From contig JAGYIF010000001.1 in assembly GCA_018402735.1 (NCBI GenBank), positions 1-64,000 on the forward strand: a stretch of 64,000 nt of DNA, written 5' to 3'. Numbering within the stretch: the stretch's first letter is position 1; each line of letters begins with the position of its first letter. Of the stretch, positions 1 to 64,000 are shown in pieces. This DNA is from Pelagibacteraceae bacterium (GTDB lineage Bacteria > Pseudomonadota > Alphaproteobacteria > Pelagibacterales > Pelagibacteraceae). The notes beneath the pieces were generated by a model. It ran no database searches. It saw only the letters and a list, made by a program, of their open reading frames with translations, and was not told the DNA's origin. The translations under genes were made by a program, and so were the position numbers.

Positions 1-185
1 TCGTTAAAAATAACTACACGATGCCATTCAGTTTTTTCTTTTTTTTCTCCAGAATTTTTATCTTTCCAATTCTCACTGGTTGCAACGCTAAGTCTTGCAA
101 CGCTTTTACCATTTTGCATCTGTTTAATTTCAGGATCGTTTCCTAGTCTACCGATCAATAAAACTTTATTTAAACTTCCAGCCAT
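1..185 (-). CDS. ssb: Single-stranded DNA-binding protein Ssb, 5' part
   Basis: The minus-strand reading begins at the ATG at 185 with [19 protein letters not shown] and continues with [10 protein letters not shown] and TEWHRVVIF, the standard N-terminal OB-fold of bacterial Ssb. About 61 residues are present and the rest lies beyond the window edge. Ssb coats single-stranded DNA during replication, recombination and repair. It sits head to head with uvrA across a 99-base gap, the ssb/uvrA pairing seen in many proteobacteria, so the two DNA-maintenance genes may share a control region. The acidic C-terminal tip that recruits partners cannot be seen here. Confidence 0.93.
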
Positions 186-199
186 ATATATAACTTCAT

Positions 200-228
200 T
201 TGTGTTAGTATTAATAATAAGATGATAT
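200..228 (+). promoter_or_regulatory. Possible uvrA promoter in the ssb/uvrA divergent gap
   Basis: TTGTGT (200-205) and TGATAT (223-228) are separated by 17 bases upstream of uvrA, compatible with a sigma70-type promoter. The gap is AT-rich, so chance matches are likely. I see no clear LexA-type palindrome here. Confidence 0.3.
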
Positions 229-284
229 ATTTATACCATATACCGCATGTTAAATGAATAAAATTACTTATATCCACAAGCTAA

Positions 285-3161
285 ATGCTTAAAAAAATTG
301 TTGTTAAAGGTGCAAAAGAGCACAATTTAAAAAATTTATCTGTTGAAATTCCAAGAGATCAATTTGTCGTGATCACTGGTCTTTCTGGATCTGGAAAATC
401 TTCGTTAGCATTTGATACAATTTATGCAGAAGGTCAGAGAAGATATGTAGAAAGTTTATCCTCCTATGCAAGACAGTTTTTAGATCGTATGAAAAAACCT
501 AACGTAGATTTAATCGAAGGTTTATCTCCTGCTATTTCTATAGAACAAAAAACGACATCTAAAAACCCAAGATCAATCGTCGCCACAGTTACTGAAATAT
601 ATGATTATATGAGGGTATTGTATGCTAGAGTTGGTATTCCCTACTCTCCTTTCACAGGGCTTCCAATAAGATCCCAAACTATTTCCGAGATGGTTGATAA
701 AATCATGGATTTACCAAAACCATCACGAATATCAATTTATTCTCCCATAGTAAGAGGAAGAAAAGGTGAATACAAAAAAGAAATACTATCTTTAAAAAAG
801 AGAGGTTTCGCAAAAATAAAAATTGATGAAAAACTATATGATATTGAAAAAACACCCGAGCTTAATAAAAAAATTAATCATAACCTTGATGTCTTAATAG
901 ATAAATTTTTAAACAAAAAAGAAGAACAAAAAAGAATGGCAGAAAGTTTGGAAAGTGCACTAAGCTTATCTGACGGCCTAGTTTATGTTGAACATGTCAA
1001 TGAGAACATGCCCAAGGAACATCAAAAGGACGAAAAAATGATTTTTTCATCAAAATTTGCATGTCCAGAAAGTGGTTTTACAATAGAAGAAATTGAGCCA
1101 AGGCTTTTTTCATTCAATAGCCCCTATGGTGCTTGTTCAGAATGTGAGGGTTTAGGAGTTGATTTATATATTGATCCAAAATTAGTTGTTCCAGACGAGA
1201 GGCTTTCATTAATAGATGGAGCAATTAAACCTTGGGCAAATTCATCAAGTTTATACTACGCCCAAACTTTAGCCGCTTTAGCTAGTCATTACAAATTTTC
1301 ATTAGACACAGAATGGAAAAAATTATCAAAACAACAGCAGGATATAATTTTGTATGGTTCAGATAACGAAGAAATTAAATTTAGTTATGATGATGGTTAT
1401 GAAAAATACTCAAATAAAAAAAAATTTGAGGGAGTGATCAATAATTTGGAGAGAAGATATCTAGAAACTGATAGTGATTGGAAGAAAGAAGAGATTGAAC
1501 AGTATCAAAATGAAAAAATATGCGAGCGTTGTTCTGGATTTAGATTAAAAGAAGAGGCTCTTTGCGTAAAAATTAACAACAAAAATATAAGTGAAGTAGC
1601 AAAATTTTCAATTAAAGATGCTTATACTTGGTTTAAGTCTTTGCACACAATTCTTTCTGATAAAGAAAATCAAATAGCCTCACATATTTTGAAGGAAATT
1701 AACGAAAGATTAAATTTTTTAATCAATGTAGGTCTAGATTATCTAAATTTATCCAGAGGATCTGGAACTTTATCAGGAGGAGAATCTCAACGCATACGTC
1801 TTGCGTCTCAAATTGGATCAGGTCTTACAGGTGTTCTTTACGTTCTAGATGAACCGTCAATAGGATTGCATCAAAAAGATAATATAAAACTTATAGAAGC
1901 TCTTAAACGATTAAGGGACCTTGGTAATACTGTAATAGTTGTAGAGCATGATGAAGAGGCAATGCTTCATTCAGATCATATAATTGATATAGGTCCCGGA
2001 GCAGGAATTCATGGGGGTCAAATAGTTTCACAAGGTACATACGAATATATTGCAAAAGACAAGAATAGCTTAACTGGGGACTATTTATCGGGAAGAAAAA
2101 TTATATCTTTACCAAAAAATAGACGATCAGCTGTTAATGGAAAATATCTCCAGCTAATTGGTGCAACCGGAAATAATTTAAAAAATATTTCAGTAAAAAT
2201 TCCACTAGGAACCTTTACATGTGTTACTGGAGTTTCTGGCAGTGGCAAATCAACTTTAATTTTACACACTTTGTATAGAGCGTTAAATTTAATGATTAAC
2301 AAAATCATTACTCGGAATATGCCTCAACCATTTAAGGGTTTAAAAGGATATGAGTATTTAGATAAAATTATTGATATAGATCAATCCCCGATAGGAAGAA
2401 CTCCAAGATCAAATCCAGCAACCTATTCTGGAGCATTCACACCCATCAGAGATTGGTTTACCAATTTACCTGAATCAAAATCACGCGGTTACAAACCTGG
2501 TAGATTTTCATTTAATGTTAAAGGCGGAAGGTGCGAAGCCTGCGAAGGTGATGGTGTTATAACCTATGAAATGCATTTTTTACCCGACGTTTATGTGGAG
2601 TGCGATATTTGCAAAGGGAAAAGATATAATAGAGAAACGTTAGAAGTTCGTCACAAAGATAAAAGTATAGCAGATGTTTTGAATATGTCAGTGGATGAAA
2701 GTGTTGTTTTTTTTGAAAACATTCCAACTATTAGAGATAAATTGTTAACACTACAAAAAGTTGGTTTGGGTTATATGAAAATCGGACAGCAAGCGACGAC
2801 CCTATCTGGTGGTGAAGCGCAAAGAATTAAACTTGCAAAAGAACTGTCCAAAAGGTCTACTGGAAGAACAATTTACATCCTAGATGAACCAACAACTGGT
2901 CTTCATGTTCATGATGTTAAAAAACTACTAGAGGTGTTGCAAGCATTTGTTCAAAAAGGAAACACTGTTATTGTGATTGAGCACAATATGGAAGTTATAA
3001 AAACAGCTGACTGGATTATTGATATGGGACCAGAAGGAGGTGATAAAGGTGGAACATTATTGTTTGAAGGATCTCCAGAGCAAATTATTAATGTTAAAGA
3101 AAGTTATACCGGACAGTATTTGAAGAAAATTTTAGAAAAAAAATATTCTAAGAGTGCATAG
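285..3161 (+). CDS. uvrA: Excinuclease ABC subunit A (UvrA)
   Basis: This is the damage-recognition ATPase of nucleotide excision repair, which loads UvrB onto distorted DNA in the cytoplasm. At 958 residues it has full family length. Walker A motifs are GLSGSGKS (residues 32-39) and GVSGSGKS (near 648). Each ATPase half has an LSGGE signature (near 495 and 840). The C-terminal zinc module (near 749-781) keeps its CxxC pairs (CEAC, CDIC). The first zinc module reads CPESG where many homologues have CPxCG, so one cysteine is absent; I recall this as common in alphaproteobacteria. The stop is 4 bases from the convergent secF stop. The ATG at 285 directly precedes the conserved N-terminus. Confidence 0.98.
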
Positions 3162-3165
3162 TATT

Positions 3166-4071
3166 TTAAGGTGTGTTATCGATTACTTCTTCCCAATTTC
3201 GTTTAACATTAAAGTATATTAATATTGGTGATGCAATAAATATAGACGAGTATGTTCCGATTATAATTCCCCATATTAATGCAAACGAAAAACCTTTTAA
3301 AATTTCACCCCCAAAAAAATAAATAGAAATTAAAGCCAATAAAGTTGTGCCGGATGTTTTTAATGTTCTGGATAAAGTGGAATTAATAGAATCGTTAATT
3401 AATTCAATTATATCTTGCTTATCATCTTTTCTTAGAAACTCTCTTATTCTGTCATAAATAATAACAGTATCATTCATCGAGTAACCAACAATTGTTAAAA
3501 TTGCTGCTACAATAGATAAATTGAATTCATACCCTATCAAGCTAAAAACGCCGATAGTAATAATAACATCATGCACCAGAGCTATTATCGATCCCAGGCT
3601 AAACTGCCATTCAAACCTAAACCAGATATAAACTAACATTAATGTAAGCGCTATAATTACAGAGTAAATCCCATCCATGGTTAATTCTTTGCTAACTTTA
3701 GAACCGACTACTTCAATTCGTCTAAAATCAATTTTTTTATTCAAGTCTTTCTCTAATTGGATTTTAATTGAGTTAACGAAATCATTATTTTTACCTTTTT
3801 GCTCAATAGTTGCCAAAAATTCCTTATTAGATCCAAATTCTTTTACTTTAACATCTCCAAGATCAATTTTTAATAATGATTTTCTAATATCATCAGAATT
3901 ATTTGGTTGATCAAATTTCATTTCTATAACTGTTCCGCCTTTGAAATCAATACCGAGATTAAGTCCTTTTATATAAAATAACAAAATAGAGAGAACAAAA
4001 AATATTAACGAAACAGCCATAAAACTTTTTTTATATTTTAAAAAATTATATTTTTTACCGTATAAACTCAT
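3166..4071 (-). CDS. secF: Protein translocase subunit SecF
   Basis: SecF partners SecD in the inner membrane, using the proton-motive force to help SecYEG complete export. The 301-residue protein has a first membrane helix near residues 15-35, the LGIDFKGGT motif opening the periplasmic domain, and a C-terminal five-helix RND-type bundle containing GYSMNDTVIIYDRIRE. Length matches the family. It is the last gene of yajC-secD-secF, two bases after secD, so co-expression is near certain. The gene converges on uvrA with almost no spacer, leaving no room for a separate terminator. Confidence 0.97.
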   Translation of the reverse strand: MSLYGKKYNFLKYKKSFMAVSLIFFVLSILLFYIKGLNLGIDFKGGTVIEMKFDQPNNSDDIRKSLLKIDLGDVKVKEFGSNKEFLATIEQKGKNNDFVNSIKIQLEKDLNKKIDFRRIEVVGSKVSKELTMDGIYSVIIALTLMLVYIWFRFEWQFSLGSIIALVHDVIITIGVFSLIGYEFNLSIVAAILTIVGYSMNDTVIIYDRIREFLRKDDKQDIIELINDSINSTLSRTLKTSGTTLLALISIYFFGGEILKGFSFALIWGIIIGTYSSIFIASPILIYFNVKRNWEEVIDNTP

Positions 4072-4073
4072 AC

Positions 4074-5627
4074 TTAAATCCTGACTAATGCTTCTTTATT
4101 TTTTTTAATATAAATAGACACTAGAAATCTACCAAATACATAAGTGGTGAAAAAAGTTGAAATTATTCCTATTGCTAGTGTTATGGCAAAACCTTTAACT
4201 GGCCCAGAGCCCATAAAGTATAAAACAATTGCTGCTATTAAAGTTGTAATATTAGAGTCTAGAATTGTTGTTAAAACTTTTTTATAGGCGGTATCAAAGG
4301 CTATTAAATTATTTTTTTCTATTTTTAATTCTTCTTTAATTCTTTCATATATTAAAACATTTGAATCCACAGCCAAGCCAACTGTTAAAATAATTCCAGC
4401 TATACCCGGCAATGTTAATGTCGAACCTAAGATGCTTAAGGTCGATACAATCAACATCAAATTAAATAGAAGAGAAATATTAGAAAACAAACCAAAAATT
4501 CGATAGTTATAAAACATATAAATGACTACTAATAAGAAACCAATTATGAGAGAAAAAATTCCGTTTTGAACAGATTCTTTGCCAAGATCAGGGCCGACAG
4601 ATCTTTCTTCGATAATACTCAAAGGAGCTGGTAAGGCTCCAGATCTAAGTAAGATAGCTAACTCATTTGCTTCTTGGGCCGTAAAATTTCCAGAAATCTG
4701 TCCGTTGCCAGTAATAATTGCGTCTCGAATTACTGGGGCACTAATCACTTCATTATCAAGAACAATTGCTAAATTTCTGCCAATATTATCTTTACTAGCC
4801 ATTGCAAATTTTCTTGCTCCAAGATTATCTAATTTAAAATTTACGACGGAAGAATTGGTTAATTGATCAAAACCTGGTTGCGCATCAATTAGATTTTCTC
4901 CAGATACAATAATTCTTTTATCAACATTATATTGAATATCTTTTTTTGGAGAATTTAAAACATCAACACCCAATGAACTATCGATATTAGAATTGGATAA
5001 AAATCTAAAGTTTAATTTAGCTGTTTTCCCAAGTAATTTTTTTATTTCACCAGGATCTTTTAGGCCTGGTAATTCTACCAAAATTCTATCTAAACCTCTT
5101 GTGATAATATTGGGCTCTTTTGTTCCCAATTCATCAATTCTATTTCTAACTATTTCTATAGATTGCTCTAAAGCATTTTTTTTTATTAAGCTCAAAAGAT
5201 CTGCAGTGAAAGAAATTGTTACAGTATCGTTTTGATAAATAGCCGAAAATTCTCTAGCTGCAGAACTGATAATAGGATTTATAGTTTCATCATTTAGAAG
5301 TTGTTCCAAATTATTTTTCTGCTCTACTTTGAAATTAAAGAGTAAAGAATCTTTTTCTGATCTAAAGGTAGTATATGTGATATTTTTTTCTCTTAACTCT
5401 CTTCTTAATTCTAAACTTTTAGATTGAAGTTTTTGTTCAACAAGTGGTTTAGAGTCTATTTCCAAAAGAAGATAAGATCCACCCTGCAAATCTAATCCTA
5501 AATTTATTTTTTTATTTGAAAATAAAGTATTATTACTTAATGGCAAAACATTAGGAATGAAAAAATAAAAACCAATAATAAAAACCAATAAAATAGAAAA
5601 TACCTTAAAACGAGAAAAGTATAACAC
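4074..5627 (-). CDS. secD: Protein translocase subunit SecD
   Basis: SecD is the larger half of the SecDF export motor. The 517-residue protein shows an N-terminal membrane helix, the LGLDLQGGSYLLLEID motif, the P1 periplasmic domain with VRNRIDELGTKEPNI and LVELPGL, and a C-terminal RND bundle with GLAVDSNVLIYERIKEE, which carries the conserved Asp used for proton coupling. The start is GTG at 5627, six bases after yajC, because no ATG lies before the first helix. This length is typical of alphaproteobacterial SecD, shorter than the enterobacterial form. It is translated between yajC and secF. Confidence 0.97.
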   Translation of the reverse strand: MLYFSRFKVFSILLVFIIGFYFFIPNVLPLSNNTLFSNKKINLGLDLQGGSYLLLEIDSKPLVEQKLQSKSLELRRELREKNITYTTFRSEKDSLLFNFKVEQKNNLEQLLNDETINPIISSAAREFSAIYQNDTVTISFTADLLSLIKKNALEQSIEIVRNRIDELGTKEPNIITRGLDRILVELPGLKDPGEIKKLLGKTAKLNFRFLSNSNIDSSLGVDVLNSPKKDIQYNVDKRIIVSGENLIDAQPGFDQLTNSSVVNFKLDNLGARKFAMASKDNIGRNLAIVLDNEVISAPVIRDAIITGNGQISGNFTAQEANELAILLRSGALPAPLSIIEERSVGPDLGKESVQNGIFSLIIGFLLVVIYMFYNYRIFGLFSNISLLFNLMLIVSTLSILGSTLTLPGIAGIILTVGLAVDSNVLIYERIKEELKIEKNNLIAFDTAYKKVLTTILDSNITTLIAAIVLYFMGSGPVKGFAITLAIGIISTFFTTYVFGRFLVSIYIKKNKEALVRI

Positions 5628-5633
5628 GCAAAT

Positions 5634-5915
5634 TTATTTAGGCTCTGTTTTGCTAAGAATTGCTGAAATAGATGATTTTATAATTTTTATATTTACATTG
5701 TCAGCAATTTCTATTTCCGCTTTGTCGTCTTCTATTACTCTAACAACTTTACCAATTAAGCCACCCCCGGTTACAACAGTGTCGCCCCTACTAACGGCAT
5801 CAACCATTGCTTTATGATCTTTAACTTTTTTTTGTTGTGGACGTATTAATAAAAAATAAAAAATTACGAAAATTAAAATAAGAGGCAGAAATTGACCGAG
5901 TGCTTTTGTATCCAT
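5634..5915 (-). CDS. yajC: Sec translocon accessory protein YajC
   Basis: YajC is a small single-span inner-membrane protein that co-purifies with SecDF and SecYEG. The 93-residue product has one N-terminal helix (about residues 8-24, FLPLILIFVIFYFLLI) followed directly by RPQQKKVKDHK and the GDTVVTGGGLIGKVVRV segment, both hallmarks of the family. It leads the yajC-secD-secF operon with a six-base gap to secD. Its own contribution to export is modest in studied bacteria, so its retention in a compact genome is probably tied to the operon. Confidence 0.96.
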   Translation of the reverse strand: MDTKALGQFLPLILIFVIFYFLLIRPQQKKVKDHKAMVDAVSRGDTVVTGGGLIGKVVRVIEDDKAEIEIADNVNIKIIKSSISAILSKTEPK

Positions 5916-5953
5916 GAAAAACTTATTAAACTATATGAAGCTAATAAACAATA

Positions 5954-6229
5954 CTATTTCTCTTTGTACGAGACATAACTGAATTCTTTAATTTTTTTTG
6001 AAACTCCAATATTTTCAATATCTTTATTACTTTTGTTGATAATTAACCAATCGCTAAGAGCTTTATCTGTAAGTTCCAATATATCTTGAAATTCTAACAA
6101 TTCATGCTCTGTTAAATTTTGATAATTTTTTTTAAAGAAACCACCCAGTAAAAGATCCATTTCCTTGGTACCTCTGTGGCAAGATCGGAACAAAAGTTTT
6201 TTTCTAAAGTTGTCTATGTTAGAAATCAT
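5954..6229 (-). CDS. sdhE: FAD assembly factor SdhE
   Basis: This 91-residue protein matches the SdhE/YgfY (Sdh5) family, which promotes covalent attachment of FAD to the succinate dehydrogenase flavoprotein. The key motif RGTKEMD (the RGxxE motif) falls near residues 19-25, followed by the helical-bundle pattern LLGGFF and LTEHELLEFQDIL. The C-terminal extension is lysine-rich and poorly conserved. It is divergent from recG with only 34 bases between starts, an arrangement I recall in other alphaproteobacteria. No sdh genes are in the window, so its target must be encoded elsewhere. Confidence 0.9.
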   Translation of the reverse strand: MISNIDNFRKKLLFRSCHRGTKEMDLLLGGFFKKNYQNLTEHELLEFQDILELTDKALSDWLIINKSNKDIENIGVSKKIKEFSYVSYKEK

Positions 6230-6263
6230 ATAACATATTTATAAGTTAAAAAAAATATATCAA

Positions 6264-8327
6264 ATGAATTCTGATGACCTATTTTTATCTATTAATAACA
6301 TTAAAGGTGTTGGACCAGTAATTAGCAAAAAACTATCTGACCGAGGCATAGAAAATAAAATAGATTTATTCTTAAATCTACCGACAGGTGCTATCGACAG
6401 AAGGTTTTGTCCAAAACTAGATCATTTAGAGGTTGGAAAGATATCAACTATATTTGTTCGACCAGTAAAATATTATTTTCCCAGATTTAGAAATCTACCA
6501 AATAAAGTCTTGTGTAAAGATGAGTGTGGCTCAATAGATGTAATTTTTTTTAATTCTCGAGAAAACTATATAAAACAAATCTTACCTCTCAATGAAGAAG
6601 TCGTAATTAGTGGTAAAGTTGGCTTTTATAAGAATAAATTTCAAATTACAAATCCAGATTATATACAGCCCGCCGATAAAGAAAAAGATATTAAAAAAAT
6701 AATGGCTCAATACTCTTCTATTGCTGGAATTTCACCCAAGACAATTCAAAAAATTTATAAAGAAGAAATTCAAAAATTAAGAAATGTTAAGGAGTGGCAC
6801 AGAAAAGAACTGTTAAACGAAATGAAGTGGCCAACCTGGTATGAAGCAATATACGCTTTACATAATCCAATTAATGTTAGTGATGTAGAAAAACAGTCAT
6901 CTTTTTATAGAAGATTAGCATTTGACGAAATATTTAGTAACTTATTAATTTTTTGTGAAATTAAAAAAAGAGTAAAACAATTAGAAAAAAAACCCAAAAA
7001 TATCCCAAATAACATTACTACTTATATAAAAAAAATAATTCCATTTACTCTAACAAATTCACAAAATGACGCTTGTGCAGAAATATTAGAGGACATTAGA
7101 TCCTCAAAAAAAATGATGCGAGTTTTACAAGGAGATGTTGGTAGTGGAAAAACTATTATAGCATTAATTTCAGCATTTGCAGTAATTAAATCAGGATATC
7201 AAGTAGCTTTTTTATGTCCCACTGAGTTACTTGCGAAACAACATTTTCAATTATTTAAAAAAATACTGTCTTCAACTAACTACTCTATTGAACTATTATC
7301 AGGTAAAATAAAAACTTCGGAACAAAATAAGATTCGAACTCTTCTGTTTGAGAAAAAAATCAATATTATTATAGGTACTCATTCATTATTTCAGCAAAAA
7401 ACTTTATTTGGAAATCTAGGTTTGATTATTATTGACGAACAACACAAATTTGGTGTTCTACAAAGAATAAATTTATCTTTAAAAGGGACTATTAATACTG
7501 ATGTTTTGTTGATGACGGCAACACCGATCCCCAGAACTTTAATACTAACAAACTATGGCGATATGGATATCTCAACACTCAAAGAAAAACCATTTACCAA
7601 TACAAAGATACAAACTTTATCCAAATCCATAGAACAAATTGACGAAGTTATTATGTTTGTAAAAAAGCGTCTAGAAACGAATGATCAAATTTATTGGGTA
7701 ACACCCTTAATTGAAGAAAGTGAAAAATTGAATTTATCAGCTGCAGTAAAAAGATTTGATTATTTAAAAAAAAATTTAAAAGTAGAAGTTGGTCTAGTTC
7801 ACGGATCTATGAAAAGTGATGAAAAAGATAAAATCATGAGCAATTTTATTAGTGGTAAAATTAAAGTAATAGTTTCTACAACAGTGATAGAGGTTGGTAT
7901 TGATAATCAAAATGCAAATACTATGATTATTGAAAATTGTGAGCGTTTTGGGTTATCACAACTTCATCAATTAAGGGGCAGAGTCGGAAGAGGTAGAGAA
8001 AATGCTTACTGTTTGCTCCTATATTCAAAAAATATTGGTGAAAATGGAAAAAAGAGAATTCATATAATGAAATCTTCTTTAGACGGTTTTTATATTTCTG
8101 AAGAAGATTTAAAATTAAGAGGTTTTGGTGATATTATAGGTTATAAACAGAGTGGTGAAAAAGATTTTCTGATAGCTGATCCAATTTTTCATTCTGATTT
8201 ATTTGAAATAGCTAAAAAAGAAATTGAACGAATTCAATCTTTGCAAATCAATATAGAAGAAAATTACTCTTTTTTACTTAAAATATTCAAGAAAGATAAA
8301 GTGTTGAATATTATCGATACAGGCTAA
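6264..8327 (+). CDS. recG: ATP-dependent DNA helicase RecG
   Basis: RecG remodels stalled replication forks and branched recombination intermediates. The 687-residue protein starts with a wedge/OB region (INNIKGVGPVISKKL, then DRRFCPKLDHL) and continues into two superfamily 2 helicase domains. Visible motifs are Walker A GDVGSGKT (near 290), DEQH box IIIDEQHKFG (near 390), TATPIPRTL, VSTTVIEVGID and the C-terminal QLRGRVGRG. Length is typical. It stands alone on the plus strand between divergent sdhE and convergent sbmA-like, with a seven-base gap to the latter. The ATG at 6264 is the first good start. Confidence 0.97.
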   Translation: MNSDDLFLSINNIKGVGPVISKKLSDRGIENKIDLFLNLPTGAIDRRFCPKLDHLEVGKISTIFVRPVKYYFPRFRNLPNKVLCKDECGSIDVIFFNSRENYIKQILPLNEEVVISGKVGFYKNKFQITNPDYIQPADKEKDIKKIMAQYSSIAGISPKTIQKIYKEEIQKLRNVKEWHRKELLNEMKWPTWYEAIYALHNPINVSDVEKQSSFYRRLAFDEIFSNLLIFCEIKKRVKQLEKKPKNIPNNITTYIKKIIPFTLTNSQNDACAEILEDIRSSKKMMRVLQGDVGSGKTIIALISAFAVIKSGYQVAFLCPTELLAKQHFQLFKKILSSTNYSIELLSGKIKTSEQNKIRTLLFEKKINIIIGTHSLFQQKTLFGNLGLIIIDEQHKFGVLQRINLSLKGTINTDVLLMTATPIPRTLILTNYGDMDISTLKEKPFTNTKIQTLSKSIEQIDEVIMFVKKRLETNDQIYWVTPLIEESEKLNLSAAVKRFDYLKKNLKVEVGLVHGSMKSDEKDKIMSNFISGKIKVIVSTTVIEVGIDNQNANTMIIENCERFGLSQLHQLRGRVGRGRENAYCLLLYSKNIGENGKKRIHIMKSSLDGFYISEEDLKLRGFGDIIGYKQSGEKDFLIADPIFHSDLFEIAKKEIERIQSLQINIEENYSFLLKIFKKDKVLNIIDTG

Positions 8328-8334
8328 TATTTTT

Positions 8335-9294
8335 TTATTTATAACCTATTGCTAATTCAAATTCTTTTAAACGCTTATATACTGATCTTAATTCAGTAAC
8401 TGTTGTCCAATTTTGGGTAAACAACGAAAAACTATTATGAACTCTTTGAAAAGCATTGGATGTCTGTATAACTACTCCTAGAGTAACAAGTCCAGAAAAC
8501 AAACTAGGAGCAACCACAATATAAGGAACAATAACCATCATTTGTGAATATAAATTTTCCCAAATATCAAAATAGCCATAATGTAAATAAAGCTTGTGTT
8601 TGATTAGTTTTATTCCAGTAAATAATTCAAAAATAGTATCTGGCTTTGCGTAATTTAACCTATCATCTTCACCGTAAACTAATTCTTTTCTAAATTTGGC
8701 TTCTACCTTTTGATTATCGTACTCAATGCCAGGTAATTTTATACCAACATACCAACTAATTATTAAACTTCCAAAACTTGTGATGATAGCAATCCACACC
8801 AAGGATCCCTCAATATTATTAAAAAAATCGACTTTGATATCTTTGGACATATTCCATAATATTGGCAAAAAAGCCAAAAGAGTCATTATAGCTCTAACAA
8901 CTTGAAGCCCAAGCGTTTCTAATAAGTATGCAAATCTCATAGTATCCTCTTGCATTCTTTGCGCAGCTCCTTCAACTTCAATATTATTTGAGGACCAAAG
9001 AGGCACGTAATCAAAAGTCATTGCCTCTCGCCATTTTAAAACCCATATTCTAGTTAAATAATTGGTCAGAGTGTAAATAAAAACATATGGTATCGCTAAA
9101 TACAAAAAATTTGAAATTCCAATCCAAAATTGATCTATGTCTTTTGCTTCTTGCAAGACATCGTAAAAACCTTTGTACCAAGTATTAATCTGAACAGTCA
9201 AAGTTACCTGAGCCAACAGAGAAATAAAAAGAATAAAGGCTCCACCCCACGCCCATTTGAACCATTTTTTATTAAGAAAAAAACTTTTTAACAT
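8335..9294 (-). CDS. SbmA/BacA-like peptide transporter family membrane protein
   Basis: The 319-residue protein resembles the membrane domain of SbmA/BacA, inner-membrane proton-driven importers of antimicrobial peptides and microcins. Supporting patterns are QINTWYKGFYDVLQ near residue 35, TRIWVLKWREAMT, the GAAQRMQEDT segment and the conserved IKLPGIEYDNQ and EAKFRKELVYGEDD stretches. About five hydrophobic spans are evident and there is no ATPase domain. It is shorter than the roughly 400 residues of classic SbmA. Its start directly abuts the stop of the NDUFS4-like gene, so the two are probably co-transcribed. The family call is fairly firm; the substrate is unknown. Confidence 0.75.
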   Translation of the reverse strand: MLKSFFLNKKWFKWAWGGAFILFISLLAQVTLTVQINTWYKGFYDVLQEAKDIDQFWIGISNFLYLAIPYVFIYTLTNYLTRIWVLKWREAMTFDYVPLWSSNNIEVEGAAQRMQEDTMRFAYLLETLGLQVVRAIMTLLAFLPILWNMSKDIKVDFFNNIEGSLVWIAIITSFGSLIISWYVGIKLPGIEYDNQKVEAKFRKELVYGEDDRLNYAKPDTIFELFTGIKLIKHKLYLHYGYFDIWENLYSQMMVIVPYIVVAPSLFSGLVTLGVVIQTSNAFQRVHNSFSLFTQNWTTVTELRSVYKRLKEFELAIGYK

Positions 9295-9579
9295 TTAGTT
9301 TTTAACAAAATTATCAGCGTATGACTTAATTACAATTTTTCTTTTTTTGGGTTCTAATATATCAAAAGTAATATTTTTTTTTTTTGCATACCTAATTGCA
9401 TCTTCCTTGCTGTCAAAAAAAATTTTAACTTGTTTGTCAGTATCTGTTGAAGAATTCCAGCCCATTACAAAATCTTTTTCTAAATTTTTTTTATCAAACT
9501 CTAAAACCCACGAATTAGTTTTAAAATTACCTGATTGCATTGCCGTTTTACTGGGCACGTAAATTTTAGCTTTTTTCAT
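9295..9579 (-). CDS. NADH dehydrogenase accessory subunit, NDUFS4-like
   Basis: The 94-residue product matches the ETC complex I conserved-region family, the bacterial counterpart of mitochondrial NDUFS4 (18 kDa), a peripheral-arm accessory subunit of complex I largely limited to alphaproteobacteria and mitochondria. Seen here: KIYVPSKTAMQSG at the N-terminus (family pattern xIYxPxKxAMQSG), W-x-LEF, then MGWNSSTD and FDSKEDAIRYAKK. The nuo operon is not in this window, as is usual for this subunit. It lies just downstream of tRNA-Pro and abuts the SbmA-like gene without any spacer. A functional link between those two is not established. Confidence 0.88.
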   Translation of the reverse strand: MKKAKIYVPSKTAMQSGNFKTNSWVLEFDKKNLEKDFVMGWNSSTDTDKQVKIFFDSKEDAIRYAKKKNITFDILEPKKRKIVIKSYADNFVKN

Positions 9580-9615
9580 AAAATTCTAGATAAATATTAT
9601 CTATTCATTACATAA

Positions 9616-9692
<77 letters not shown>

Positions 9693-9779
9693 ATTTTATA
9701 TGCAGGTATATACAGATATTTTTTGCTTTTTAAAAGAAATACAATTTTATTTTAATTTATTAAGTGGTAAAAGATTGGG

Positions 9780-10970
9780 GTGATTAAAAAAAGTAGTGAT
9801 TTTATTAAATGGTTTATTAAACAAGAAACGGCAGCAGGTATAACACTCCTGATCATGACTGTCGTTGCTTTGTTAATAAGCAACTCATTTCTAGCAGATC
9901 AATATTTTTCAATCCTCAAGTACTACGTTAGCTTAGGATTTGGTTCTTTCGCATTAAAACTTTCAGTTATGCATTGGATTAATGACGCGCTTATGGCTGT
10001 TTTTTTTCTATTTGTAGGCCTTGAAATTAAAAGAGAATTTTTAGATGGAGAATTATCCCAAATAAAAAAAGCTGCTCTTCCAATATTTGCAGCGATTGGT
10101 GGCATGCTAGTTCCCGCACTTGTTTATTTATACTTTAATATCAATAATGCCGAAACTTTACGTGGATGGGCAATACCAGCAGCAACTGACATTGCTTTTT
10201 CTATAGGAGTTTTATCTTTGCTAGGAAAAAGAGTTCCTATTTCTTTAAAAGTTTTTTTAGTTGCTCTGGCTATCATTGATGATCTTGGTGCAATTATGAT
10301 AATAGCAATTTTTTATTCTTCTGATTTAAGTTACTTAAATCTCTTTTTAATGTTTGCTTCATTCATGGTGTTAATGGCTATGAACAAGTTAGGTGTAGTA
10401 AAATTTATTCCCTATTTATTGGTTGGTTTGTTTATGTGGTTTTTTACTTACAAGTCAGGTATTCACGCGACAATTTCAGGAGTATTGTTAGCTATTTCAA
10501 TACCGCACAAACTCAAAATGAGTCATCATGAATCACTTCTTATAAAATTAGAGCATACAATAGCGCCATATGTTGCGTTCTTGATTATGCCAATATTTGC
10601 CTTGGCAAATGCTGGTGTTAATTTAGATGGGCTTTCAAAAGAGAAGTTACTAGACACTGTTACTCTTGGAGTTTGTTTGGGGTTATTTGTAGGAAAACAG
10701 TTGGGAGTTTTTGTTTTTTCAGCTGCTGCAATTAAATTAGGTTTTGCTGAAAAACCAACCAACGCAAATTGGTTGGGTCTTTATGGCGTAGGAGTACTAA
10801 CCGGCATAGGTTTTACCATGAGCTTGTTCGTAGGAAATCTTGCCTTCGCAAATAACACAGGGTATATGGATGAAGTAAAAATTGGTGTACTTTTAGGATC
10901 TTTATTTTCTACACTTTTAGGATATTTTATTTTAATAATAGCGACTAGAAAAAATTTAATACCTGCTTAA
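9780..10970 (+). CDS. nhaA: Na+/H+ antiporter NhaA
   Basis: NhaA exchanges protons for cytoplasmic sodium, controlling pH and salt in a marine cell. The 396-residue protein is highly hydrophobic with about twelve spans. It carries the paired aspartates in VALAIIDDLGAIMIIA (ion-binding site), the GLEIKREFLDGEL segment and IPAATDIAFSIGVL, all diagnostic. Length equals the family norm. Translation begins at a GTG at 9780 preceded by a GGGG run; the next in-frame ATG would remove the first helix. A glutathione peroxidase gene follows after two bases, so the pair is probably co-transcribed. Confidence 0.97.
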   Translation: MIKKSSDFIKWFIKQETAAGITLLIMTVVALLISNSFLADQYFSILKYYVSLGFGSFALKLSVMHWINDALMAVFFLFVGLEIKREFLDGELSQIKKAALPIFAAIGGMLVPALVYLYFNINNAETLRGWAIPAATDIAFSIGVLSLLGKRVPISLKVFLVALAIIDDLGAIMIIAIFYSSDLSYLNLFLMFASFMVLMAMNKLGVVKFIPYLLVGLFMWFFTYKSGIHATISGVLLAISIPHKLKMSHHESLLIKLEHTIAPYVAFLIMPIFALANAGVNLDGLSKEKLLDTVTLGVCLGLFVGKQLGVFVFSAAAIKLGFAEKPTNANWLGLYGVGVLTGIGFTMSLFVGNLAFANNTGYMDEVKIGVLLGSLFSTLLGYFILIIATRKNLIPA

Positions 10971-10972
10971 AA

Positions 10973-11524
10973 ATGTCTAATTTAAAAAAAATTTTGGCGA
11001 TTATATTGACATCTACTTTTTTTAATAACTCTAGTTTTTCCGAAAATAAAAATGTTGCTTATGACTTTACATTTATTGATATTAATGGAACAATTCATGA
11101 TTTGAAGCAACATAAGGGCAAAGTTCTTTTAATGGTAAATGTTGCTAGCAAATGTGGTTTTGTAAATCAATATGAGAATTTGCAAGATTTATATTCAGAA
11201 TATAAAAAAAAAGGACTGGTAATTATAGGCCTTCCTTCTAATGATTTCGGCTCACAGGAACCGGGAAGTAATAGTGAGATAAAAAATTTTTGTGAAAGTA
11301 ATTTTGGCATAACTTTTCCCATAATGGAGAAAATAAATATTATTGGAGACCAACAACATCCTTTTTATAAATGGGCGATCCAGACGTATGGTAAATCAGC
11401 CCTACCAAAATGGAATTTTTATAAAATTTTAATTAATAAAAATGGTCAGGTCGAAGAAGTTTATAATTCACTAACCAATCCGAAAAGTGAAAAAATAATT
11501 AACAAATTAAAGGAAATGCTTTAA
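10973..11524 (+). CDS. Glutathione peroxidase family protein, exported
   Basis: This 183-residue thiol peroxidase reduces hydrogen or lipid peroxides using thiols. It shows the catalytic cysteine in NVASKCGFVNQY, then LPSNDFGSQEPGS (the family NQFG/NDFG motif, here with Asp) and the Trp-Asn pair in PKWNFYKIL. The peroxidatic residue is a normal cysteine codon, not selenocysteine. The first roughly 22 residues (MSNLKKILAIILTSTFFNNS) look like a signal peptide, suggesting a periplasmic or membrane-anchored enzyme. It follows nhaA by two bases. Plant and bacterial relatives often use thioredoxin rather than glutathione. Confidence 0.9.
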   Translation: MSNLKKILAIILTSTFFNNSSFSENKNVAYDFTFIDINGTIHDLKQHKGKVLLMVNVASKCGFVNQYENLQDLYSEYKKKGLVIIGLPSNDFGSQEPGSNSEIKNFCESNFGITFPIMEKINIIGDQQHPFYKWAIQTYGKSALPKWNFYKILINKNGQVEEVYNSLTNPKSEKIINKLKEML

Positions 11525-11538
11525 TCAAAGTATCTTAT

Positions 11539-11613
11539 TGGCGGTCCCTAGGGGAATCGAACCCCTCTTTTATGGATGAAAACCACATGTCCTAACCGAT
11601 AGACGAAGGGACC
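11539..11613 (-). tRNA. tRNA-Glu (UUC)
   Basis: The minus strand gives a 75-base cloverleaf with acceptor stem GGTCCCT/AGGGACC, discriminator G, encoded CCA, T arm GAGGGGTTCGATTCCCCT and anticodon loop TTTTCAT reading UUC. It lies between the peroxidase gene and recJ. Confidence 0.95.
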
Positions 11614-11663
11614 AATCCTGAAGTTTTTATTGATAATTTAAAAATAATCAATCAAAAAGTATT

Positions 11664-13418
11664 TTAATTTTCTGATAATGACAAGTCATCAAGTAGAAAT
11701 TGAACCTCTCTTTTGCCATTCCATTCATTTAAAGAGAGCCTTCCTACAATATCATATTTTTTATTTTTTGGATTAATCAAATAACTACCTAAAGAAGTAT
11801 TAACACTGTTAAAAGAGATGACACTAATATTAGAATTGCTTGATGTTTTACAGATAGCTTTTATATGGATATCTTTAAGTATTATGGATTTTATCACTGA
11901 AACATTTTCAATTAAAAACCTCGGTTCTCTATTTGCAGAGCCAAATGGAGCAAGTTTATTAATTTCTAAAAAAAAATCTTCATTTAAAGCACTCGCGGAT
12001 AAAACAGTATCTATATAAAGATTTTTTTCTTTCGAGGAGGCGCAACCACTTTTATTGAACAACTCAATCATAAGAACCTCAAAATCATTTATTCTATTTA
12101 CATCTATGGAAAAACCAGCAGCCATTTTATGACCACCTCCTTTGTTAATAATATTTAATTGTTTGCTTTTTACTATAGCCATTCCAATATCAAAACCAAC
12201 AACAGATCTTGCTGATCCTTTGGCGTTTTGTCCTTCTAAATTAATAATAAATACAGGTTTGTTGAACTGATCTTTTAGTCTACTTGCAATAATTCCAATG
12301 ACACCTTCATGCCAAGCATTGGAACTCAAAACAATTACTGGATTATTATCTTTTAGTTTAGCTAAATGTGTGGCTTCATCCAGCATAATATTTTCAATAT
12401 TTTTTCTTTTTTCATTTAAAATATTTATTTCTTTAGAAATTTTAAAAGCTACTTCTGGATCATCTGTTAACAAAAGGTCAGTACCGTAATGGGATTTTCC
12501 AATTCTTCCACCAGCATTAATTTTTGGTCCCAGAATATAACCTATGTGATATGTAGAAATTTTAGAATTTATATTAGACAGATCTGACAAAGTTTTAATA
12601 CCTAGATTATTTCTTTTGGCCATAACTTTTAAACCTTGAAAAACAAATGCCCTATTAAGTCCAAGTAATGGTACCACGTCACAAACAGTTCCAAGAGTCA
12701 CCAAATCTAAATAATTTAATAAATCTGGTTCTTTAATTTTATTATTTGTAAAATAATTTTCATTTCTGAGTTTGCTTATTAGGGCGGTTAAAAATAAAAA
12801 AGAAACACCGGCTGCACATAAATATGTGAGATCGGTCACTTCATCAAAACGATTTGGATTTACAATTGCGCATGCTTCAGGTAAAGCCTCTGTAGATTGA
12901 TGATGATCTAAAATGATAACATCAACCTGTTTATTAATAGCAAGAGTCATTGCTTCAAAAGCAGTTGTTCCGCAATCAACAGTTATAATTAAATTAACAT
13001 TTTTATTAATAATTTCAGTAAAACTTTTTATTGTCGGTCCGTAACCATCTTTAATACGATCAGGTATAAAAATAAAAAAATCGCAATTTAGGTATTTTAA
13101 AAATTTACCTAAAATAGAGCTTGATGAAGCGCCATCAACATCATAATCACCAAAAATACATATTTTACTATTTTTCATTATATGTTTAATGACTGTATCA
13201 ACTGCAAAACTCATAGACTTTAATACAAATGGATTTGGCATTGAGTTTTTAATTTTAGGATTTAAAAAAAATTCACAAGACTCTGGTTCTATATTTCTTA
13301 TGGACAGCAACCTCGCTAGGAGTTCGCTTATTCCCAATTCTTGATTTATTTTTTTTACTTTATTTTCTTCGTATTTACTAAAGATCCAATTCCGATCAGA
13401 AACTGAACGATTGATCAT
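11664..13418 (-). CDS. recJ: Single-stranded-DNA-specific exonuclease RecJ
   Basis: RecJ degrades single-stranded DNA 5' to 3' in recombination and mismatch repair. The 584-residue protein has the DHH phosphoesterase motifs GDYDVDG (residues 90-96), VDCGTTAFEAM and ILDHHQS, a middle GPKINAGGRIGKS segment, the DHHA1 motif NKGGGHKMAAGFSI and a C-terminal OB region. Length is normal. It overlaps the upstream glpX by four bases (ATGA-type junction), consistent with translational coupling in the hom-glpX-recJ order typical of alphaproteobacteria. It is the last gene of the run and faces tRNA-Glu. Confidence 0.96.
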   Translation of the reverse strand: MINRSVSDRNWIFSKYEENKVKKINQELGISELLARLLSIRNIEPESCEFFLNPKIKNSMPNPFVLKSMSFAVDTVIKHIMKNSKICIFGDYDVDGASSSSILGKFLKYLNCDFFIFIPDRIKDGYGPTIKSFTEIINKNVNLIITVDCGTTAFEAMTLAINKQVDVIILDHHQSTEALPEACAIVNPNRFDEVTDLTYLCAAGVSFLFLTALISKLRNENYFTNNKIKEPDLLNYLDLVTLGTVCDVVPLLGLNRAFVFQGLKVMAKRNNLGIKTLSDLSNINSKISTYHIGYILGPKINAGGRIGKSHYGTDLLLTDDPEVAFKISKEINILNEKRKNIENIMLDEATHLAKLKDNNPVIVLSSNAWHEGVIGIIASRLKDQFNKPVFIINLEGQNAKGSARSVVGFDIGMAIVKSKQLNIINKGGGHKMAAGFSIDVNRINDFEVLMIELFNKSGCASSKEKNLYIDTVLSASALNEDFFLEINKLAPFGSANREPRFLIENVSVIKSIILKDIHIKAICKTSSNSNISVISFNSVNTSLGSYLINPKNKKYDIVGRLSLNEWNGKREVQFLLDDLSLSEN

Positions 13419-14356
13419 ATTTCTAAAGTTTCTGTGTATATTTTTATAATTTTTTGTTCAGAATGTAATACGAGTAAATCTGATAAAAAATTACTACCCT
13501 CTACACGTATACCTTTAAGTATTTCACCATCTGTAACTCCTGCTGCACAAAAAATAACGTCTCCTTTTACTAAATCATTAAGATAATATTTTCTTTGCAT
13601 GTCGAAAATCCCAAGATTTGTAGCACGTAATTTTTCATCATTGTTTGAAATTACTAGTCTGCCTTGAAACTGTCCGCCAAAACCTTTTATAGCAGCTGCA
13701 GCCAAAACACCCTCTGGAGCACCTCCAGTTCCTACGTACATATCTACTTTAAAACTATCAATACAAGTGTATATGGCACCTAAAACATCTCCGTCAGAAA
13801 TAAATTTTATATTGACTGACCATTTATTTAAAGAATTTATTATTTTTTTATGCCTGTCTCTTTCTAACAAGCAAACAGTTAAGTCTGAAATTTTTACAGA
13901 CTTAAATTCTGCAATATTTTTTAAATTCTTTTCAACCGTATTATCCAAATCTACAATGTTTTCAGGAAAACCAGGACCGATAGCAATTTTTTCCATATAA
14001 GTGTCTGGTGCTTGTAATAAATTTCCTTTTTCAGAAACAGCAATTACCGAAATAGCATTGGGTAAGTTTTTAGCTGTTAATGTAGTTCCATCCAGTGGGT
14101 CTACAGCAATATCAAGAAGTTCTCCTTCACCAGTTCCTAACTTTTCACCTATGTAGAGCATAGGTGCCTCATCCATTTCACCTTCACCTATGACAATTTT
14201 TCCATTCATTTCAATTTTATTTAAATAGCTTCTCATAGAATCAACTGCAGCTTGGTCCGCAGCAATTTTATCATTTTGGCCTTTTAATAAAGATGATGAA
14301 TAAGCTGCTCTAGCAGCTACAATAGAAAATTTATGTAATAGTTTTGGATTTAACAC
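13415..14356 (-). CDS. glpX: Fructose-1,6-bisphosphatase class II (GlpX)
   Basis: This enzyme hydrolyses fructose 1,6-bisphosphate to fructose 6-phosphate, the committed step of gluconeogenesis. The 313-residue protein carries IVIGEGEMDEAPML (near 54-67) and VDPLDGTT (85-92), which bind the metal ions of the lithium-sensitive phosphatase fold, and the GTGGAPEGVLAAAA loop. Length fits the class. It overlaps recJ by four bases and hom by one base (shared TAATG-type junction). In alphaproteobacteria it is usually the only FBPase in this position. Some class II enzymes also act on sedoheptulose bisphosphate. Confidence 0.95.
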   Translation of the reverse strand: MLNPKLLHKFSIVAARAAYSSSLLKGQNDKIAADQAAVDSMRSYLNKIEMNGKIVIGEGEMDEAPMLYIGEKLGTGEGELLDIAVDPLDGTTLTAKNLPNAISVIAVSEKGNLLQAPDTYMEKIAIGPGFPENIVDLDNTVEKNLKNIAEFKSVKISDLTVCLLERDRHKKIINSLNKWSVNIKFISDGDVLGAIYTCIDSFKVDMYVGTGGAPEGVLAAAAIKGFGGQFQGRLVISNNDEKLRATNLGIFDMQRKYYLNDLVKGDVIFCAAGVTDGEILKGIRVEGSNFLSDLLVLHSEQKIIKIYTETLEI

Positions 14357-15651
14357 TAAAGTTTACTTTCGTCACGAACTCTAATCATCACGATTTTCTT
14401 AAATAATTTTTTATTTTTTGAAAGAATTTTAATCACACCTTGTATAGACTTTTCCATTGCTCTATGTGTGATAATCATTACATTTGAAAGACTAGACTCG
14501 CTTGGATCTTGTAGTAAATTTTGAATTGAAATTTTATTTTTAGCCAGTACTGATGTAATTATAGAGAGTACACCTGGTTTATCATGTACTAAAAAACGCA
14601 AATAATATTTACTTACATGTTGTCTAAAATTAAATAATTTATAATTTTTTTTAGCGGCTGGAGATAAACCAAAAGAAAAATCATCATTACCAACCATTAC
14701 AGACGCAATATCAGATATGACTGAAGAGGCAGTTGGTCCTTTGCCTGCACCAGCTCCTTCGTAAATTGTTCTTCCTATGGGTTCGCCATCAACAACAACA
14801 GCATTAGTGACGCCATTAATATTTGCGATATCTAAATCTGCTGGTATTAAAGCTGGATGAACTCTTTGTTTGATTTGATTGTTAACAATTTCAGCAATAC
14901 CCAATAATTTAATTCGATAACCAATTTTTTTTGCAAATAAAATATCTAAAATTTCAATATTTGATATTCCCTCAACTAAAAAATCTTTATTTAATATTTT
15001 GCTGCCAAAACATATAGAACTAAGGATGGATATTTTACAAGCAACATCGTTTCCACTTAAATCAGCAAATGGGTTTCTTTCCGCATAACCCTTTGCTTTA
15101 GCGTATTTAAGAGCTTCAGCAAAAGTCGATCCTTTTTTCTCCATTTCTGTCAAAATAAAATTTGTAGTTCCATTTAAAATTCCGTAAATATGCTTAATTT
15201 TATTTGCTACTAAGCCTTGCTTTATAGACCTTATAATCGGGATGCCGCCTGCAACTGATGCTTCAAATAAAAGGTTGACTGAATTTTTTTCTGCTAAAAT
15301 AGAAAGCTTATCACCATGCTTTGCAATCAATTCTTTATTTGCAGTTACGTAATGTTTGCCATTTTTTATAGAGGCAAATACTAATTTTTTTGCAATACCA
15401 TCACTACCTCCAATAAGCTCCACAATAATATCTATATTTTTTATTTTGGGCAAATCAAGAGGATTAGCCATCCATATCTTTTTTGGTATAGACACCCCTC
15501 TATTTTTTTTAAAATTTTTTGCACAAACATGAGAAACATTAATTTTGAAACCGGTCTTATCAAGTATATTTTTTTTATTTTTGAGAAGATTTTTATAGAC
15601 TTCAAGACCAATATTTCCCAAACCCACTATAGCAATATTATATGTTTTCAT
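14356..15651 (-). CDS. hom: Homoserine dehydrogenase
   Basis: It reduces aspartate semialdehyde to homoserine with NAD(P)H on the route to threonine, methionine and isoleucine. The 431-residue protein has the Rossmann motif IVGLGNIG (residues 9-16), catalytic-region VTANKELIAKHG, the family signature GILNGTTNFILTEM with FAEALKYAKAKGYAE, ADLSGNDVACK, and a C-terminal ACT domain (YYLRFLVHDKPGVLSIITSV), which normally mediates threonine feedback. It lies one base downstream of argC's end and overlaps glpX by one base, so argC, hom, glpX and recJ form a single translationally tight unit. Confidence 0.96.
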   Translation of the reverse strand: MKTYNIAIVGLGNIGLEVYKNLLKNKKNILDKTGFKINVSHVCAKNFKKNRGVSIPKKIWMANPLDLPKIKNIDIIVELIGGSDGIAKKLVFASIKNGKHYVTANKELIAKHGDKLSILAEKNSVNLLFEASVAGGIPIIRSIKQGLVANKIKHIYGILNGTTNFILTEMEKKGSTFAEALKYAKAKGYAERNPFADLSGNDVACKISILSSICFGSKILNKDFLVEGISNIEILDILFAKKIGYRIKLLGIAEIVNNQIKQRVHPALIPADLDIANINGVTNAVVVDGEPIGRTIYEGAGAGKGPTASSVISDIASVMVGNDDFSFGLSPAAKKNYKLFNFRQHVSKYYLRFLVHDKPGVLSIITSVLAKNKISIQNLLQDPSESSLSNVMIITHRAMEKSIQGVIKILSKNKKLFKKIVMIRVRDESKL

Positions 15652-16677
15652 TTAAATTAAAGAAAGAGTCTCGGAAAACCCATGTCTAATATTAAAATTT
15701 TGCACAGCCTGACCAGCCGCTCCCTTAACTAGATTGTCTATAACACTAGCTATAATAATTTTATTTTTAAATTTGTTCTTATAAACTGCAATATTACACA
15801 TATTTGTGTTTAAAACTTTATTGGTGTTTATCATATTGTTAGAGGTTACTATTTCTATAAATTTTTCTTTATTATAAAAATCCTTAAGGCATTTATACAC
15901 ATCATTTGAAGTAACGTCTTTTGACAAATCTAAATAAATTGTGGACAAAATTCCCCTGAAAGTAGGTATCAAATGTGGAGTAAAAGTAATTTGTATTTTT
16001 TTAGAATTATAAATTGATAGTTCTTGTTCAATTTCAGGCATGTGCCTGTGCTTACCCACACCATAAATGGCTAAATTTTGGTTAATATTTGGATAAAGTT
16101 TTTTATCTTCTATTTTTTTACCAGCACCAGAATAACCAGATTTTGAATCTGCGATAATTAGATTTGTATTGATCAATTTTTTTTTAATTAACGGTATTAA
16201 TGGAAGAAGAATAGAAGTTGGGTAGCAGCCTGGGCATGAAATAATGTTTGTATTTTTGATTAGTGCTCTATTAATTTCACTAAGACCATACACTGCTTTC
16301 TTTTGAAGGTTTGTTGCTAAGTGAGGAACTTTGTACCACTCTTCATATGTTGTTTTATTACTTATTCTAAAATCAGCTGACAGATCGATTAATACAGAAT
16401 TTTTATTTAATTTTTTTGCTATTGAGTGAGCTTCTCCATGAGGTAAAGCTGTGAAGATCGTATCAATATTATCTAGATCACTATTTAGTAGTAAGGATAC
16501 TTTGGGCAATTTTTTTGTGTTTTTAATTTTATTATCAAAAAAAGAAATGGACTTACCTAAATTTGATTGAGCAAAAAGATGGGTAATTTGGACACCGGGA
16601 TGTTTTGCCAGAATTTTAACTAATTCTAAACCAGTAAAACCTGTGGCACCAGCTATCGCAACTTTAATTTTTTTCAT
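15652..16677 (-). CDS. argC: N-acetyl-gamma-glutamyl-phosphate reductase (ArgC)
   Basis: ArgC carries out the third step of arginine synthesis, reducing N-acetylglutamyl phosphate to the semialdehyde. The 341-residue protein begins with the nucleotide-binding GATGFTGLELVKIL (10-23), contains FTALPHGEAH, the DLSADFR motif and the active-site cysteine Cys151 in SCPGCYPTS, then a C-terminal VKGAAGQAVQN. This is the longer type I form. It follows rpsI by 70 bases, the rplM-rpsI-argC order seen in other alphaproteobacteria. The small gap contains no obvious hairpin, so read-through from the ribosomal pair is plausible. Confidence 0.96.
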   Translation of the reverse strand: MKKIKVAIAGATGFTGLELVKILAKHPGVQITHLFAQSNLGKSISFFDNKIKNTKKLPKVSLLLNSDLDNIDTIFTALPHGEAHSIAKKLNKNSVLIDLSADFRISNKTTYEEWYKVPHLATNLQKKAVYGLSEINRALIKNTNIISCPGCYPTSILLPLIPLIKKKLINTNLIIADSKSGYSGAGKKIEDKKLYPNINQNLAIYGVGKHRHMPEIEQELSIYNSKKIQITFTPHLIPTFRGILSTIYLDLSKDVTSNDVYKCLKDFYNKEKFIEIVTSNNMINTNKVLNTNMCNIAVYKNKFKNKIIIASVIDNLVKGAAGQAVQNFNIRHGFSETLSLI

Positions 16678-16747
16678 ATTTTAAATAAAATAGTACTTAT
16701 AATTCTTTGTAAATAAAGTGGGAAATAAAAAAACGAGTAAAGACTGA

Positions 16748-17158
16748 CTATCTTTTTGAAAATTGAAAACGTCTTCTTGCTTTCTTTTGACCGTATTTTT
16801 TTCTTTCAACTGATCTTGAATCTCTGGTCAATAATTTATCTTTTTTAACAGTTTTTCTAATTGCTGGATCGGATCCAACTAAGGCTTTGGAAATTCCATG
16901 AGTAACTGCACCAGCTTGGCCAGACATGCCACCACCTTTAACTGTGCACAAAATATCAACAGAAGTTTTTTTGTCTGTTATATTTAATGGTTTTTCAATA
17001 AGAAGCTGATGAACTGGTCGTTTGAAATATTCAGTATAAATTTTTCCATTTACAGATATTTTTCCTGAACCAGCTAAAACCCAAACTCTAGCAACAGCGT
17101 CCTTTCTCTTTCCGGTAGCATAGTGTGCATCTTTTGTTACTTTGATATCTAATGACAT
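16748..17158 (-). CDS. rpsI: Ribosomal protein S9
   Basis: S9 is a small-subunit protein whose basic C-terminal tail reaches the P site. The 136-residue product has the family core [43 protein letters not shown] and the terminal [21 protein letters not shown] with final FSKR. The N-terminus is short compared with some alphaproteobacterial homologues, which carry a longer extension. It overlaps the rplM stop by one base (shared TAATG-type junction), the near-universal rplM-rpsI pair, and is probably translationally coupled to it. Confidence 0.98.
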
Positions 17159-17616
17159 TAATTTGCTATGGTATTTTTTTTGTTCATAGTAGCAAAATTA
17201 AAAAAGCTTAATTTTTGAGCTGCATGAGGATGATTATCGTTTTTGTACAATTTTAATTTTGTTAACTGTTTTTTTGCTAACGGACCATCTGGCAACATTC
17301 TTTTAACAGCAAGTTTAAGAACTTCCTCTGGTTTTTTTGCCATTAAAAGCTTAGGGGAGGTTTCCTTAATTCCTCCTGGATGTCCAGTGTGTCTATAATA
17401 TCTTTTATTTTCAAATTTATTTCCTGAAAATTTTATTTTAGAAACATTTGTAACTACAACAAAGTCTCCATCGTCCATATGTGGTGTAAAAGTTGCTTTA
17501 TTTTTTCCTCTAAGAATTTTTGATATTTGTGAAGCTAGTCTGCCAACAACAGCATTTGTAGCATCAATATGAACCCAGTTATTTTTAATTTCGCTCTTTT
17601 TAATAAAATCAGTCAT
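17158..17616 (-). CDS. rplM: Ribosomal protein L13
   Basis: L13 is an early-assembling large-subunit protein. The 152-residue sequence shows [22 protein letters not shown] near the start, then [28 protein letters not shown] and [19 protein letters not shown], all standard. It is the first gene of rplM-rpsI and starts 49 bases from the ctaA stop. I looked at that short leader for an autoregulatory structure and saw no convincing one. Length is normal for alphaproteobacteria. Confidence 0.98.
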
Positions 17617-17665
17617 GAAAGAACGACTAATTACTGTTTGGGTGATTAAATGTCAACATCAGAAA

Positions 17666-18676
17666 TTATGATTTAAGCTTATAGATCAACAATAATATAG
17701 ACATCATTAAAAATACGGATGTTAATTGATGTAGAGCTGCTAAGTAAATGTTAACTCCGCTTGTTAAAGTAACAATTCCTAAAATTATTTGAGTTAACAA
17801 CAACACCATGAGTAAATTTGTGTTAAAAATATTTTTTTTTACTGAGAATAAATTAACGATATAAAATACTAAAAAAATAATAAAAATTAAGTATGCATTT
17901 AATCGATGAAAAAGTTGAATATGTGCCCTATCAAATAATATCTCTATGGAAAAAAAAGATTTTATAGTAACTTCTTCAGGAAAGAAATTTAAATTCATTT
18001 TTGGCCAGGTTTGATAAATAAGTCCAGCGTCGAGTCCAGATGTGAAGGCACCAAATACAATTTGTACAAAAAATATAATTAAAAAAAATATCATAAACGT
18101 CATTATCCAAGAAAAATTAATAGATAAATTTGAGTTGTCTGAATTAAGATAAGACCAAAAAATTAACCCCAGTATTAAAAACGCAACACTTAAGTGCGCG
18201 GCTAGTCTAAAATGACTTACATCTGTATTGACAGTTAAACCACTGCTGACCATAAACCAGCCTAAAAATCCCTGAAAGAAAAATAAAAAAAAAATAATAA
18301 AATAATAAAATAAATTATTTCTATGTATATGCTTCTTTATTATAAAAAATACTAAAGGTAGCATATAGGCAAGACTCACAATTCTAGCCAATAGTCTATG
18401 AATATACTCCCACCAAAATATATATTTAAATTCGCCTAAACTCATGCCCATATTAAGTTCATTATATTGTGGAATTTTAGTATAGAGAGAAAAATATTCA
18501 TTCCATTTTTCTGCATTAAGCGGTGGCAATATTCCAGTGAATAATTGCCATTTTGTAATTGAAAGACCAGAATTTGTCAGCCTGGTAATTCCACCAACCG
18601 AAACTAATAAAAGCAGTAAAACAATAACAATTAGATGCCATGCTTTAAAAAGTTTATTTAGTTGAATGTTTTCCAT
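17666..18676 (-). CDS. ctaA: Heme A synthase CtaA (COX15 type)
   Basis: CtaA oxidises the C8 methyl of heme O to give heme A for aa3-type cytochrome oxidase. The 336-residue inner-membrane protein has about eight hydrophobic spans arranged as a repeat. The conserved heme-ligand histidines are visible in FWWEYIHRLLARIV, VSHFRLAAHLSV, QLFHRLNAY and LAALHQLTSV, together with the early GGITRLTNSGLSITKW motif that defines the COX15/CtaA type 2 family. It diverges from the chorismate-mutase-like gene with at most a few dozen bases between starts. The alphaproteobacterial rplM-rpsI neighbourhood fits. Confidence 0.94.
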   Translation of the reverse strand: MENIQLNKLFKAWHLIVIVLLLLLVSVGGITRLTNSGLSITKWQLFTGILPPLNAEKWNEYFSLYTKIPQYNELNMGMSLGEFKYIFWWEYIHRLLARIVSLAYMLPLVFFIIKKHIHRNNLFYYFIIFFLFFFQGFLGWFMVSSGLTVNTDVSHFRLAAHLSVAFLILGLIFWSYLNSDNSNLSINFSWIMTFMIFFLIIFFVQIVFGAFTSGLDAGLIYQTWPKMNLNFFPEEVTIKSFFSIEILFDRAHIQLFHRLNAYLIFIIFLVFYIVNLFSVKKNIFNTNLLMVLLLTQIILGIVTLTSGVNIYLAALHQLTSVFLMMSILLLIYKLKS

Positions 18677-18700
18677 GATCTTTTATATATTTTTAAATCT

Positions 18701-19000
18701 ATGATTAAAAAAGATAAATTGTCTCTCCTTACAAAAAAAACAAATGTTATAAAAATTAGAAAAAATATAGATAATATTGATCTAAAAATATTAAAACTGC
18801 TTAGCCTCAGAAGAGGGCAGGTTGTCAAAATTACCAAATTAAAAACTAAAAAAGAAATTGTTGATAAAAAAAGAATTGATTCAATGCTTAAAAATTTAGT
18901 TTATAAAGGGAAGATTCTTAAAATAGAACCTTACATAGTATTAAATATCTGGAGAGCTATGATTAGCTCATTTATAAAGTTCGAAAAGAGTAAGATTTAA
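18701..19000 (+). CDS. Chorismate-mutase-like (AroQ-type) small protein
   Basis: I choose the ATG at 18701 (99 residues) because the upstream in-frame ATG at 18662 lies inside ctaA and adds a non-conserved stretch. From IRKNIDNIDLKILKLLSLRR onward the all-helical pattern matches AroQ chorismate mutase, which converts chorismate to prephenate. By eye, the arginines of helix 1 (IRKNID and LSLRR), the lysine in KLKTKK and the D..R pair in VDKKR line up with catalytic residues. Glu52 (E. coli numbering) seems to be Ile, and the final helix ends IKFE where S..LQ is usual. The stop abuts convergent rpmG with no spacer. Fold is likely; activity is uncertain. Confidence 0.65.
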   Translation: MIKKDKLSLLTKKTNVIKIRKNIDNIDLKILKLLSLRRGQVVKITKLKTKKEIVDKKRIDSMLKNLVYKGKILKIEPYIVLNIWRAMISSFIKFEKSKI

Positions 19001-19192
19001 CTATTTACTATGCGGTGGTAATTTTTTTTCAACAAACCACTCGTGTTTTCTAGTTGCTGGATTATATTTTTTCATTTTTAACTTATCTTTAGCTTTGTCT
19101 CCAGCAGTAGGTTTTTGAACGTAGTAGTTAAAAGCACTATTAGGTTTTGCCTCAGGAACAAGTCTTACTTTAATAGATGATTTTTTTGCCAT
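19001..19192 (-). CDS. rpmG: Ribosomal protein L33
   Basis: The 63-residue basic protein matches L33 of the large subunit: IKVRLVPEA near the start, then YYVQKPTAGDK in place of the usual YxTxKN segment, and the diagnostic KMKKYNPATRKHEWFVEKKL. It has none of the four zinc-binding cysteines, so it is the zinc-independent type usual in alphaproteobacteria. It carries a few extra residues in the first loop and at the C-terminus. It overlaps the merR stop by one base and ends exactly where the convergent chorismate-mutase-like gene ends. Confidence 0.92.
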   Translation of the reverse strand: MAKKSSIKVRLVPEAKPNSAFNYYVQKPTAGDKAKDKLKMKKYNPATRKHEWFVEKKLPPHSK

Positions 19193-19551
19193 TACAGAAT
19201 TTTTTTAATATCTTTTATTATGTTTTTTAATTTTGTTAACTTTTCTGTGCGATTTATATTATTGATTAATTTATAGTCAACAGAATACTCTTTTTCTAAA
19301 ATTTTATTGGCCCCTTTTATCGTCAAACCTTGATCTTTTAGTAAAAATTTTATCTTTTTTAAAATATTAATCTCATATTCTGAGTAATATCTGTGTTTTT
19401 TTAAAACAAGGCTTGGATTTAAAATTTTAAATTTTTTTTCCCAAAACCTTATAACATGAGTTTTTGGTTTTCCTGAATTCTTGTCGATAATCATTAGTTC
19501 TTTAGCAACCTCACCAATTGTTTTAAGAGCTGAAGACTTTTTTTCAACCAT
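19192..19551 (-). CDS. MerR-family transcriptional regulator
   Basis: The 119-residue protein has an N-terminal winged helix-turn-helix of the MerR type: TIGEVAKELMI, HVIRFWEKKFKIL and RYYSEYEINILKKIKFLLKDQGLTIKGA, about residues 11-85, followed by a short lysine-rich helix. There is no metal-binding cysteine set or ligand domain. Alphaproteobacteria conserve a MerR-like gene directly after ihfA, and here too it overlaps ihfA by one base, so this is the same orthologue. Its target is not evident from sequence. Confidence 0.85.
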   Translation of the reverse strand: MVEKKSSALKTIGEVAKELMIIDKNSGKPKTHVIRFWEKKFKILNPSLVLKKHRYYSEYEINILKKIKFLLKDQGLTIKGANKILEKEYSVDYKLINNINRTEKLTKLKNIIKDIKKIL

Positions 19552-19850
19552 TAAGAAAATTTATTAATTTTCTTAATTAAGAACTTAGATGGTTTAAAAG
19601 TAACAACGTTTCTAGAATCTATTAAAGTCTCTTGTTTAGTTTTGGGATTTCTTCCTATCCGGCTGTTTTTAAATCTGTTCGTAAAGGTACCAAATAAAGA
19701 TATTTTAACTTTTTTTTCCTTTGAAATCCCATTAATAATATTAGCAAAAATATCATCAACAAAATTAGTACAATAAATTTTGGGAAGTCCTAACTCAGTA
19801 TGGATAAGTGTGTACAAGTTTTGCCGTGTTATATTTGTAATTTTGGTCAT
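19551..19850 (-). CDS. ihfA: Integration host factor subunit alpha / HU-like DNA-bending protein
   Basis: The 99-residue basic protein belongs to the HU/IHF family. Helices 1-2 (NITRQNLYTLIHTELGLPK) precede the beta arms, with the DNA-intercalating tip NSRIGRNPKTKQE and the closing VVTFKPSKFLIKKIN. IHF bends DNA sharply and supports nucleoid structure, recombination and transcription. The position next to the merR-like gene supports the alpha subunit, but the sequence is divergent and an HU role cannot be excluded. It overlaps tmk by four bases. In many alphaproteobacteria plsX-fabH precede ihfA; here tmk does. Confidence 0.85.
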   Translation of the reverse strand: MTKITNITRQNLYTLIHTELGLPKIYCTNFVDDIFANIINGISKEKKVKISLFGTFTNRFKNSRIGRNPKTKQETLIDSRNVVTFKPSKFLIKKINKFS

Positions 19851-20482
19851 TTATTTATAAATCTTAATAATTCTTTTTGAATATTAGCCTGCACAACTGC
19901 TTTAGGCAAATGATTGGAGATCAATACAATTCTATTTTTATTTAATAAAGCTATCTTTTTAAAGGCTGACCTAATTTTATTCATTCTATTAACTGGTTCT
20001 TTATCAAACCTATCTTTTTTTTTGCTTCGTTTTGAAATTCTTTCTTTTCCCAAAGATGGGTTTATATCTAATAGGAAAGTTAGATTTGGTTTCTGATCTT
20101 TATCTATTAGTTTCTGAATATAATTTATAACCTCTAATTTAATATTTCCATTATAGTGCTGGTAAGCAATTGTGGAATCAACGTAACGGTCACACAGTAC
20201 AATATAACCTTTATTTAATTTATCCTTGATAAGATCATAGTGCTCTGCCCTCGCGGCGAATAACAAAAAAAGCTCAGTTAATGAATTTGATTTGGAATGC
20301 AAATCATTTATTACTAATTTTCTTATTTTTTCAGATATTTTTGTACCACCAGGCTCTCTTGTTAAATATACTTTTTTTCTGATTTTAGTTTTTATAAAAT
20401 TAGCTAGTAATTTAATTTGCGTTGACTTTCCAGAGCCTTCAATACCTTCAAATGTAATAAATAAATCTTTATTTATCCCCAT
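19847..20482 (-). CDS. tmk: Thymidylate kinase
   Basis: Tmk phosphorylates dTMP to dTDP for DNA synthesis. The 211-residue protein has the P-loop FEGIEGSGKSTQ (residues 11-22), the TREPGGTKISEKIR motif with the DR(E/P)-type arginine, and LCDRYVDSTIAYQ. The lid region contains lysines and arginines (RISKRSKKKDRFD). It overlaps dacA by ten bases and ihfA by four, placing an essential nucleotide kinase inside a tightly coupled cell-wall and housekeeping operon. dacA-tmk adjacency is known in alphaproteobacteria, usually followed by holB, which is absent here. Confidence 0.95.
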   Translation of the reverse strand: MGINKDLFITFEGIEGSGKSTQIKLLANFIKTKIRKKVYLTREPGGTKISEKIRKLVINDLHSKSNSLTELFLLFAARAEHYDLIKDKLNKGYIVLCDRYVDSTIAYQHYNGNIKLEVINYIQKLIDKDQKPNLTFLLDINPSLGKERISKRSKKKDRFDKEPVNRMNKIRSAFKKIALLNKNRIVLISNHLPKAVVQANIQKELLRFINK

Positions 20483-21612
20483 ATTAAAAAATTAATTGTA
20501 TTTAGAAATTTTTTAATAAAATTAACTTTTGTAAAGTCTTCGGACGCAAAAAGAGCAAAATCTTTTGAAAATCCACTATTATCTTTAATTGTTAGTAATC
20601 CAACTTCTTCATTAATTTTAAATTGTTTTTTTAATGGCTGATCTACATTTATAGAAACTATTAAATCTTTTGATTTTCTTTTATTATAAGTAAAAAAAAC
20701 ATCCTCTTTAAGGTGAAGCTTTGTTTGATTAATTTTTCCATTCCAAAAATCAGCAATGAATAATGGATTGTCTTTTTGAATTTTAATAAGATCAGAAGAT
20801 ATGACAGCGTAATTTAGTAATTTTAACGACTCTCTTGTTCTTTCCGCATTTGATAAAGTGCCACTTACAACGCTAATTAATCTTCGTTCACCATCTTTCA
20901 TCGATGCTGCAAGAGCATATCCAGAATCGCTGAGATAACCAGTCTTAATACCGTCATAATTATTGCCTCTAAACAAAAGTGAGTTTCTATTTGGCTGTGT
21001 TATAGGGTTGCCTCCAGTTCTTTCCCACGTAAAACTTTTTTTGTTATAAAGTTTATAAAGATCATTGTGATTTTTGATAAGATAAGAAGACATAAGGGCA
21101 ATATCAGACACAGTTGAATAATTTTTTTCTGAATAAATTCCTGAAGAGTTTGAAAAACTAGTGTTTATCATGCCAATATTTTTAGATTTTTCGTTCATCA
21201 TCATAACAAAAGATTCTTCTGATCCAGCTATTCCTTCTGCCAAAGCTACACATGCATCAATACCAGAGGCAATAATTATACCCCTTAATAAATTTTCTAC
21301 GGTAATTTTATCATTAGGCATTATAAACATTGATGAATATCCTTGCTTAGAGTGTTTCCATGCTTTTTCTGAAACAATAAATTTTTCTGTTAGTTTAAGC
21401 TCACCTTTTTGAATTAGATCAAAAGCAATAATGGTAGTCATTATTTTTGTAAGTGACGCTGGAGATATTTTGACATTTTCGTTTTTTTTAAAAAGAACAT
21501 CTCCAGAATTAAAGTCAATTAGAATTGCTTGCTTTGCAGTCGTTTCTATTGAAAAACAGTTTGTTGTAAAAAATAAATATATAAAAAAAGAGAGTAATTT
21601 TATTTCTTTCAT
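20473..21612 (-). CDS. dacA: D-alanyl-D-alanine carboxypeptidase (PBP5/6-like) with altered SxN motif
   Basis: This low-molecular-mass penicillin-binding protein normally trims the terminal D-Ala from peptidoglycan stem peptides in the periplasm. The 379-residue product has a signal peptide (about 1-22), the SxxK motif SLTK with nucleophile Ser53 and Lys56, and KTG at 223-225 (GIKTGYL). The second catalytic motif, SGN in relatives, reads SGI (Ser116-Gly117-Ile118) within IIASGIDACVALAEG. The codon is ATT, one base from an Asn codon. The C-terminus holds the PBP5 beta domain and an amphipathic anchor-like end. It overlaps rlpA-like by four bases and tmk by ten. Confidence 0.92.
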   Translation of the reverse strand: MKEIKLLSFFIYLFFTTNCFSIETTAKQAILIDFNSGDVLFKKNENVKISPASLTKIMTTIIAFDLIQKGELKLTEKFIVSEKAWKHSKQGYSSMFIMPNDKITVENLLRGIIIASGIDACVALAEGIAGSEESFVMMMNEKSKNIGMINTSFSNSSGIYSEKNYSTVSDIALMSSYLIKNHNDLYKLYNKKSFTWERTGGNPITQPNRNSLLFRGNNYDGIKTGYLSDSGYALAASMKDGERRLISVVSGTLSNAERTRESLKLLNYAVISSDLIKIQKDNPLFIADFWNGKINQTKLHLKEDVFFTYNKRKSKDLIVSINVDQPLKKQFKINEEVGLLTIKDNSGFSKDFALFASEDFTKVNFIKKFLNTINFLIWG

Positions 21613-22316
21613 TTTACTAAAATTTTAAAACCATCATAATTATTTTGTTTCATTTTATAATACAAACTATCGTAACCATTAATATTAGAAATTGGTCCTA
21701 TTGTGACATAATAATTTTTGCTACTACCTTCTATGGCAATATTTTTAACTTTAAGAGAATTTATTAGATTATTTCGAAGTTCATTTGCAAATTTTGAGTA
21801 ATAAAAACTACCAAACTGAAGATAGATCTTTTTGGACTCGAGTTCAGTTTTGGTCGATTCTGTCGATGAAAGTGGGGCTATTTCTACATTGCCAACTTTT
21901 GATGTATTGGAAACTTTTCTTTCTTCCCGAAAAATTTCAGCTTTATTTGCAATAAAGGTTGGATTGGATTTCACATTGCTAATATCCTCTATTCGAACAA
22001 GGGGTAATTTTTTGTCAATGTTAAGCTTTTGAAAAGCCGATTCTGGTACATATACAATTCTTGATCCGTCCACTGATGTTTTTTGAAGATTATTCAATTG
22101 TATTGATTTGCTATTCAAAAGATTGGTTATTTTTATAGATGTACCAGGATAAGAAAGTGAAACTACAGCTTCTACCTTAGGATTAATAATTTTTATTTGA
22201 TTTAAATTACCAAGAAAACCTTCCGCTTCATAAATTTTAACAATTTTATTTTGCACATTTACGCAAGTATTAAGAAGCATCAGCATCAAAAATGCAAATA
22301 TTTTTTTTTTAGTCAT
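21609..22316 (-). CDS. RlpA-like SPOR-domain protein with degenerate barrel
   Basis: The 235-residue protein has a hydrophobic signal segment ending near Cys18 (a weak lipobox, LNTC). A central region YPGTSIKITNLLNSKSIQL resembles the double-psi beta-barrel of RlpA. A C-terminal SPOR domain (about residues 160-235, KIYLQFGSFYYSKFANELRNNL, then YYVTIGPIS) would bind denuded glycan strands at the septum. The barrel lacks the conserved His and the NDRGP-type loop with the catalytic Asp of lytic RlpA. Its place between mltB and dacA matches the rlpA position of other proteobacteria. I infer a structural or targeting role rather than glycan cleavage. Confidence 0.75.
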   Translation of the reverse strand: MTKKKIFAFLMLMLLNTCVNVQNKIVKIYEAEGFLGNLNQIKIINPKVEAVVSLSYPGTSIKITNLLNSKSIQLNNLQKTSVDGSRIVYVPESAFQKLNIDKKLPLVRIEDISNVKSNPTFIANKAEIFREERKVSNTSKVGNVEIAPLSSTESTKTELESKKIYLQFGSFYYSKFANELRNNLINSLKVKNIAIEGSSKNYYVTIGPISNINGYDSLYYKMKQNNYDGFKILVK

Positions 22317-23286
22317 ATTTTAATTGATCAGAAAATAATCCTACAGCAATTGCAAATCTTAAAGATCTATTCCAATGAAGAAGTTTTTCATAATTGTAAC
22401 TTACAAGATAAGCAGGACCAGTTGTTCCGTCAGGTCTAACTAATTGAAACAAAGTTTTTGATGGTAATTTAACATCACTTAGTACTCCAAGGTCCTTCCA
22501 CTTTTCGTAAGTCATTGCTTTCTGAAAATTTCTTGCATCGGTAGTAATTAAATCTATATTGATATTTTTTACGAGAGTGACTTTTGATCCCCATAATATG
22601 TTCTTGTCCCAGCCTATTGTTTTAAGATAATTTGCAGCAGACGCAAAAGAGTCTTCTAGAGAGTTGGTTAGATCAATGGTTTCGTTCTTATCGTAATCAA
22701 TAGCGTAATTTGCAATTGATGACGGCATAAATTGAAAATTTCCATGTGCTCCAGCCCAAGATCCGTACATCGATTCAATATTAACTTTTTTGGAATCAAT
22801 TAGCTTCAAGAGTATTAATAGTTCATTTGAAAAATATTCTGATCTCCGCTTATCAAATGAAAGGGTTGCTAAAGCTGAAAGAATATCAACTTTTCCTTTG
22901 TGAATTCCAAAATTAGTTTCTATTCCCCAAAGAGCTATTAGTATTTCTTTGGGTACTGAAAATTCATTTTCAATTTTATTTAAAAAACTTTTCTTTTCTA
23001 ATATAAGATTTTTAGCTTTAGCAATTCTTTGTGCGGTAACTCTTTTTTCAACATAAGTATCGGTTTTTTCAATAAATTCAGGTTGTTTTCTGTCATAGAC
23101 TAATAACTTTTCTATGAATACAATTCTGGCAAAAGCCTTATCAATTGTTGCTTGACTTACACCTGCTTGACTTGCTTTTATTTTAAATTGATTTGTCCAA
23201 TTAATAAATTCTTGGTTTTCAGCTAAGGCATGTGAAGAAAGTATTAATATAAAAAAAACAACAAATTTTTTTAAAGGTTTGTACAT
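22309..23286 (-). CDS. mltB: Lytic murein transglycosylase B (MltB family)
   Basis: MltB cleaves the MurNAc-GlcNAc bond with 1,6-anhydro ring formation. The 325-residue protein has a signal peptide (1-22) without lipobox, the GH103 catalytic glutamate Glu123 in LWGIETNFG, and the family motifs AGAHGNFQFMPSSIANYAID and DLTNSLEDSFASAANYL. There is no C-terminal peptidoglycan-binding repeat. It is the first gene of a seven-gene overlapping run (mltB, rlpA-like, dacA, tmk, ihfA, merR, rpmG) and overlaps the next gene by eight bases. Length agrees with periplasmic, non-lipidated homologues in alphaproteobacteria. Confidence 0.94.
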   Translation of the reverse strand: MYKPLKKFVVFFILILSSHALAENQEFINWTNQFKIKASQAGVSQATIDKAFARIVFIEKLLVYDRKQPEFIEKTDTYVEKRVTAQRIAKAKNLILEKKSFLNKIENEFSVPKEILIALWGIETNFGIHKGKVDILSALATLSFDKRRSEYFSNELLILLKLIDSKKVNIESMYGSWAGAHGNFQFMPSSIANYAIDYDKNETIDLTNSLEDSFASAANYLKTIGWDKNILWGSKVTLVKNINIDLITTDARNFQKAMTYEKWKDLGVLSDVKLPSKTLFQLVRPDGTTGPAYLVSYNYEKLLHWNRSLRFAIAVGLFSDQLKYD

Positions 23287-23388
23287 ATATTTTTGATAGC
23301 ATGATTTGAAAATTAAGTCATATGAGCATTAAGCTACCAAAATTAAGAAATATTAACATTCAAACTTATTAATATTGATGAAATGTCT

Positions 23389-23394
23389 TATAAT
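23389..23394 (+). promoter_or_regulatory. -10 box for tRNA-Ser (UGA)
   Basis: A perfect TATAAT at 23389-23394 lies 20 bases before the tRNA-Ser 5' end, the expected spacing for a leader of about a dozen bases. No good -35 box is visible. Confidence 0.45.
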
Positions 23395-23413
23395 GCTTAT
23401 AAACCATCGATCT

Positions 23414-23503
23414 GGAGAGGTGGCTGAGCGGTTGAAAGCACTGGTCTTGAAAACCAGCAGTGGGGCAACTCACTCGTGGGTTCAAATCCCACCCTCTCCG
23501 CCA
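23414..23503 (+). tRNA. tRNA-Ser (UGA)
   Basis: A 90-base type II tRNA: acceptor GGAGAGG/CCTCTCC, anticodon arm CTGGTCTTGAAAACCAG reading UGA, a long variable arm (CAGTGGGGCAACTCACTCG), T arm GTGGGTTCAAATCCCAC, discriminator G and encoded CCA. Confidence 0.97.
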
Positions 23504-23509
23504 TAACAG

Positions 23510-24250
23510 TTAACTTTTTGTTTTTTTATAAGCGTAGGAAATTGCTGCAAAAACTACCAGGTAATTTAAATAAGAAATATAAAAAGAAATCAAATCAAAA
23601 ATAGGTTTAACATATACATAAATTTGCGAATTGCTATTAAGAAGAGCGATTTGTAATGAGAGTATAATTATAGAAGGTATGAAAAAAAAAATAGTAATTA
23701 TAAAGAAAATAATAAATAATTTTGAACCAACTGTATTTAATTCGGAGAATGAATAATTGTAATCATAATCCAAGGCTATTTTTGGCAAGATGAATATAAA
23801 TTTTAAAGACAAAATACATGTAAGTATCCACAAAATAAATAAATAACTAATATTCAATCCAAGTATTTCCATTTTATTAGAAATTTTAAATAAAAAATGA
23901 ATTAACAAAGGAAATATAGCCACTAGAGTAATTAAAAAGATGTTAATAAAATATTTTATGTTTTTTAATGAGAGAAATTCAGAAAAAAAACTTTGTTTAT
24001 AATTACTTAAAATTTCTTTATGCACACTTATTCCTATAGAGCTCATTAATAACATTGAAAAAAATACAAATAAGAGAATTGTAAAATTAGTTGCTAACGC
24101 ATTCGCCATTAATGCGTTTAAAGCGTTAAAGCAAAGGGTAATTAACACAACCAACAAAAAACCATCTTTTAATCTTGAACTTAAATTGGCGAAAATAAAT
24201 TGAAAAGATTTATTTAAAATTTCACTTACTGCAAAAGAACTATTTTTCAT
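23510..24250 (-). CDS. Unknown integral membrane protein
   Basis: I do not recognise this 246-residue protein. It has about six strongly hydrophobic spans, beginning near residues 30-65 and ending near 220-240, separated by short polar loops, and no catalytic motif. The N-terminal SSFAVSEILNKSFQFIFANL resembles the start of small DUF-type membrane proteins in alphaproteobacteria that carry an amphipathic helix before a tandem of spans, but I cannot name a family. It lies convergent to tRNA-Ser (UGA), and tRNA-Ser (GCU) lies just upstream on the same strand with an 8-base gap, so it could be transcribed with that tRNA. Confidence 0.7.
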   Translation of the reverse strand: MKNSSFAVSEILNKSFQFIFANLSSRLKDGFLLVVLITLCFNALNALMANALATNFTILLFVFFSMLLMSSIGISVHKEILSNYKQSFFSEFLSLKNIKYFINIFLITLVAIFPLLIHFLFKISNKMEILGLNISYLFILWILTCILSLKFIFILPKIALDYDYNYSFSELNTVGSKLFIIFFIITIFFFIPSIIILSLQIALLNSNSQIYVYVKPIFDLISFYISYLNYLVVFAAISYAYKKTKS

Positions 24251-24257
24251 AAATTTG

Positions 24258-24349
24258 TGGCGGTCAGGGAGGGATTCGAACCCTCGCTACGATTTTACTC
24301 GTAGGGTCATTTAGCAAACGACTGGTTTCAGCCTCTCACCCACCTGACC
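24258..24349 (-). tRNA. tRNA-Ser (GCU)
   Basis: A 92-base type II tRNA on the minus strand: acceptor GGTCAGG/CCTGACC, anticodon stem GTCGT/ATGAC with loop TTGCTAA reading GCU, long variable arm (CCTACGAGTAAAATCGTAG), T arm GAGGGTTCGAATCCCTC, discriminator G and encoded CCA. The 146 bases upstream (24350-24495) up to the aacS stop are AT-rich and I see nothing else in them. Confidence 0.96.
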
Positions 24350-24495
24350 AATTAAATTATCATTGATATATATTATTTATTTTAATGTTGCAAAAAAATC
24401 ATCACAATATCTATTTTTGATTTGTATTAAAAATACCAATATTGACCAGACTTATTAAACATAACCAGAAATATTACAATGTGTTGATTATTTGT

Positions 24496-26430
24496 TTATA
24501 ATTTTAAGTTTTGAAAAAAAACAAGACTATCTGGGTTTGCAATAGACTCTAGATTATTTACCTTTCCACCTGCAATGATGGTTTTAACTGTAAGTTCCAT
24601 AACTTTTCCATTTTTAGTTTTTGGGATGTCAGGACAGGAAATTATAACAGCTGGAACGTGTCTTGGTGAGCAATTTTTTTTAATTGAAAGTTTTAGCTCC
24701 TCAATCAATTCTACTGTTAAGCTTTTGTCTTTACTTAATTTTACAAAAAGAACAATTCTAATATCATTTTTGTATTCCTGTCCAATTACAACAGATTCTA
24801 AAATTTCATCAAAAGATTCTACTTGCCGATAAATTTCAGCCGTTCCAATTCTTACTCCTCCAGGTTTCAATGTGGTGTCTGATCTACCGTGAATTATATA
24901 ACCTTTATTTAATGTAGTTTGAATATAATCGCCATGATACCAAGTATTTTCATATTTCTCAAAATAAGCTGACATGATTTTTTTATTATCATCGTCGTTC
25001 CAAAATCTTACTGGCATTGAGGGAAAAGGTTGTTTAACGACAAGCTCTCCCTTTTTTTGACTACCAACATGGTTTCCAGCATCATCATAAACGTCAATAT
25101 CTATAGCTAAAGCTGGTCCTTGGATTTCACCAGAATAAACAATATCGAAAATATTACCCATTACTAAACAACCGATAACATCAGTCCCACCACTTATTGA
25201 AGACAAATGAACATCTTTTTTTAAAAAACTATAAACATAATCAAAACTTTCATCTACAAGAGGGGAGCCTGTAGATGTAATGATTTTTAATTTATCTAAA
25301 TTATATTTAAGTGCAGAAAATTTTTCTTTCTTTAGGTAATCTATATATTTGGCATTAAGTCCGAACAAAGAAAATTCATGTTGTTCGCAATAACTGAACA
25401 AAACATCTATTGTCGGATAAAAGGGGGATCCATCATATAATTTTATACTTGCACCACATGATAAACTAGAAACTAACCAGTTCCACATCATCCATCCTGT
25501 TGTTGTAAAATAAAAAATATTGTCACTATTTTTTACATCACAATGTAATAATAATTCTTTTTTATGTTGGATTAGAGATCCACCAGCACCATGAACGATA
25601 CATTTTGGTACGCCTGTAGTTCCGCTAGAATACAAAATGTATAATGGGTGATTAAATTCAAATTCTTCAAATACTTCATCCGCAGAGTAGTTTTCTAAAA
25701 TATGACTAAGAGATAAGTATTTTTCAGGAAAGATCTTATTATCATCATATGAGTAAATTATTACTTTTTGTAATGATGGAATTTTACTTATAATAGACTC
25801 AATTCTATCAAGTAATGATATTTTTCTTCCATTATAAAAATAATAGTCACAAGTTATTAATATTTTCGGTTCAATTTGTAAAAAACGATCGACGACACCC
25901 TGGATACCAAAATCAGGTGAACACGATGACCAAATATGTCCGTTTTTTGCAGATGCTAGTAGGCCTACAACAGCTTCAATATTATTAGGCACATAGGCAA
26001 CAATACGATCATTTTTTTTTAATCCAAAAGACTTAAAAAAATTAGATAATTTACAAACATTGTCATACAAAGAGTTCCAAGAAATTGATTTTTCAAAACC
26101 ATTTTCACTTCTAAAGTTTATAGCAATATCACTGTTACGTTTTGTTAACAGATTCTTTGTGAAATTTAATCTCGAGTCAGAAAAAAAATTACTTTTATGA
26201 AAAACATTATTTCGATTATAAATATTTTGTCCCTTAAATCCTTTGATATCAGCGTAATCCCAAAAAACCGACCAGAAATCTCCTATGTTTTGTACTGACC
26301 ACCTCCATAAGTCTTGATAATTATTTACAAGCGGTAAAATTTTTTTATCGTCTAAATATCGACAAAATTTATATAAATTTGAATTAACTATTCTTTCCTT
26401 ACTTGCTCTCCATAAAAATTTACCTGTCAC
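24496..26430 (-). CDS. aacS: Acetoacetyl-CoA synthetase
   Basis: This adenylate-forming enzyme activates acetoacetate to acetoacetyl-CoA using ATP and CoA. The 644-residue protein has the ANL superfamily core LYSSGTTGVPKCIVHG, a middle TTTGWMMWNWLVSSL segment, the ISGGTDVIGC motif that separates acetoacetyl-CoA synthetases from acetyl-CoA synthetases, YHGDY and the terminal PKTKNGKVMELTVK with the catalytic lysine. Length fits. It starts 13 bases after the serS stop, so it may be read from the tat-serS run. No ketone-body or polyhydroxybutyrate gene is nearby. It would let the cell assimilate acetoacetate. Confidence 0.93.
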   Translation of the reverse strand: MTGKFLWRASKERIVNSNLYKFCRYLDDKKILPLVNNYQDLWRWSVQNIGDFWSVFWDYADIKGFKGQNIYNRNNVFHKSNFFSDSRLNFTKNLLTKRNSDIAINFRSENGFEKSISWNSLYDNVCKLSNFFKSFGLKKNDRIVAYVPNNIEAVVGLLASAKNGHIWSSCSPDFGIQGVVDRFLQIEPKILITCDYYFYNGRKISLLDRIESIISKIPSLQKVIIYSYDDNKIFPEKYLSLSHILENYSADEVFEEFEFNHPLYILYSSGTTGVPKCIVHGAGGSLIQHKKELLLHCDVKNSDNIFYFTTTGWMMWNWLVSSLSCGASIKLYDGSPFYPTIDVLFSYCEQHEFSLFGLNAKYIDYLKKEKFSALKYNLDKLKIITSTGSPLVDESFDYVYSFLKKDVHLSSISGGTDVIGCLVMGNIFDIVYSGEIQGPALAIDIDVYDDAGNHVGSQKKGELVVKQPFPSMPVRFWNDDDNKKIMSAYFEKYENTWYHGDYIQTTLNKGYIIHGRSDTTLKPGGVRIGTAEIYRQVESFDEILESVVIGQEYKNDIRIVLFVKLSKDKSLTVELIEELKLSIKKNCSPRHVPAVIISCPDIPKTKNGKVMELTVKTIIAGGKVNNLESIANPDSLVFFQNLKL

Positions 26431-26442
26431 AATTTTTATGTT

Positions 26443-27723
26443 TTAGTTATTGTCTATTAATTTTTTAGACATGTACTTCTGAAGAACATCTGGAATAGTT
26501 ATAGTACCATTTTTATTTTGATAGTTTTCCAATATTGCTATGATAGTTCTTCCTAAGGCTAGACCAGAGCCGTTCAAAGTTGCTAATAGTTCATTTTTAT
26601 TATCTATAGTTTTGTACCTTGCTTTCATTCTATTGGATTGAAAAGTTGAACATGAAGAACAACTAGAAATTTCTCTATATTTATTTTGCGAAGGAATCCA
26701 AACTTCCAGGTCGTAAGTTTTTTCAGCACTAAACCCCATGTCACCACTTGATAAAAGCATAACTCTATATGGTAATTTGAGTAAATCTAAAATTTTTTCA
26801 GCACAATTAAGTAATCTTTCTAACTCTTTAATTCTAAACTCTGGTTGTATAATAGAGACCAGTTCGACCTTTGAAAATTGGTGCTGTCGCATAATTCCTT
26901 GAGTATCCTTACCAGCGGCACCAGCCTCTAGTCTAAAGCAAGGGGTACACGCAACAAATCTTAGTGGTAAATCTTCGTACTTTACAATCTTGTCAGCAAC
27001 CATATTAGTCAAGGAAACTTCACTAGTGGGAATTAACCATAAATTATTATTAGTCTGAAATTGTTCTTCTTTAAATTTGGGCAATTGACCAGTTCCAAAC
27101 ATAGATTTTTCATTTACTAATATGGGCACGTTGTACTCGCTATAACCATTTTCACTAGTATGAACATCGATCATAAAATTAATCAATGCCCTTTCTAATT
27201 TAGCAAGATCTTTTTTTAAAATTACAAATCTTGAGCCCGATATATTAACTGCTGTTTCAAAATCAATAAGATCAAGTTGTCTTGCTAAAACTTCATGACT
27301 CAAAGGTTCAAAATCAAAATTTTTTATACTACCACTATTTTTTACTTCTCTATTTCCAGTTTCATCCTTAGATACAGGAACGTCATCCATGGGTATGTTT
27401 GGTAATGAAAAAAGGACATTGTTAATGGCGCCTTGAAATTTAGAAATGTCGTTTTCTAGCAATGATATTTCATTTTTAATATCAGACACTTCTTTTGATA
27501 ATTTTTTAAAATTTTCAATAGACTTATCCTTCTCCGTAGACAAATCTTTTGAAATAGAATTTCTACGATTCTGTAGTTCTTGCTGTTTTACTAAGCACTT
27601 GCGTAGGTTTTCATCATTATTCAATAATTCTTCAAGTAAGCTATCTGTATTATTAACGTACCTTGAAGATAATTTTTTTTTGAAGAAATCTACATCTTTT
27701 CTAATTTCTTTTAAATTTAACAT
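26443..27723 (-). CDS. serS: Seryl-tRNA synthetase
   Basis: SerRS charges tRNA-Ser, two of which lie about 3 kb downstream. The 426-residue protein has the N-terminal antiparallel coiled coil (about 25-100) that grips the long variable arm, and a class II core with LIPTSEVSLTN, PCFRLEAGAAGKDTQGIMRQHQF (motif 2), YREISSCSSC and motif 3 NGSGLALGRTIIAILEN. It overlaps the tatC stop by one base. The scpB-tatABC-serS order is an alphaproteobacterial hallmark; surE and pcm-type genes often follow, but here aacS does. Confidence 0.97.
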   Translation of the reverse strand: MLNLKEIRKDVDFFKKKLSSRYVNNTDSLLEELLNNDENLRKCLVKQQELQNRRNSISKDLSTEKDKSIENFKKLSKEVSDIKNEISLLENDISKFQGAINNVLFSLPNIPMDDVPVSKDETGNREVKNSGSIKNFDFEPLSHEVLARQLDLIDFETAVNISGSRFVILKKDLAKLERALINFMIDVHTSENGYSEYNVPILVNEKSMFGTGQLPKFKEEQFQTNNNLWLIPTSEVSLTNMVADKIVKYEDLPLRFVACTPCFRLEAGAAGKDTQGIMRQHQFSKVELVSIIQPEFRIKELERLLNCAEKILDLLKLPYRVMLLSSGDMGFSAEKTYDLEVWIPSQNKYREISSCSSCSTFQSNRMKARYKTIDNKNELLATLNGSGLALGRTIIAILENYQNKNGTITIPDVLQKYMSKKLIDNN

Positions 27724-28466
27724 TATTTTTTCTCTACCATTTTTACAGTATAAATAGAAAGTTCATATAAAAGCAACAGAGGTAGAGCCAACCCTACTTG
27801 AGTAATTGGATCTGGTGGAGTTAATACAGCTGCTGTAGCAAAAATTATAACTACAACATATTTTCTTCTTTTTTTAAGATAATCAGAATTTATAAAACCA
27901 ACTTTTCCAAGCAATGTTAACAAAACTGGTAATTGAAAACTAAGTCCAAATGCAAATATAAGCCTGGTTATTAATGATAAGTATTCGTTAACTTTTGCTT
28001 CTAACTGTATAGCCATTCCAGATGATGAAGCTAATGTTTCAAATGAAAGGAAAAATTTTATTGCCAGTGGCATAATTAAATAATAAACGAGCATACCACC
28101 AAGAATAAATAAAATAGGAGTAGCAACCAGAAAAGGCAGTAAAGCTAATTTTTCATTTTTATAAAGACCTGGGGCAATAAATTTCCAAATTTGTAAAAGA
28201 ATAATAGGAAAAGAAATACAAAAAGCAGAAAAAAAAGCTAATTTTAAATATGTTAAAAAAGTTTCATGCAAAGCGGTAAAAATCATTCTTCTTTGTATAG
28301 GATCGTGTATCGTTGCCTGAATATAAGGGTCTAATAAGAAGGCATAGATTACATCCGCGTATATGTAGCAAAAAATAAAAGTGACTAGTAAAAATAAAAT
28401 AGATTTAATTAATCTCGAACGTAATTCCTTTAAATGTCCTGAAATAGTAGAAGTTTTACTTGGCAT
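27723..28466 (-). CDS. tatC: Twin-arginine translocase subunit TatC
   Basis: TatC is the six-span receptor that reads the twin-arginine signal of folded export substrates. The 247-residue protein shows the N-terminal HLKELRSRLIKSI motif, the conserved FKTPxxxxF-like segment replaced by HETFLTYLKLAFFSA, FQLPVLLTLLGKVG and the LTPPDPITQVGLALPLLLLYE end. Length is normal. It is the third gene of tatA-tatB-tatC and starts five bases after tatB. TatC-dependent export probably serves cofactor-loaded respiratory proteins. Confidence 0.97.
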   Translation of the reverse strand: MPSKTSTISGHLKELRSRLIKSILFLLVTFIFCYIYADVIYAFLLDPYIQATIHDPIQRRMIFTALHETFLTYLKLAFFSAFCISFPIILLQIWKFIAPGLYKNEKLALLPFLVATPILFILGGMLVYYLIMPLAIKFFLSFETLASSSGMAIQLEAKVNEYLSLITRLIFAFGLSFQLPVLLTLLGKVGFINSDYLKKRRKYVVVIIFATAAVLTPPDPITQVGLALPLLLLYELSIYTVKMVEKK

Positions 28467-28471
28467 TAAAT

Positions 28472-28711
28472 TTAAGAGTCCAATTTATTTTTTTTGGTTT
28501 TCTTTTTTTTTTTATTGTCTTCTTCCGCAATATCAAATGTCTCAATATCTGAAATATTTTCTAGACTATTTTGAAAATTACTTGTGTAGCTTTTGATAGT
28601 TTTAATCCAACCACCAAATTTTTTCATGATTATGGGAAGATCTTTTGGACCAATTACAAGTATTGCAATAATTGCTATAACAAGAAGTTCAGACCACCCG
28701 ATTTGTGGCAT
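28472..28711 (-). CDS. tatB: Sec-independent translocase subunit TatB
   Basis: TatB works with TatC in the twin-arginine receptor complex. The 79-residue protein has the typical N-terminal span with GWSELLVIAIIAILVIGPKDLP (about 4-25), whose GPKxLP hinge is the family signature, an amphipathic helix (IMKKFGGWIKTIKSYTSNF) and a lysine-rich tail. At under half the usual length it keeps only a short tail. It lies between tatA (six-base gap) and tatC (five-base gap). Confidence 0.92.
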   Translation of the reverse strand: MPQIGWSELLVIAIIAILVIGPKDLPIIMKKFGGWIKTIKSYTSNFQNSLENISDIETFDIAEEDNKKKKKTKKNKLDS

Positions 28712-28717
28712 TGTCTA

Positions 28718-28909
28718 TTAACTTTCTGAATTTTTATTATTTTTATTAGAAATATTTTTGTCATCAGTATCATCTTCTGAAGACATGCCTTTTTTAAAAC
28801 TTTTTATTCCTTTTGCTACATCGCCCATTAATTCAGAAATTTTTCCTCTGCCAAATAGCAGGACTACTAGGGCTACAACAATTACAATTTGCCAAATACC
28901 TATGCTCAT
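28718..28909 (-). CDS. tatA: Sec-independent translocase subunit TatA
   Basis: TatA oligomerises to form the transient passage for folded proteins. The 63-residue product begins [20 protein letters not shown] (span about 4-20), followed by the FGRGKI hinge with [17 protein letters not shown], the amphipathic helix with its conserved lysines, then an acidic and asparagine-rich tail. Size and order are typical. It is the first tat gene, 38 bases after scpB, so it probably shares the scpA-scpB transcript. Confidence 0.95.
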
Positions 28910-28947
28910 AAGACTATATTACTAACAAACGTTTAAAAAAACAATAT

Positions 28948-29721
28948 CTATTTTTCTTTATCATCTTCCCTTTCATTATCATTATCATCTTCATCATCGT
29001 CTTCCTCATCTTCTTCGTCTTCGTAATCATCCTCATCATCTTCTTCAACCAAAGTGCTTGGTTCGTTCTTGATATTACCTTCGCTTAATGTGTCGCCGAT
29101 CATATCGTCAATATTAGTAAATATATTTTCCTTCAAACTTTCACCGTCTTCTTTAACAAATTTTGATGTACCAAAAATAGAACTGTCTACTCTACTGTCA
29201 ATAAGACCGGCAGCCATAAGCTCTTCTGAGTTTGGCAAATCTTCGAGACTATTTAGATTAAAGTGACTTAAAAAAGAGTCCGTGGTTCCATATGCAAGTG
29301 GCTTTCCTGGAATATCTTTTCTACCAGCTGGTTTAACCCAGCCCAACTCAAACAAAACTTCCATTGTACCGGTAGAAAAAGACACGCCTCTAATTTCTTC
29401 TATTTCAGAACGTGTAACGGGTTGATGATAAGCAATAATCGCAAGAGTTTCGATTGCAGCTTTTGATAATTTTTTTTGACCAGTAATTTCCTCTCTAAGT
29501 TGGTCAGCTAAATCCAAAGAAGTTCGAAAAGACCATCTGTTAGCTAATCTAATTAAATTAATACCTTTTTCTGTATAATCTTTCTGAAGATCATCTAGTA
29601 TAGCTAGCACGTCAGTATTCTTTTTTACTTTAGATCGAAGTGTCTCAAGATCTAACGGTTCATCAGCTGCAAATAAAAAAGCTTCAATTATTTTTTTTTC
29701 TTTTTTATCGATAGTTGCCAT
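28948..29721 (-). CDS. scpB: Segregation and condensation protein B with acidic tail
   Basis: ScpB binds ScpA and SMC to form the chromosome-condensing complex. Residues about 1-185 hold the two winged-helix domains: IIEAFLFAADEPLDLETLR, AIETLAIIAYHQPVTRSEIEEIRGV and GRKDIPGKPLAYGTT are diagnostic. Residues about 225-257 form an almost uninterrupted Asp/Glu run. Acidic C-terminal extensions occur in alphaproteobacterial ScpB, though this one is very dense. It follows scpA by five bases. smc itself is not in the window. Confidence 0.94.
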   Translation of the reverse strand: MATIDKKEKKIIEAFLFAADEPLDLETLRSKVKKNTDVLAILDDLQKDYTEKGINLIRLANRWSFRTSLDLADQLREEITGQKKLSKAAIETLAIIAYHQPVTRSEIEEIRGVSFSTGTMEVLFELGWVKPAGRKDIPGKPLAYGTTDSFLSHFNLNSLEDLPNSEELMAAGLIDSRVDSSIFGTSKFVKEDGESLKENIFTNIDDMIGDTLSEGNIKNEPSTLVEEDDEDDYEDEEDEEDDDEDDNDNEREDDKEK

Positions 29722-29726
29722 AAATT

Positions 29727-30476
29727 TTAATTTTTTGATTTAATAAAAATATCTTCAAATATTCTATTCTGCTTAATTAAAAGTTTTCCCTCTCTCACAA
29801 GTTCTAAACTAGCAGCAAAGGTTCCGGACATTCCTGATTTTTTTAATTTTTTGCTCTTTAAAAAATTTTTTGGAATTATATTTTTTAAATTACACCATTC
29901 TTTAATTTGTTCAAACATTTTGGTTATCATTTTAATAGCTTCTTCTGTTGTGTAGACTGGTAATTTTTTAATATTAACAGAGGAAAAATTTTCTTTTCTT
30001 TTAAAGTCAGCGTAAGCTTTTATTAGTTCGTATAATGAAACACTATACTGAGATTTATTTATAGGTTTAATACCTTCTCTCATAGATCTCATGAAAACAT
30101 CCGAACCCAGTTTTGGTCTGCTCATTAATTGGTCAGAAAGTAATCTTATACTTTCAAGTTTTCTAAGTTGTAATTTTAGTTTTTCTGCCATTTTGATTGC
30201 AGAAAAATCATCATCAAAATCTTCTGGTAATAATAATCTTGATTTTAAATAAGCTAGCCAAGAAGCCATAACCAAAAAATCAGCCGCCAATTCTAAATTG
30301 TCTTTGAGTTGAGAAATATAATCAATATATTGATTTGCAAGCTGCACTATAGAAATTTGCATCAGATCAACTTTTTGTGCTTTAGCCAAATCTAATAAAA
30401 GATCCAGTGGGCCCTCATAATTATCTACATTTAATTTAAAGTTATCAGCTGAAATGAGGTCTTGATTCTTGTTCAT
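29727..30476 (-). CDS. scpA: Segregation and condensation protein A
   Basis: ScpA is the kleisin subunit bridging the SMC heads. The 249-residue protein shows VDNYEGPLDLLLDLAKAQKVDL near residue 18, the conserved SIVQLANQYIDYISQL and LAADFLVMASWLAYLKSRLLLP, then a middle helical region and a C-terminal winged helix (TFAASLELVREGKLLIKQN). Length is normal. It begins 17 bases after the nagZ stop and ends five bases before scpB, matching the argS-nagZ-scpA-scpB arrangement of other alphaproteobacteria. Confidence 0.95.
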   Translation of the reverse strand: MNKNQDLISADNFKLNVDNYEGPLDLLLDLAKAQKVDLMQISIVQLANQYIDYISQLKDNLELAADFLVMASWLAYLKSRLLLPEDFDDDFSAIKMAEKLKLQLRKLESIRLLSDQLMSRPKLGSDVFMRSMREGIKPINKSQYSVSLYELIKAYADFKRKENFSSVNIKKLPVYTTEEAIKMITKMFEQIKEWCNLKNIIPKNFLKSKKLKKSGMSGTFAASLELVREGKLLIKQNRIFEDIFIKSKN

Positions 30477-30493
30477 AAAAAAAGCCTACTAAA

Positions 30494-31447
30494 TTATTGA
30501 TTATAATTAAACATTTTATTCATTTTAGCCAACAGACTATCTGAAGCAAATTTAGTAACTATAAGTAGTTTGTTCATTTCATGAAAATTTCCACTACAAT
30601 GCAAAATTATATCACAACCAGCTTCGAAAGATTTCGAAACTTTTTTTTCAATTGAACCACTGAGTGCCTTCATGCATAAATCGTCTGACATTATAAGACC
30701 GCTAAATTTTAATTTTGACTTGATTATATTTTTAATTATTAGGGAAGAATAGGTAGCCGGTAAATTTTTGTCCATATTTTTGTAAATAATATGAGCTGTC
30801 ATTAGAAAATTAGTCTTAATATTTTTAAAACATCTAAAATCATTTTTAAATAAATATTCCTTACTTTCTTTTATAACGGGTAAAAAAAAATGAGAATCTT
30901 GATTAGATAAGCCATGTCCCGGAACGTGCTTTCCAATAGTAAAAATTTTTTTTTTAGAGTAAAGTTTTATAATTGCATTGGCAATATGTTTAACGATCTC
31001 TACCTTATTTGAATAAGCTCTGTCTCCTATAACATCAGACTTTCCTTCGTAAAAAAGATCAAGAACGGGAGCGGCAACTAAATTAATTCCTAAATATTTA
31101 AATAAATTTGAGTTGAAATTAATAAATTTTTTAATCTCTTTATTAAACAGGTTTTTATTCGTCTGATAGAAGTTACCAAAAATTTTTGCTGAATAATGGG
31201 ATTGATCGAATAAATTATGAAATCTATTAACGCGACCACCTTCATGGTCTATCATAATTAGAGATTTTTGCTCAGGATTTATAGATCGTAGCTCTGAGAT
31301 TAAATTTTTTAATTGCGTAAGATTTGCAATATTTCTTGTAAAAATAACATAACCTATTGGTTTATGTTTTCTAAATAAAAAATACTCCTTTTTACTTACG
31401 AAAAATCCGGAGATACCTAAAATTACAGGTTTAAAAAAATTATTCAT
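30494..31447 (-). CDS. nagZ: Beta-N-acetylhexosaminidase NagZ
   Basis: NagZ is a GH3 enzyme that removes GlcNAc from recycled anhydro-muropeptides in the cytoplasm. The 317-residue protein has MIDHEGGRVNRF (active-site Asp/Arg/His loop), KHVPGHG with NQDSH (the His of the GH3 catalytic dyad, near 180-190) and MSDDLCMKAL (near 250) carrying the nucleophile Asp. Sequence is lysine-rich, reflecting AT bias, but motifs are intact. It overlaps the upstream small membrane-protein gene by four bases. Together with mltB and dacA it shows that peptidoglycan turnover is kept. Confidence 0.95.
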   Translation of the reverse strand: MNNFFKPVILGISGFFVSKKEYFLFRKHKPIGYVIFTRNIANLTQLKNLISELRSINPEQKSLIMIDHEGGRVNRFHNLFDQSHYSAKIFGNFYQTNKNLFNKEIKKFINFNSNLFKYLGINLVAAPVLDLFYEGKSDVIGDRAYSNKVEIVKHIANAIIKLYSKKKIFTIGKHVPGHGLSNQDSHFFLPVIKESKEYLFKNDFRCFKNIKTNFLMTAHIIYKNMDKNLPATYSSLIIKNIIKSKLKFSGLIMSDDLCMKALSGSIEKKVSKSFEAGCDIILHCSGNFHEMNKLLIVTKFASDSLLAKMNKMFNYNQ

Positions 31448-31701
31448 TTAAGCAACTCCCAAAATGTTGGTTGTTTTTCTTTTTTTTTAAAATATTCAGA
31501 GTTATCTATAAAATTTTTGAAGTTTTCATTAGTTTCTATCTTTTCAAGATTCATTCCATATTTTTTTAATAAGACTTCTTGTTTTAAATTTTTATCTTGT
31601 AAATTAGATTTAGAATAACTTTTAATATAAAAATTAATATTCAGGTAAAAAAAAATTAAAAATAAAAATACAGAAAATATTTTTATTATATTTTTTATCA
31701 T
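31444..31701 (-). CDS. Small single-span membrane protein of unknown function
   Basis: An 85-residue protein with one hydrophobic helix (about residues 4-25) followed by a polar, lysine-rich stretch and a final PTFWELLK. I recognise no domain. It occupies the position between argS and nagZ where other alphaproteobacteria encode a larger SPOR-domain protein, and it overlaps argS by one base and nagZ by four, so it is real and co-translated. I infer either a truncated remnant of that cell-division protein, with the SPOR domain lost, or an unrelated replacement. Confidence 0.65.
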   Translation of the reverse strand: MIKNIIKIFSVFLFLIFFYLNINFYIKSYSKSNLQDKNLKQEVLLKKYGMNLEKIETNENFKNFIDNSEYFKKKEKQPTFWELLK

Positions 31702-33401
31702 TACATTGATTTTGGAGCTGTAACTCCAAGAATGCTCAAACCAGATTTTAAGGTTAATAAAATTTTATTTAAGAGGAAAATTCTCGCTTGAACGAGATTT
31801 GAATCTTTATTTTCTATAATCTTATAGTCACTGTTCTCCTTGCCAAGATTCCAAAAAGAATGAAATGAGGAGGCTAAATCATATAAATAGAAAGGTATTC
31901 TATGTGGTTCAAGATTTTTAGACGATTCCTCTAAGCATTTTGACCATAAAGACAATTTTTTTATCAAGTCAATTTCTACGTCTGAATTAAGTAAGTTTAA
32001 ATTTTTTATATCAAAATCTTTCTCATTAAACTTTACTTTTCCTAAAATAGAATAAATTCTTGCTGAGGCATACTGTACGTAAAAAACTGGGTTCTCCTTT
32101 GTCTTCTCCGTAACTAAATCAAAATCAAAATCTAACTGACTGTCATTGCTTCTATAAATCATCATAAAACGAACTGCATCCACCCCTACTGCATCTACTA
32201 ACTCTTTAGCAGTAATGAAGTCGCCTGCTCTTTTGGACATTTTGTATGGCTCTCCAGATTTGTATAATTTTACTAATTGACAAACTTTACATTCAAAATC
32301 TGATGTAAAGTTTGATAAAGCGTCCATACATGCCTTTAATCTTTTTAAATATCCTGCGTGATCCGCACCTAATACATTTATATATTTATCAAATTTTCTC
32401 TCTAATTTATAAGCATGATAGGCAACATCGTTTGCAAAATAGGTCCAAGTTCCATCTGATTTTTTTAACGCACGATCGATGTCATCTCCAAACTCTGTTG
32501 ATTTAAATAGGAGCTGAGATCTTGGTTCCCAATCTTCATTTTCATTACCTTTTGGTTTGGCTAAGATTCCTTCGTAGATACAATTTTTTTCGCTTAAAAT
32601 TTCTATAGTCTTCTCAACTAAATTTCTACTAACTAACTCTTTTTCAGAAACAAATATATCATGTTTGATACCAAGTGAGAACAAGTCACTCTTAATCATG
32701 AGCATAGCTTCATTCATGGCCATAGTACCTATTTGGTCTTTTATTACATCGTAATTAGATAAATTTTGAATTACATTTTTATTAATCATATTCTTTGCAA
32801 TATCTTTTAAATAATCACCTGGATACAAACCTTGATCCGAAGGGAAAGGAACTTTTTTATTTATTTCTAGTAGTCTTGCATATACAGATTTAGCAAACAT
32901 ATGAATCTGATTGCCGTAATCATTAATGTAATATTCTTTTGTTACCTTATTACCTACGAAATTTAAAAGATTTGCCAAAACATCTCCATAAATAGCACCT
33001 CGACAATGACCCACATGCAAGGGGCCTGTAGGATTGGCTGAAACATATTCTATATTAATATTTTTTTTTTCAAGAATTAGCATGTCTTTATTGTCTCCGA
33101 ATGCAGATAGAAAATTGAACCAAAAATCTTTTTTTAATTTTAAATTGATAAAACCTGGCTTAACTAATTCAACACTTTCAAATTCACTAAAATTATTTTT
33201 AATTAAAAGGGATATTTCAGAACCAATTTCTAACGGTTTTTTTTTTAAATTAGATGAAAGAATTAATGGAGCATTATATGCCAAATCACCAAAAGCAGGA
33301 TCTCTTGGTGGTTCCACGGTAAGTTTGCTAAAATTACACTGATAATTATTACTTAGGAGAATCTCTGAGAATTTATTTTTATAAAGTTTAAATATATTCA
33401 T
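31701..33401 (-). CDS. argS: Arginyl-tRNA synthetase
   Basis: ArgRS charges tRNA-Arg. The 566-residue class Ia enzyme has the N-terminal Add1 tRNA-binding domain, the HIGH-like ANPTGPLHVGHCRGA with NDYGNQIHMF, FAKSVYARL and the KMSK-like PYKMSKRAGDFIT, and a helical C-terminus for anticodon recognition (FYVQYASARIYSI). Length is normal. It overlaps dgt by four bases and the small membrane-protein gene by one. One tRNA-Arg (UCU) lies about 19 kb away in this window. Confidence 0.97.
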   Translation of the reverse strand: MNIFKLYKNKFSEILLSNNYQCNFSKLTVEPPRDPAFGDLAYNAPLILSSNLKKKPLEIGSEISLLIKNNFSEFESVELVKPGFINLKLKKDFWFNFLSAFGDNKDMLILEKKNINIEYVSANPTGPLHVGHCRGAIYGDVLANLLNFVGNKVTKEYYINDYGNQIHMFAKSVYARLLEINKKVPFPSDQGLYPGDYLKDIAKNMINKNVIQNLSNYDVIKDQIGTMAMNEAMLMIKSDLFSLGIKHDIFVSEKELVSRNLVEKTIEILSEKNCIYEGILAKPKGNENEDWEPRSQLLFKSTEFGDDIDRALKKSDGTWTYFANDVAYHAYKLERKFDKYINVLGADHAGYLKRLKACMDALSNFTSDFECKVCQLVKLYKSGEPYKMSKRAGDFITAKELVDAVGVDAVRFMMIYRSNDSQLDFDFDLVTEKTKENPVFYVQYASARIYSILGKVKFNEKDFDIKNLNLLNSDVEIDLIKKLSLWSKCLEESSKNLEPHRIPFYLYDLASSFHSFWNLGKENSDYKIIENKDSNLVQARIFLLNKILLTLKSGLSILGVTAPKSM

Positions 33402-34531
33402 GAAATGGAGTTATACAAATCAATTGCATATTTATCAGTCATGCCCGAAATATAGTCACTAATATTTCTTTCACGAGAATATTGATTATCAAATCTTTTA
33501 GCAATTTTTTCATAATTTGTTAGATAATAATTGAAAATTTTACTTATTATTTGTCTAGATTTGTCTGACCACTGCTGAATATGTTTGTGTTTGTACATAT
33601 GAATAAACAAAAAATTTTTTATATCTTTTATAAGTTGCGCAACTTTAGGTGAAAAAGCTATAATAGATTGCGTTGCATTATGTATATCATTGATAGAATT
33701 TATTTTATTTGTATTTATATTATTTTTAGAATTTTCAATTAAATCAGTAACCATAAAATCAATTAGTTTTCTCACCAGTTTGTGGTTATTTTTATTTGAA
33801 CCTTCTACGTAGGTTTCGGAAATGATATCTTTTAGAATAGGTATTTCGCGTAAATCATCAATCAAAAAAAAATTAGCTCTTAATCCGTCGTCAATATCAT
33901 GATTGTTATATGCAATATCGTCAGATAAAGAGCTTATTTGAGCTTCAAGTGATCCAAATTTTTTATAATCAAAATTATATTTTTTAATTTCAGGTATTAA
34001 AGATAAAATTTTTTTCTCTTTGTAAACTGGTCCATTATGTTTCAATAAACCATCTAGGCAATTTAAGGATAAATTTAGTCCAATATAATCTTCGTATATA
34101 TTTTCAAGCAATAATAAAATTCTTAACGATTGAATGTTATGATCAAAATTTCCAAAAGAACTCATGCACTCTGACAAAACATCTTCACCAGCATGTCCGA
34201 ACGGGGTATGACCTAAATCATGAGCAAGACTAAGGGCTTCACACAGATCCTCATTTAAACCCATATGTCTAGCAATAGATCTTGAAATCTGAGATACTTC
34301 TAACGAATGGGTTAGTCTTGTCCTGAAATGATCTCCTTCATGGTATACAAAGACCTGCGTTTTATGTTTAAGTCTTCTAAATGAGGAGCAATGAATTATT
34401 CTATCTCTGTCGCGCTGATATTCAGATCTATAAAAGCTTATTTTTTCAGGATAAAACCTACCAAGAAAATTATCATTATTTGAAGCGTATGGTTTTAAAA
34501 TTTTATTATAATTATCAGAAGATGCGTTCAT
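33398..34531 (-). CDS. dgt: Deoxyguanosinetriphosphate triphosphohydrolase-like protein
   Basis: This HD-domain enzyme hydrolyses dGTP or related dNTPs to the nucleoside and triphosphate, trimming nucleotide pools. The 377-residue protein has RDRIIHCSSFRRLKHKTQVF, HSLEVSQISRSIA (first His), the metal-binding AHDLGHTPFGHAGED and SDDIAYNNHDIDDGLRA. Length and the argS overlap match the alphaproteobacterial type 2 group. It diverges from erpA with 36 bases between starts, the same dgt/erpA arrangement found in other alphaproteobacteria. Confidence 0.94.
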   Translation of the reverse strand: MNASSDNYNKILKPYASNNDNFLGRFYPEKISFYRSEYQRDRDRIIHCSSFRRLKHKTQVFVYHEGDHFRTRLTHSLEVSQISRSIARHMGLNEDLCEALSLAHDLGHTPFGHAGEDVLSECMSSFGNFDHNIQSLRILLLLENIYEDYIGLNLSLNCLDGLLKHNGPVYKEKKILSLIPEIKKYNFDYKKFGSLEAQISSLSDDIAYNNHDIDDGLRANFFLIDDLREIPILKDIISETYVEGSNKNNHKLVRKLIDFMVTDLIENSKNNINTNKINSINDIHNATQSIIAFSPKVAQLIKDIKNFLFIHMYKHKHIQQWSDKSRQIISKIFNYYLTNYEKIAKRFDNQYSRERNISDYISGMTDKYAIDLYNSIS

Positions 34532-34567
34532 TAAAAATATACTGTATATAATTTATTTAAGAGACTC

Positions 34568-34885
34568 ATGCCTATTAATATAGAAATTACTCAAAAAGCC
34601 CAAGATGAAATCCGCCAACTTTTAAGTAATGAGAAAGAAGGCTCTTTTTTTCGCATATCAGTACAAGGAGGTGGGTGCTCTGGATTTAAGTATAATTTTA
34701 TCATAGACACAAAAATTAACGAAGATGATTTAAAAGTAGACGCAGTAGTTATAGACAGTACTAGTCTTCAATATTTAAAAGGTTCAACTCTCGAGTACAA
34801 CGATTCCTTAATTGAAAAATCTTTTAAAATCAAAAATCCTAATGCGAAGAGTTCTTGCGGCTGTGGCACTTCTTTTTCTATTTAA
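34568..34885 (+). CDS. erpA: Iron-sulfur cluster insertion protein (A-type carrier)
   Basis: A-type carriers such as ErpA and IscA pass Fe-S clusters to apoproteins. The 105-residue protein shows the three conserved cysteines, one in RISVQGGGCSGFKY and two in SSCGCGTSFSI at the end, with the standard spacing. ErpA is preferred over IscA because of the short N-terminus and the dgt/xthA neighbourhood, but the assignment among A-type carriers is not secure. Its stop overlaps the xthA start by one base. Confidence 0.93.
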   Translation: MPINIEITQKAQDEIRQLLSNEKEGSFFRISVQGGGCSGFKYNFIIDTKINEDDLKVDAVVIDSTSLQYLKGSTLEYNDSLIEKSFKIKNPNAKSSCGCGTSFSI

Positions 34886-35658
34886 TGATTATTGCAAGTT
34901 GGAATATTAATTCGATAAGAATCAGAACCCAACAGGTAGTTGATTATTTAGTAAAAAAAAAAATTGATATTTTAGTTTTACAAGAAATAAAAACTGAAGA
35001 TCAAAATTTTCCTCATGAAGATTTTAAAAAAATTGGCTACCATTCTTACAGTAGAGGACAAAAATCTTATAACGGAGTTGCTATTCTTTCTAAAAATAAG
35101 CTTGAAATAAATAAAAATGGTTTCAAGGATCCTCTGGGCCAGTCGAGATTTATTTCTGCAGATATTAAATATAAAAATAAAATTTTATCACTTATGTCTA
35201 TTTATTTACCAAATGGTAATCCTATTAATTCTGAAAAATATGATTACAAAAAAAAATGGATGGACCTTTTTGAAAAATACATAAAAGCAATGATTAAAGT
35301 TAATAAAAATATAATTATAACAGGTGATTTTAACGTCATTCCTAGTGAAGAAGATGTTAGTAATCCAGAAAGTTGGTTAAACGATGCATTGTTTAAATTG
35401 GAAATAAGAAAAAAGTTTAGATCTTTGCTTAATCTTGGTTTTAAAGATGGTTTTAGATTATTTAACAAAGAAACAAATCAATATACTTTCTGGGATTACC
35501 AGCAAAATTCTTGGCAAAGAAATAAAGGTCTTAGAATTGATCATTATCTAGTTTCAGATAGCATGATTGATAATTTAAAAACTATTGAGATAGATAAATT
35601 TACAAGAGAAAACGAAAGACCGTCAGATCATGTTCCAATCAGATGCGTTCTTACTTAA
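34885..35658 (+). CDS. xthA: Exodeoxyribonuclease III
   Basis: XthA is a class II AP endonuclease and 3' exonuclease in base-excision repair. I choose the ATG at 34885 (257 residues), sharing one base with the erpA stop, because the protein then starts MIIASWNINSIR, the family N-terminus; an upstream in-frame ATG at 34855 lies inside erpA. Motifs: LVLQEIKTED (metal-binding Glu), GVAILSK, TGDFNVIPSEEDV, LRIDHYLVS and the terminal SDHVPIR. The stop overlaps convergent manC-like by eight bases. It complements uvrA, recJ and phrB in DNA repair. Confidence 0.96.
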   Translation: MIIASWNINSIRIRTQQVVDYLVKKKIDILVLQEIKTEDQNFPHEDFKKIGYHSYSRGQKSYNGVAILSKNKLEINKNGFKDPLGQSRFISADIKYKNKILSLMSIYLPNGNPINSEKYDYKKKWMDLFEKYIKAMIKVNKNIIITGDFNVIPSEEDVSNPESWLNDALFKLEIRKKFRSLLNLGFKDGFRLFNKETNQYTFWDYQQNSWQRNKGLRIDHYLVSDSMIDNLKTIEIDKFTRENERPSDHVPIRCVLT

Positions 35659-36847
35659 TTCTACCATACTGATCAACGTATCTTGTTATGTCAGTTTCTT
35701 TTAATACTTTGCCTACTTGCGCTTCAATAATTTTTACTTTTTCTTTGAAATTATTTTCCACTCGATGCACTGAACCCAAAGGAATAAAAACTGTTTCATT
35801 AATTTTTGGATAAATTATTTTATTATCTATAGTTACTTTGGGCTTTCCATGAGTGATTGTCCAATGCTCAGATCGGTACTTATGTTTTTGCAGACTAATT
35901 GAGGAATTTTTATTAATTACCAACTCTTTTATTAAAAAGTATTTTCCACGATGTAAATTAAAATACTTTCCCCAGGGTTTAATAAAAGTATTTTTTTTTG
36001 AATAGTACATATTTTTAATTCTGCTAAATAAAAGTGTGATAGATCTCCAGCTCCCAAGATCAGACCATAATAGATTTAACTTAACTCCAAAAATATTTTT
36101 AGCTTTTTCTAAAACAGCATAATCAAAAGAAATCTCATCAGCTTTTTTATAAAAATTACTGTTAAGAAACATCATTTTACCTTTGTGCTTAGCTTTTTTG
36201 ACTGAATTTATACACGTATTTAGAAGAGCGGGCTGATATTTTTTGCAATGATTTAATAATGAATCTTTTCTCATAAAAAATATACCAGAATTCCAGTAAG
36301 CATTTTTTTTAATAATTTTTTTTGCAGTAGATTGATTTGGCTTTTCAATAAATTTTATAACCTTATCATTGCGAATTGTTGATAAAAAATATCCGAATTG
36401 GTCAGATGCTTCCCGGGGTTTTATTCCAAAAATATAAATATTATTTTCATTTAATTTTTTTGCATTTTGTTTGACTGCACGGTTAAACGAATTTGTATTG
36501 TCTATTAATTGATCAGCAGGTAAAAAAATCAATGGTTGATTAGATGGTATATTTTCAATCAATGCTGAAGATATTACTGCCGGTGCAGTATTTTTCTTAA
36601 AGGGTTCCAGGATAAGATCGTATTTTTTTATTTTATATTTTTTAAGAAATCTTTTAATTAATTTTTCATATTTATAATTTGAACTAATAATAGGAAAATC
36701 ATAAATGGGATTCTTTACACGCTCTAAAATTTTTTGAAATAAAGTCCAACCACCAAAGTCAATAAATTGTTTGGGAAGATTGTTAAAACTAGTTGGAAAT
36801 AATCTAGTGCCTGCACCACCGCATAATATAATAGGTTTTATTTTCAC
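35651..36847 (-). CDS. Mannose-1-phosphate guanylyltransferase / mannose-6-phosphate isomerase type II
   Basis: The bifunctional protein makes GDP-mannose for surface polysaccharide. The 398-residue product starts with the nucleotidyltransferase motif ILCGGAGTRLFPTS and QFIDFGG, and contains FLPADQLI, FGIKPREASDQFGY, FIEKPNQ, NSGIFFMR. The C-terminal cupin (about residues 290-398) has WGKYFNLHRGKY, LQKHKYRSEHWTITHG and IPLGSVHRVEN with metal-binding histidines. At about 400 residues it is some 70 shorter than common ManC/XanB proteins, mainly through a shorter linker. It overlaps ilvD by one base. No other sugar-nucleotide gene is nearby. Confidence 0.9.
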   Translation of the reverse strand: MKIKPIILCGGAGTRLFPTSFNNLPKQFIDFGGWTLFQKILERVKNPIYDFPIISSNYKYEKLIKRFLKKYKIKKYDLILEPFKKNTAPAVISSALIENIPSNQPLIFLPADQLIDNTNSFNRAVKQNAKKLNENNIYIFGIKPREASDQFGYFLSTIRNDKVIKFIEKPNQSTAKKIIKKNAYWNSGIFFMRKDSLLNHCKKYQPALLNTCINSVKKAKHKGKMMFLNSNFYKKADEISFDYAVLEKAKNIFGVKLNLLWSDLGSWRSITLLFSRIKNMYYSKKNTFIKPWGKYFNLHRGKYFLIKELVINKNSSISLQKHKYRSEHWTITHGKPKVTIDNKIIYPKINETVFIPLGSVHRVENNFKEKVKIIEAQVGKVLKETDITRYVDQYGRIK

Positions 36848-38565
36848 TATATATCAGCGTAACAACTTTTTTCCTTTAGTGCTCCTGGGTGTGTTACAGC
36901 ACCATTTTGAGCTGAGCCAACTGTTTGACTATATTTCCATAATGTACCACTATTAAAATTAGGTTCTCTTGGTTTCCATTTGTCTTTTCTTTTTTCTAAT
37001 GTTTGAGAATCTAAATCTACTTCTATTGATCCTTTTTCTGCATCTATAATTATTTTGTCTCCATCTTCTAATAGTGCGATAGGACCGCCAACAAATGCTT
37101 CTGGTCCAACGTGTCCAATACAAAATCCTCTAGTTGCACCAGAAAAACGACCATCGGTTATAAGCGCAACTTTTTCCCCCATCCCCTGCCCGTATAAGGC
37201 AGCAGTAGTGGAAAGCATCTCTCTCATTCCAGGACCGCCTTTAGGTCCTTCGTAGCGTATTACAATTACATCTCCTTCTTTGTAGTTTCTGTTCTTAACA
37301 GCTTTAAACGCAGCTTCTTCGCTATCAAAACATTTTGCAACTCCCTCAAAACGAAGAGTTTTCATACCAGCTACTTTTACAATAGCGCCTTCTGGAGCCA
37401 AATTTCCTTTAAGACCAACAACACCACCCGTCGCAGTTATAGGATTATTATAGGCTCTCATTACAAGCTGGTTTTTATTAAAGATTACATCCTTTAAGTT
37501 CTCAGCCATTGTTTTTCCAGTAACGGTCATGCAATTTCCATTAATAAAGCCACCATCAAGTAGAGTTTTAAGAAGCATAGGAACTCCACCAGCCTCAAAC
37601 ATATCCTTCGCAACATATTTTCCTCCAGGTTTTAAATCAGCTAAATATGGAGTTTTTTTAAAGATTTCAGCTACGTCCATTAAATCAAATTTAATTCCAC
37701 ATTCGCTTGCAATAGCGGGAAGATGTAAAGCAGCATTTGTTGAGCCACCTGTGGCAGCAACAATCACAGCTGCATTTTTTAAAGAATCCAAAGTGACTAT
37801 ATCTCGTGGCCTAATTTTATTTTTTAAAAGATTCATGACTGCTTTTCCACTATCGTAAGCAAATTTATCTCTATCTTCGTAAGGAGCTGGCATTCCTGAC
37901 GAATAAGGCAAAGCTAATCCGATTGCCTCAGATACACAAGCCATTGTATTTGCAGTAAATTGACCGCCACAAGCTCCAGCACTCGGACATGCGACTAGTT
38001 CTAATTCCAATAACTCCTCATCAGTCATTTTACCATTTTCATGCATTCCTACAGCTTCATAAACATCGACAACAGTTACATCTTTGCCTTTGTATTTCCC
38101 TGGTAAAATAGTTCCCCCATAAATAAAAACACTAGGAACGTTCAGCCTGCACATGGCCATCATTAAACCAGGTAATGACTTATCACAACCTGCAACGCCC
38201 ACTAAAGCATCGTAACAATGTCCACGAACAGTCAGTTCTGTAGAATCTGCAATTACCTCTCTAGAAATTAAAGATGATTTCATTCCTTCATGTCCCATTG
38301 CAATACCGTCTGTAACAGTAATTGTACAAAACTCTCTTGGCATACCATGGTTATCGTAAACACCCTTCTTTACACTTTGCGCTTGTCGCATTAACGCAAT
38401 ATTACATGGTGCAGCTTCATTCCAAGTTGACACAACACCCACAAATGGCTTAGCAACATCTTCTCTTGTTAAATCCATAGCATAATAGAAAGATCTATGT
38501 GGAGCTCGCTCTGGACCTACCGTAGTATGGCGACTTGGTAATTTAGATTTATCAAATTTAGACAT
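36847..38565 (-). CDS. ilvD: Dihydroxy-acid dehydratase
   Basis: IlvD dehydrates dihydroxy acids to 2-keto acids, the third step of valine, isoleucine and leucine synthesis. The 572-residue protein has the Fe-S cysteines in [22 protein letters not shown] and [16 protein letters not shown], the [16 protein letters not shown] stretch and [20 protein letters not shown]. Length is normal for the IlvD/Edd family and the motifs favour IlvD over Edd. It overlaps the manC-like start and the valS stop by one base each, so three unrelated genes are translationally linked. Confidence 0.96.
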
Positions 38566-41219
38566 TATAAAAAGCTTTTTAAAATATTATTAATTTTTTC
38601 TAGATCATTTTTGTAATTTGACAACATTTCTCTTTCACTTTCAACAATATTTTTAGGAGCGTTTTGAACAAATCCAATATTATCTAATTTTTTTTCAGAT
38701 ATTAAAATTTTATTCAAAATTTCCTGTTGTTTTTTTATTTGTATTGATTTTTGGTCTTGTAAGATAATTTCACTATCAAATTGGATTTTTATATTTTCAT
38801 CAACCATAACAGTTTTAATTACCGATTCATTGATATCTTTCACAAAATCTATTTCTTTAATTCTTCCTAAGCGTTTAATAATTTCAAAATTATTTTTAAT
38901 TATATTTTTAAAATTTTTAGAAGATTCATTTAAGAATAAATTGCAAAAACTAGCTGGACTAATACCTAGTGTTACTTTTAGTGACCTAATTTCTGTTACA
39001 AAATTTATTATATAATTAATATCTTTTGCTTTTTTAATTTGATTTTTATTTATGTTGAGTGAATTTTTACTTTTACAAGAAATTAATGGAGACTTAAAAA
39101 ACTTATCGAATTTTGTTAGATGCCAAAGCTCTTCAGTAACAAAGGGCATAAATGGGTGCAATAACAACAATAACTCCGATTGAAGAAATGTCATTGTATT
39201 TTTTAATTCATCAATATTTTTTGAATTATCAGAGTATAAAATTGGTTTAGAGAACTCTATGTACCAATCACAAAAAAGATTCCAGGTGAATTGGTATACA
39301 TGTTTAGCCGCTTCATCAAAACGATAAGACTCAATGCATTCATTCACCTGTAATTTACAAGTTTCAAATTCATTTAAGATCCATAAATTAATTGGATTAT
39401 TTAATTTTTTAATATTTACTTTAGGAGTTGTTAAGGTGTTATTAAATTTTGAAAAATTAAAAATATTCCAAATTTTAGTAACAAAATTTTTATAACCATT
39501 AACTCTTTCTTTAGCTAATTTAACATCTCGTCCAGGTGATGACATTGCTATTAACGTAAACCTCAGAGCATCAGCTCCGTACTCTTGAATTAAATCTAAT
39601 GGATCTATAACATTACCTTTAGACTTTGACATTTTTTGCCCTTTTTCATCTCTAACTAAAGCATGTACATAAACGTGTGAAAAAGGAACTTTTTTCATAA
39701 AATGCAAAGACATCATCATCATTCTAGCAACCCAAAAGAAAATTATATCAAAGCCCGTAACCAAAACTGACGTGCTATAAAATCTTTTTAGTTCATAAGT
39801 TTTTTTTGGCCATCCTAATGTTGCAAAAGCCCATAAAGAAGATGAGAACCAAGTATCCAACACATCTTCGTCTTGCTTTAAAACAATATTTTTTTTAAAT
39901 TTTTTATTGGCAAGTAGCTCAGCCTCTTTTTTATCATTAGCAACAAACACTTCACCATTTGGAGCATACCACGCTGGAATTTGGTGACCCCACCAAAGTT
40001 GTCTGGAAATACACCAGGGTTGAATATTATTCATCCATTGAAAGTATGTTTTGGTCCAATTCTCTGGGAAAAAAGAAGTCTTCTTAGATTTTACTTCTTG
40101 TGTAGCCCCCTTTGCTAATTTTTTAGCGTCTAAAAACCATTGCTCAGTCAAATAAGGTTCAATAATTGAATTTGATCTATCACCGTAAGGAACGGCATGT
40201 TTAATTGTTTCAATTTTTTCAATTAAACCTAGCTTGGTAAGTTCTTGAACTAATTTTGTTCTAGCATCAAACCGGTCCAAGCCAACATAAGTATCGGGAG
40301 TATTATGGTTAAGCTTAGCATCTTTAGTAAAAATATTTATTTGAGAAAGTTTATTTCTTTCTCCTACTAAAAAATCATTAAAATCATGGGCTGGTGTAAT
40401 TTTTACAATACCACTTCCTTGTGTTGGATCAGCATATTCATCTTCGATTATTTTAATTTCTCTATTACAGACAGGAATAATGGCTGTTTTTCCAACAAGA
40501 TCCTTAAATCTTTTGTCTTTTGGATTCACAGCCAATGCAGTATCTCCAAACAAAGTTTCTGGTCTAGTAGTTGCGATAGTAAGAGTTTTGTTTAAATCTT
40601 TAATTTCATACCTTATAAAATAAAGCTTACCCTCAACTTCTTTTTGAATTACCTCTAGATCGGAAACGGCTGTTTGCAGAACTGGATCCCAATTTACTAG
40701 CTTTAAATCTTTATAAATTAATTTTTTTTTATAAAGTTCGACAAATACTTTAATAACTGATTTCGACAAACCTTCGTCCATAGTGAAACGTTCTCGACTC
40801 CAATCACATGAAGAACCTAATTTTTTTAATTGTGAAATAATTTGATTACCGGATTTTACTTTCCATTTCCAAATCTCATTAATAAACTTTTTTCTACCAA
40901 GAATATTTTTAGTTAAACCTTTTGCGGCTAATTGTTTTTCCACAACTATTTGCGTTGCTATACCCGCATGATCAGTTCCTGGTTGCCACAAAGTTTCATA
41001 ACCTTGATTACGTTTATATCTAATAAGCAAATCTTGAATTGTATTATTAAGAGCATGCCCCATATGCAAACTGCCTGTTACATTTGGTGGCGGTATGACA
41101 ATTGAAAAGTACTTAGTTTTTTTTTTATTTTTTATAGGTTTAAATAATTCTTTTTTTTCCCAAAAATTATAAATTTTTTTTTCAATTACTTTATGATTAT
41201 ACGATCCAAAATTTTTCAT
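38565..41219 (-). CDS. valS: Valyl-tRNA synthetase
   Basis: ValRS charges tRNA-Val and edits threonine. The 884-residue class Ia enzyme has the HIGH motif [15 protein letters not shown] near residue 42, the editing domain ([18 protein letters not shown]), WGHQIPAWY, the KMSKS motif [13 protein letters not shown] and a C-terminal coiled coil (about 825-880, rich in Lys/Glu). Size fits the family. It starts two bases before the pcm-like stop on the same strand. In many alphaproteobacteria a popZ-type gene and tolC separate it from pcm; they are not present here. Confidence 0.97.
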
Positions 41220-41220
41220 T

Positions 41221-41877
41221 TTAAAAAGAAAAAACTGGATCTTTGCTTTTATAATTAATTAATAAAGATGCAGATGCATCAAATGTTCTAATTTTATCAT
41301 AGGTATTTTTGTTATTTTTTAAATAGGTAACCGCATAGGAAACTGCATCTTGTCTAAAAATAGCAACTAATTTTCCCCCAATTTTTAAAGAATTTATTAA
41401 ATTCAATGGATCCGAGTTAATTTCACCATTAACTAAAATATTGTCAAAAGTGTCTTTTGATAACTCTTTAGATAAAAAATTTTGTTTTATAATTTTTACA
41501 TTTTGTAGTTTCTGTTCTTTACATATATCGACTAGTGAATCAAAAATTGTATCATCTTCTTCTATACATGTTACTTTTTTAAAAAGCTTAGCTAGTATAG
41601 CTACGCTATAACCATTGCTTGATCCTACATCTAAAATATTTTTATCAGCTCCTAAATTTAAATTAGATATTAACTTTCCAAGTACAAACGGTCTCAAAAC
41701 AAATCTAGTTTTGTTTAAATAAATTGTATCGTCTATATAACTGACGGATTGTAGATCCTCGGGAAAATATTTTTCTCTTTGCACGGACCCAAAAGCTTCC
41801 AAAATGCTTTCATCAATAACTAAATTTGCTCTCAATTGGCTTTCCACCATCTGATTTCTTTGATTATCGAATTTCAT
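41221..41877 (-). CDS. Protein-L-isoaspartate O-methyltransferase-like protein
   Basis: The 218-residue SAM-dependent methyltransferase is in the PCMT family, which repairs isoaspartyl residues. It has MVESQLRANLV at the start, the family VQREKYFPEDLQSVSYIDD, motif I ILDVGSSNGYSVAILA (about residues 80-95) and acidic CIEEDD. The consensus GTGSGY core of motif I is GSSNGY here, and the substrate loop is poorly conserved. This resembles the divergent alphaproteobacterial Pcm next to tolC rather than canonical E. coli Pcm, so repair activity is uncertain. Only one base separates it from valS. Confidence 0.8.
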   Translation of the reverse strand: MKFDNQRNQMVESQLRANLVIDESILEAFGSVQREKYFPEDLQSVSYIDDTIYLNKTRFVLRPFVLGKLISNLNLGADKNILDVGSSNGYSVAILAKLFKKVTCIEEDDTIFDSLVDICKEQKLQNVKIIKQNFLSKELSKDTFDNILVNGEINSDPLNLINSLKIGGKLVAIFRQDAVSYAVTYLKNNKNTYDKIRTFDASASLLINYKSKDPVFSF

Positions 41878-41947
41878 ATTATTGATTATATGTCTTTAAA
41901 ATATATATATACATCTTTCAGAATAATTAAATATTTTGAATTAATGT

Positions 41948-42021
41948 GGCCACGTGACGGAATGGTTACGTAGAGGATTGCAAATCCTTGTATCCCAGTT
42001 CGATTCTGGGCGTGGCCTCCA
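41948..42021 (+). tRNA. tRNA-Cys (GCA)
   Basis: A 74-base cloverleaf: acceptor GGCCACG/CGTGGCC, anticodon arm AGGATTGCAAATCCT reading GCA, T arm CCCAGTTCGATTCTGGG, discriminator T and encoded CCA. Confidence 0.96.
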
Positions 42022-42069
42022 CTTATTTTTATTGTTTTTATAAAAAAAATTTGTATTGTGACAAAAAAT

Positions 42070-42145
42070 TCCTCGATAGCTCAGTTGGTAGAGCAGTTGA
42101 CTGTTAATCAATTGGTCGCAGGTTCGAGTCCTGCTCGAGGAGCCA
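42070..42145 (+). tRNA. tRNA-Asn (GUU)
   Basis: A 76-base cloverleaf 48 bases after tRNA-Cys on the same strand: acceptor TCCTCGA/TCGAGGA, anticodon arm TTGACTGTTAATCAA reading GUU, T arm GCAGGTTCGAGTCCTGC, discriminator G and encoded CCA. It ends three bases from the convergent XRE regulator stop. Confidence 0.97.
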
Positions 42146-42148
42146 AAA

Positions 42149-42517
42149 CTAAATAACTTTTTTTAAATCTTTACTGTTATCCTTAAGTAATTCTAAAACC
42201 TTATTTTTTTCAACTGGCTCTAAATCAGCAAACAATTTAAGCAAAAAAGAATAGTTTAAATTTTGTGGTGTGCTTGTGTTAGTATTGGCTTCGTTAAAAT
42301 CTTGATAATCTTCAAAAAAATATTTGATTGGAACTTTTAAAAAACTAGATAATTGCAGCAATCTTGCAGATGAAACACCATTAGTTCCTTTTTCATACTT
42401 CTGAATTTGTTGAAAAGTTACGTTAATTGCTTGTGCCACTTGTGTTTGTGTTAATCCTAATGAAGTTCTTCTTAATCTAAGCTTTTTACCAAGATGCTGG
42501 TTTAGCTGTGCACTCAT
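42149..42517 (-). CDS. XRE-family helix-turn-helix regulator
   Basis: The 122-residue protein has a Cro/C1-type HTH (about residues 10-65): KKLRLRRTSLGLTQTQVAQA, FQQIQKYEKGTNGVSSARLL and FLKVPIKYFFED. A C-terminal helix (about 88-120) may mediate dimers. This layout matches a small XRE regulator conserved through alphaproteobacteria, whose target is usually unclear. It has an unusually strong AAAAAAGGGG leader nine bases before the ATG. It is divergent from the photolyase operon with 110 bases between starts, so it is a candidate regulator of that operon; that is an inference from position only. Confidence 0.88.
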   Translation of the reverse strand: MSAQLNQHLGKKLRLRRTSLGLTQTQVAQAINVTFQQIQKYEKGTNGVSSARLLQLSSFLKVPIKYFFEDYQDFNEANTNTSTPQNLNYSFLLKLFADLEPVEKNKVLELLKDNSKDLKKVI

Positions 42518-42526
42518 AATAATTGT

Positions 42527-42570
42527 CCCCTTTTTTAGGGTAATTAACTAGAAAAAATGGGTTAGTGCAA
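42527..42570 (-). promoter_or_regulatory. Promoter and strong ribosome binding site of the XRE gene
   Basis: On the minus strand, TTGCAC (42565-42570) and TTAATT (42542-42547) have a 17-base spacer. The ribosome binding site AAAAAAGGGG occupies 42527-42536. The predicted leader is under 20 bases. The same A-tract/GGGG leader precedes aapJ. Confidence 0.4.
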
Positions 42571-42627
42571 GATTAAAATTTGTAAAAAAACTACATATAT
42601 CAGTTGATTTATATATAAGTTTTATTT

Positions 42628-44046
42628 ATGCAAAAAATAAAAATTATTTGGTTTAGACAGGATTTTAGACTAGAAAATAATCCAGCCTATTATGAAATTT
42701 CTAATAGCGAAGAGAAATTTATCGCAATTTATGCGTTCGATCAAAAAAAATTTAATGAAAGATCAGCTCAAAGATGGTGGCTTTACAAAACACTTCAATA
42801 TATAGAAAAAAAATTATCTAATAAGGGGATAATTTTTAAAATTTTTGCTTGTGACATCATCGAGGCAATACAACGTATTATCAAAGATAAAAGTATAGAA
42901 ACAATTTATTGGAATGAATTAAATGAACCATCTGAAATTAAAAAAGATTTAATTTTAGAAAATTATTTAAATGAAAACGGTATAAAATACAAAAAATTTA
43001 AGGGTAATTTATTACAAGATCCATTTATAGTTAAAAAAAAGGATGGTACACCATTTCAAGTATTCACACCTTATTGGAAAAATGCTGAGGAGCAATATTT
43101 AAGAAATAATAATTATATTAATAAAGTCAGTAATTTTAAAAATACTCCTATAAAGAATACTAACAAAGAAACTTTAGATAATTTTATAAAACCAAGAAAG
43201 AATTGGTATGTAAAATTTGAAAAATATTGGAATGTGGGCGAGGAAAATGCAAAAATTTTATTAAAAGACTTTATTAATAAAAAAATTTCAAACTACGCTA
43301 CAAATAGAGATATACCCTCCTCTGAAGGAACATCTAAACTATCTCCTTACCTTACATTTGGAGAAATTTCTGTTCAGACTCTATTTGATGAATGTTACAA
43401 AATTTCAAAAAAAAATATTGGGTTTAGAAAATTTATTAATGAAATTGGATGGAGAGAATTTTCTCATCATTTAATTAACCATTTTCCAAAAATGGAAAGT
43501 GGAAATCTTAGGAAACAATTTGATAAATTTAAATGGGTCAAAGATAGTGATAAATTAACAAAATGGAAAAAAGGTCAAACAGGATACCCAATTGTTGATG
43601 CTGGAATGAGAGAGTTGCGCGAAACAGGATGGATGCACAATCGGGTAAGAATGATAACAGCATCATTTTTAGTTAAGCACTTAAGAATTAATTGGATAGA
43701 GGGTGAAAAATATTTTAGAGATTCTTTGTTAGATTTTAATACTGCAAATAATGTTGCTGGGTGGCAATGGGTTGCCGGCTGTGGTGCTGATGCAGCTCCC
43801 TATTTTAGAATATTTAATCCAATTCTTCAGGGTGAAAAATTTGATCCCGAAGGTATGTATGTAAAACAATGGATCAAAGAACTATCCATGTTACCCAAAA
43901 AATTTATACACAAACCATGGGAATTACCGGTTGAACTTTGTAATCAGTATGGTTTTGATCTTGCAAGAGATTATATAAAACCAATAGTAAAACATGAAGA
44001 AGCAAGAAAATTAGCTTTAAATGCATTTTCAGAGTTAAAGACTTAA
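42628..44046 (+). CDS. phrB: Deoxyribodipyrimidine photolyase, class I
   Basis: The enzyme uses blue light and FADH to split cyclobutane pyrimidine dimers. The 472-residue protein begins with the antenna domain (KIIWFRQDFRLENNPAYYE) and has the C-terminal FAD-binding core GTSKLSPYLTFGEIS, INEIGWREFSHHL, WMHNRVRMITASFLVKHL and DFNTANNVAGWQWVAGCGADA with PYFRIFNP, the class I pattern. Tryptophans of the electron-transfer chain fall in these blocks. Its stop shares one base with the next start, making it the first of four overlapping genes. Cryptochrome function is possible but the NN(V)AGWQW pattern favours repair. Confidence 0.94.
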   Translation: MQKIKIIWFRQDFRLENNPAYYEISNSEEKFIAIYAFDQKKFNERSAQRWWLYKTLQYIEKKLSNKGIIFKIFACDIIEAIQRIIKDKSIETIYWNELNEPSEIKKDLILENYLNENGIKYKKFKGNLLQDPFIVKKKDGTPFQVFTPYWKNAEEQYLRNNNYINKVSNFKNTPIKNTNKETLDNFIKPRKNWYVKFEKYWNVGEENAKILLKDFINKKISNYATNRDIPSSEGTSKLSPYLTFGEISVQTLFDECYKISKKNIGFRKFINEIGWREFSHHLINHFPKMESGNLRKQFDKFKWVKDSDKLTKWKKGQTGYPIVDAGMRELRETGWMHNRVRMITASFLVKHLRINWIEGEKYFRDSLLDFNTANNVAGWQWVAGCGADAAPYFRIFNPILQGEKFDPEGMYVKQWIKELSMLPKKFIHKPWELPVELCNQYGFDLARDYIKPIVKHEEARKLALNAFSELKT

Positions 44047-45275
44047 TGAAAAAAAAAATTGCTGTTATTGGATCCGGTATATCGGGATTGTCAGCATCTT
44101 ACTATTTAAGACAGAAATTTCATATTCAGTTGTTTGAACAAAATGACTATTTAGGTGGCCACACTCACACGCACACTTTAACATTAGATAGTAAAAACGT
44201 TAATGTGGATAGTGGATTTATTGTTTTTAATAATTTTAATTACCACAACTTTATAAAATTTATTAAAGAATTAAAGATAAAATACCAAATTAGCGATATG
44301 AGTTTTTCTGTAACTAGTCTTAAAAAAAAATACGAATGGTCTGGAAAAAATTTAAAAACAATATTATGTAGTCCAAATATAGTCACATTAAGATACTGGA
44401 GAATTTTAAAAGATATTTTTAGATTCAATAAAATTACTAGACAATATATAGAAACTAATAAAATTATTGATGAAACAGTAGATATATTTTTAAAAAAATC
44501 CAAATTCACTGACGAGTTTATAAACTTATATTTCTATCCAATGTGCTCATCCATTTGGTCAAACCCTATTGGCGAAATAAAAAAGTATAAAATTCATTTT
44601 ATTTTAAGCTTTTTCTCAAACCATGGACTAATAAATATTTTTAAAAAAAGGCCTATTTGGTACACTATTTGCAACGGGAGCCGTACGTACGTCGACAAAG
44701 TTAAAGAAGTTATTGGTGATGATAAAATTGTTTTAAAAAAAGTTGTTAAGATTAATACTAAAAAAAAGAAGATTCACACAATTGATGGGACTACCTATAC
44801 CTACGATCATGTCATTTTAGCCACGCATACTGATGACGTAAAAAAAATATTAAACAACATTAGTAAAGATCAAATCAATGTTTTGAATATGGTTAAATAT
44901 AAAAAAAATATTGCCACAATTCATACAGACGAAACAATTATGCCCCTTAAAAAAGCAAATTGGTCAAGTTGGAATTTTACAGAAATTAACAAAACATTTG
45001 CCTTAACGTACTGGATGAATTTACTTCAGAACTTAAATACAAAAATAAATGTTTTTGTATCCATTAATTGTGAAAGTAAAATAAGAAAATCTAAAATTAT
45101 AAAAAAAATAGTTTATAAACACCCGGTCTTCACTGCTAAAATTCAAGATTTGCATGAAAAACTATCAAAAATTCAAGGTCATAATAATATCTGGTTTGTA
45201 GGAGCGTGGCAGGGGTATGGCTTTCATGAGGACGGAATTAAATCATCCTTAAGAATAATAAAACAAATTAAATAA
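44046..45275 (+). CDS. FAD-dependent amine-oxidase-like protein
   Basis: The 409-residue flavoprotein has the dinucleotide-binding motif AVIGSGISGLSASYYL (5-20) and EQNDYLGGHTHTHT, and ends with IWFVGAWQGYGFHEDGIKSSL, the closing FAD motif of a family that is persistently next to DUF1365 and Cfa-like genes. A related flavoprotein in Rhodobacter acts in furan-fatty-acid formation; I cite that from memory. It overlaps phrB and the DUF1365 gene by one base each. I infer a desaturase or oxidase acting on acyl chains, but the substrate is not shown by the sequence. Confidence 0.82.
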   Translation: MKKKIAVIGSGISGLSASYYLRQKFHIQLFEQNDYLGGHTHTHTLTLDSKNVNVDSGFIVFNNFNYHNFIKFIKELKIKYQISDMSFSVTSLKKKYEWSGKNLKTILCSPNIVTLRYWRILKDIFRFNKITRQYIETNKIIDETVDIFLKKSKFTDEFINLYFYPMCSSIWSNPIGEIKKYKIHFILSFFSNHGLINIFKKRPIWYTICNGSRTYVDKVKEVIGDDKIVLKKVVKINTKKKKIHTIDGTTYTYDHVILATHTDDVKKILNNISKDQINVLNMVKYKKNIATIHTDETIMPLKKANWSSWNFTEINKTFALTYWMNLLQNLNTKINVFVSINCESKIRKSKIIKKIVYKHPVFTAKIQDLHEKLSKIQGHNNIWFVGAWQGYGFHEDGIKSSLRIIKQIK

Positions 45276-46033
45276 TGAAAAATATTTATTTCTACGAAAC
45301 GACCGTATTCCATAAAAGAATAAAACCATTTCATAATTATTTCTCTTACAGCTATCCTTCCATAATGATTAACCTAGAAAATATTGAAGCTTTAAAAAAA
45401 AAAATTTTTTTTTCAATAAATTCTTTTAACTTATTAAGTTTTTACGAAAAAGATCACGGTCCCCAAATCGAAAATTCAAACTTATATAAATGGATATCAA
45501 AAAAAATTATTAAAAAGTTCAAATATAAAAAAAAACTTTCTATTTATTTATTTTCAATACCTAGATTTTTGGGTTACGTATTTAACCCTATATCAATATA
45601 CTTTTGCATAAACTCCTCCAACAAACTTGCGTTTATACTTTATCAGGTAAAAAACACACATCATGAACAACATACTTATTTATTTAAAATTAACAATTCT
45701 AATAAAAAAAAACATTCAAGTAAAAAAAAATTTTATGTATCTCCCTTTTTGAAAATGAGAATGAAATATAATTTTTATTTGAGAAGTTATTTTCCAAATA
45801 TTAATTTGAACATAAATGTACTTAGTAACGAAATGTCATTATTAACTGGGTTTATTACTAAAGAAAAAAAACTTACAAATATTAATATTATTAAGACGAT
45901 ATTTTACAATTTTTTTTTCACTCAAAAAATAATGTTACTAATTCATTATCAAGCTGTAAAAATATTTATTAAAAGTAAAAATTTTTTCTTTAAACAGGAA
46001 AAAAAGAAAGATACTATCTCCTATCATGAATAA
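45275..46033 (+). CDS. DUF1365-family protein
   Basis: The 252-residue protein matches DUF1365, which has no settled function. Characteristic stretches are FHKRIKPFHNYFSYSYPSI at the start, DHGP, PRFLGYVFNPISIYFC, VKNTHHEQHTYL and FYVSPFLKMRMKYNF. The C-terminal third has a hydrophobic, very lysine/phenylalanine-rich helix region (YNFFFTQKIMLLIHYQAVKIF), which may touch the membrane. The gene is extremely A-rich. It overlaps the flavoprotein gene by one base and the Cfa-like gene by eight, so the three products are made together and probably act in one lipid pathway. Confidence 0.85.
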   Translation: MKNIYFYETTVFHKRIKPFHNYFSYSYPSIMINLENIEALKKKIFFSINSFNLLSFYEKDHGPQIENSNLYKWISKKIIKKFKYKKKLSIYLFSIPRFLGYVFNPISIYFCINSSNKLAFILYQVKNTHHEQHTYLFKINNSNKKKHSSKKKFYVSPFLKMRMKYNFYLRSYFPNINLNINVLSNEMSLLTGFITKEKKLTNINIIKTIFYNFFFTQKIMLLIHYQAVKIFIKSKNFFFKQEKKKDTISYHE

Positions 46034-47204
46034 ATTTCTTAAGAATTTTTTAGATAATCAATTTAATAGTATTTTTTGGGGCTCTATTAAAGTTAATTTC
46101 AAAAATAATTATGAAAAAGTTTTTAATGGTAAAGAAGCCGGGCTAACCTCTAATATTACAATACATGACGATACTATTGTTAAAGATGTTTTGTACAGGG
46201 GTGAATTAGGCTTTGCAGAAGGGTATATAAATAATAAATGGGACTCATCAAACTTAAACAACCTTTTAAAAATTTTATTAAAAAATCAGCATATTAATAA
46301 AAAAGAGATCAAGCCAAATTTTTTTTTCAAAATCATCGAAAAAATTAATTTTATATTTAAAAAAAATTCTATTTCACAAGCAAAAAAAAATATAGAATTT
46401 CATTACGATTTAGGTAATGATTTTTATTCTAAATGGTTAGATAATACCATGAGCTACTCATCCGCTCTTTACGATAATAAAGATCTAAATTTAAAGGAAG
46501 CTCAAATAAATAAATACGAAACTATTATTAAAAATTTGAACATAAAAGAAAAAGACAAGGTTTGTGAGATTGGCTGTGGTTGGGGTGGGTTTATTAATAG
46601 TCTAACTACGCAATTTGCAAATATAGATTTGAATGCTTTCACAATAAGCCAAAACCAATACAATTATGTCAATCAAACGCTAATGAGTAAAGATAATAAA
46701 AACGTAAAACTAAATTTTACAGACTACAGAAATATAAATCAAAAGTTCGATAAAATTATTTCTATAGAAATGTTTGAAGCAGTTGGAAAAAAATATTGGG
46801 ATGTTTATTTCGAAAAATTAAATAAATCCTTAAATAATGATGGCCAAGCTTGTTTGCAAATTATTACCATTAATGAAAATTCTTTCAAAAACTATTTAAA
46901 AAACGTTGATTTCATACAAAAATATATATTTCCAGGTGGTGTTCTGCCTAGCAAGAAAGTTTTATTTAATCTATTCAAAAAATACAAACTTGAACTCGTT
47001 TATCAAGTAGATTTTGCAGATGATTATTGCAAAACTTTAATTGAATGGAAAAAAAGATTTAATGATAATTGGCATGTTATAAAAAATGATAAATTTAATG
47101 AACGTTTTAAAAGAATTTGGAATTACTATTTTGACTATTGCGAAACAGGTTTTGCATTAAAACATGCGGATGTAAGTCAATTTTATCTAAAGAAAATTGC
47201 TTAA
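46026..47204 (+). CDS. Cfa-like SAM-dependent fatty-acyl methyltransferase
   Basis: The 392-residue protein has the Cfa fold: an N-terminal lipid-binding region (YRGELGFAEGYINNKWD), FHYDLGNDFYSKWLD, SAM motif VCEIGCGWGGF (179-189), FTISQNQYNYV, IEMFEAVGKKYW and YIFPGGVLPS. Against E. coli Cfa as I recall it, Cys139 aligns with Ser146, His240 with Ala252 and the bicarbonate-binding His266 with Gln278, while Glu239 (Glu251) and the active Tyr before TLIEW remain. This pattern suggests methyl transfer or a related reaction more than classical cyclopropanation. It ends the phrB operon. Confidence 0.88.
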   Translation: MNKFLKNFLDNQFNSIFWGSIKVNFKNNYEKVFNGKEAGLTSNITIHDDTIVKDVLYRGELGFAEGYINNKWDSSNLNNLLKILLKNQHINKKEIKPNFFFKIIEKINFIFKKNSISQAKKNIEFHYDLGNDFYSKWLDNTMSYSSALYDNKDLNLKEAQINKYETIIKNLNIKEKDKVCEIGCGWGGFINSLTTQFANIDLNAFTISQNQYNYVNQTLMSKDNKNVKLNFTDYRNINQKFDKIISIEMFEAVGKKYWDVYFEKLNKSLNNDGQACLQIITINENSFKNYLKNVDFIQKYIFPGGVLPSKKVLFNLFKKYKLELVYQVDFADDYCKTLIEWKKRFNDNWHVIKNDKFNERFKRIWNYYFDYCETGFALKHADVSQFYLKKIA

Positions 47205-47248
47205 TTACTAATACTGTATTAATTACAAATCAGTAATATTATTTAATT

Positions 47249-48244
47249 ATGAAGAAAAGCATTATAGACCTTATTGGTAACACTCCCTTAATTTATTTAA
47301 AAGAAGCCTCAGAGCTAACTGGGTGCAAAATATATGGCAAAGCTGAATTTCTAAATCCTGGTCAATCAGTTAAAGACCGCGCTGCTCTATATATTATTAG
47401 AGATGCACTTAATAAAAAAAAACTTGGTGTTGGTGGAACGATTGTTGAAGGAACAGCTGGTAATACAGGTATTGGAATTACTATGGTTGCAAACTATTTT
47501 GGAATTAATACTGTTATTGTTATTCCAAATACTCAGTCACAGGAGAAAAAAGATACGCTTAAACAATTAGGAGCAACACTAATAGAAGTTGATGCAGTTC
47601 CTTATTCTGATCCTAAAAATTATGTCAAATATTCAGAGTCTATTGCTAAACAAATGTCCAATGATGGTAATAAATTAACATATTGGGCAAATCAATTTGA
47701 TAATATAATCAATAAGCAGGCACACAGAGAAACGACTGCAGAAGAAATTTGGTCTCAAACTGAAGGAAAAGTAGACGGATTTATTTGCTCTGTTGGAACG
47801 GGTGGTACATTAGCAGGGGTAGCAGAGGGGCTTAAAAGTAAAAATAAAAATATCAAAATTGGTTTAAGCGATCCACATGGATCTGCTTTGTACAGTTATA
47901 TTAAAAATAATACTCTAACAATGGAGGGATCTTCTATTACAGAAGGAATAGGCACTTCTAGGATAACTAAAAATTTTGAAAATACACCGATCGATTATGC
48001 TTATAGAATTGACGATACCAATGCACTCAATATTGTTTTTAAACTTTTAAAAAATGAAGGGCTTTTTTTGGGAACTTCATCCGGTATAAATGTTGCTGGA
48101 GCTATTGAAATGGCTAAAGAAATGGGTCCGGGTAAGACAGTCGTCACTATTCTATGTGATGTTGGTTCAAGATCAGCTAGTAAACTATTTAATATTAAAT
48201 TTTTAAAATCAAAGAATCTTCCCTACCCTGATTGGTTAGCCTAA
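47249..48244 (+). CDS. Cysteine synthase family (PLP-dependent)
   Basis: The 331-residue PLP enzyme makes cysteine from O-acetylserine and sulfide, or a related beta-replacement product. It starts [21 protein letters not shown], has the PLP lysine in [11 protein letters not shown] (Lys43), the substrate loop [12 protein letters not shown] (TSGNTG in typical CysK), the phosphate-binding [14 protein letters not shown] and the [11 protein letters not shown] block. The loop variant is one I associate with an alphaproteobacterial CysK group. It lies 44 bases after the Cfa-like gene, possibly on its own promoter, and overlaps the convergent aapP stop by nine bases. Confidence 0.88.
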
Positions 48245-48973
48245 AATTTGACTCAAAAAAAGTTTTGTTCTCTCGTTTTCTGGATTAGCAAAAAATTCCT
48301 TTGTTTCTTTTTCTTCAACAATTCTACCTTCATCCATAAAAATCACTCGATCCGCAACTTCTTTAGCAAAAGCCATTTCATGAGAAACAACAATCATAGT
48401 CATTCCGCCTTTTGCAAGATCGATCATAACATCTAAAACTTCTTTAATCATTTCTGGATCTAGGGCTGAAGTAGGCTCATCAAACAGCATAATTTTAGGC
48501 TCCATACATAAGGCTCTAGCAATGGCAGCTCTTTGTTGCTGTCCACCGGACAGCTGCCCCGGAAATTTTTTAGCCTGGTCCTCAATTTTAACTTTTTTCA
48601 AGTATTCCATAGCTAATTGCTCTGCGTCTTTTTTAGGTAATTTTCGTACCCAAGTAGGTGCTAATGTGCAATTATCTAGAATGGTTAAATGAGGAAATAA
48701 ATTAAATTGCTGAAATACCATCCCCACATCCCCTCTAATTTTTTCAATATTTTTTGTATCATGACCCAACGTAACCCCGCGCACTACGATAGAGCCTTCT
48801 TGATGCTCTTCTAGTCTATTAACACACCTTATTAATGTGGATTTTCCAGATCCAGATGGACCGCAAATAATAACTTTTTCACCTGCAAATACTGAAAGAT
48901 TAATATCTTTTAGCACGTGAAATTTATCATACCACTTGTTAACCGCAACTAATTCTATAACTTTTTCGTTCAT
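48236..48973 (-). CDS. aapP: General L-amino acid ABC transporter ATP-binding protein AapP (BztD)
   Basis: This 245-residue ATPase powers import by the Aap/Bzt complex. Motifs: Walker [14 protein letters not shown] (near 36-48), Q-loop [12 protein letters not shown], signature [15 protein letters not shown], Walker [16 protein letters not shown] and switch His in [12 protein letters not shown]. The close match to polar amino acid (PAAT) ATPases, plus the two permease genes with the extended N-terminal halves, identify the system. It overlaps aapM by one base and cysK-like by nine (convergent). Confidence 0.96.
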
Positions 48974-50022
48974 TATTTATTTTCTGTGCTGAATTTTTTT
49001 TCTAATTTTTGACTATAACTACTAAGAATAAATGATACTACTCCAAAAATTATAGCAGCGAAAACATAACCTTCAACGGCCATACCAAGCCAATACGGAT
49101 TTGCTTTTGCCATATTAACTATTCCTAAAATCTCCGCCATACCTATTAGGTAGATTAAGGGTGTATCTTTTAGTAATGCAATAAAAGTATTGGTTATACC
49201 AGGGATCACAGTTTTGATAGCTTGAGGTAGAACAATAAAAAAGTTCATTTGCCAATAGCCCATGCCAATTGATTTAGCTGCATCATACTGTCCTCTTGGC
49301 AAAGACTGTAGTCCTCCTCTAACTACTTCTGCAACATACGCAGACTCAAAAATAGCTATACCAATCGCAACTCTAAGCAATTTATCTACAAGTGTACCTG
49401 ATGGTAATAATAAAGGAAACATTACAGCAGCAGCAAATAAAACAGTTATCAGGGGTATTCCTCTCCATGTTTCAATAAAACAAATGCAAAAATATTTAAT
49501 GATTGGCATTTCAGATCTCCTTCCCATAGCCAGAAGAACGCCCAAAGGAAAAGACAGAATAATACCAAAAATTGCAAGAATAAATGTTAAAGCAAGTCCT
49601 CCCCACTCTCTTGTTTCAACAATAGTCAGTCCGAAACCGCCTCGAATTAGAATAAATGCAATAAAAGGAAAAATAAAAATTAAAAAAAATAAAATATATA
49701 ATTTGTATTTTTCTCTGACAAAAAAAGATAAACCAATAGTTCCAATAAAAATAATAAAGCTTAAATTTATTCTCCATATATTTTCTACGGGATAAAAACC
49801 ATACATAAGTTTTTCAAACCAAACTCTAATAAAAACCCAGCAAGCACCACCAGCCGTGCAGTCAGTTTTTAATTTTCCTGAGAAAGTAGCATCCAGAATA
49901 GCCCAATTTATGAATGGAGGTATAATCAAAAACAACAAGTAGATACAAAATAAAGTAATTAAAGAATTCCACCAATTCGAAAACAAACTTTTTTTAGACC
50001 ATTGTATAAAATTTATTATCAT
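48973..50022 (-). CDS. aapM: General L-amino acid ABC transporter permease AapM (BztC)
   Basis: AapM is one of two membrane subunits of the Aap transporter. The 349-residue protein has a non-canonical N-terminal half with several hydrophobic spans and a C-terminal permease domain carrying the EAA-type loop [20 protein letters not shown] (about 236-255), and [25 protein letters not shown]. The EAA motif contacts AapP. It starts two bases after aapQ's stop and overlaps aapP by one base. Homologues in SAR11 are annotated YhdY, as far as I recall. Confidence 0.93.
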
Positions 50023-50023
50023 A

Positions 50024-51208
50024 TTATTTTTCTATAAAAGCTATTTTGTGGTTGTACCAATTAAGAAATGCCGAAATAATTAAACTTATCGATAAATAGG
50101 TAAGCATAACGATAAAGATAATTTCAATAGCTTTTCCAGTTTGTGATAGTGCTGTGCCAGCAAACACACTCGCAAGATCTGGATAGCCGATACCTGCTGC
50201 AAGAGATGAATTCTTAAGTAAATTTAAATATTGATTAGTTGTGGGGGGTATTATTACTCTTAAAGCCTGTGGTATAATAATAAGTTTTAGTGATTGTGAG
50301 TTATTAAAACCAAGGGATTTTGATGCTTCTTTTTGACCCTTACCAACAGATAATATTCCAGCTCTAACATTTTCTGCAATAAATGTTGAAGTGTACAAAG
50401 AAAGGGCGAAAAGTAATGCTAAAAATTCTGGTACTAATTTTACTCCACCAACATAATTAAAAATACCAAAGTTTTGAATTAGCTCTGCCTGCTGCAATTG
50501 AAGATCAGTATTGCCAATTAAAGAAAAAATGGTTGTAAATAATATCAAACATAAAATACTAATTTTAAATATGGGAAGAGATTTACCACGTTCATAAATT
50601 AATTTTTTTGAGTAATATTGAGCAAAAAAAATTGTAAGTAGTGCACAAACTAGACCATAAAAAATTGCATTAAAGTTTGTAAAAATAAATTTTGGAAAAT
50701 AAGCTCCTTGTACATTCACAATTAAAAAATCTAAAAAAATAAAGCTATTTTCCGTGCTAGGTAAATTTCTTAAAACAACAAAATACCAAAAAAATATCTG
50801 CAAAATTAATGGAAGATTTCTTAATATTTCAACATATAGTTGAGATAATTTTGATAATAAAAAGTTATTAGATAATCTTGCTACTCCAACTAAAAATCCA
50901 AGAATAGTCGCAAAAACAATGCCAAACGATGAAACAAGTAGTGTATTTAGCAATCCTACTAAATAGGCCCTGCCAAAACTGTAAGAGCCGTCATAATCTA
51001 TAAGACTGAACTGAACATCAAAACCTGAGTTTGTTTGAAGAAACCCAAAACCAGAGGAAATATTTCTAGCCGCCATATTAGTTTGAGCATTACTGGTAAA
51101 ATAATAAACGATAAAAAATAAAACAAATAAGAGTAAAAATTGAGGTACTAAATTACCTAATTGCAAATTTTTTTTTAAGGAGTTTTTTATTTCATCAATT
51201 CTAAACAT
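50024..51208 (-). CDS. aapQ: General L-amino acid ABC transporter permease AapQ (BztB)
   Basis: The 394-residue permease begins with a single span (about 22-38) and a long periplasmic insertion (GFGFLQTNSGFDVQFSLIDYDGS) characteristic of AapQ/BztB, then additional spans and the EAA loop TSTFIAENVRAGILSVGKGQ, followed by IIPQALRVIIPPTTNQYLNLLKNSSLAA. With AapM it forms the transmembrane channel for amino acids delivered by AapJ. It begins 55 bases after aapJ, beyond a strong hairpin, whereas the later genes abut, so its expression is likely lower than aapJ's. Confidence 0.94.
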   Translation of the reverse strand: MFRIDEIKNSLKKNLQLGNLVPQFLLLFVLFFIVYYFTSNAQTNMAARNISSGFGFLQTNSGFDVQFSLIDYDGSYSFGRAYLVGLLNTLLVSSFGIVFATILGFLVGVARLSNNFLLSKLSQLYVEILRNLPLILQIFFWYFVVLRNLPSTENSFIFLDFLIVNVQGAYFPKFIFTNFNAIFYGLVCALLTIFFAQYYSKKLIYERGKSLPIFKISILCLILFTTIFSLIGNTDLQLQQAELIQNFGIFNYVGGVKLVPEFLALLFALSLYTSTFIAENVRAGILSVGKGQKEASKSLGFNNSQSLKLIIIPQALRVIIPPTTNQYLNLLKNSSLAAGIGYPDLASVFAGTALSQTGKAIEIIFIVMLTYLSISLIISAFLNWYNHKIAFIEK

Positions 51209-51218
51209 GGGATGTATT

Positions 51219-51248
51219 AAAAGGGGCCAATACAGAATGGCCCCTTTT
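51219..51248 (-). terminator. Intercistronic hairpin between aapJ and aapQ
   Basis: The arms AAAAGGGGCCA (51219-51229) and TGGCCCCTTTT (51238-51248) form a perfect 11-pair stem with an eight-base loop. On the minus strand it is followed by a short T-rich run (TTTTAATAC), like a partial Rho-independent terminator or a 3'-end stabiliser. It sits 16 bases after the aapJ stop, inside the operon. Confidence 0.85.
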
Positions 51249-51263
51249 ATTTTTAAGATAAAG

Positions 51264-52298
51264 TTATCTTACTGGTGGTGCGTAAAGAATTCCACCTTTT
51301 GTCCAAAGTTGATTTGGTGAACCATCTCTTGCTAAACCAATTGGTGTTTTAGCGCCTACGTTTGCTTCATAAACTTCACCGTAATTACCAACTTGTTTTA
51401 TGATATTGTAAGACCATTCTGGAGTAAGTCCTAAACTTTTGCCTGTATCACCTTCTAATCCAAGAAGTCTTTTGATATTTGGATTATCAGTTGATTTCAT
51501 AGAATCAATATTTTTAGATGAAACACCTAGTTCTTCAGCTTCAATCATTACATATAATGACCAAGCTGCGATATCTTTCCAATTTTGATCATCTCCTCTT
51601 ACCACTGGTCCTAAAGGTTCTTTAGAAATAGTTTCAGGTAACACAGTATGGTCTGCAGGGTTTTTCATTTTTGTTCTTTGTGCGGCTAAACCAGATTTGT
51701 CTGTAGTGTAAACGTCACAACGACCAGCATCGTAAGCTGCTACTGCCTCATCTGCTTTAGTAAATGAAACTGCCTCATATTTAAGGTTATTTGCTTTAAA
51801 ATAATCTCTTAAATTTAATTCTGTTGTTGTTCCTGTTTCTACGCAGACTTTTACGTTGTTAAGTTTTTTAGCTGAATCAATTTTTGCAGCTTTTCTAACA
51901 ATAAAACCTTGACCGTCATAAAAGTTTGTTCCAACAAATTCCAAAGCTAATCCAGCATCTCTTGATAAAGTCCAAGTTGTATTTCTAGCCAACATATCTA
52001 TTTGTCCAGATTTTAAAACTTCAAACCTATCTTTAGCGCTTAATGGTTGATACTTAACTTTATTAGCATCGCCAAATACCGCAGCTGCAACTGCTCTGCA
52101 CATATCAACGTCGATACCTGTCCATTTACCGGAAGCATCCGCATTTGAGAAACCTGGAACACCTTGAGAAACGCCACAATCCAAACTTCCTTTTTTTATT
52201 ACATCATCCTTAGTTCCTGCATTAGCTGTTACACTTGAAGTTACAAATGCAAGAAACAATGCTAAAGAGCCTAAGAACTTTAAAATATTAATTTTCAT
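51264..52298 (-). CDS. aapJ: General L-amino acid ABC transporter substrate-binding protein AapJ (BztA)
   Basis: AapJ is the periplasmic receptor of the broad-specificity amino acid importer (glutamate, glutamine, aspartate, asparagine and others in studied relatives). The 344-residue protein has a signal peptide ending ...SSVTANAG near residue 28, then the family stretches LDCGVSQGVPGFS, DVDMCRAVAAAVFGD, ARNTTWTLSRDAGL and GRCDVYTTDKSGLAAQR. It is read from a good promoter with an A-tract/GGGG ribosome binding site, both signs of high expression. A hairpin follows it, which probably raises its stoichiometry over the permeases. Confidence 0.97.
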   Translation of the reverse strand: MKINILKFLGSLALFLAFVTSSVTANAGTKDDVIKKGSLDCGVSQGVPGFSNADASGKWTGIDVDMCRAVAAAVFGDANKVKYQPLSAKDRFEVLKSGQIDMLARNTTWTLSRDAGLALEFVGTNFYDGQGFIVRKAAKIDSAKKLNNVKVCVETGTTTELNLRDYFKANNLKYEAVSFTKADEAVAAYDAGRCDVYTTDKSGLAAQRTKMKNPADHTVLPETISKEPLGPVVRGDDQNWKDIAAWSLYVMIEAEELGVSSKNIDSMKSTDNPNIKRLLGLEGDTGKSLGLTPEWSYNIIKQVGNYGEVYEANVGAKTPIGLARDGSPNQLWTKGGILYAPPVR

Positions 52299-52305
52299 TA
52301 GTTAT

Positions 52306-52358
52306 CCCCTTTTTTAGTTTAATTTAATCTATTATAGTCGAATACGGTTTTAATACAA
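52306..52358 (-). promoter_or_regulatory. aapJ promoter and strong ribosome binding site
   Basis: Minus-strand TTGTAT (52353-52358) and TATAAT (52331-52336) are 16 bases apart, predicting a leader of about 25 bases. The ribosome binding site AAAAAAGGGG lies at 52306-52315, seven bases from the ATG. Confidence 0.6.
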
Positions 52359-52373
52359 AAAAAAATAAAACAA

Positions 52374-52655
52374 TTAAAGGTTGTATAAAAATTTGTTAAT
52401 GATTTTTTTTCTTAAAATTCGGTCTTTTTTAAGCTTATGCTCAAATTGCATAGCTAAAATTTTTGTTTTAAATTTTTTAAAATAAATAAGTTTCCACATT
52501 TTGCCTTTTGTGAACTTTGCGCCCTTGTTTGTGTTGTGAGCTTTAAGTCTATTGATAATATTAATTGTATATCCAACATAGCTAATTTTATGCAGTTCAT
52601 TAAATAACATGTAAACAAAAAAACTTTTATTTTTTAGAACAATATCAAACTTCAT
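52374..52655 (-). CDS. GIY-YIG nuclease superfamily protein (YhbQ/UPF0213-like)
   Basis: I start this protein at the ATG at 52655 (93 residues) because the upstream in-frame ATG at 52676 lies within tRNA-Arg. The GIY-YIG domain is evident: FVYMLFNELHKISYVGYT, NIINRLKAHN with the catalytic Arg, KGAKFTKGKMWKLIYF and the metal-binding Glu in AMQFEHKLKK. It is short and single-domain, like YhbQ-family proteins of unclear role in DNA or RNA processing. It is transcribed directly after tRNA-Arg (start only seven bases past it) and before aapJ, whose promoter follows its stop. Confidence 0.8.
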   Translation of the reverse strand: MKFDIVLKNKSFFVYMLFNELHKISYVGYTINIINRLKAHNTNKGAKFTKGKMWKLIYFKKFKTKILAMQFEHKLKKDRILRKKIINKFLYNL

Positions 52656-52661
52656 ATGAAG

Positions 52662-52738
52662 TGGTGCGCCCGGCATGATTCGAACATGCGACCCTCGGTT
52701 TAGAAAACCGATGCTCTATCCAGCTGAGCTACGGGCGC
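52662..52738 (-). tRNA. tRNA-Arg (UCU)
   Basis: A 77-base cloverleaf on the minus strand: acceptor GCGCCCG/CGGGCGC, anticodon arm TCGGTTTTCTAAACCGA reading UCU, T arm GCATGTTCGAATCATGC, discriminator A and encoded CCA. It decodes AGA, the dominant arginine codon in AT-rich genomes. Confidence 0.97.
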
Positions 52739-52793
52739 AAATAAGAACCTTCTAACTAAAATATATATCAGAGTAAATAAAATAATGTTTAAA

Positions 52794-54197
52794 TTATTTC
52801 CACAGTACTTTTTTAATTATAACGAGAATTGTAATAAAATGAATTTTTGAAAGAAATACTAAAAACAAAATGGAGAAATGGGAAACATAACTTAAATCAT
52901 AAAAAGACAAATTGGTTTTAATATAATTAGATGGCAAGGTATTGTTGAGACTCAAAAAAGCTAATTTATAAACCTGCTCAAAAGTAAGATTATCAAAGCT
53001 TAATAACAAAATTGCTATAAGTAAAAACACCACATAAAAAACGAAAATTAATGATGAGATATAATAGTCTGAATTTTTAATTGTTTCTGAGTTATTAAAA
53101 ATAGTTTTTTTTATAATAGCCGAAGGACTAATCAATCTAACTATTTCTATTAGAAATTTTTTTATAAAAAATACGATTCTCAAAAACTTAAATCCAGCTC
53201 CAGTTGAATATATTGATCCCCCAATAAACGTTAAGAGTAAAAATATATTTACAAAGTAAGAATCTGAATATTTTCCAATTGCAATACCGGATGTTGATAT
53301 CGAGGTCGTTACTAAAAGAAAAATATCATGGAAATTATTTCTATGTGAAAAAATAACAAGAAGTAAAAAAGAAATAGCCAAAACAAAAATTATTAATTTG
53401 AAGTCTTCATTAAAATTAAAATTCTTATCTTTTTTAAAAATTTGATGAAAAATAAATATATTTAATGAACTTAATAAAAAACAAGATGCTATTACAATGC
53501 TATCTATTTTATTAGATAGTAACAAATGCTCTTTAATATAAAAACCTCCAGAAGAGACTATGGTCATCATTAAATTAAGTTTTTCGAAAAAATTTAAATT
53601 AGTTAGGTTTAGCAAAAGCAAAACAAATAAAGAAAATATTATATAAGCATATAATATATTATAAAAATTATCTAAAAACCTATTCTCAAAATTTAAAGAG
53701 TTAACCTGATTAGAAATATATTTAGTTGGTAAAAAATTAATTTTCAGAGATGATAAAACTGATATTATTATAAACAAATAATAAAAACCACCTACCCATT
53801 GAGATCCTGAGCGCCATAACAACAAAGAATCATTTAGGGATGCTGGATCTTTGAAAATAGAAAAACCATATCCTAAAAAACCTGAGAAAGATTCATAATA
53901 AGCCAAGTAAAAATTTAATTGATAATAACTTAGGTAGTAAGGAATTGTAATAATCAAAGGATAAGCAATAAAACCAAGTAAAGTAAAAATTAACAAATCA
54001 ATTTTATTTAATATTTTATCGCTTTTAAAAAAATGACTAAAAAAGAAAAAAGAAGAAGAAGCTAATAATGCGAAGTAATAGAGATGTATTTGTTTTGTAT
54101 TACCTGCAAAGTAAGTAAAGATAATCAAAAACAAAGACAATGCAGCAATGGGAGTTGCAAACCATCCAAGATAGTAAAAAATTACTCTAACGTTCAT
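52794..54197 (-). CDS. trkH: Potassium uptake protein TrkH
   Basis: TrkH is the membrane pore for K+ uptake gated by TrkA. The 467-residue protein has about ten spans and four P-loop regions: SQWVGGFYY, IVSSGGFYIKEH, TTSISTSGIAIGKYS, then LSLNNTLPSNYI. The GSIYSTGAGFKFLR stretch corresponds to the STGGGIK gate loop. The fourth P-loop has Leu where family members have Gly (NNxGPG). It lies 16 bases after trkA, consistent with one transcription unit. Length is close to the family norm. Confidence 0.85.
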   Translation of the reverse strand: MNVRVIFYYLGWFATPIAALSLFLIIFTYFAGNTKQIHLYYFALLASSSFFFFSHFFKSDKILNKIDLLIFTLLGFIAYPLIITIPYYLSYYQLNFYLAYYESFSGFLGYGFSIFKDPASLNDSLLLWRSGSQWVGGFYYLFIIISVLSSLKINFLPTKYISNQVNSLNFENRFLDNFYNILYAYIIFSLFVLLLLNLTNLNFFEKLNLMMTIVSSGGFYIKEHLLLSNKIDSIVIASCFLLSSLNIFIFHQIFKKDKNFNFNEDFKLIIFVLAISFLLLVIFSHRNNFHDIFLLVTTSISTSGIAIGKYSDSYFVNIFLLLTFIGGSIYSTGAGFKFLRIVFFIKKFLIEIVRLISPSAIIKKTIFNNSETIKNSDYYISSLIFVFYVVFLLIAILLLSFDNLTFEQVYKLAFLSLNNTLPSNYIKTNLSFYDLSYVSHFSILFLVFLSKIHFITILVIIKKVLWK

Positions 54198-54212
54198 GAG
54201 TTCAAATATTGA

Positions 54213-55586
54213 TTAAAAATAAGGAGAAATTTTAAACAAACTTTCAATTTTTGGTAAATTCTCTCTGCTAGATAATAAAATAACCGTGTCATTTAAATTA
54301 AACACACTTTCTTTTTTTGGAACATAAACTTCCTTGTTTCTTACAATTAAACCTATTTTAATTCCATCTGGAATATTTGCTTTGCTTAAAGAAATATTCA
54401 ATAGCTCTGAACTTTCTAAAATTTTAGCTTCGATGACTTCAAACTCTCCATTATCAAGTGTGTACACACTTTCAATTTTTCCTTTATGAACATGTTTTAA
54501 AATTGTTGAAACAGTAGTCATGCGCGGATCAACTATGTCGTCCAACTTCAAAGATGATTGTAACAGAGCATAGTTTGAGCTATTAACTAATGAAATACTT
54601 CTTTTTACTCCTTTTTTTTTACTCATAAGAGCTGACATAATATTATTTTCATCATCATCCGTTAGAGAAAGTACGGTATCAATTTCATCTATATTAATCT
54701 CTTGCAGTAAATTCTCATCCAGTCCATCACCTTTTACAACAATAGTTTCATTAAGTTCATTTGCTGCAAATTCAGCTCGCTCAGAATTTTTTTCAATAAT
54801 TTTAACTCTTGGTTTTTGCTCATTTTCTTCAAGCATCTTAGCCAGATCTAATCCTATATTACCAGCCCCAATAATTAGTATTGTTTTGGCAAGTTTTTCT
54901 TCTTTTCCAAAAATAGAAAGGGTTCTGTCTACTTGTTTAGAATTTGTTAAGATGAACGCTTTGTCATCTTTTGCCAATTTGTCAGTTTTTTTTAATATTA
55001 CAAATTTATCGTTTCTTAAAACACCCAATACATTTGCTTCTAGATCTGAAAAAATACTTGTTAATTTTGAAAGAGCCGTATTAACAATTGGACATTTTTC
55101 ATCAATCTGAATTTCAATTAATCTCACCAAATCACTGGCAAAAGGAATACTATCTATAGCGCCAGGCGCTTCAAGCTTTCTATATAAAGACTTAGCGACC
55201 TCAAATTCTGGTGAGATAATAACATCTATTGGAAGATTTTCTTTGCTAAAAAGACCTTTCCAAATTGGTTTTAAAAATTCTTTAGATCTTATTCTTGCAA
55301 TTTTTCTTGGAATTTTGAAAAGAGAATGTGCAACTTGACAAACAATCATGTTCGTTTCATCATTCCTAGTGACTGCAATAATCATGTCTGCATTTTTAGC
55401 GCCAGCTTTTTCAAGAATTGATGGATAGGTAGCAATTCCTACTATTCCTTTGGCGTCTTGAGTGTCATTAATTTTTTGTATATCGACACCATTTTTGTCA
55501 ATAACGGTAACTGAGTGACCTTGTTGTGAAAGTTGATTGCAAATTGAATAACCAACTCTACCAGCTCCACAAATTATTATGTTCAT
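54213..55586 (-). CDS. trkA: Potassium uptake regulator TrkA
   Basis: TrkA is the cytoplasmic NAD-binding ring that gates TrkH. The 457-residue protein has two RCK repeats: the first begins IIICGAGRVGYSIC with VTVIDKNG and an Asp after beta 2; the second begins ILIIGAGNIGLDLA (about 231-244), each followed by a TrkA-C domain. This is the full E. coli-like duplicated form. It overlaps ntrX by four bases, reproducing the ntrY-ntrX-trkA order of alphaproteobacteria, and is followed by trkH. hfq and hflX, often next, are absent. Confidence 0.95.
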   Translation of the reverse strand: MNIIICGAGRVGYSICNQLSQQGHSVTVIDKNGVDIQKINDTQDAKGIVGIATYPSILEKAGAKNADMIIAVTRNDETNMIVCQVAHSLFKIPRKIARIRSKEFLKPIWKGLFSKENLPIDVIISPEFEVAKSLYRKLEAPGAIDSIPFASDLVRLIEIQIDEKCPIVNTALSKLTSIFSDLEANVLGVLRNDKFVILKKTDKLAKDDKAFILTNSKQVDRTLSIFGKEEKLAKTILIIGAGNIGLDLAKMLEENEQKPRVKIIEKNSERAEFAANELNETIVVKGDGLDENLLQEINIDEIDTVLSLTDDDENNIMSALMSKKKGVKRSISLVNSSNYALLQSSLKLDDIVDPRMTTVSTILKHVHKGKIESVYTLDNGEFEVIEAKILESSELLNISLSKANIPDGIKIGLIVRNKEVYVPKKESVFNLNDTVILLSSRENLPKIESLFKISPYF

Positions 55587-56932
55587 TTGTACGTAATACC
55601 TAAAGAAGTTAATTTTCTATGCAAGGCTGATCTTTCCATGCCAATATTTTCTGCAGTTTTTGAGATATTTAAACCATTTTTTTTAAGCTGGTGAGTTAAA
55701 TACTCCTTTTCAAATTGCTCTCTAGCCGCTTTTAAAGGACTATCAAAGTCTAAAGAAGTAGACGATTCACTAGATGCTTTGGTTTCAATACTTTCTTTAA
55801 TAATTTGACTTACATCTTTGTCGCTACCCTCTGATAATATGATTATTCTTTCAACCAAATTTCTTAATTCCCTTACATTTCCTGACCAATCGTATTTATA
55901 TAATTGCGTATAATTTGGTCTAATTGAAATTTCTCTCTTGCCTAAATTTTTTGAAATTTTTTGAGAAAAATATTCAATTAACAAAGGTATATCTGAATTT
56001 CTATTTTTTAAACTTGGTACAGAAATGGATACAACGGCAATTCTTTGAAATAAATCCTCTCTAAAATTACCAGCTAAAATTTCTTCTCGAAGATCATTGC
56101 TGCTAGAAGCTAAGACTCTAACATCGGTGATAATTTCTTTATCATCACCAACACGTCTAAATTTTTGTTCAGTCAAAACTCTTAAAATTTTTGCCTGTGT
56201 TTCTAAGGGAATATCCGAAACATTATCAATCAATAAGGTACCTTTGTTTGATTTTTCAAAAAAACCATGAATTATTGTGCCATCATTTTTTTTAACACCG
56301 AACAATTCTGTATCAAATGTTTCAGGGTTCAATATCGCTCCGTTACATACGAGAAATGGAAAATCTTGTCTTAATGAATTTTTATGAATAGTTCTTGCAA
56401 TTAATTCTTTACCTGAACCTGAAGGACCAAGAATTAAAACTCTTGTATCAGTGGTAGATATTTTTTTTATCGTATCTTTTATTGATTTTATTTCTTTGCT
56501 ATCACCAATAATTTCATAAGTATCATAGAAAAGTTTTTGTAAATTTTTATTTTTATTTTGTAGATCGTGAGTTTCAAGAGCACGCTTGGTAAAATTTAAA
56601 AGACGGTCCTTATTAAAAGGTTTTTCTAAGAATTCATACGCACCGAGCCTCATAGAATCTACGGCTAATTGAATAGTTGCGTGACCAGAGATCATAATAA
56701 CTGGAATAAATTTGTTAATTTTTTTAATTTTTTTTAATAAATAAATCCCATCTTTTTTTTTATCATTTAAAGAAATATCAACAATTGCTAAATTGAAATC
56801 ATTTTTATCTATTTCCAATTCAGCTTCTTCAACTGTACCTGCTTGTAATATTTCATACCCCTCATCAGATAGAATGCTAGATAGTAAAAATCTAATGTCT
56901 TTTTCATCATCAATAATTAGAATTTTTGTCAT
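55583..56932 (-). CDS. ntrX: Response regulator NtrX (AAA+ type)
   Basis: NtrX receives phosphate from NtrY. The 449-residue protein has a receiver domain (residues 1-120, Asp52 in IVDISL, Lys104 in EKPF), an AAA+ domain with Walker A GPSGSGKE (169-176), and a C-terminal Fis-type HTH (SKTAENIGMERSALHRKL). The GAFTGA loop needed for sigma54 contact is absent: after ELFG (209-212) the sequence runs VKKNDGTIIHG. Walker B reads GTLLIDN, lacking the usual DE. It overlaps ntrY and trkA by four bases each. I infer it acts as a sigma70-type regulator. Confidence 0.93.
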   Translation of the reverse strand: MTKILIIDDEKDIRFLLSSILSDEGYEILQAGTVEEAELEIDKNDFNLAIVDISLNDKKKDGIYLLKKIKKINKFIPVIMISGHATIQLAVDSMRLGAYEFLEKPFNKDRLLNFTKRALETHDLQNKNKNLQKLFYDTYEIIGDSKEIKSIKDTIKKISTTDTRVLILGPSGSGKELIARTIHKNSLRQDFPFLVCNGAILNPETFDTELFGVKKNDGTIIHGFFEKSNKGTLLIDNVSDIPLETQAKILRVLTEQKFRRVGDDKEIITDVRVLASSSNDLREEILAGNFREDLFQRIAVVSISVPSLKNRNSDIPLLIEYFSQKISKNLGKREISIRPNYTQLYKYDWSGNVRELRNLVERIIILSEGSDKDVSQIIKESIETKASSESSTSLDFDSPLKAAREQFEKEYLTHQLKKNGLNISKTAENIGMERSALHRKLTSLGITYK

Positions 56933-58713
56933 AATTTTTTGCTAATAGAAAAATTAATACATGCCCCACTAGTCTCATTATTAGAAAATTTAATATTACC
57001 TTCATGTTCATGAATTATTTTCGAGACTATAGACAAGCCAAGTCCTGACCCGTTAGTTTTGGTTGTGAAGTATGGTTCTATTGAATTATTTATATTTTTA
57101 ACTGGAAAACCAACACCATTATCTATTAATTCAAAATAAAAAAATAAATCATCTTCATTTGTTTTAATAGAAATTAACCCACTTTTTAAATCATTATTTT
57201 TTTCCATTATAGATTCTACGCTATTTTTAATCATATTAGTAAATAGTCGATAAATTTGATTTCTGTCACATTTAATAGCAGGGTCGGTTATACCATTTTC
57301 CAGAACAAAATTTATATTTTGATAATTACTTTTGTAAGGGTTAATGGAGTTTTCAATTACAGCAATTATATTAATTTTTTCAAAGATAGGATCGGGCATT
57401 CTAGCAAAATCTGAAAATGAATTAAGCAGTGAGCTAATTTCTTTAATTTGTTGATTTATTAAAAGAATATGCTGATCAAACTGATCCCTATTAGTGTTGA
57501 TTTGATTTTTAAATTTGTCACGAATACTATCAAGGGATAATTGTATTGGCGTTAAAGGATTTTTAATCTCATGCGCTAACTTCTTTGCAATAATATTCCA
57601 AGCTTCAAATCTACCGCTTAAAGAAATTCTTTTTTGATCATCTTTAATTTTATCAACCATTTGATTAAAAATTGAATTTAATTCTAAAAAATCACTATCA
57701 AGGTTTGTTTCTTGAAGTTTAATATTATAATTTCCTTTTTTAATTTCATTAGAAGCATCAAAAAGCGAAATTAGAGGTTTAGTAACATAGGCTGAAAGAT
57801 TTATAGAAACTATACTTGCTAAAAAAATTAATAGCAGAGTTATAATTATGTACACAATCATAAAAGTAACTTGTAAATTAAGAATATTATTTTTAATTTG
57901 AAAGTAATAAGAAGAAACTTCACCTGTTTTTTGAATATAATTAACAATTTGAGGGTCAACATTTTGCACGACATATAAATAGGTATTTTCAAAATTTGAA
58001 AGTTTTACCATACCATAAGTTTTGTTAGTATAGGCACTAGATATAATTACAGGTTTTCCAGATTTCGCTGCAGATAATATATAAGAGTCAGGCCTTGAGA
58101 ATGCGGTTACATCAAAATCTGGGAAAGATAATAAAAAATCTCCGATCTCCGAGACAATATAAACATTACTGATTGATCTAATTTTAGCTTGAGCTGAAAT
58201 ATAATTTTCAAAATCTTTTTTATTATCAATTAACTTGTCTTTATTTCTGTTGAAATCATTCGCTATCAAAAGAATATCCTTACTTATTGATCCTTGATGC
58301 TCATTTAAATATTTTTTGGCAATTTCAACTGAATTAGTTACTGCTTCATTGATTTTTTTATCAAACCACTTTTCAATACTAAAATTAAAAATTATTAACG
58401 AAAAAATTGCAATAATAATGCTTGGAATTCCAGCTAGTGATATAAAATAAAATAAAAATTTTGTTCTAGTTTTTTTTCCTATTATATTTTGACTTTTGTT
58501 AATTAAATAAAGATTAAAAAATTTGTAGAAGACGAATGATAAAAAAGATACAAGCAGACATAAATTTATGACTAATAAAATTTGTATATTTGTAGGGGTT
58601 AGATCAATAAAACCTTTACCAGCAAATGTTTGAATAGTTAAAAAAACTATAATCACAGATGATACTGTGGTAAATCCAATGATATAATTAATGTTTAATT
58701 TTTTAATATTCAT
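56929..58713 (-). CDS. ntrY: Sensor histidine kinase NtrY
   Basis: NtrY is the membrane sensor for NtrX, linked in relatives to nitrogen and redox status. The 594-residue protein has hydrophobic spans near residues 12-30, 42-64 and 88-110, a periplasmic domain (about 115-285), another span, a HAMP linker, the DHp motif LAHEIKNPLTPIQLS (His near 380) and the ATPase boxes RNQIYRLFTNMIKNSVESI, DNGVGF and GLGLSIV. It is shorter than many NtrY proteins (about 700 or more), lacking a PAS domain. It starts only three bases from divergent ispDF. Confidence 0.93.
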   Translation of the reverse strand: MNIKKLNINYIIGFTTVSSVIIVFLTIQTFAGKGFIDLTPTNIQILLVINLCLLVSFLSFVFYKFFNLYLINKSQNIIGKKTRTKFLFYFISLAGIPSIIIAIFSLIIFNFSIEKWFDKKINEAVTNSVEIAKKYLNEHQGSISKDILLIANDFNRNKDKLIDNKKDFENYISAQAKIRSISNVYIVSEIGDFLLSFPDFDVTAFSRPDSYILSAAKSGKPVIISSAYTNKTYGMVKLSNFENTYLYVVQNVDPQIVNYIQKTGEVSSYYFQIKNNILNLQVTFMIVYIIITLLLIFLASIVSINLSAYVTKPLISLFDASNEIKKGNYNIKLQETNLDSDFLELNSIFNQMVDKIKDDQKRISLSGRFEAWNIIAKKLAHEIKNPLTPIQLSLDSIRDKFKNQINTNRDQFDQHILLINQQIKEISSLLNSFSDFARMPDPIFEKINIIAVIENSINPYKSNYQNINFVLENGITDPAIKCDRNQIYRLFTNMIKNSVESIMEKNNDLKSGLISIKTNEDDLFFYFELIDNGVGFPVKNINNSIEPYFTTKTNGSGLGLSIVSKIIHEHEGNIKFSNNETSGACINFSISKKL

Positions 58714-58716
58714 AAA

Positions 58717-59826
58717 ATGTCAGTAGCTGCCCTAATTGTTGCTGGCGGTTCTTCTAAAAGATTTGTCAGTTCTATTCCAAAGCAATTTCACGTTATTGAT
58801 GACGATGTTGTTATAAATCATAGTATAAAAAAATTTGTAAATAATAAAAAAATTTCAAAGTTAATTATAGCAATACAAAAGAAAAGTTACAAAAAATATA
58901 GCAGATTAATATTTAAGCATAAGAAAATCATAATAGTTAATGGTGGACAAACAAGGGCTTTATCTGTCCTAAATGGTTTAAAAAAAGCCAAAAAATTAAA
59001 AATTAATAAGATTCTAATTCATGACGCTGCTAGACCTTTTTTTTCAAGTGATTTAATAAATCTCGAAATTAAGCATTTAAAAAAATTTGATGCAGTCATA
59101 CCTTGTGTTACTTCAACAGATACGGTGGTTTCCAATAACAAAATTATTCCAAGAGAAAAAGTAAAAAATATTCAAACACCACAGGGTTTTGATTTCAAAA
59201 CCATTTTCAAACTACACTCGTTAAATAAAAATAAAAATGTGAGTGACGATTCCACATTATTTTTTAATAATGAAATTAATGTAAAAATTATTAAAGGTAA
59301 TATTTTGAATAAAAAGATCACATTCGCTGATGATTTAAAAAATATTAAAGATAAGTTGTATGGTATTGGATACGATATCCACGAAATGATTCCTGGAAGA
59401 AAATTATTTGTGGGTGGTATTTATATACCCTCAAAAATGGGACCAGTAGGACACTCAGATGGTGACAGTTTACTTCATGCTTTAATAGACAGTTTACTTG
59501 GTGCAGCAAAAAAAGGTGATATTGGAACTTTGTTTCCCAATAATTTAAAATTTAAAAATATACAATCAACAAAATTATTAATTACAACAATCAAAATACT
59601 AAAACAAAACAAGATGAAAATTGATAGCATAGATCTCAATATTATTTTGCAAAGTCCAAATTTAAGTAAGTATAAGGAAAAAATACAAAATAATTTAGCC
59701 AAAATATGTGGCATGGACAAAACAAAAATCAATATCAAGGCAAAAACAACTGATCGTTTAGGTATTATTGGAAAAAATAAAGCCTTAGCTTGCGAAGTAA
59801 TTTCGGTTTTAAAATATGAACATTAA
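58717..59826 (+). CDS. ispDF: Bifunctional IspD/IspF isoprenoid enzyme
   Basis: The 369-residue protein fuses two steps of the MEP pathway. Residues about 1-210 are IspD (MEP cytidylyltransferase) with ALIVAGGSSKRF, HDAARPFFS, CVTSTDTVV and IQTPQGFDF. Residues about 212-369 are IspF (MECDP synthase) with GIGYDIHEM, GHSDGDSLLHALIDSLLGAA, IGTLFPNN and TTDRLGIIGKNKALACEVI. The fusion is typical of alphaproteobacteria. Between starts of this gene and divergent ntrY there are only three bases, so its promoter must lie inside ntrY. It overlaps pgpA by eleven bases. Confidence 0.96.
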   Translation: MSVAALIVAGGSSKRFVSSIPKQFHVIDDDVVINHSIKKFVNNKKISKLIIAIQKKSYKKYSRLIFKHKKIIIVNGGQTRALSVLNGLKKAKKLKINKILIHDAARPFFSSDLINLEIKHLKKFDAVIPCVTSTDTVVSNNKIIPREKVKNIQTPQGFDFKTIFKLHSLNKNKNVSDDSTLFFNNEINVKIIKGNILNKKITFADDLKNIKDKLYGIGYDIHEMIPGRKLFVGGIYIPSKMGPVGHSDGDSLLHALIDSLLGAAKKGDIGTLFPNNLKFKNIQSTKLLITTIKILKQNKMKIDSIDLNIILQSPNLSKYKEKIQNNLAKICGMDKTKINIKAKTTDRLGIIGKNKALACEVISVLKYEH

Positions 59827-60322
59827 AATCATAAAGAATTTTCTTACTTTATTTGGAATAGGTTACATAAAAACTGCGTCTGGAACATTTGCATCTTTCT
59901 TCACTTGCTTTTTTTATTATTTTTTAATTTTATTTAATGTAAATTTATGTTTACCGGCTATTTTGTTTGTATTTACAATACCTACCTCAATTATAATTAT
60001 TAACAATAACCTGATATTATTTAGCGAAATAGATGCAAGAGAGATTGTTATTGATGAATACATTGGACAATCAATTCCAATTATAAGTGCATACTATTTT
60101 TTTTTATTTTTTCATGATTTTAATATGAATGATGACAAATGGTTTCTCATCAAGTTTATGTTCATAGCTTTTTTTTCATTTAGGGTTTTTGACATTCTAA
60201 AGCCTTTTCCTATTAACTTAATAGACAAAATAAAGAATGGCTATGGGGTAGTTATGGATGATATTTTGGCTGGAGTATATTCTACTATATTTTTATATAT
60301 AGTTTATAAAATAACAGATTAA
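59816..60322 (+). CDS. pgpA: Phosphatidylglycerophosphatase A
   Basis: PgpA dephosphorylates phosphatidylglycerophosphate to phosphatidylglycerol in the inner membrane. The 168-residue protein has the N-terminal FGIGYIKTASGTFASF motif, the key acidic segment EIDAREIVIDEYIGQSIP, FFSFRVFDILKPFPI and GYGVVMDDILAGVYS, with about four spans. All family signatures are present despite strong AT bias. It overlaps ispDF by eleven bases and pncC by one, so ispDF, pgpA and pncC are translationally linked. Confidence 0.94.
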   Translation: MNIKIIKNFLTLFGIGYIKTASGTFASFFTCFFYYFLILFNVNLCLPAILFVFTIPTSIIIINNNLILFSEIDAREIVIDEYIGQSIPIISAYYFFLFFHDFNMNDDKWFLIKFMFIAFFSFRVFDILKPFPINLIDKIKNGYGVVMDDILAGVYSTIFLYIVYKITD

Positions 60323-60786
60323 TGTTTCTTGACTTGTTAAAAAAATTAAAGAAAAAAAAATTAACTATTTCTACGGTTGAGTCTTGCACTGGTGGCTTAC
60401 TGTCCAGTCAAATTACATCAGTAAATGGCGCATCTAAAGTTTTTTTAATGGGATTAGTAACATATTCAAATCAGTCAAAAATAAATATTTTAAAAATTTC
60501 AAAATCATTAATTACTAAATATGGAGCTGTTAGTGAGAAGTGTTGCTATTCAATGGCAAAAAATTTAAGCAAAATTAGCAAATCAAGCATAGCTATTTCG
60601 ATTACAGGAATAGCAGGTCCTAGTGGCGGATCTTCAATAAAACCGGTCGGTTTGGTGTACGTTGGAGTTTGTAAAGATAATATTATTTTTGTTAGAAAGT
60701 TTTTATTCAAAAAAAGTTTGGGACGAATTGGCATTCAAAAGAAAGCTTGCGAAGAAGCAATAAAAATTATTAAGGAAATTATCTAA
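60322..60786 (+). CDS. pncC: Nicotinamide-nucleotide amidohydrolase PncC (CinA C-terminal type)
   Basis: PncC deamidates NMN to nicotinate mononucleotide, recycling the NMN made by NAD-dependent DNA ligase. The 154-residue protein starts TISTVESCTGGLLSSQITS, with YSNQSK, YGAVSEKCCYSMAKN and ITGIAGPSGGS, the amidase signatures. It is the stand-alone C-terminal domain, lacking the CinA N-terminal pyrophosphatase. It overlaps pgpA by one base and converges on coq10 with an eight-base overlap. Confidence 0.93.
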   Translation: MFLDLLKKLKKKKLTISTVESCTGGLLSSQITSVNGASKVFLMGLVTYSNQSKINILKISKSLITKYGAVSEKCCYSMAKNLSKISKSSIAISITGIAGPSGGSSIKPVGLVYVGVCKDNIIFVRKFLFKKSLGRIGIQKKACEEAIKIIKEII

Positions 60787-61225
60787 GTTTTTTTTCTGCC
60801 CTATCTTGAAAAGCCAAAAAAATTTTTTCAAACCCTGTATTAAAAAATTTTTCAAAAATTTTATTAAGAATAAAGTTATCTAATTCTATCTCTATATAAA
60901 AATTTACTTCACAACTTTTTTTTGAAAGTTCTTTGAATTTCCAAATATTATTAAGTTTTTTAAGTGGCCCGTTAAGATGTTTTACTGTTATTTCAGATTT
61001 GTTTTTATCTAAAGTTACTAAACTTGTATATGTGTCTGCAAATTGTTTATATCCAATTTCCAAATCTGCTGAGATAGTTTTTATTATATTGTTTTCTTTT
61101 TTTTCTACAATACATGAATTTTTGCACCATGGTAAAAACTCTTTATAATTGTCAATATCTAAAATTAGATTTATTACTTCATCTTTTGAGAAAGCAAACT
61201 TCTTTGTTACAGACTTTACTGGCAA
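60779..61225 (-). CDS. Coenzyme Q-binding protein COQ10-like (START/RatA family)
   Basis: The 148-residue protein matches the polyketide-cyclase/START family to which mitochondrial COQ10 and bacterial RatA belong. Typical stretches are [51 protein letters not shown] and [17 protein letters not shown]10 is thought to bind ubiquinone and aid respiration; RatA is reported as a translation factor. Alphaproteobacterial genomes place this gene next to lipA, which favours the COQ10-like role. It overlaps lipA by ten bases. Confidence 0.88.
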
Positions 61226-62151
61226 CTATCTAATCCGGCTTTACGTTTAGATTTTAAAATGGCAAAATCTTCTCCTGCATGGTAGCTAGATCTTGTTAAC
61301 GGACTTGAAGCAACCATTAAGAAACCTTTTGAATAAGCAATATCTTTGTACATTTCAAAATCTTCTGGGGTGATAAAATTTTTCACAGGGTAATGTTTTG
61401 GTGTTGGTTGAAGATACTGTCCGATCGTCAAAAAATCAACATTCGCACAACGAAGATCATCCATAACCTGACATAGCTCGTCTTTGTTTTCTCCTAAACC
61501 GACCATCAAGCCTGATTTGGTAAAAATATTTGGATTATGAATTTTTACATTAGCCAATAAATTCAATGATTGAAAATACCTAGAGCCCGGTCTTACTCTC
61601 AAATAAAGACTAGGTACTGTTTCCAAATTATGATTAAAAACATCAGGGTTGGAGTTTACAACTATTTTATATGAATCTTTTTTTCTTAAAAAATCTGGTG
61701 TTAAAATTTCTACTGTGGTGTTAGGATTTTTAGATTTTATAGAGGTTACTACGTTAGCAAAATGTTGAGCCCCACCATCATCCAGATCATCTCTATCAAC
61801 AGATGTAATAACCACATGACTCAATTTTAGTTCATATACAGAATTTGCAATTTTTTCTGGTTCGGCTAAATCAATATTTGAAGGTATTCCTGTTTTAACA
61901 TTGCAAAAAGCACAAGCTCTTGTGCAAGTATCACCCAAAATCATGAATGTGGCATGTTTCTTAGACCAACACTCTGAAATATTTGGACAATTAGCTTCCT
62001 CACAAACTGTAACCAAACCCTTATCTTTTATGATTTTTTTTGTTTCAGCAAAAATACTAGAGTTGTTAATTTTAACTCGAATCCAAGCAGGCTTTTTTTT
62101 GATAGGATTAAATTCTTTATTAACTTTTTCTGGGTGTCTTAATTTTTCCAT
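61216..62151 (-). CDS. lipA: Lipoyl synthase
   Basis: LipA inserts two sulfur atoms into octanoyl groups on lipoyl domains. The 311-residue radical-SAM enzyme has both cluster motifs: [13 protein letters not shown] (auxiliary cluster, CxxxxCxxxxxC) and [10 protein letters not shown] (radical SAM CxxxCxxC). Also present are [27 protein letters not shown] and LMVGLGE. The end has the family RSSYHAGED. It lies one base after the ftsB-like stop on the same strand. No pyruvate dehydrogenase genes are beside it, unlike many alphaproteobacteria. Confidence 0.97.
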
Positions 62152-62152
62152 T

Positions 62153-62455
62153 TTATTTTAATAAAAATAACTTTTCATTTTTTTTACCAATAACAAAAAA
62201 ATTTCTATAGAGCTCATCTAGAAAGTCTAAATTTAAGTTAGGCTTTATAAGCATAGCATTTTTCAATTTTAAACTTTCTAATTGATTAATAATATACTTT
62301 TCTTCTTCAATTTTTTTAATAAGAAGGTCATTTTTTTTTATATAAGAAAAATAACCACGATTACCATCTAATAAATTAATCAATATATATAAAAAGATGA
62401 ACAAATTAATGAGTAAAAATTTATGAAGTTTAAAGTATGAAATAAAACTTTTCAT
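62153..62455 (-). CDS. Septum formation initiator, FtsB/DivIC-like
   Basis: The 100-residue protein has one N-terminal span (about residues 14-30), the family motif [19 protein letters not shown], a coiled coil (about 42-65) and a short tail. FtsB-type proteins link FtsL and FtsQ in the divisome. The position immediately after eno is the usual ftsB location. It overlaps eno's stop by four bases, and its own stop lies one base from lipA's start. The rest is divergent, so the call rests on span, coiled coil and context. Confidence 0.82.
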
Positions 62456-63711
62456 TTAATTTTTGCCATAGTTATATTGCTTCCATTTAAATCCTCTATC
62501 CTAAGAAGTCTATTATATTTAGATACTCTCTCTGATCTGGCTAATGATCCGGTTTTAATTTGATTAGAATTTGTAGCAACTGCAAGATCTGCTATAAATG
62601 TATCCTCAGTATCTCCCGATCTATGAGATATGATTGTATTAAATGAGTTTTTTTGGGCTAACTCGATAGTATCAAGAGTTTCGGATACAGAGCCAATTTG
62701 ATTTACCTTAATCAAAATAGCGTTTGCGGAATTATTTTCAATACCTTTTTTAAGTCTAATAGAATTTGTAACAAACAAATCGTCACCAACAATTTGTACA
62801 TTACTACCTATTTTTTTTGTTAATTTTTTCCAAGCAATCCAGTCATCTTCAAATATAGGGTCTTCAATTGATTTGATTGGATATTTTGATGTAAGTTGTT
62901 CGTAGTAAGATATCATACCATCTGGATCTATTTTTGTATTATTTTCAATAACATAAGACTGACCATTATAAATTTCATTAGCAGCAACATCTAAACATAA
63001 ATTAAAATCTTTACCTGGAATGAAACCAGAATTAATAATTGATTGCATAATATAATCTAGCGCTTGTTGATCGCTATTCAAAGAAGGTGCAAACCCACCC
63101 TCATCACCTACATTTGTGCTTAAATTTTTTTTGGTTAGTAATTTTTTAAGATTTTGTATTACTAAAAAAGACATTTGCATACACTCTGAAAAACTTTTAG
63201 CTCCATCAGGCCTGATCATAAACTCCTGAATCTGCAAAGAGTTATTGGCGTGAGCCCCGCCATTTATAATGTTTAACATCGGGTATGGTAGAGTATGCAT
63301 TTTTGTTTTACTTAAATATTCATATATTTGAACTTTATTAAATGCGGACGCAGCTTTGCAGTTAGCTATTGATACAGCTAAAATTGCATTTGCTCCCAAA
63401 TTTGATTTATTAGTGGTTCCATCAAGATCAATCATAATATTATCAATATTTTTTTGATCTAAGGCTGAATTATTTATTAATGCAGGAAAAATTTTATTAT
63501 TAATATTTTCTACTGCTTGAAAAACACTTTTATTTAAATATTTTTTATTTTTGTCTCTTAATTCATGAGCTTCATACGTTCCTGTGGATGCTCCTGAAGG
63601 AACAATGGCAGATCCAAAACTTCCGTCATCCAAAATTACTTCTGCTTCAACTGTAGGGAATCCTCTACTGTCAAAAACTTGTCTACTTTTAATATTTTTA
63701 ATTTTAGCCAC
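62452..63711 (-). CDS. eno: Enolase
   Basis: Enolase interconverts 2-phosphoglycerate and phosphoenolpyruvate and belongs to the RNA degradosome in some bacteria. The 419-residue protein has RQVFDSRGFPTVEAEV (11-26), SGASTGTYEAHELRD, GGAHANNSLQIQEFM, the NVGDEGGFAPS loop, metal ligands in SIEDPIFEDDW and VGDDLFVTN, and SHRSGDTEDTFIADLAVA, with catalytic lysine in LIKVNQIGS. Length is normal. It follows kdsA by 15 bases and overlaps ftsB by four. Confidence 0.98.
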   Translation of the reverse strand: MAKIKNIKSRQVFDSRGFPTVEAEVILDDGSFGSAIVPSGASTGTYEAHELRDKNKKYLNKSVFQAVENINNKIFPALINNSALDQKNIDNIMIDLDGTTNKSNLGANAILAVSIANCKAASAFNKVQIYEYLSKTKMHTLPYPMLNIINGGAHANNSLQIQEFMIRPDGAKSFSECMQMSFLVIQNLKKLLTKKNLSTNVGDEGGFAPSLNSDQQALDYIMQSIINSGFIPGKDFNLCLDVAANEIYNGQSYVIENNTKIDPDGMISYYEQLTSKYPIKSIEDPIFEDDWIAWKKLTKKIGSNVQIVGDDLFVTNSIRLKKGIENNSANAILIKVNQIGSVSETLDTIELAQKNSFNTIISHRSGDTEDTFIADLAVATNSNQIKTGSLARSERVSKYNRLLRIEDLNGSNITMAKIK

Positions 63712-63726
63712 TATTAAAATTTAATT

Positions 63727-64000
63727 TTATTTTTTAATAATTGAGTCAATTTTTTTTAAATTCTGCAATAAAGTTTCTAGTTTATTAATGTTTAACATAT
63801 TAGCTCCATCAGAAGGAGCATTGTCTGGGTTGTCATGTGTTTCAATAAAAATTGCAGCTACTCCTACAGCTACAGCCGCTTTTGATAAAGGATCAATAAA
63901 TTCTCTTTGTCCACCGCTTGCATTTCCTTTACCACCTGGCTGTTGAACAGAATGTGTGGCATCAAAAATTACTGGGTATCCTAGTTCTTTAAGAACAGGA
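63727..64000 (-). CDS. kdsA: 3-deoxy-8-phosphooctulonate (KDO-8-P) synthase, 3' part
   Basis: About 90 C-terminal residues are visible, ending at the stop at 63727. They include PVIFDATHSVQQPGGKG, GGQREFIDPLSKAAVA, VGVAAIFIETHDNPDNAPSDGAN and a final LETLLQNLKKIDSIIKK. These are the closing motifs of KdsA, which condenses arabinose 5-phosphate with PEP to make KDO-8-phosphate for lipopolysaccharide. Eno just downstream supplies PEP; kdsA-eno adjacency is common in alphaproteobacteria. The start lies beyond the window. Confidence 0.95.
   Translation of the reverse strand, partial: PVLKELGYPVIFDATHSVQQPGGKGNASGGQREFIDPLSKAAVAVGVAAIFIETHDNPDNAPSDGANMLNINKLETLLQNLKKIDSIIKK

Follow-up and report, generated by a model that had tools for sequence, protein, structure and literature searches.

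Penicillin-binding enzymes are recognised by three motifs. The asparagine of one of these, SxN, is near-invariant across the PBP5-type sequences that we sampled. In E. coli PBP5, Ser87 and Asn112 hold the amide carbonyl of a substrate-like boronate, according to the accessible part of one report (PMC12472243), and in the class A enzyme CTX-M-14 the end residues of the corresponding tripeptide bond two lysines, including the catalytic Lys73 (PMC12073871). Within the S11 family, a natural third residue other than Asn occurs in the Streptomyces K15 DD-transpeptidase (1skf, 1es5), whose motif reads SGC (PMC12073871, Table 1), and hence S11 tolerates another residue at this place. Structures of the C98A and C98N mutants of K15 exist, as we know from their titles. 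In the literature searched, some of it available in part, we found no activity data on an S11 enzyme mutated at the third SxN residue, and searches on SAR11 peptidoglycan, on Pelagibacter or Fonsibacter carboxypeptidases and on their class A PBPs gave no title on the variant described here; on penicillin-binding proteins of SAR11 and LD12 no paper at all came up in the library searched.

We analysed a stretch of 64,000 nucleotides from a Pelagibacteraceae genome (the window), which encodes a DacA-like protein of 379 amino acids on its minus strand (20473-21612). The initial annotation had reported that the SxN motif of this protein was changed to SGI while SxxK and KTG were intact, and ORF, DNA and translation bore it out: the altered motif is Ser116-Gly117-Ile118 (21259-21267, minus strand), with the Ile codon ATT at 21259-21261, and SLTK (residues 53-56, with the nucleophile Ser53 and the base Lys56; 21445-21456, minus strand) and KTG (residues 223-225; 20938-20946, minus strand) are both in place. 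When 72 sequences were aligned, Ser53, Thr55, Lys56, Ser93, Ser116, Gly117, Lys223, Thr224 and Gly225 were invariant in all rows. Ser93 (21334-21336, minus strand) is presumably the equivalent of PBP5 Ser87, as judged from an alignment with PBP6 and from the PBP5 numbering. Pfam reported Peptidase_S11 (E 3e-67, 227 bits, curated cut-off 27.6) and, at residues 279-360 (20533-20778, minus strand), PBP5_C (E 1.2e-8, 35.4 bits, curated cut-off 21.2). The NCBIfam DacA equivalog NF008059 scored best among the models listed, at 214.4 bits and thus far under its curated cut-off of 694. An AlphaFold2 model built from eight sequences (mean pLDDT 83.8) aligned with E. coli PBP5 over 349 residues (Z 33.6, rmsd 4.1), so that the predicted fold is PBP5-like. 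The best solved relatives were PBP5, PBP6 and DacA enzymes, with SGN in all five alignments shown. The protein departs from the canonical SxN motif, and we still place it in S11 by homology and fold.

The gene is flanked by a thymidylate kinase gene that overlaps its end (19847-20482, minus strand) and, two genes upstream, by a gene for an SLT_2 lytic transglycosylase (22309-23286, minus strand), both assigned from the ORF list and Pfam. Between dacA and the transglycosylase gene lies an ORF of 235 amino acids (21609-22316) without a Pfam match, whose start looks lipoprotein-like by eye; ORFs resembling it in size and start occupy the same place in two other loci (L002 and L030). The gene order around dacA, including an ORF similar to the thymidylate kinase, is kept in L030, a locus from another SAR11 genus (g6), where the ORFs were named by their likeness to the window proteins.

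The genome that contains the window (G000) comprises 1,324,150 bases in 27 contigs, is 96.8% complete with 2.5% contamination, and belongs with the Pelagibacterales, as judged from its relatives. Its DacA is most similar (90% identical) to that of G001, which is apparently Pelagibacteraceae bacterium CP.31, the nearest named record, as identity and motifs match. All six genomes of the same genus (g1) carry dacA, with Ile at position 118 in G000, Val in G001 and Asn in the other four. Genus g6, which we guess from its tree position and the size of its genomes might be the freshwater SAR11 (LD12), is represented by 13 genomes; eight have a full DacA, and all eight have Val, while the 16 genes fetched from family f2 all have Asn. 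Over the 72 rows, position 118 is Asn in 62, Val in nine and Ile in one.

To see how rare the change is, we searched genome samples of increasing breadth. In the family sample a pattern allowing any codon at 118 matched 254 of 397 genomes (a protein search found the gene in 287), and among the matches listed the only ones without Asn were G000, G001 and the eight g6 genomes, plus one chance match (G096:C1). In the order sample a pattern excluding A as the second base of the codon matched five of 397 genomes (G000, G001 and the g6 genomes G010, G023 and G031); most g6 genomes lay outside this draw, and the pattern is blind to replacements with A in second position and to genes changed nearby. 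The pattern used for the class and phylum samples, which detects only Asn, Lys, Asp, Glu, Ile, Met or Val, matched 70 of 190 genomes (69 with Asn) and 125 of 388 genomes at 126 places (125 with Asn), the one remaining match being G000 each time; these two samples overlap in genomes, the codons were read from the lists by eye, and genomes that did not match are uninformative. The possibility raised in the initial annotation that Ile is common in functional homologues was checked and did not hold, as Ile was found in G000 only, among the 72 tree rows and among the pattern matches listed.

We then asked whether the variant arose once or twice. In the 72-row tree, G000 and G001 fall inside genus g1, adjoining the Asn-bearing G004 (support 100/99), while g6 falls outside the g1-g8-g10 group, on a long stem branch (1.19). 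With column 118 left out, the Val and Ile rows formed two clades, for which the least number of changes is two, and a single clade was disfavoured (p-AU 0.0186). We rejected the figure of one change in the group table of the first tree, which was counted against the f2 outgroup only, with 46 rows left out. The variant thus apparently originated independently in the g1 pair and in g6. The test, based on a quick tree without column 118, is not strong proof of this, because we defined the variant group with the data already in view and the g6 stem is long. All 62 SGN rows, and also G000 and G001, have a Trp at residue 85 (21358-21360 in the window), which seven of the eight g6 rows have lost (Arg in five, Lys in one, Val in one); given this loss and the long stem, the substitution in g6 may belong to a wider remodelling of the protein. 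We looked for co-varying partners among columns with a conservation of 93% or more over the SGN rows; apart from 118, no column was uniformly changed to the same new residue across both variant clades. At column 214, Tyr stands in 58 of the 62 SGN rows and Phe in three; the g1 pair has Phe, and g6 has either Phe (four) or Ser (four).

The variant gene is under purifying selection. By the NG86 method, dN/dS between G000 and G001 was 0.118 for dacA and 0.074-0.216 for five neighbouring genes; the range was about 0.06-0.10 for five pairs of g6 dacA genes and about 0.04-0.12 for the six SGN control pairs that could be used (L008/L039 was excluded for an ambiguous base). The value for G000 and G001 slightly exceeds the highest of these controls (0.117), and four further pairs within g1 gave about 0.08 (L005/L006), 0.12 (L003/G000), 0.09 (L003/G001) and 0.19 (L003/L004, both SGN). 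In g6, codon 118 is GTT in four genomes, GTA in three and GTG in one, which indicates that Val was kept through silent change. An all-Val column is by itself unexceptional there, as nine of the 21 columns with a Val majority are all Val; 199 of the 379 columns of g6 DacA are invariant.

We also examined other cell-wall genes. A profile search of G000, an incomplete assembly, returned the window DacA as its single Peptidase_S11 match, so that no compensating S11 paralogue was found in it; the same genome has three transpeptidase domains, one of them within a frame of 788 amino acids that also holds a GT51 domain. GT51 (PF00912), the mark of a class A PBP, was found in none of the 13 g6 genomes (completeness 55-99%) and in every one of the 11 genomes searched from elsewhere in SAR11. 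The three best g6 genomes have two transpeptidase domains instead of three; G010, one of the g6 genomes, is a single contig and 99% complete. A missing class A PBP was rejected as the cause of the substitution, since G000 and G001 have one. Genus g6 also has a second, short, PbpG-like S11 enzyme (L067:1243-1995, 250 amino acids), with SITK, SNN and KTG, which scored best with the NCBIfam D-alanyl-D-alanine endopeptidase model, under its cut-off. Weak DacA matches to this second enzyme (L063-L072) occur in 10 of the 13 g6 genomes, some of them crossing a TAA, and the S11 family matches in G010, G023 and G031 are free of stops.

Taken together, we lean towards a working PBP5-type carboxypeptidase in SAR11 that would do without the side chain of the SxN asparagine and in which the handling of substrates and beta-lactams has probably changed. 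A branched hydrophobic residue would have taken the place of Asn along the lineage of G000 and G001, and Val would have done so in g6, apparently in a separate event. Ser53 would still be acylated by peptides ending in D-Ala-D-Ala, and the acyl-enzyme would be hydrolysed through the usual Ser/Lys/Ser relay. Without the Asn amide, the amide carbonyl of the substrate would lose one of its two contacts and be held by Ser93 alone, and a bond to Lys56 would probably be lost too. Side-chain binding would thus be weaker and the surroundings of Lys56 altered, as can be expected from the carbonyl contact of PBP5 Asn112 and from the lysine bonds of the CTX-M-14 tripeptide, while nucleophile, base and proton relay would stay. 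The basic carboxypeptidase turnover would be expected to drop less than the affinity for amide side chains, among them those of penicillins and cephalosporins.

Several other explanations should be considered. The initial annotation had allowed for a read or strain-specific error, the true codon at 21259-21261 being AAT. A single base separates ATT from AAT and the Ile allele is known from one assembly, but G001, the closest relative, carries Val (GTT) at this very codon and the separate genus g6 has Val in eight of eight genes; it is improbable that an error would by chance strike just the codon in which the sister departs from Asn as well, and an error turning GTT into ATT, though possible, would not restore Asn. 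We therefore give a sequencing or assembly error hardly any weight. The Val of the sister genome supports a residue other than Asn at position 118, even if Ile itself is known from one assembly, and such a residue in both the sister and a separate genus looks like a real, retained variant and not a sequencing slip. Very probably, SGI/SGV is a real variant of a known enzyme family, rare and recurrent.

The initial annotation had also suggested an enzyme that is weak or altered in specificity, and altered or weaker catalysis is indeed plausible from the sequence. Pushed further, DacA might be weak or dead and retained for a structural or binding role in the cell-wall machinery, in which it binds pentapeptides without hydrolysing them. 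What is lost is a residue whose PBP5 counterpart touches a substrate-like inhibitor, and the second S11 enzyme of g6, with all three motifs, means that the main DacA of that genus could be non-catalytic or specialised. Yet none of the 10 variant rows departs from the catalytic Ser and Lys residues, although no more than 199 of 379 columns are invariant in g6, and G000 has no other S11 enzyme that we could find; these invariant residues and a dN/dS near 0.12 argue against a dead enzyme, and we hold this explanation to be unlikely. Neutral drift, with an Asn that is dispensable in these SAR11 lineages and a nearly neutral hydrophobic substitution, would fit a variant confined to two clades in one part of the tree. 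It seems quite doubtful to us, as Asn is retained in the remaining 62 rows and, bar the one chance match, in the family matches listed outside g1 and g6, and as Val was held in g6 through silent changes. A replacement that recurs, and that affects the sole S11 enzyme found in a SAR11 genome, can be regarded as a natural experiment on the role of the asparagine. It poses the question whether trimming of the cell wall depends on this residue, or whether its main use is to bind amide side chains, for instance those of beta-lactams.

The third motif residue of the window DacA matches that of the class D beta-lactamases (OXA type), whose motifs read SAV, SAI or SAL and so end in Val, Ile or Leu (PMC12073871, Table 1). 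In the accessible part of one report, OXA-48 V120I kept carbamylation and activity, while V-to-D changes in OXA-24/40 and OXA-1 led to deacylation-deficient enzymes (PMC7864059); the accessible part of another describes that in class D a Trp orients the carboxylated lysine, which a Leu caps together with the Val (PMC12389319). This raised the idea that, in two SAR11 lineages independently, a hydrophobic residue came to cap the catalytic lysine in the manner of class D, which would dehydrate the pocket, perhaps with a carboxylated lysine, speed the release of the acyl-enzyme and bring the protein part-way to class D chemistry. The hydrophobic third residue fits, but the segment that we took as equivalent to the class D omega loop, whose Trp binds the carboxylated lysine, reads NSSG in the window DacA (residues 155-158, the same in all 10 variant rows), an equivalence derived from other rows of PMC12073871 Table 1, PBP5 itself being outside that table. 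With no Trp in NSSG and a sequence that falls in family S11, class D chemistry is unlikely, and we consider the whole scenario highly improbable. K15 offers a precedent within S11: its structure (1skf) aligned with our model over 247 residues (Z 28.7, rmsd 2.8), although its third residue is Cys and not a branched hydrophobic one, and only model residues 19-272 align, without the PBP5_C part. With E. coli PBP5, to which it is about 30% identical, the window DacA has in common the fold, the Peptidase_S11 and PBP5_C domains, SxxK, KTG and the equivalent of Ser87, and it differs in having SGI where PBP5 has SGN.
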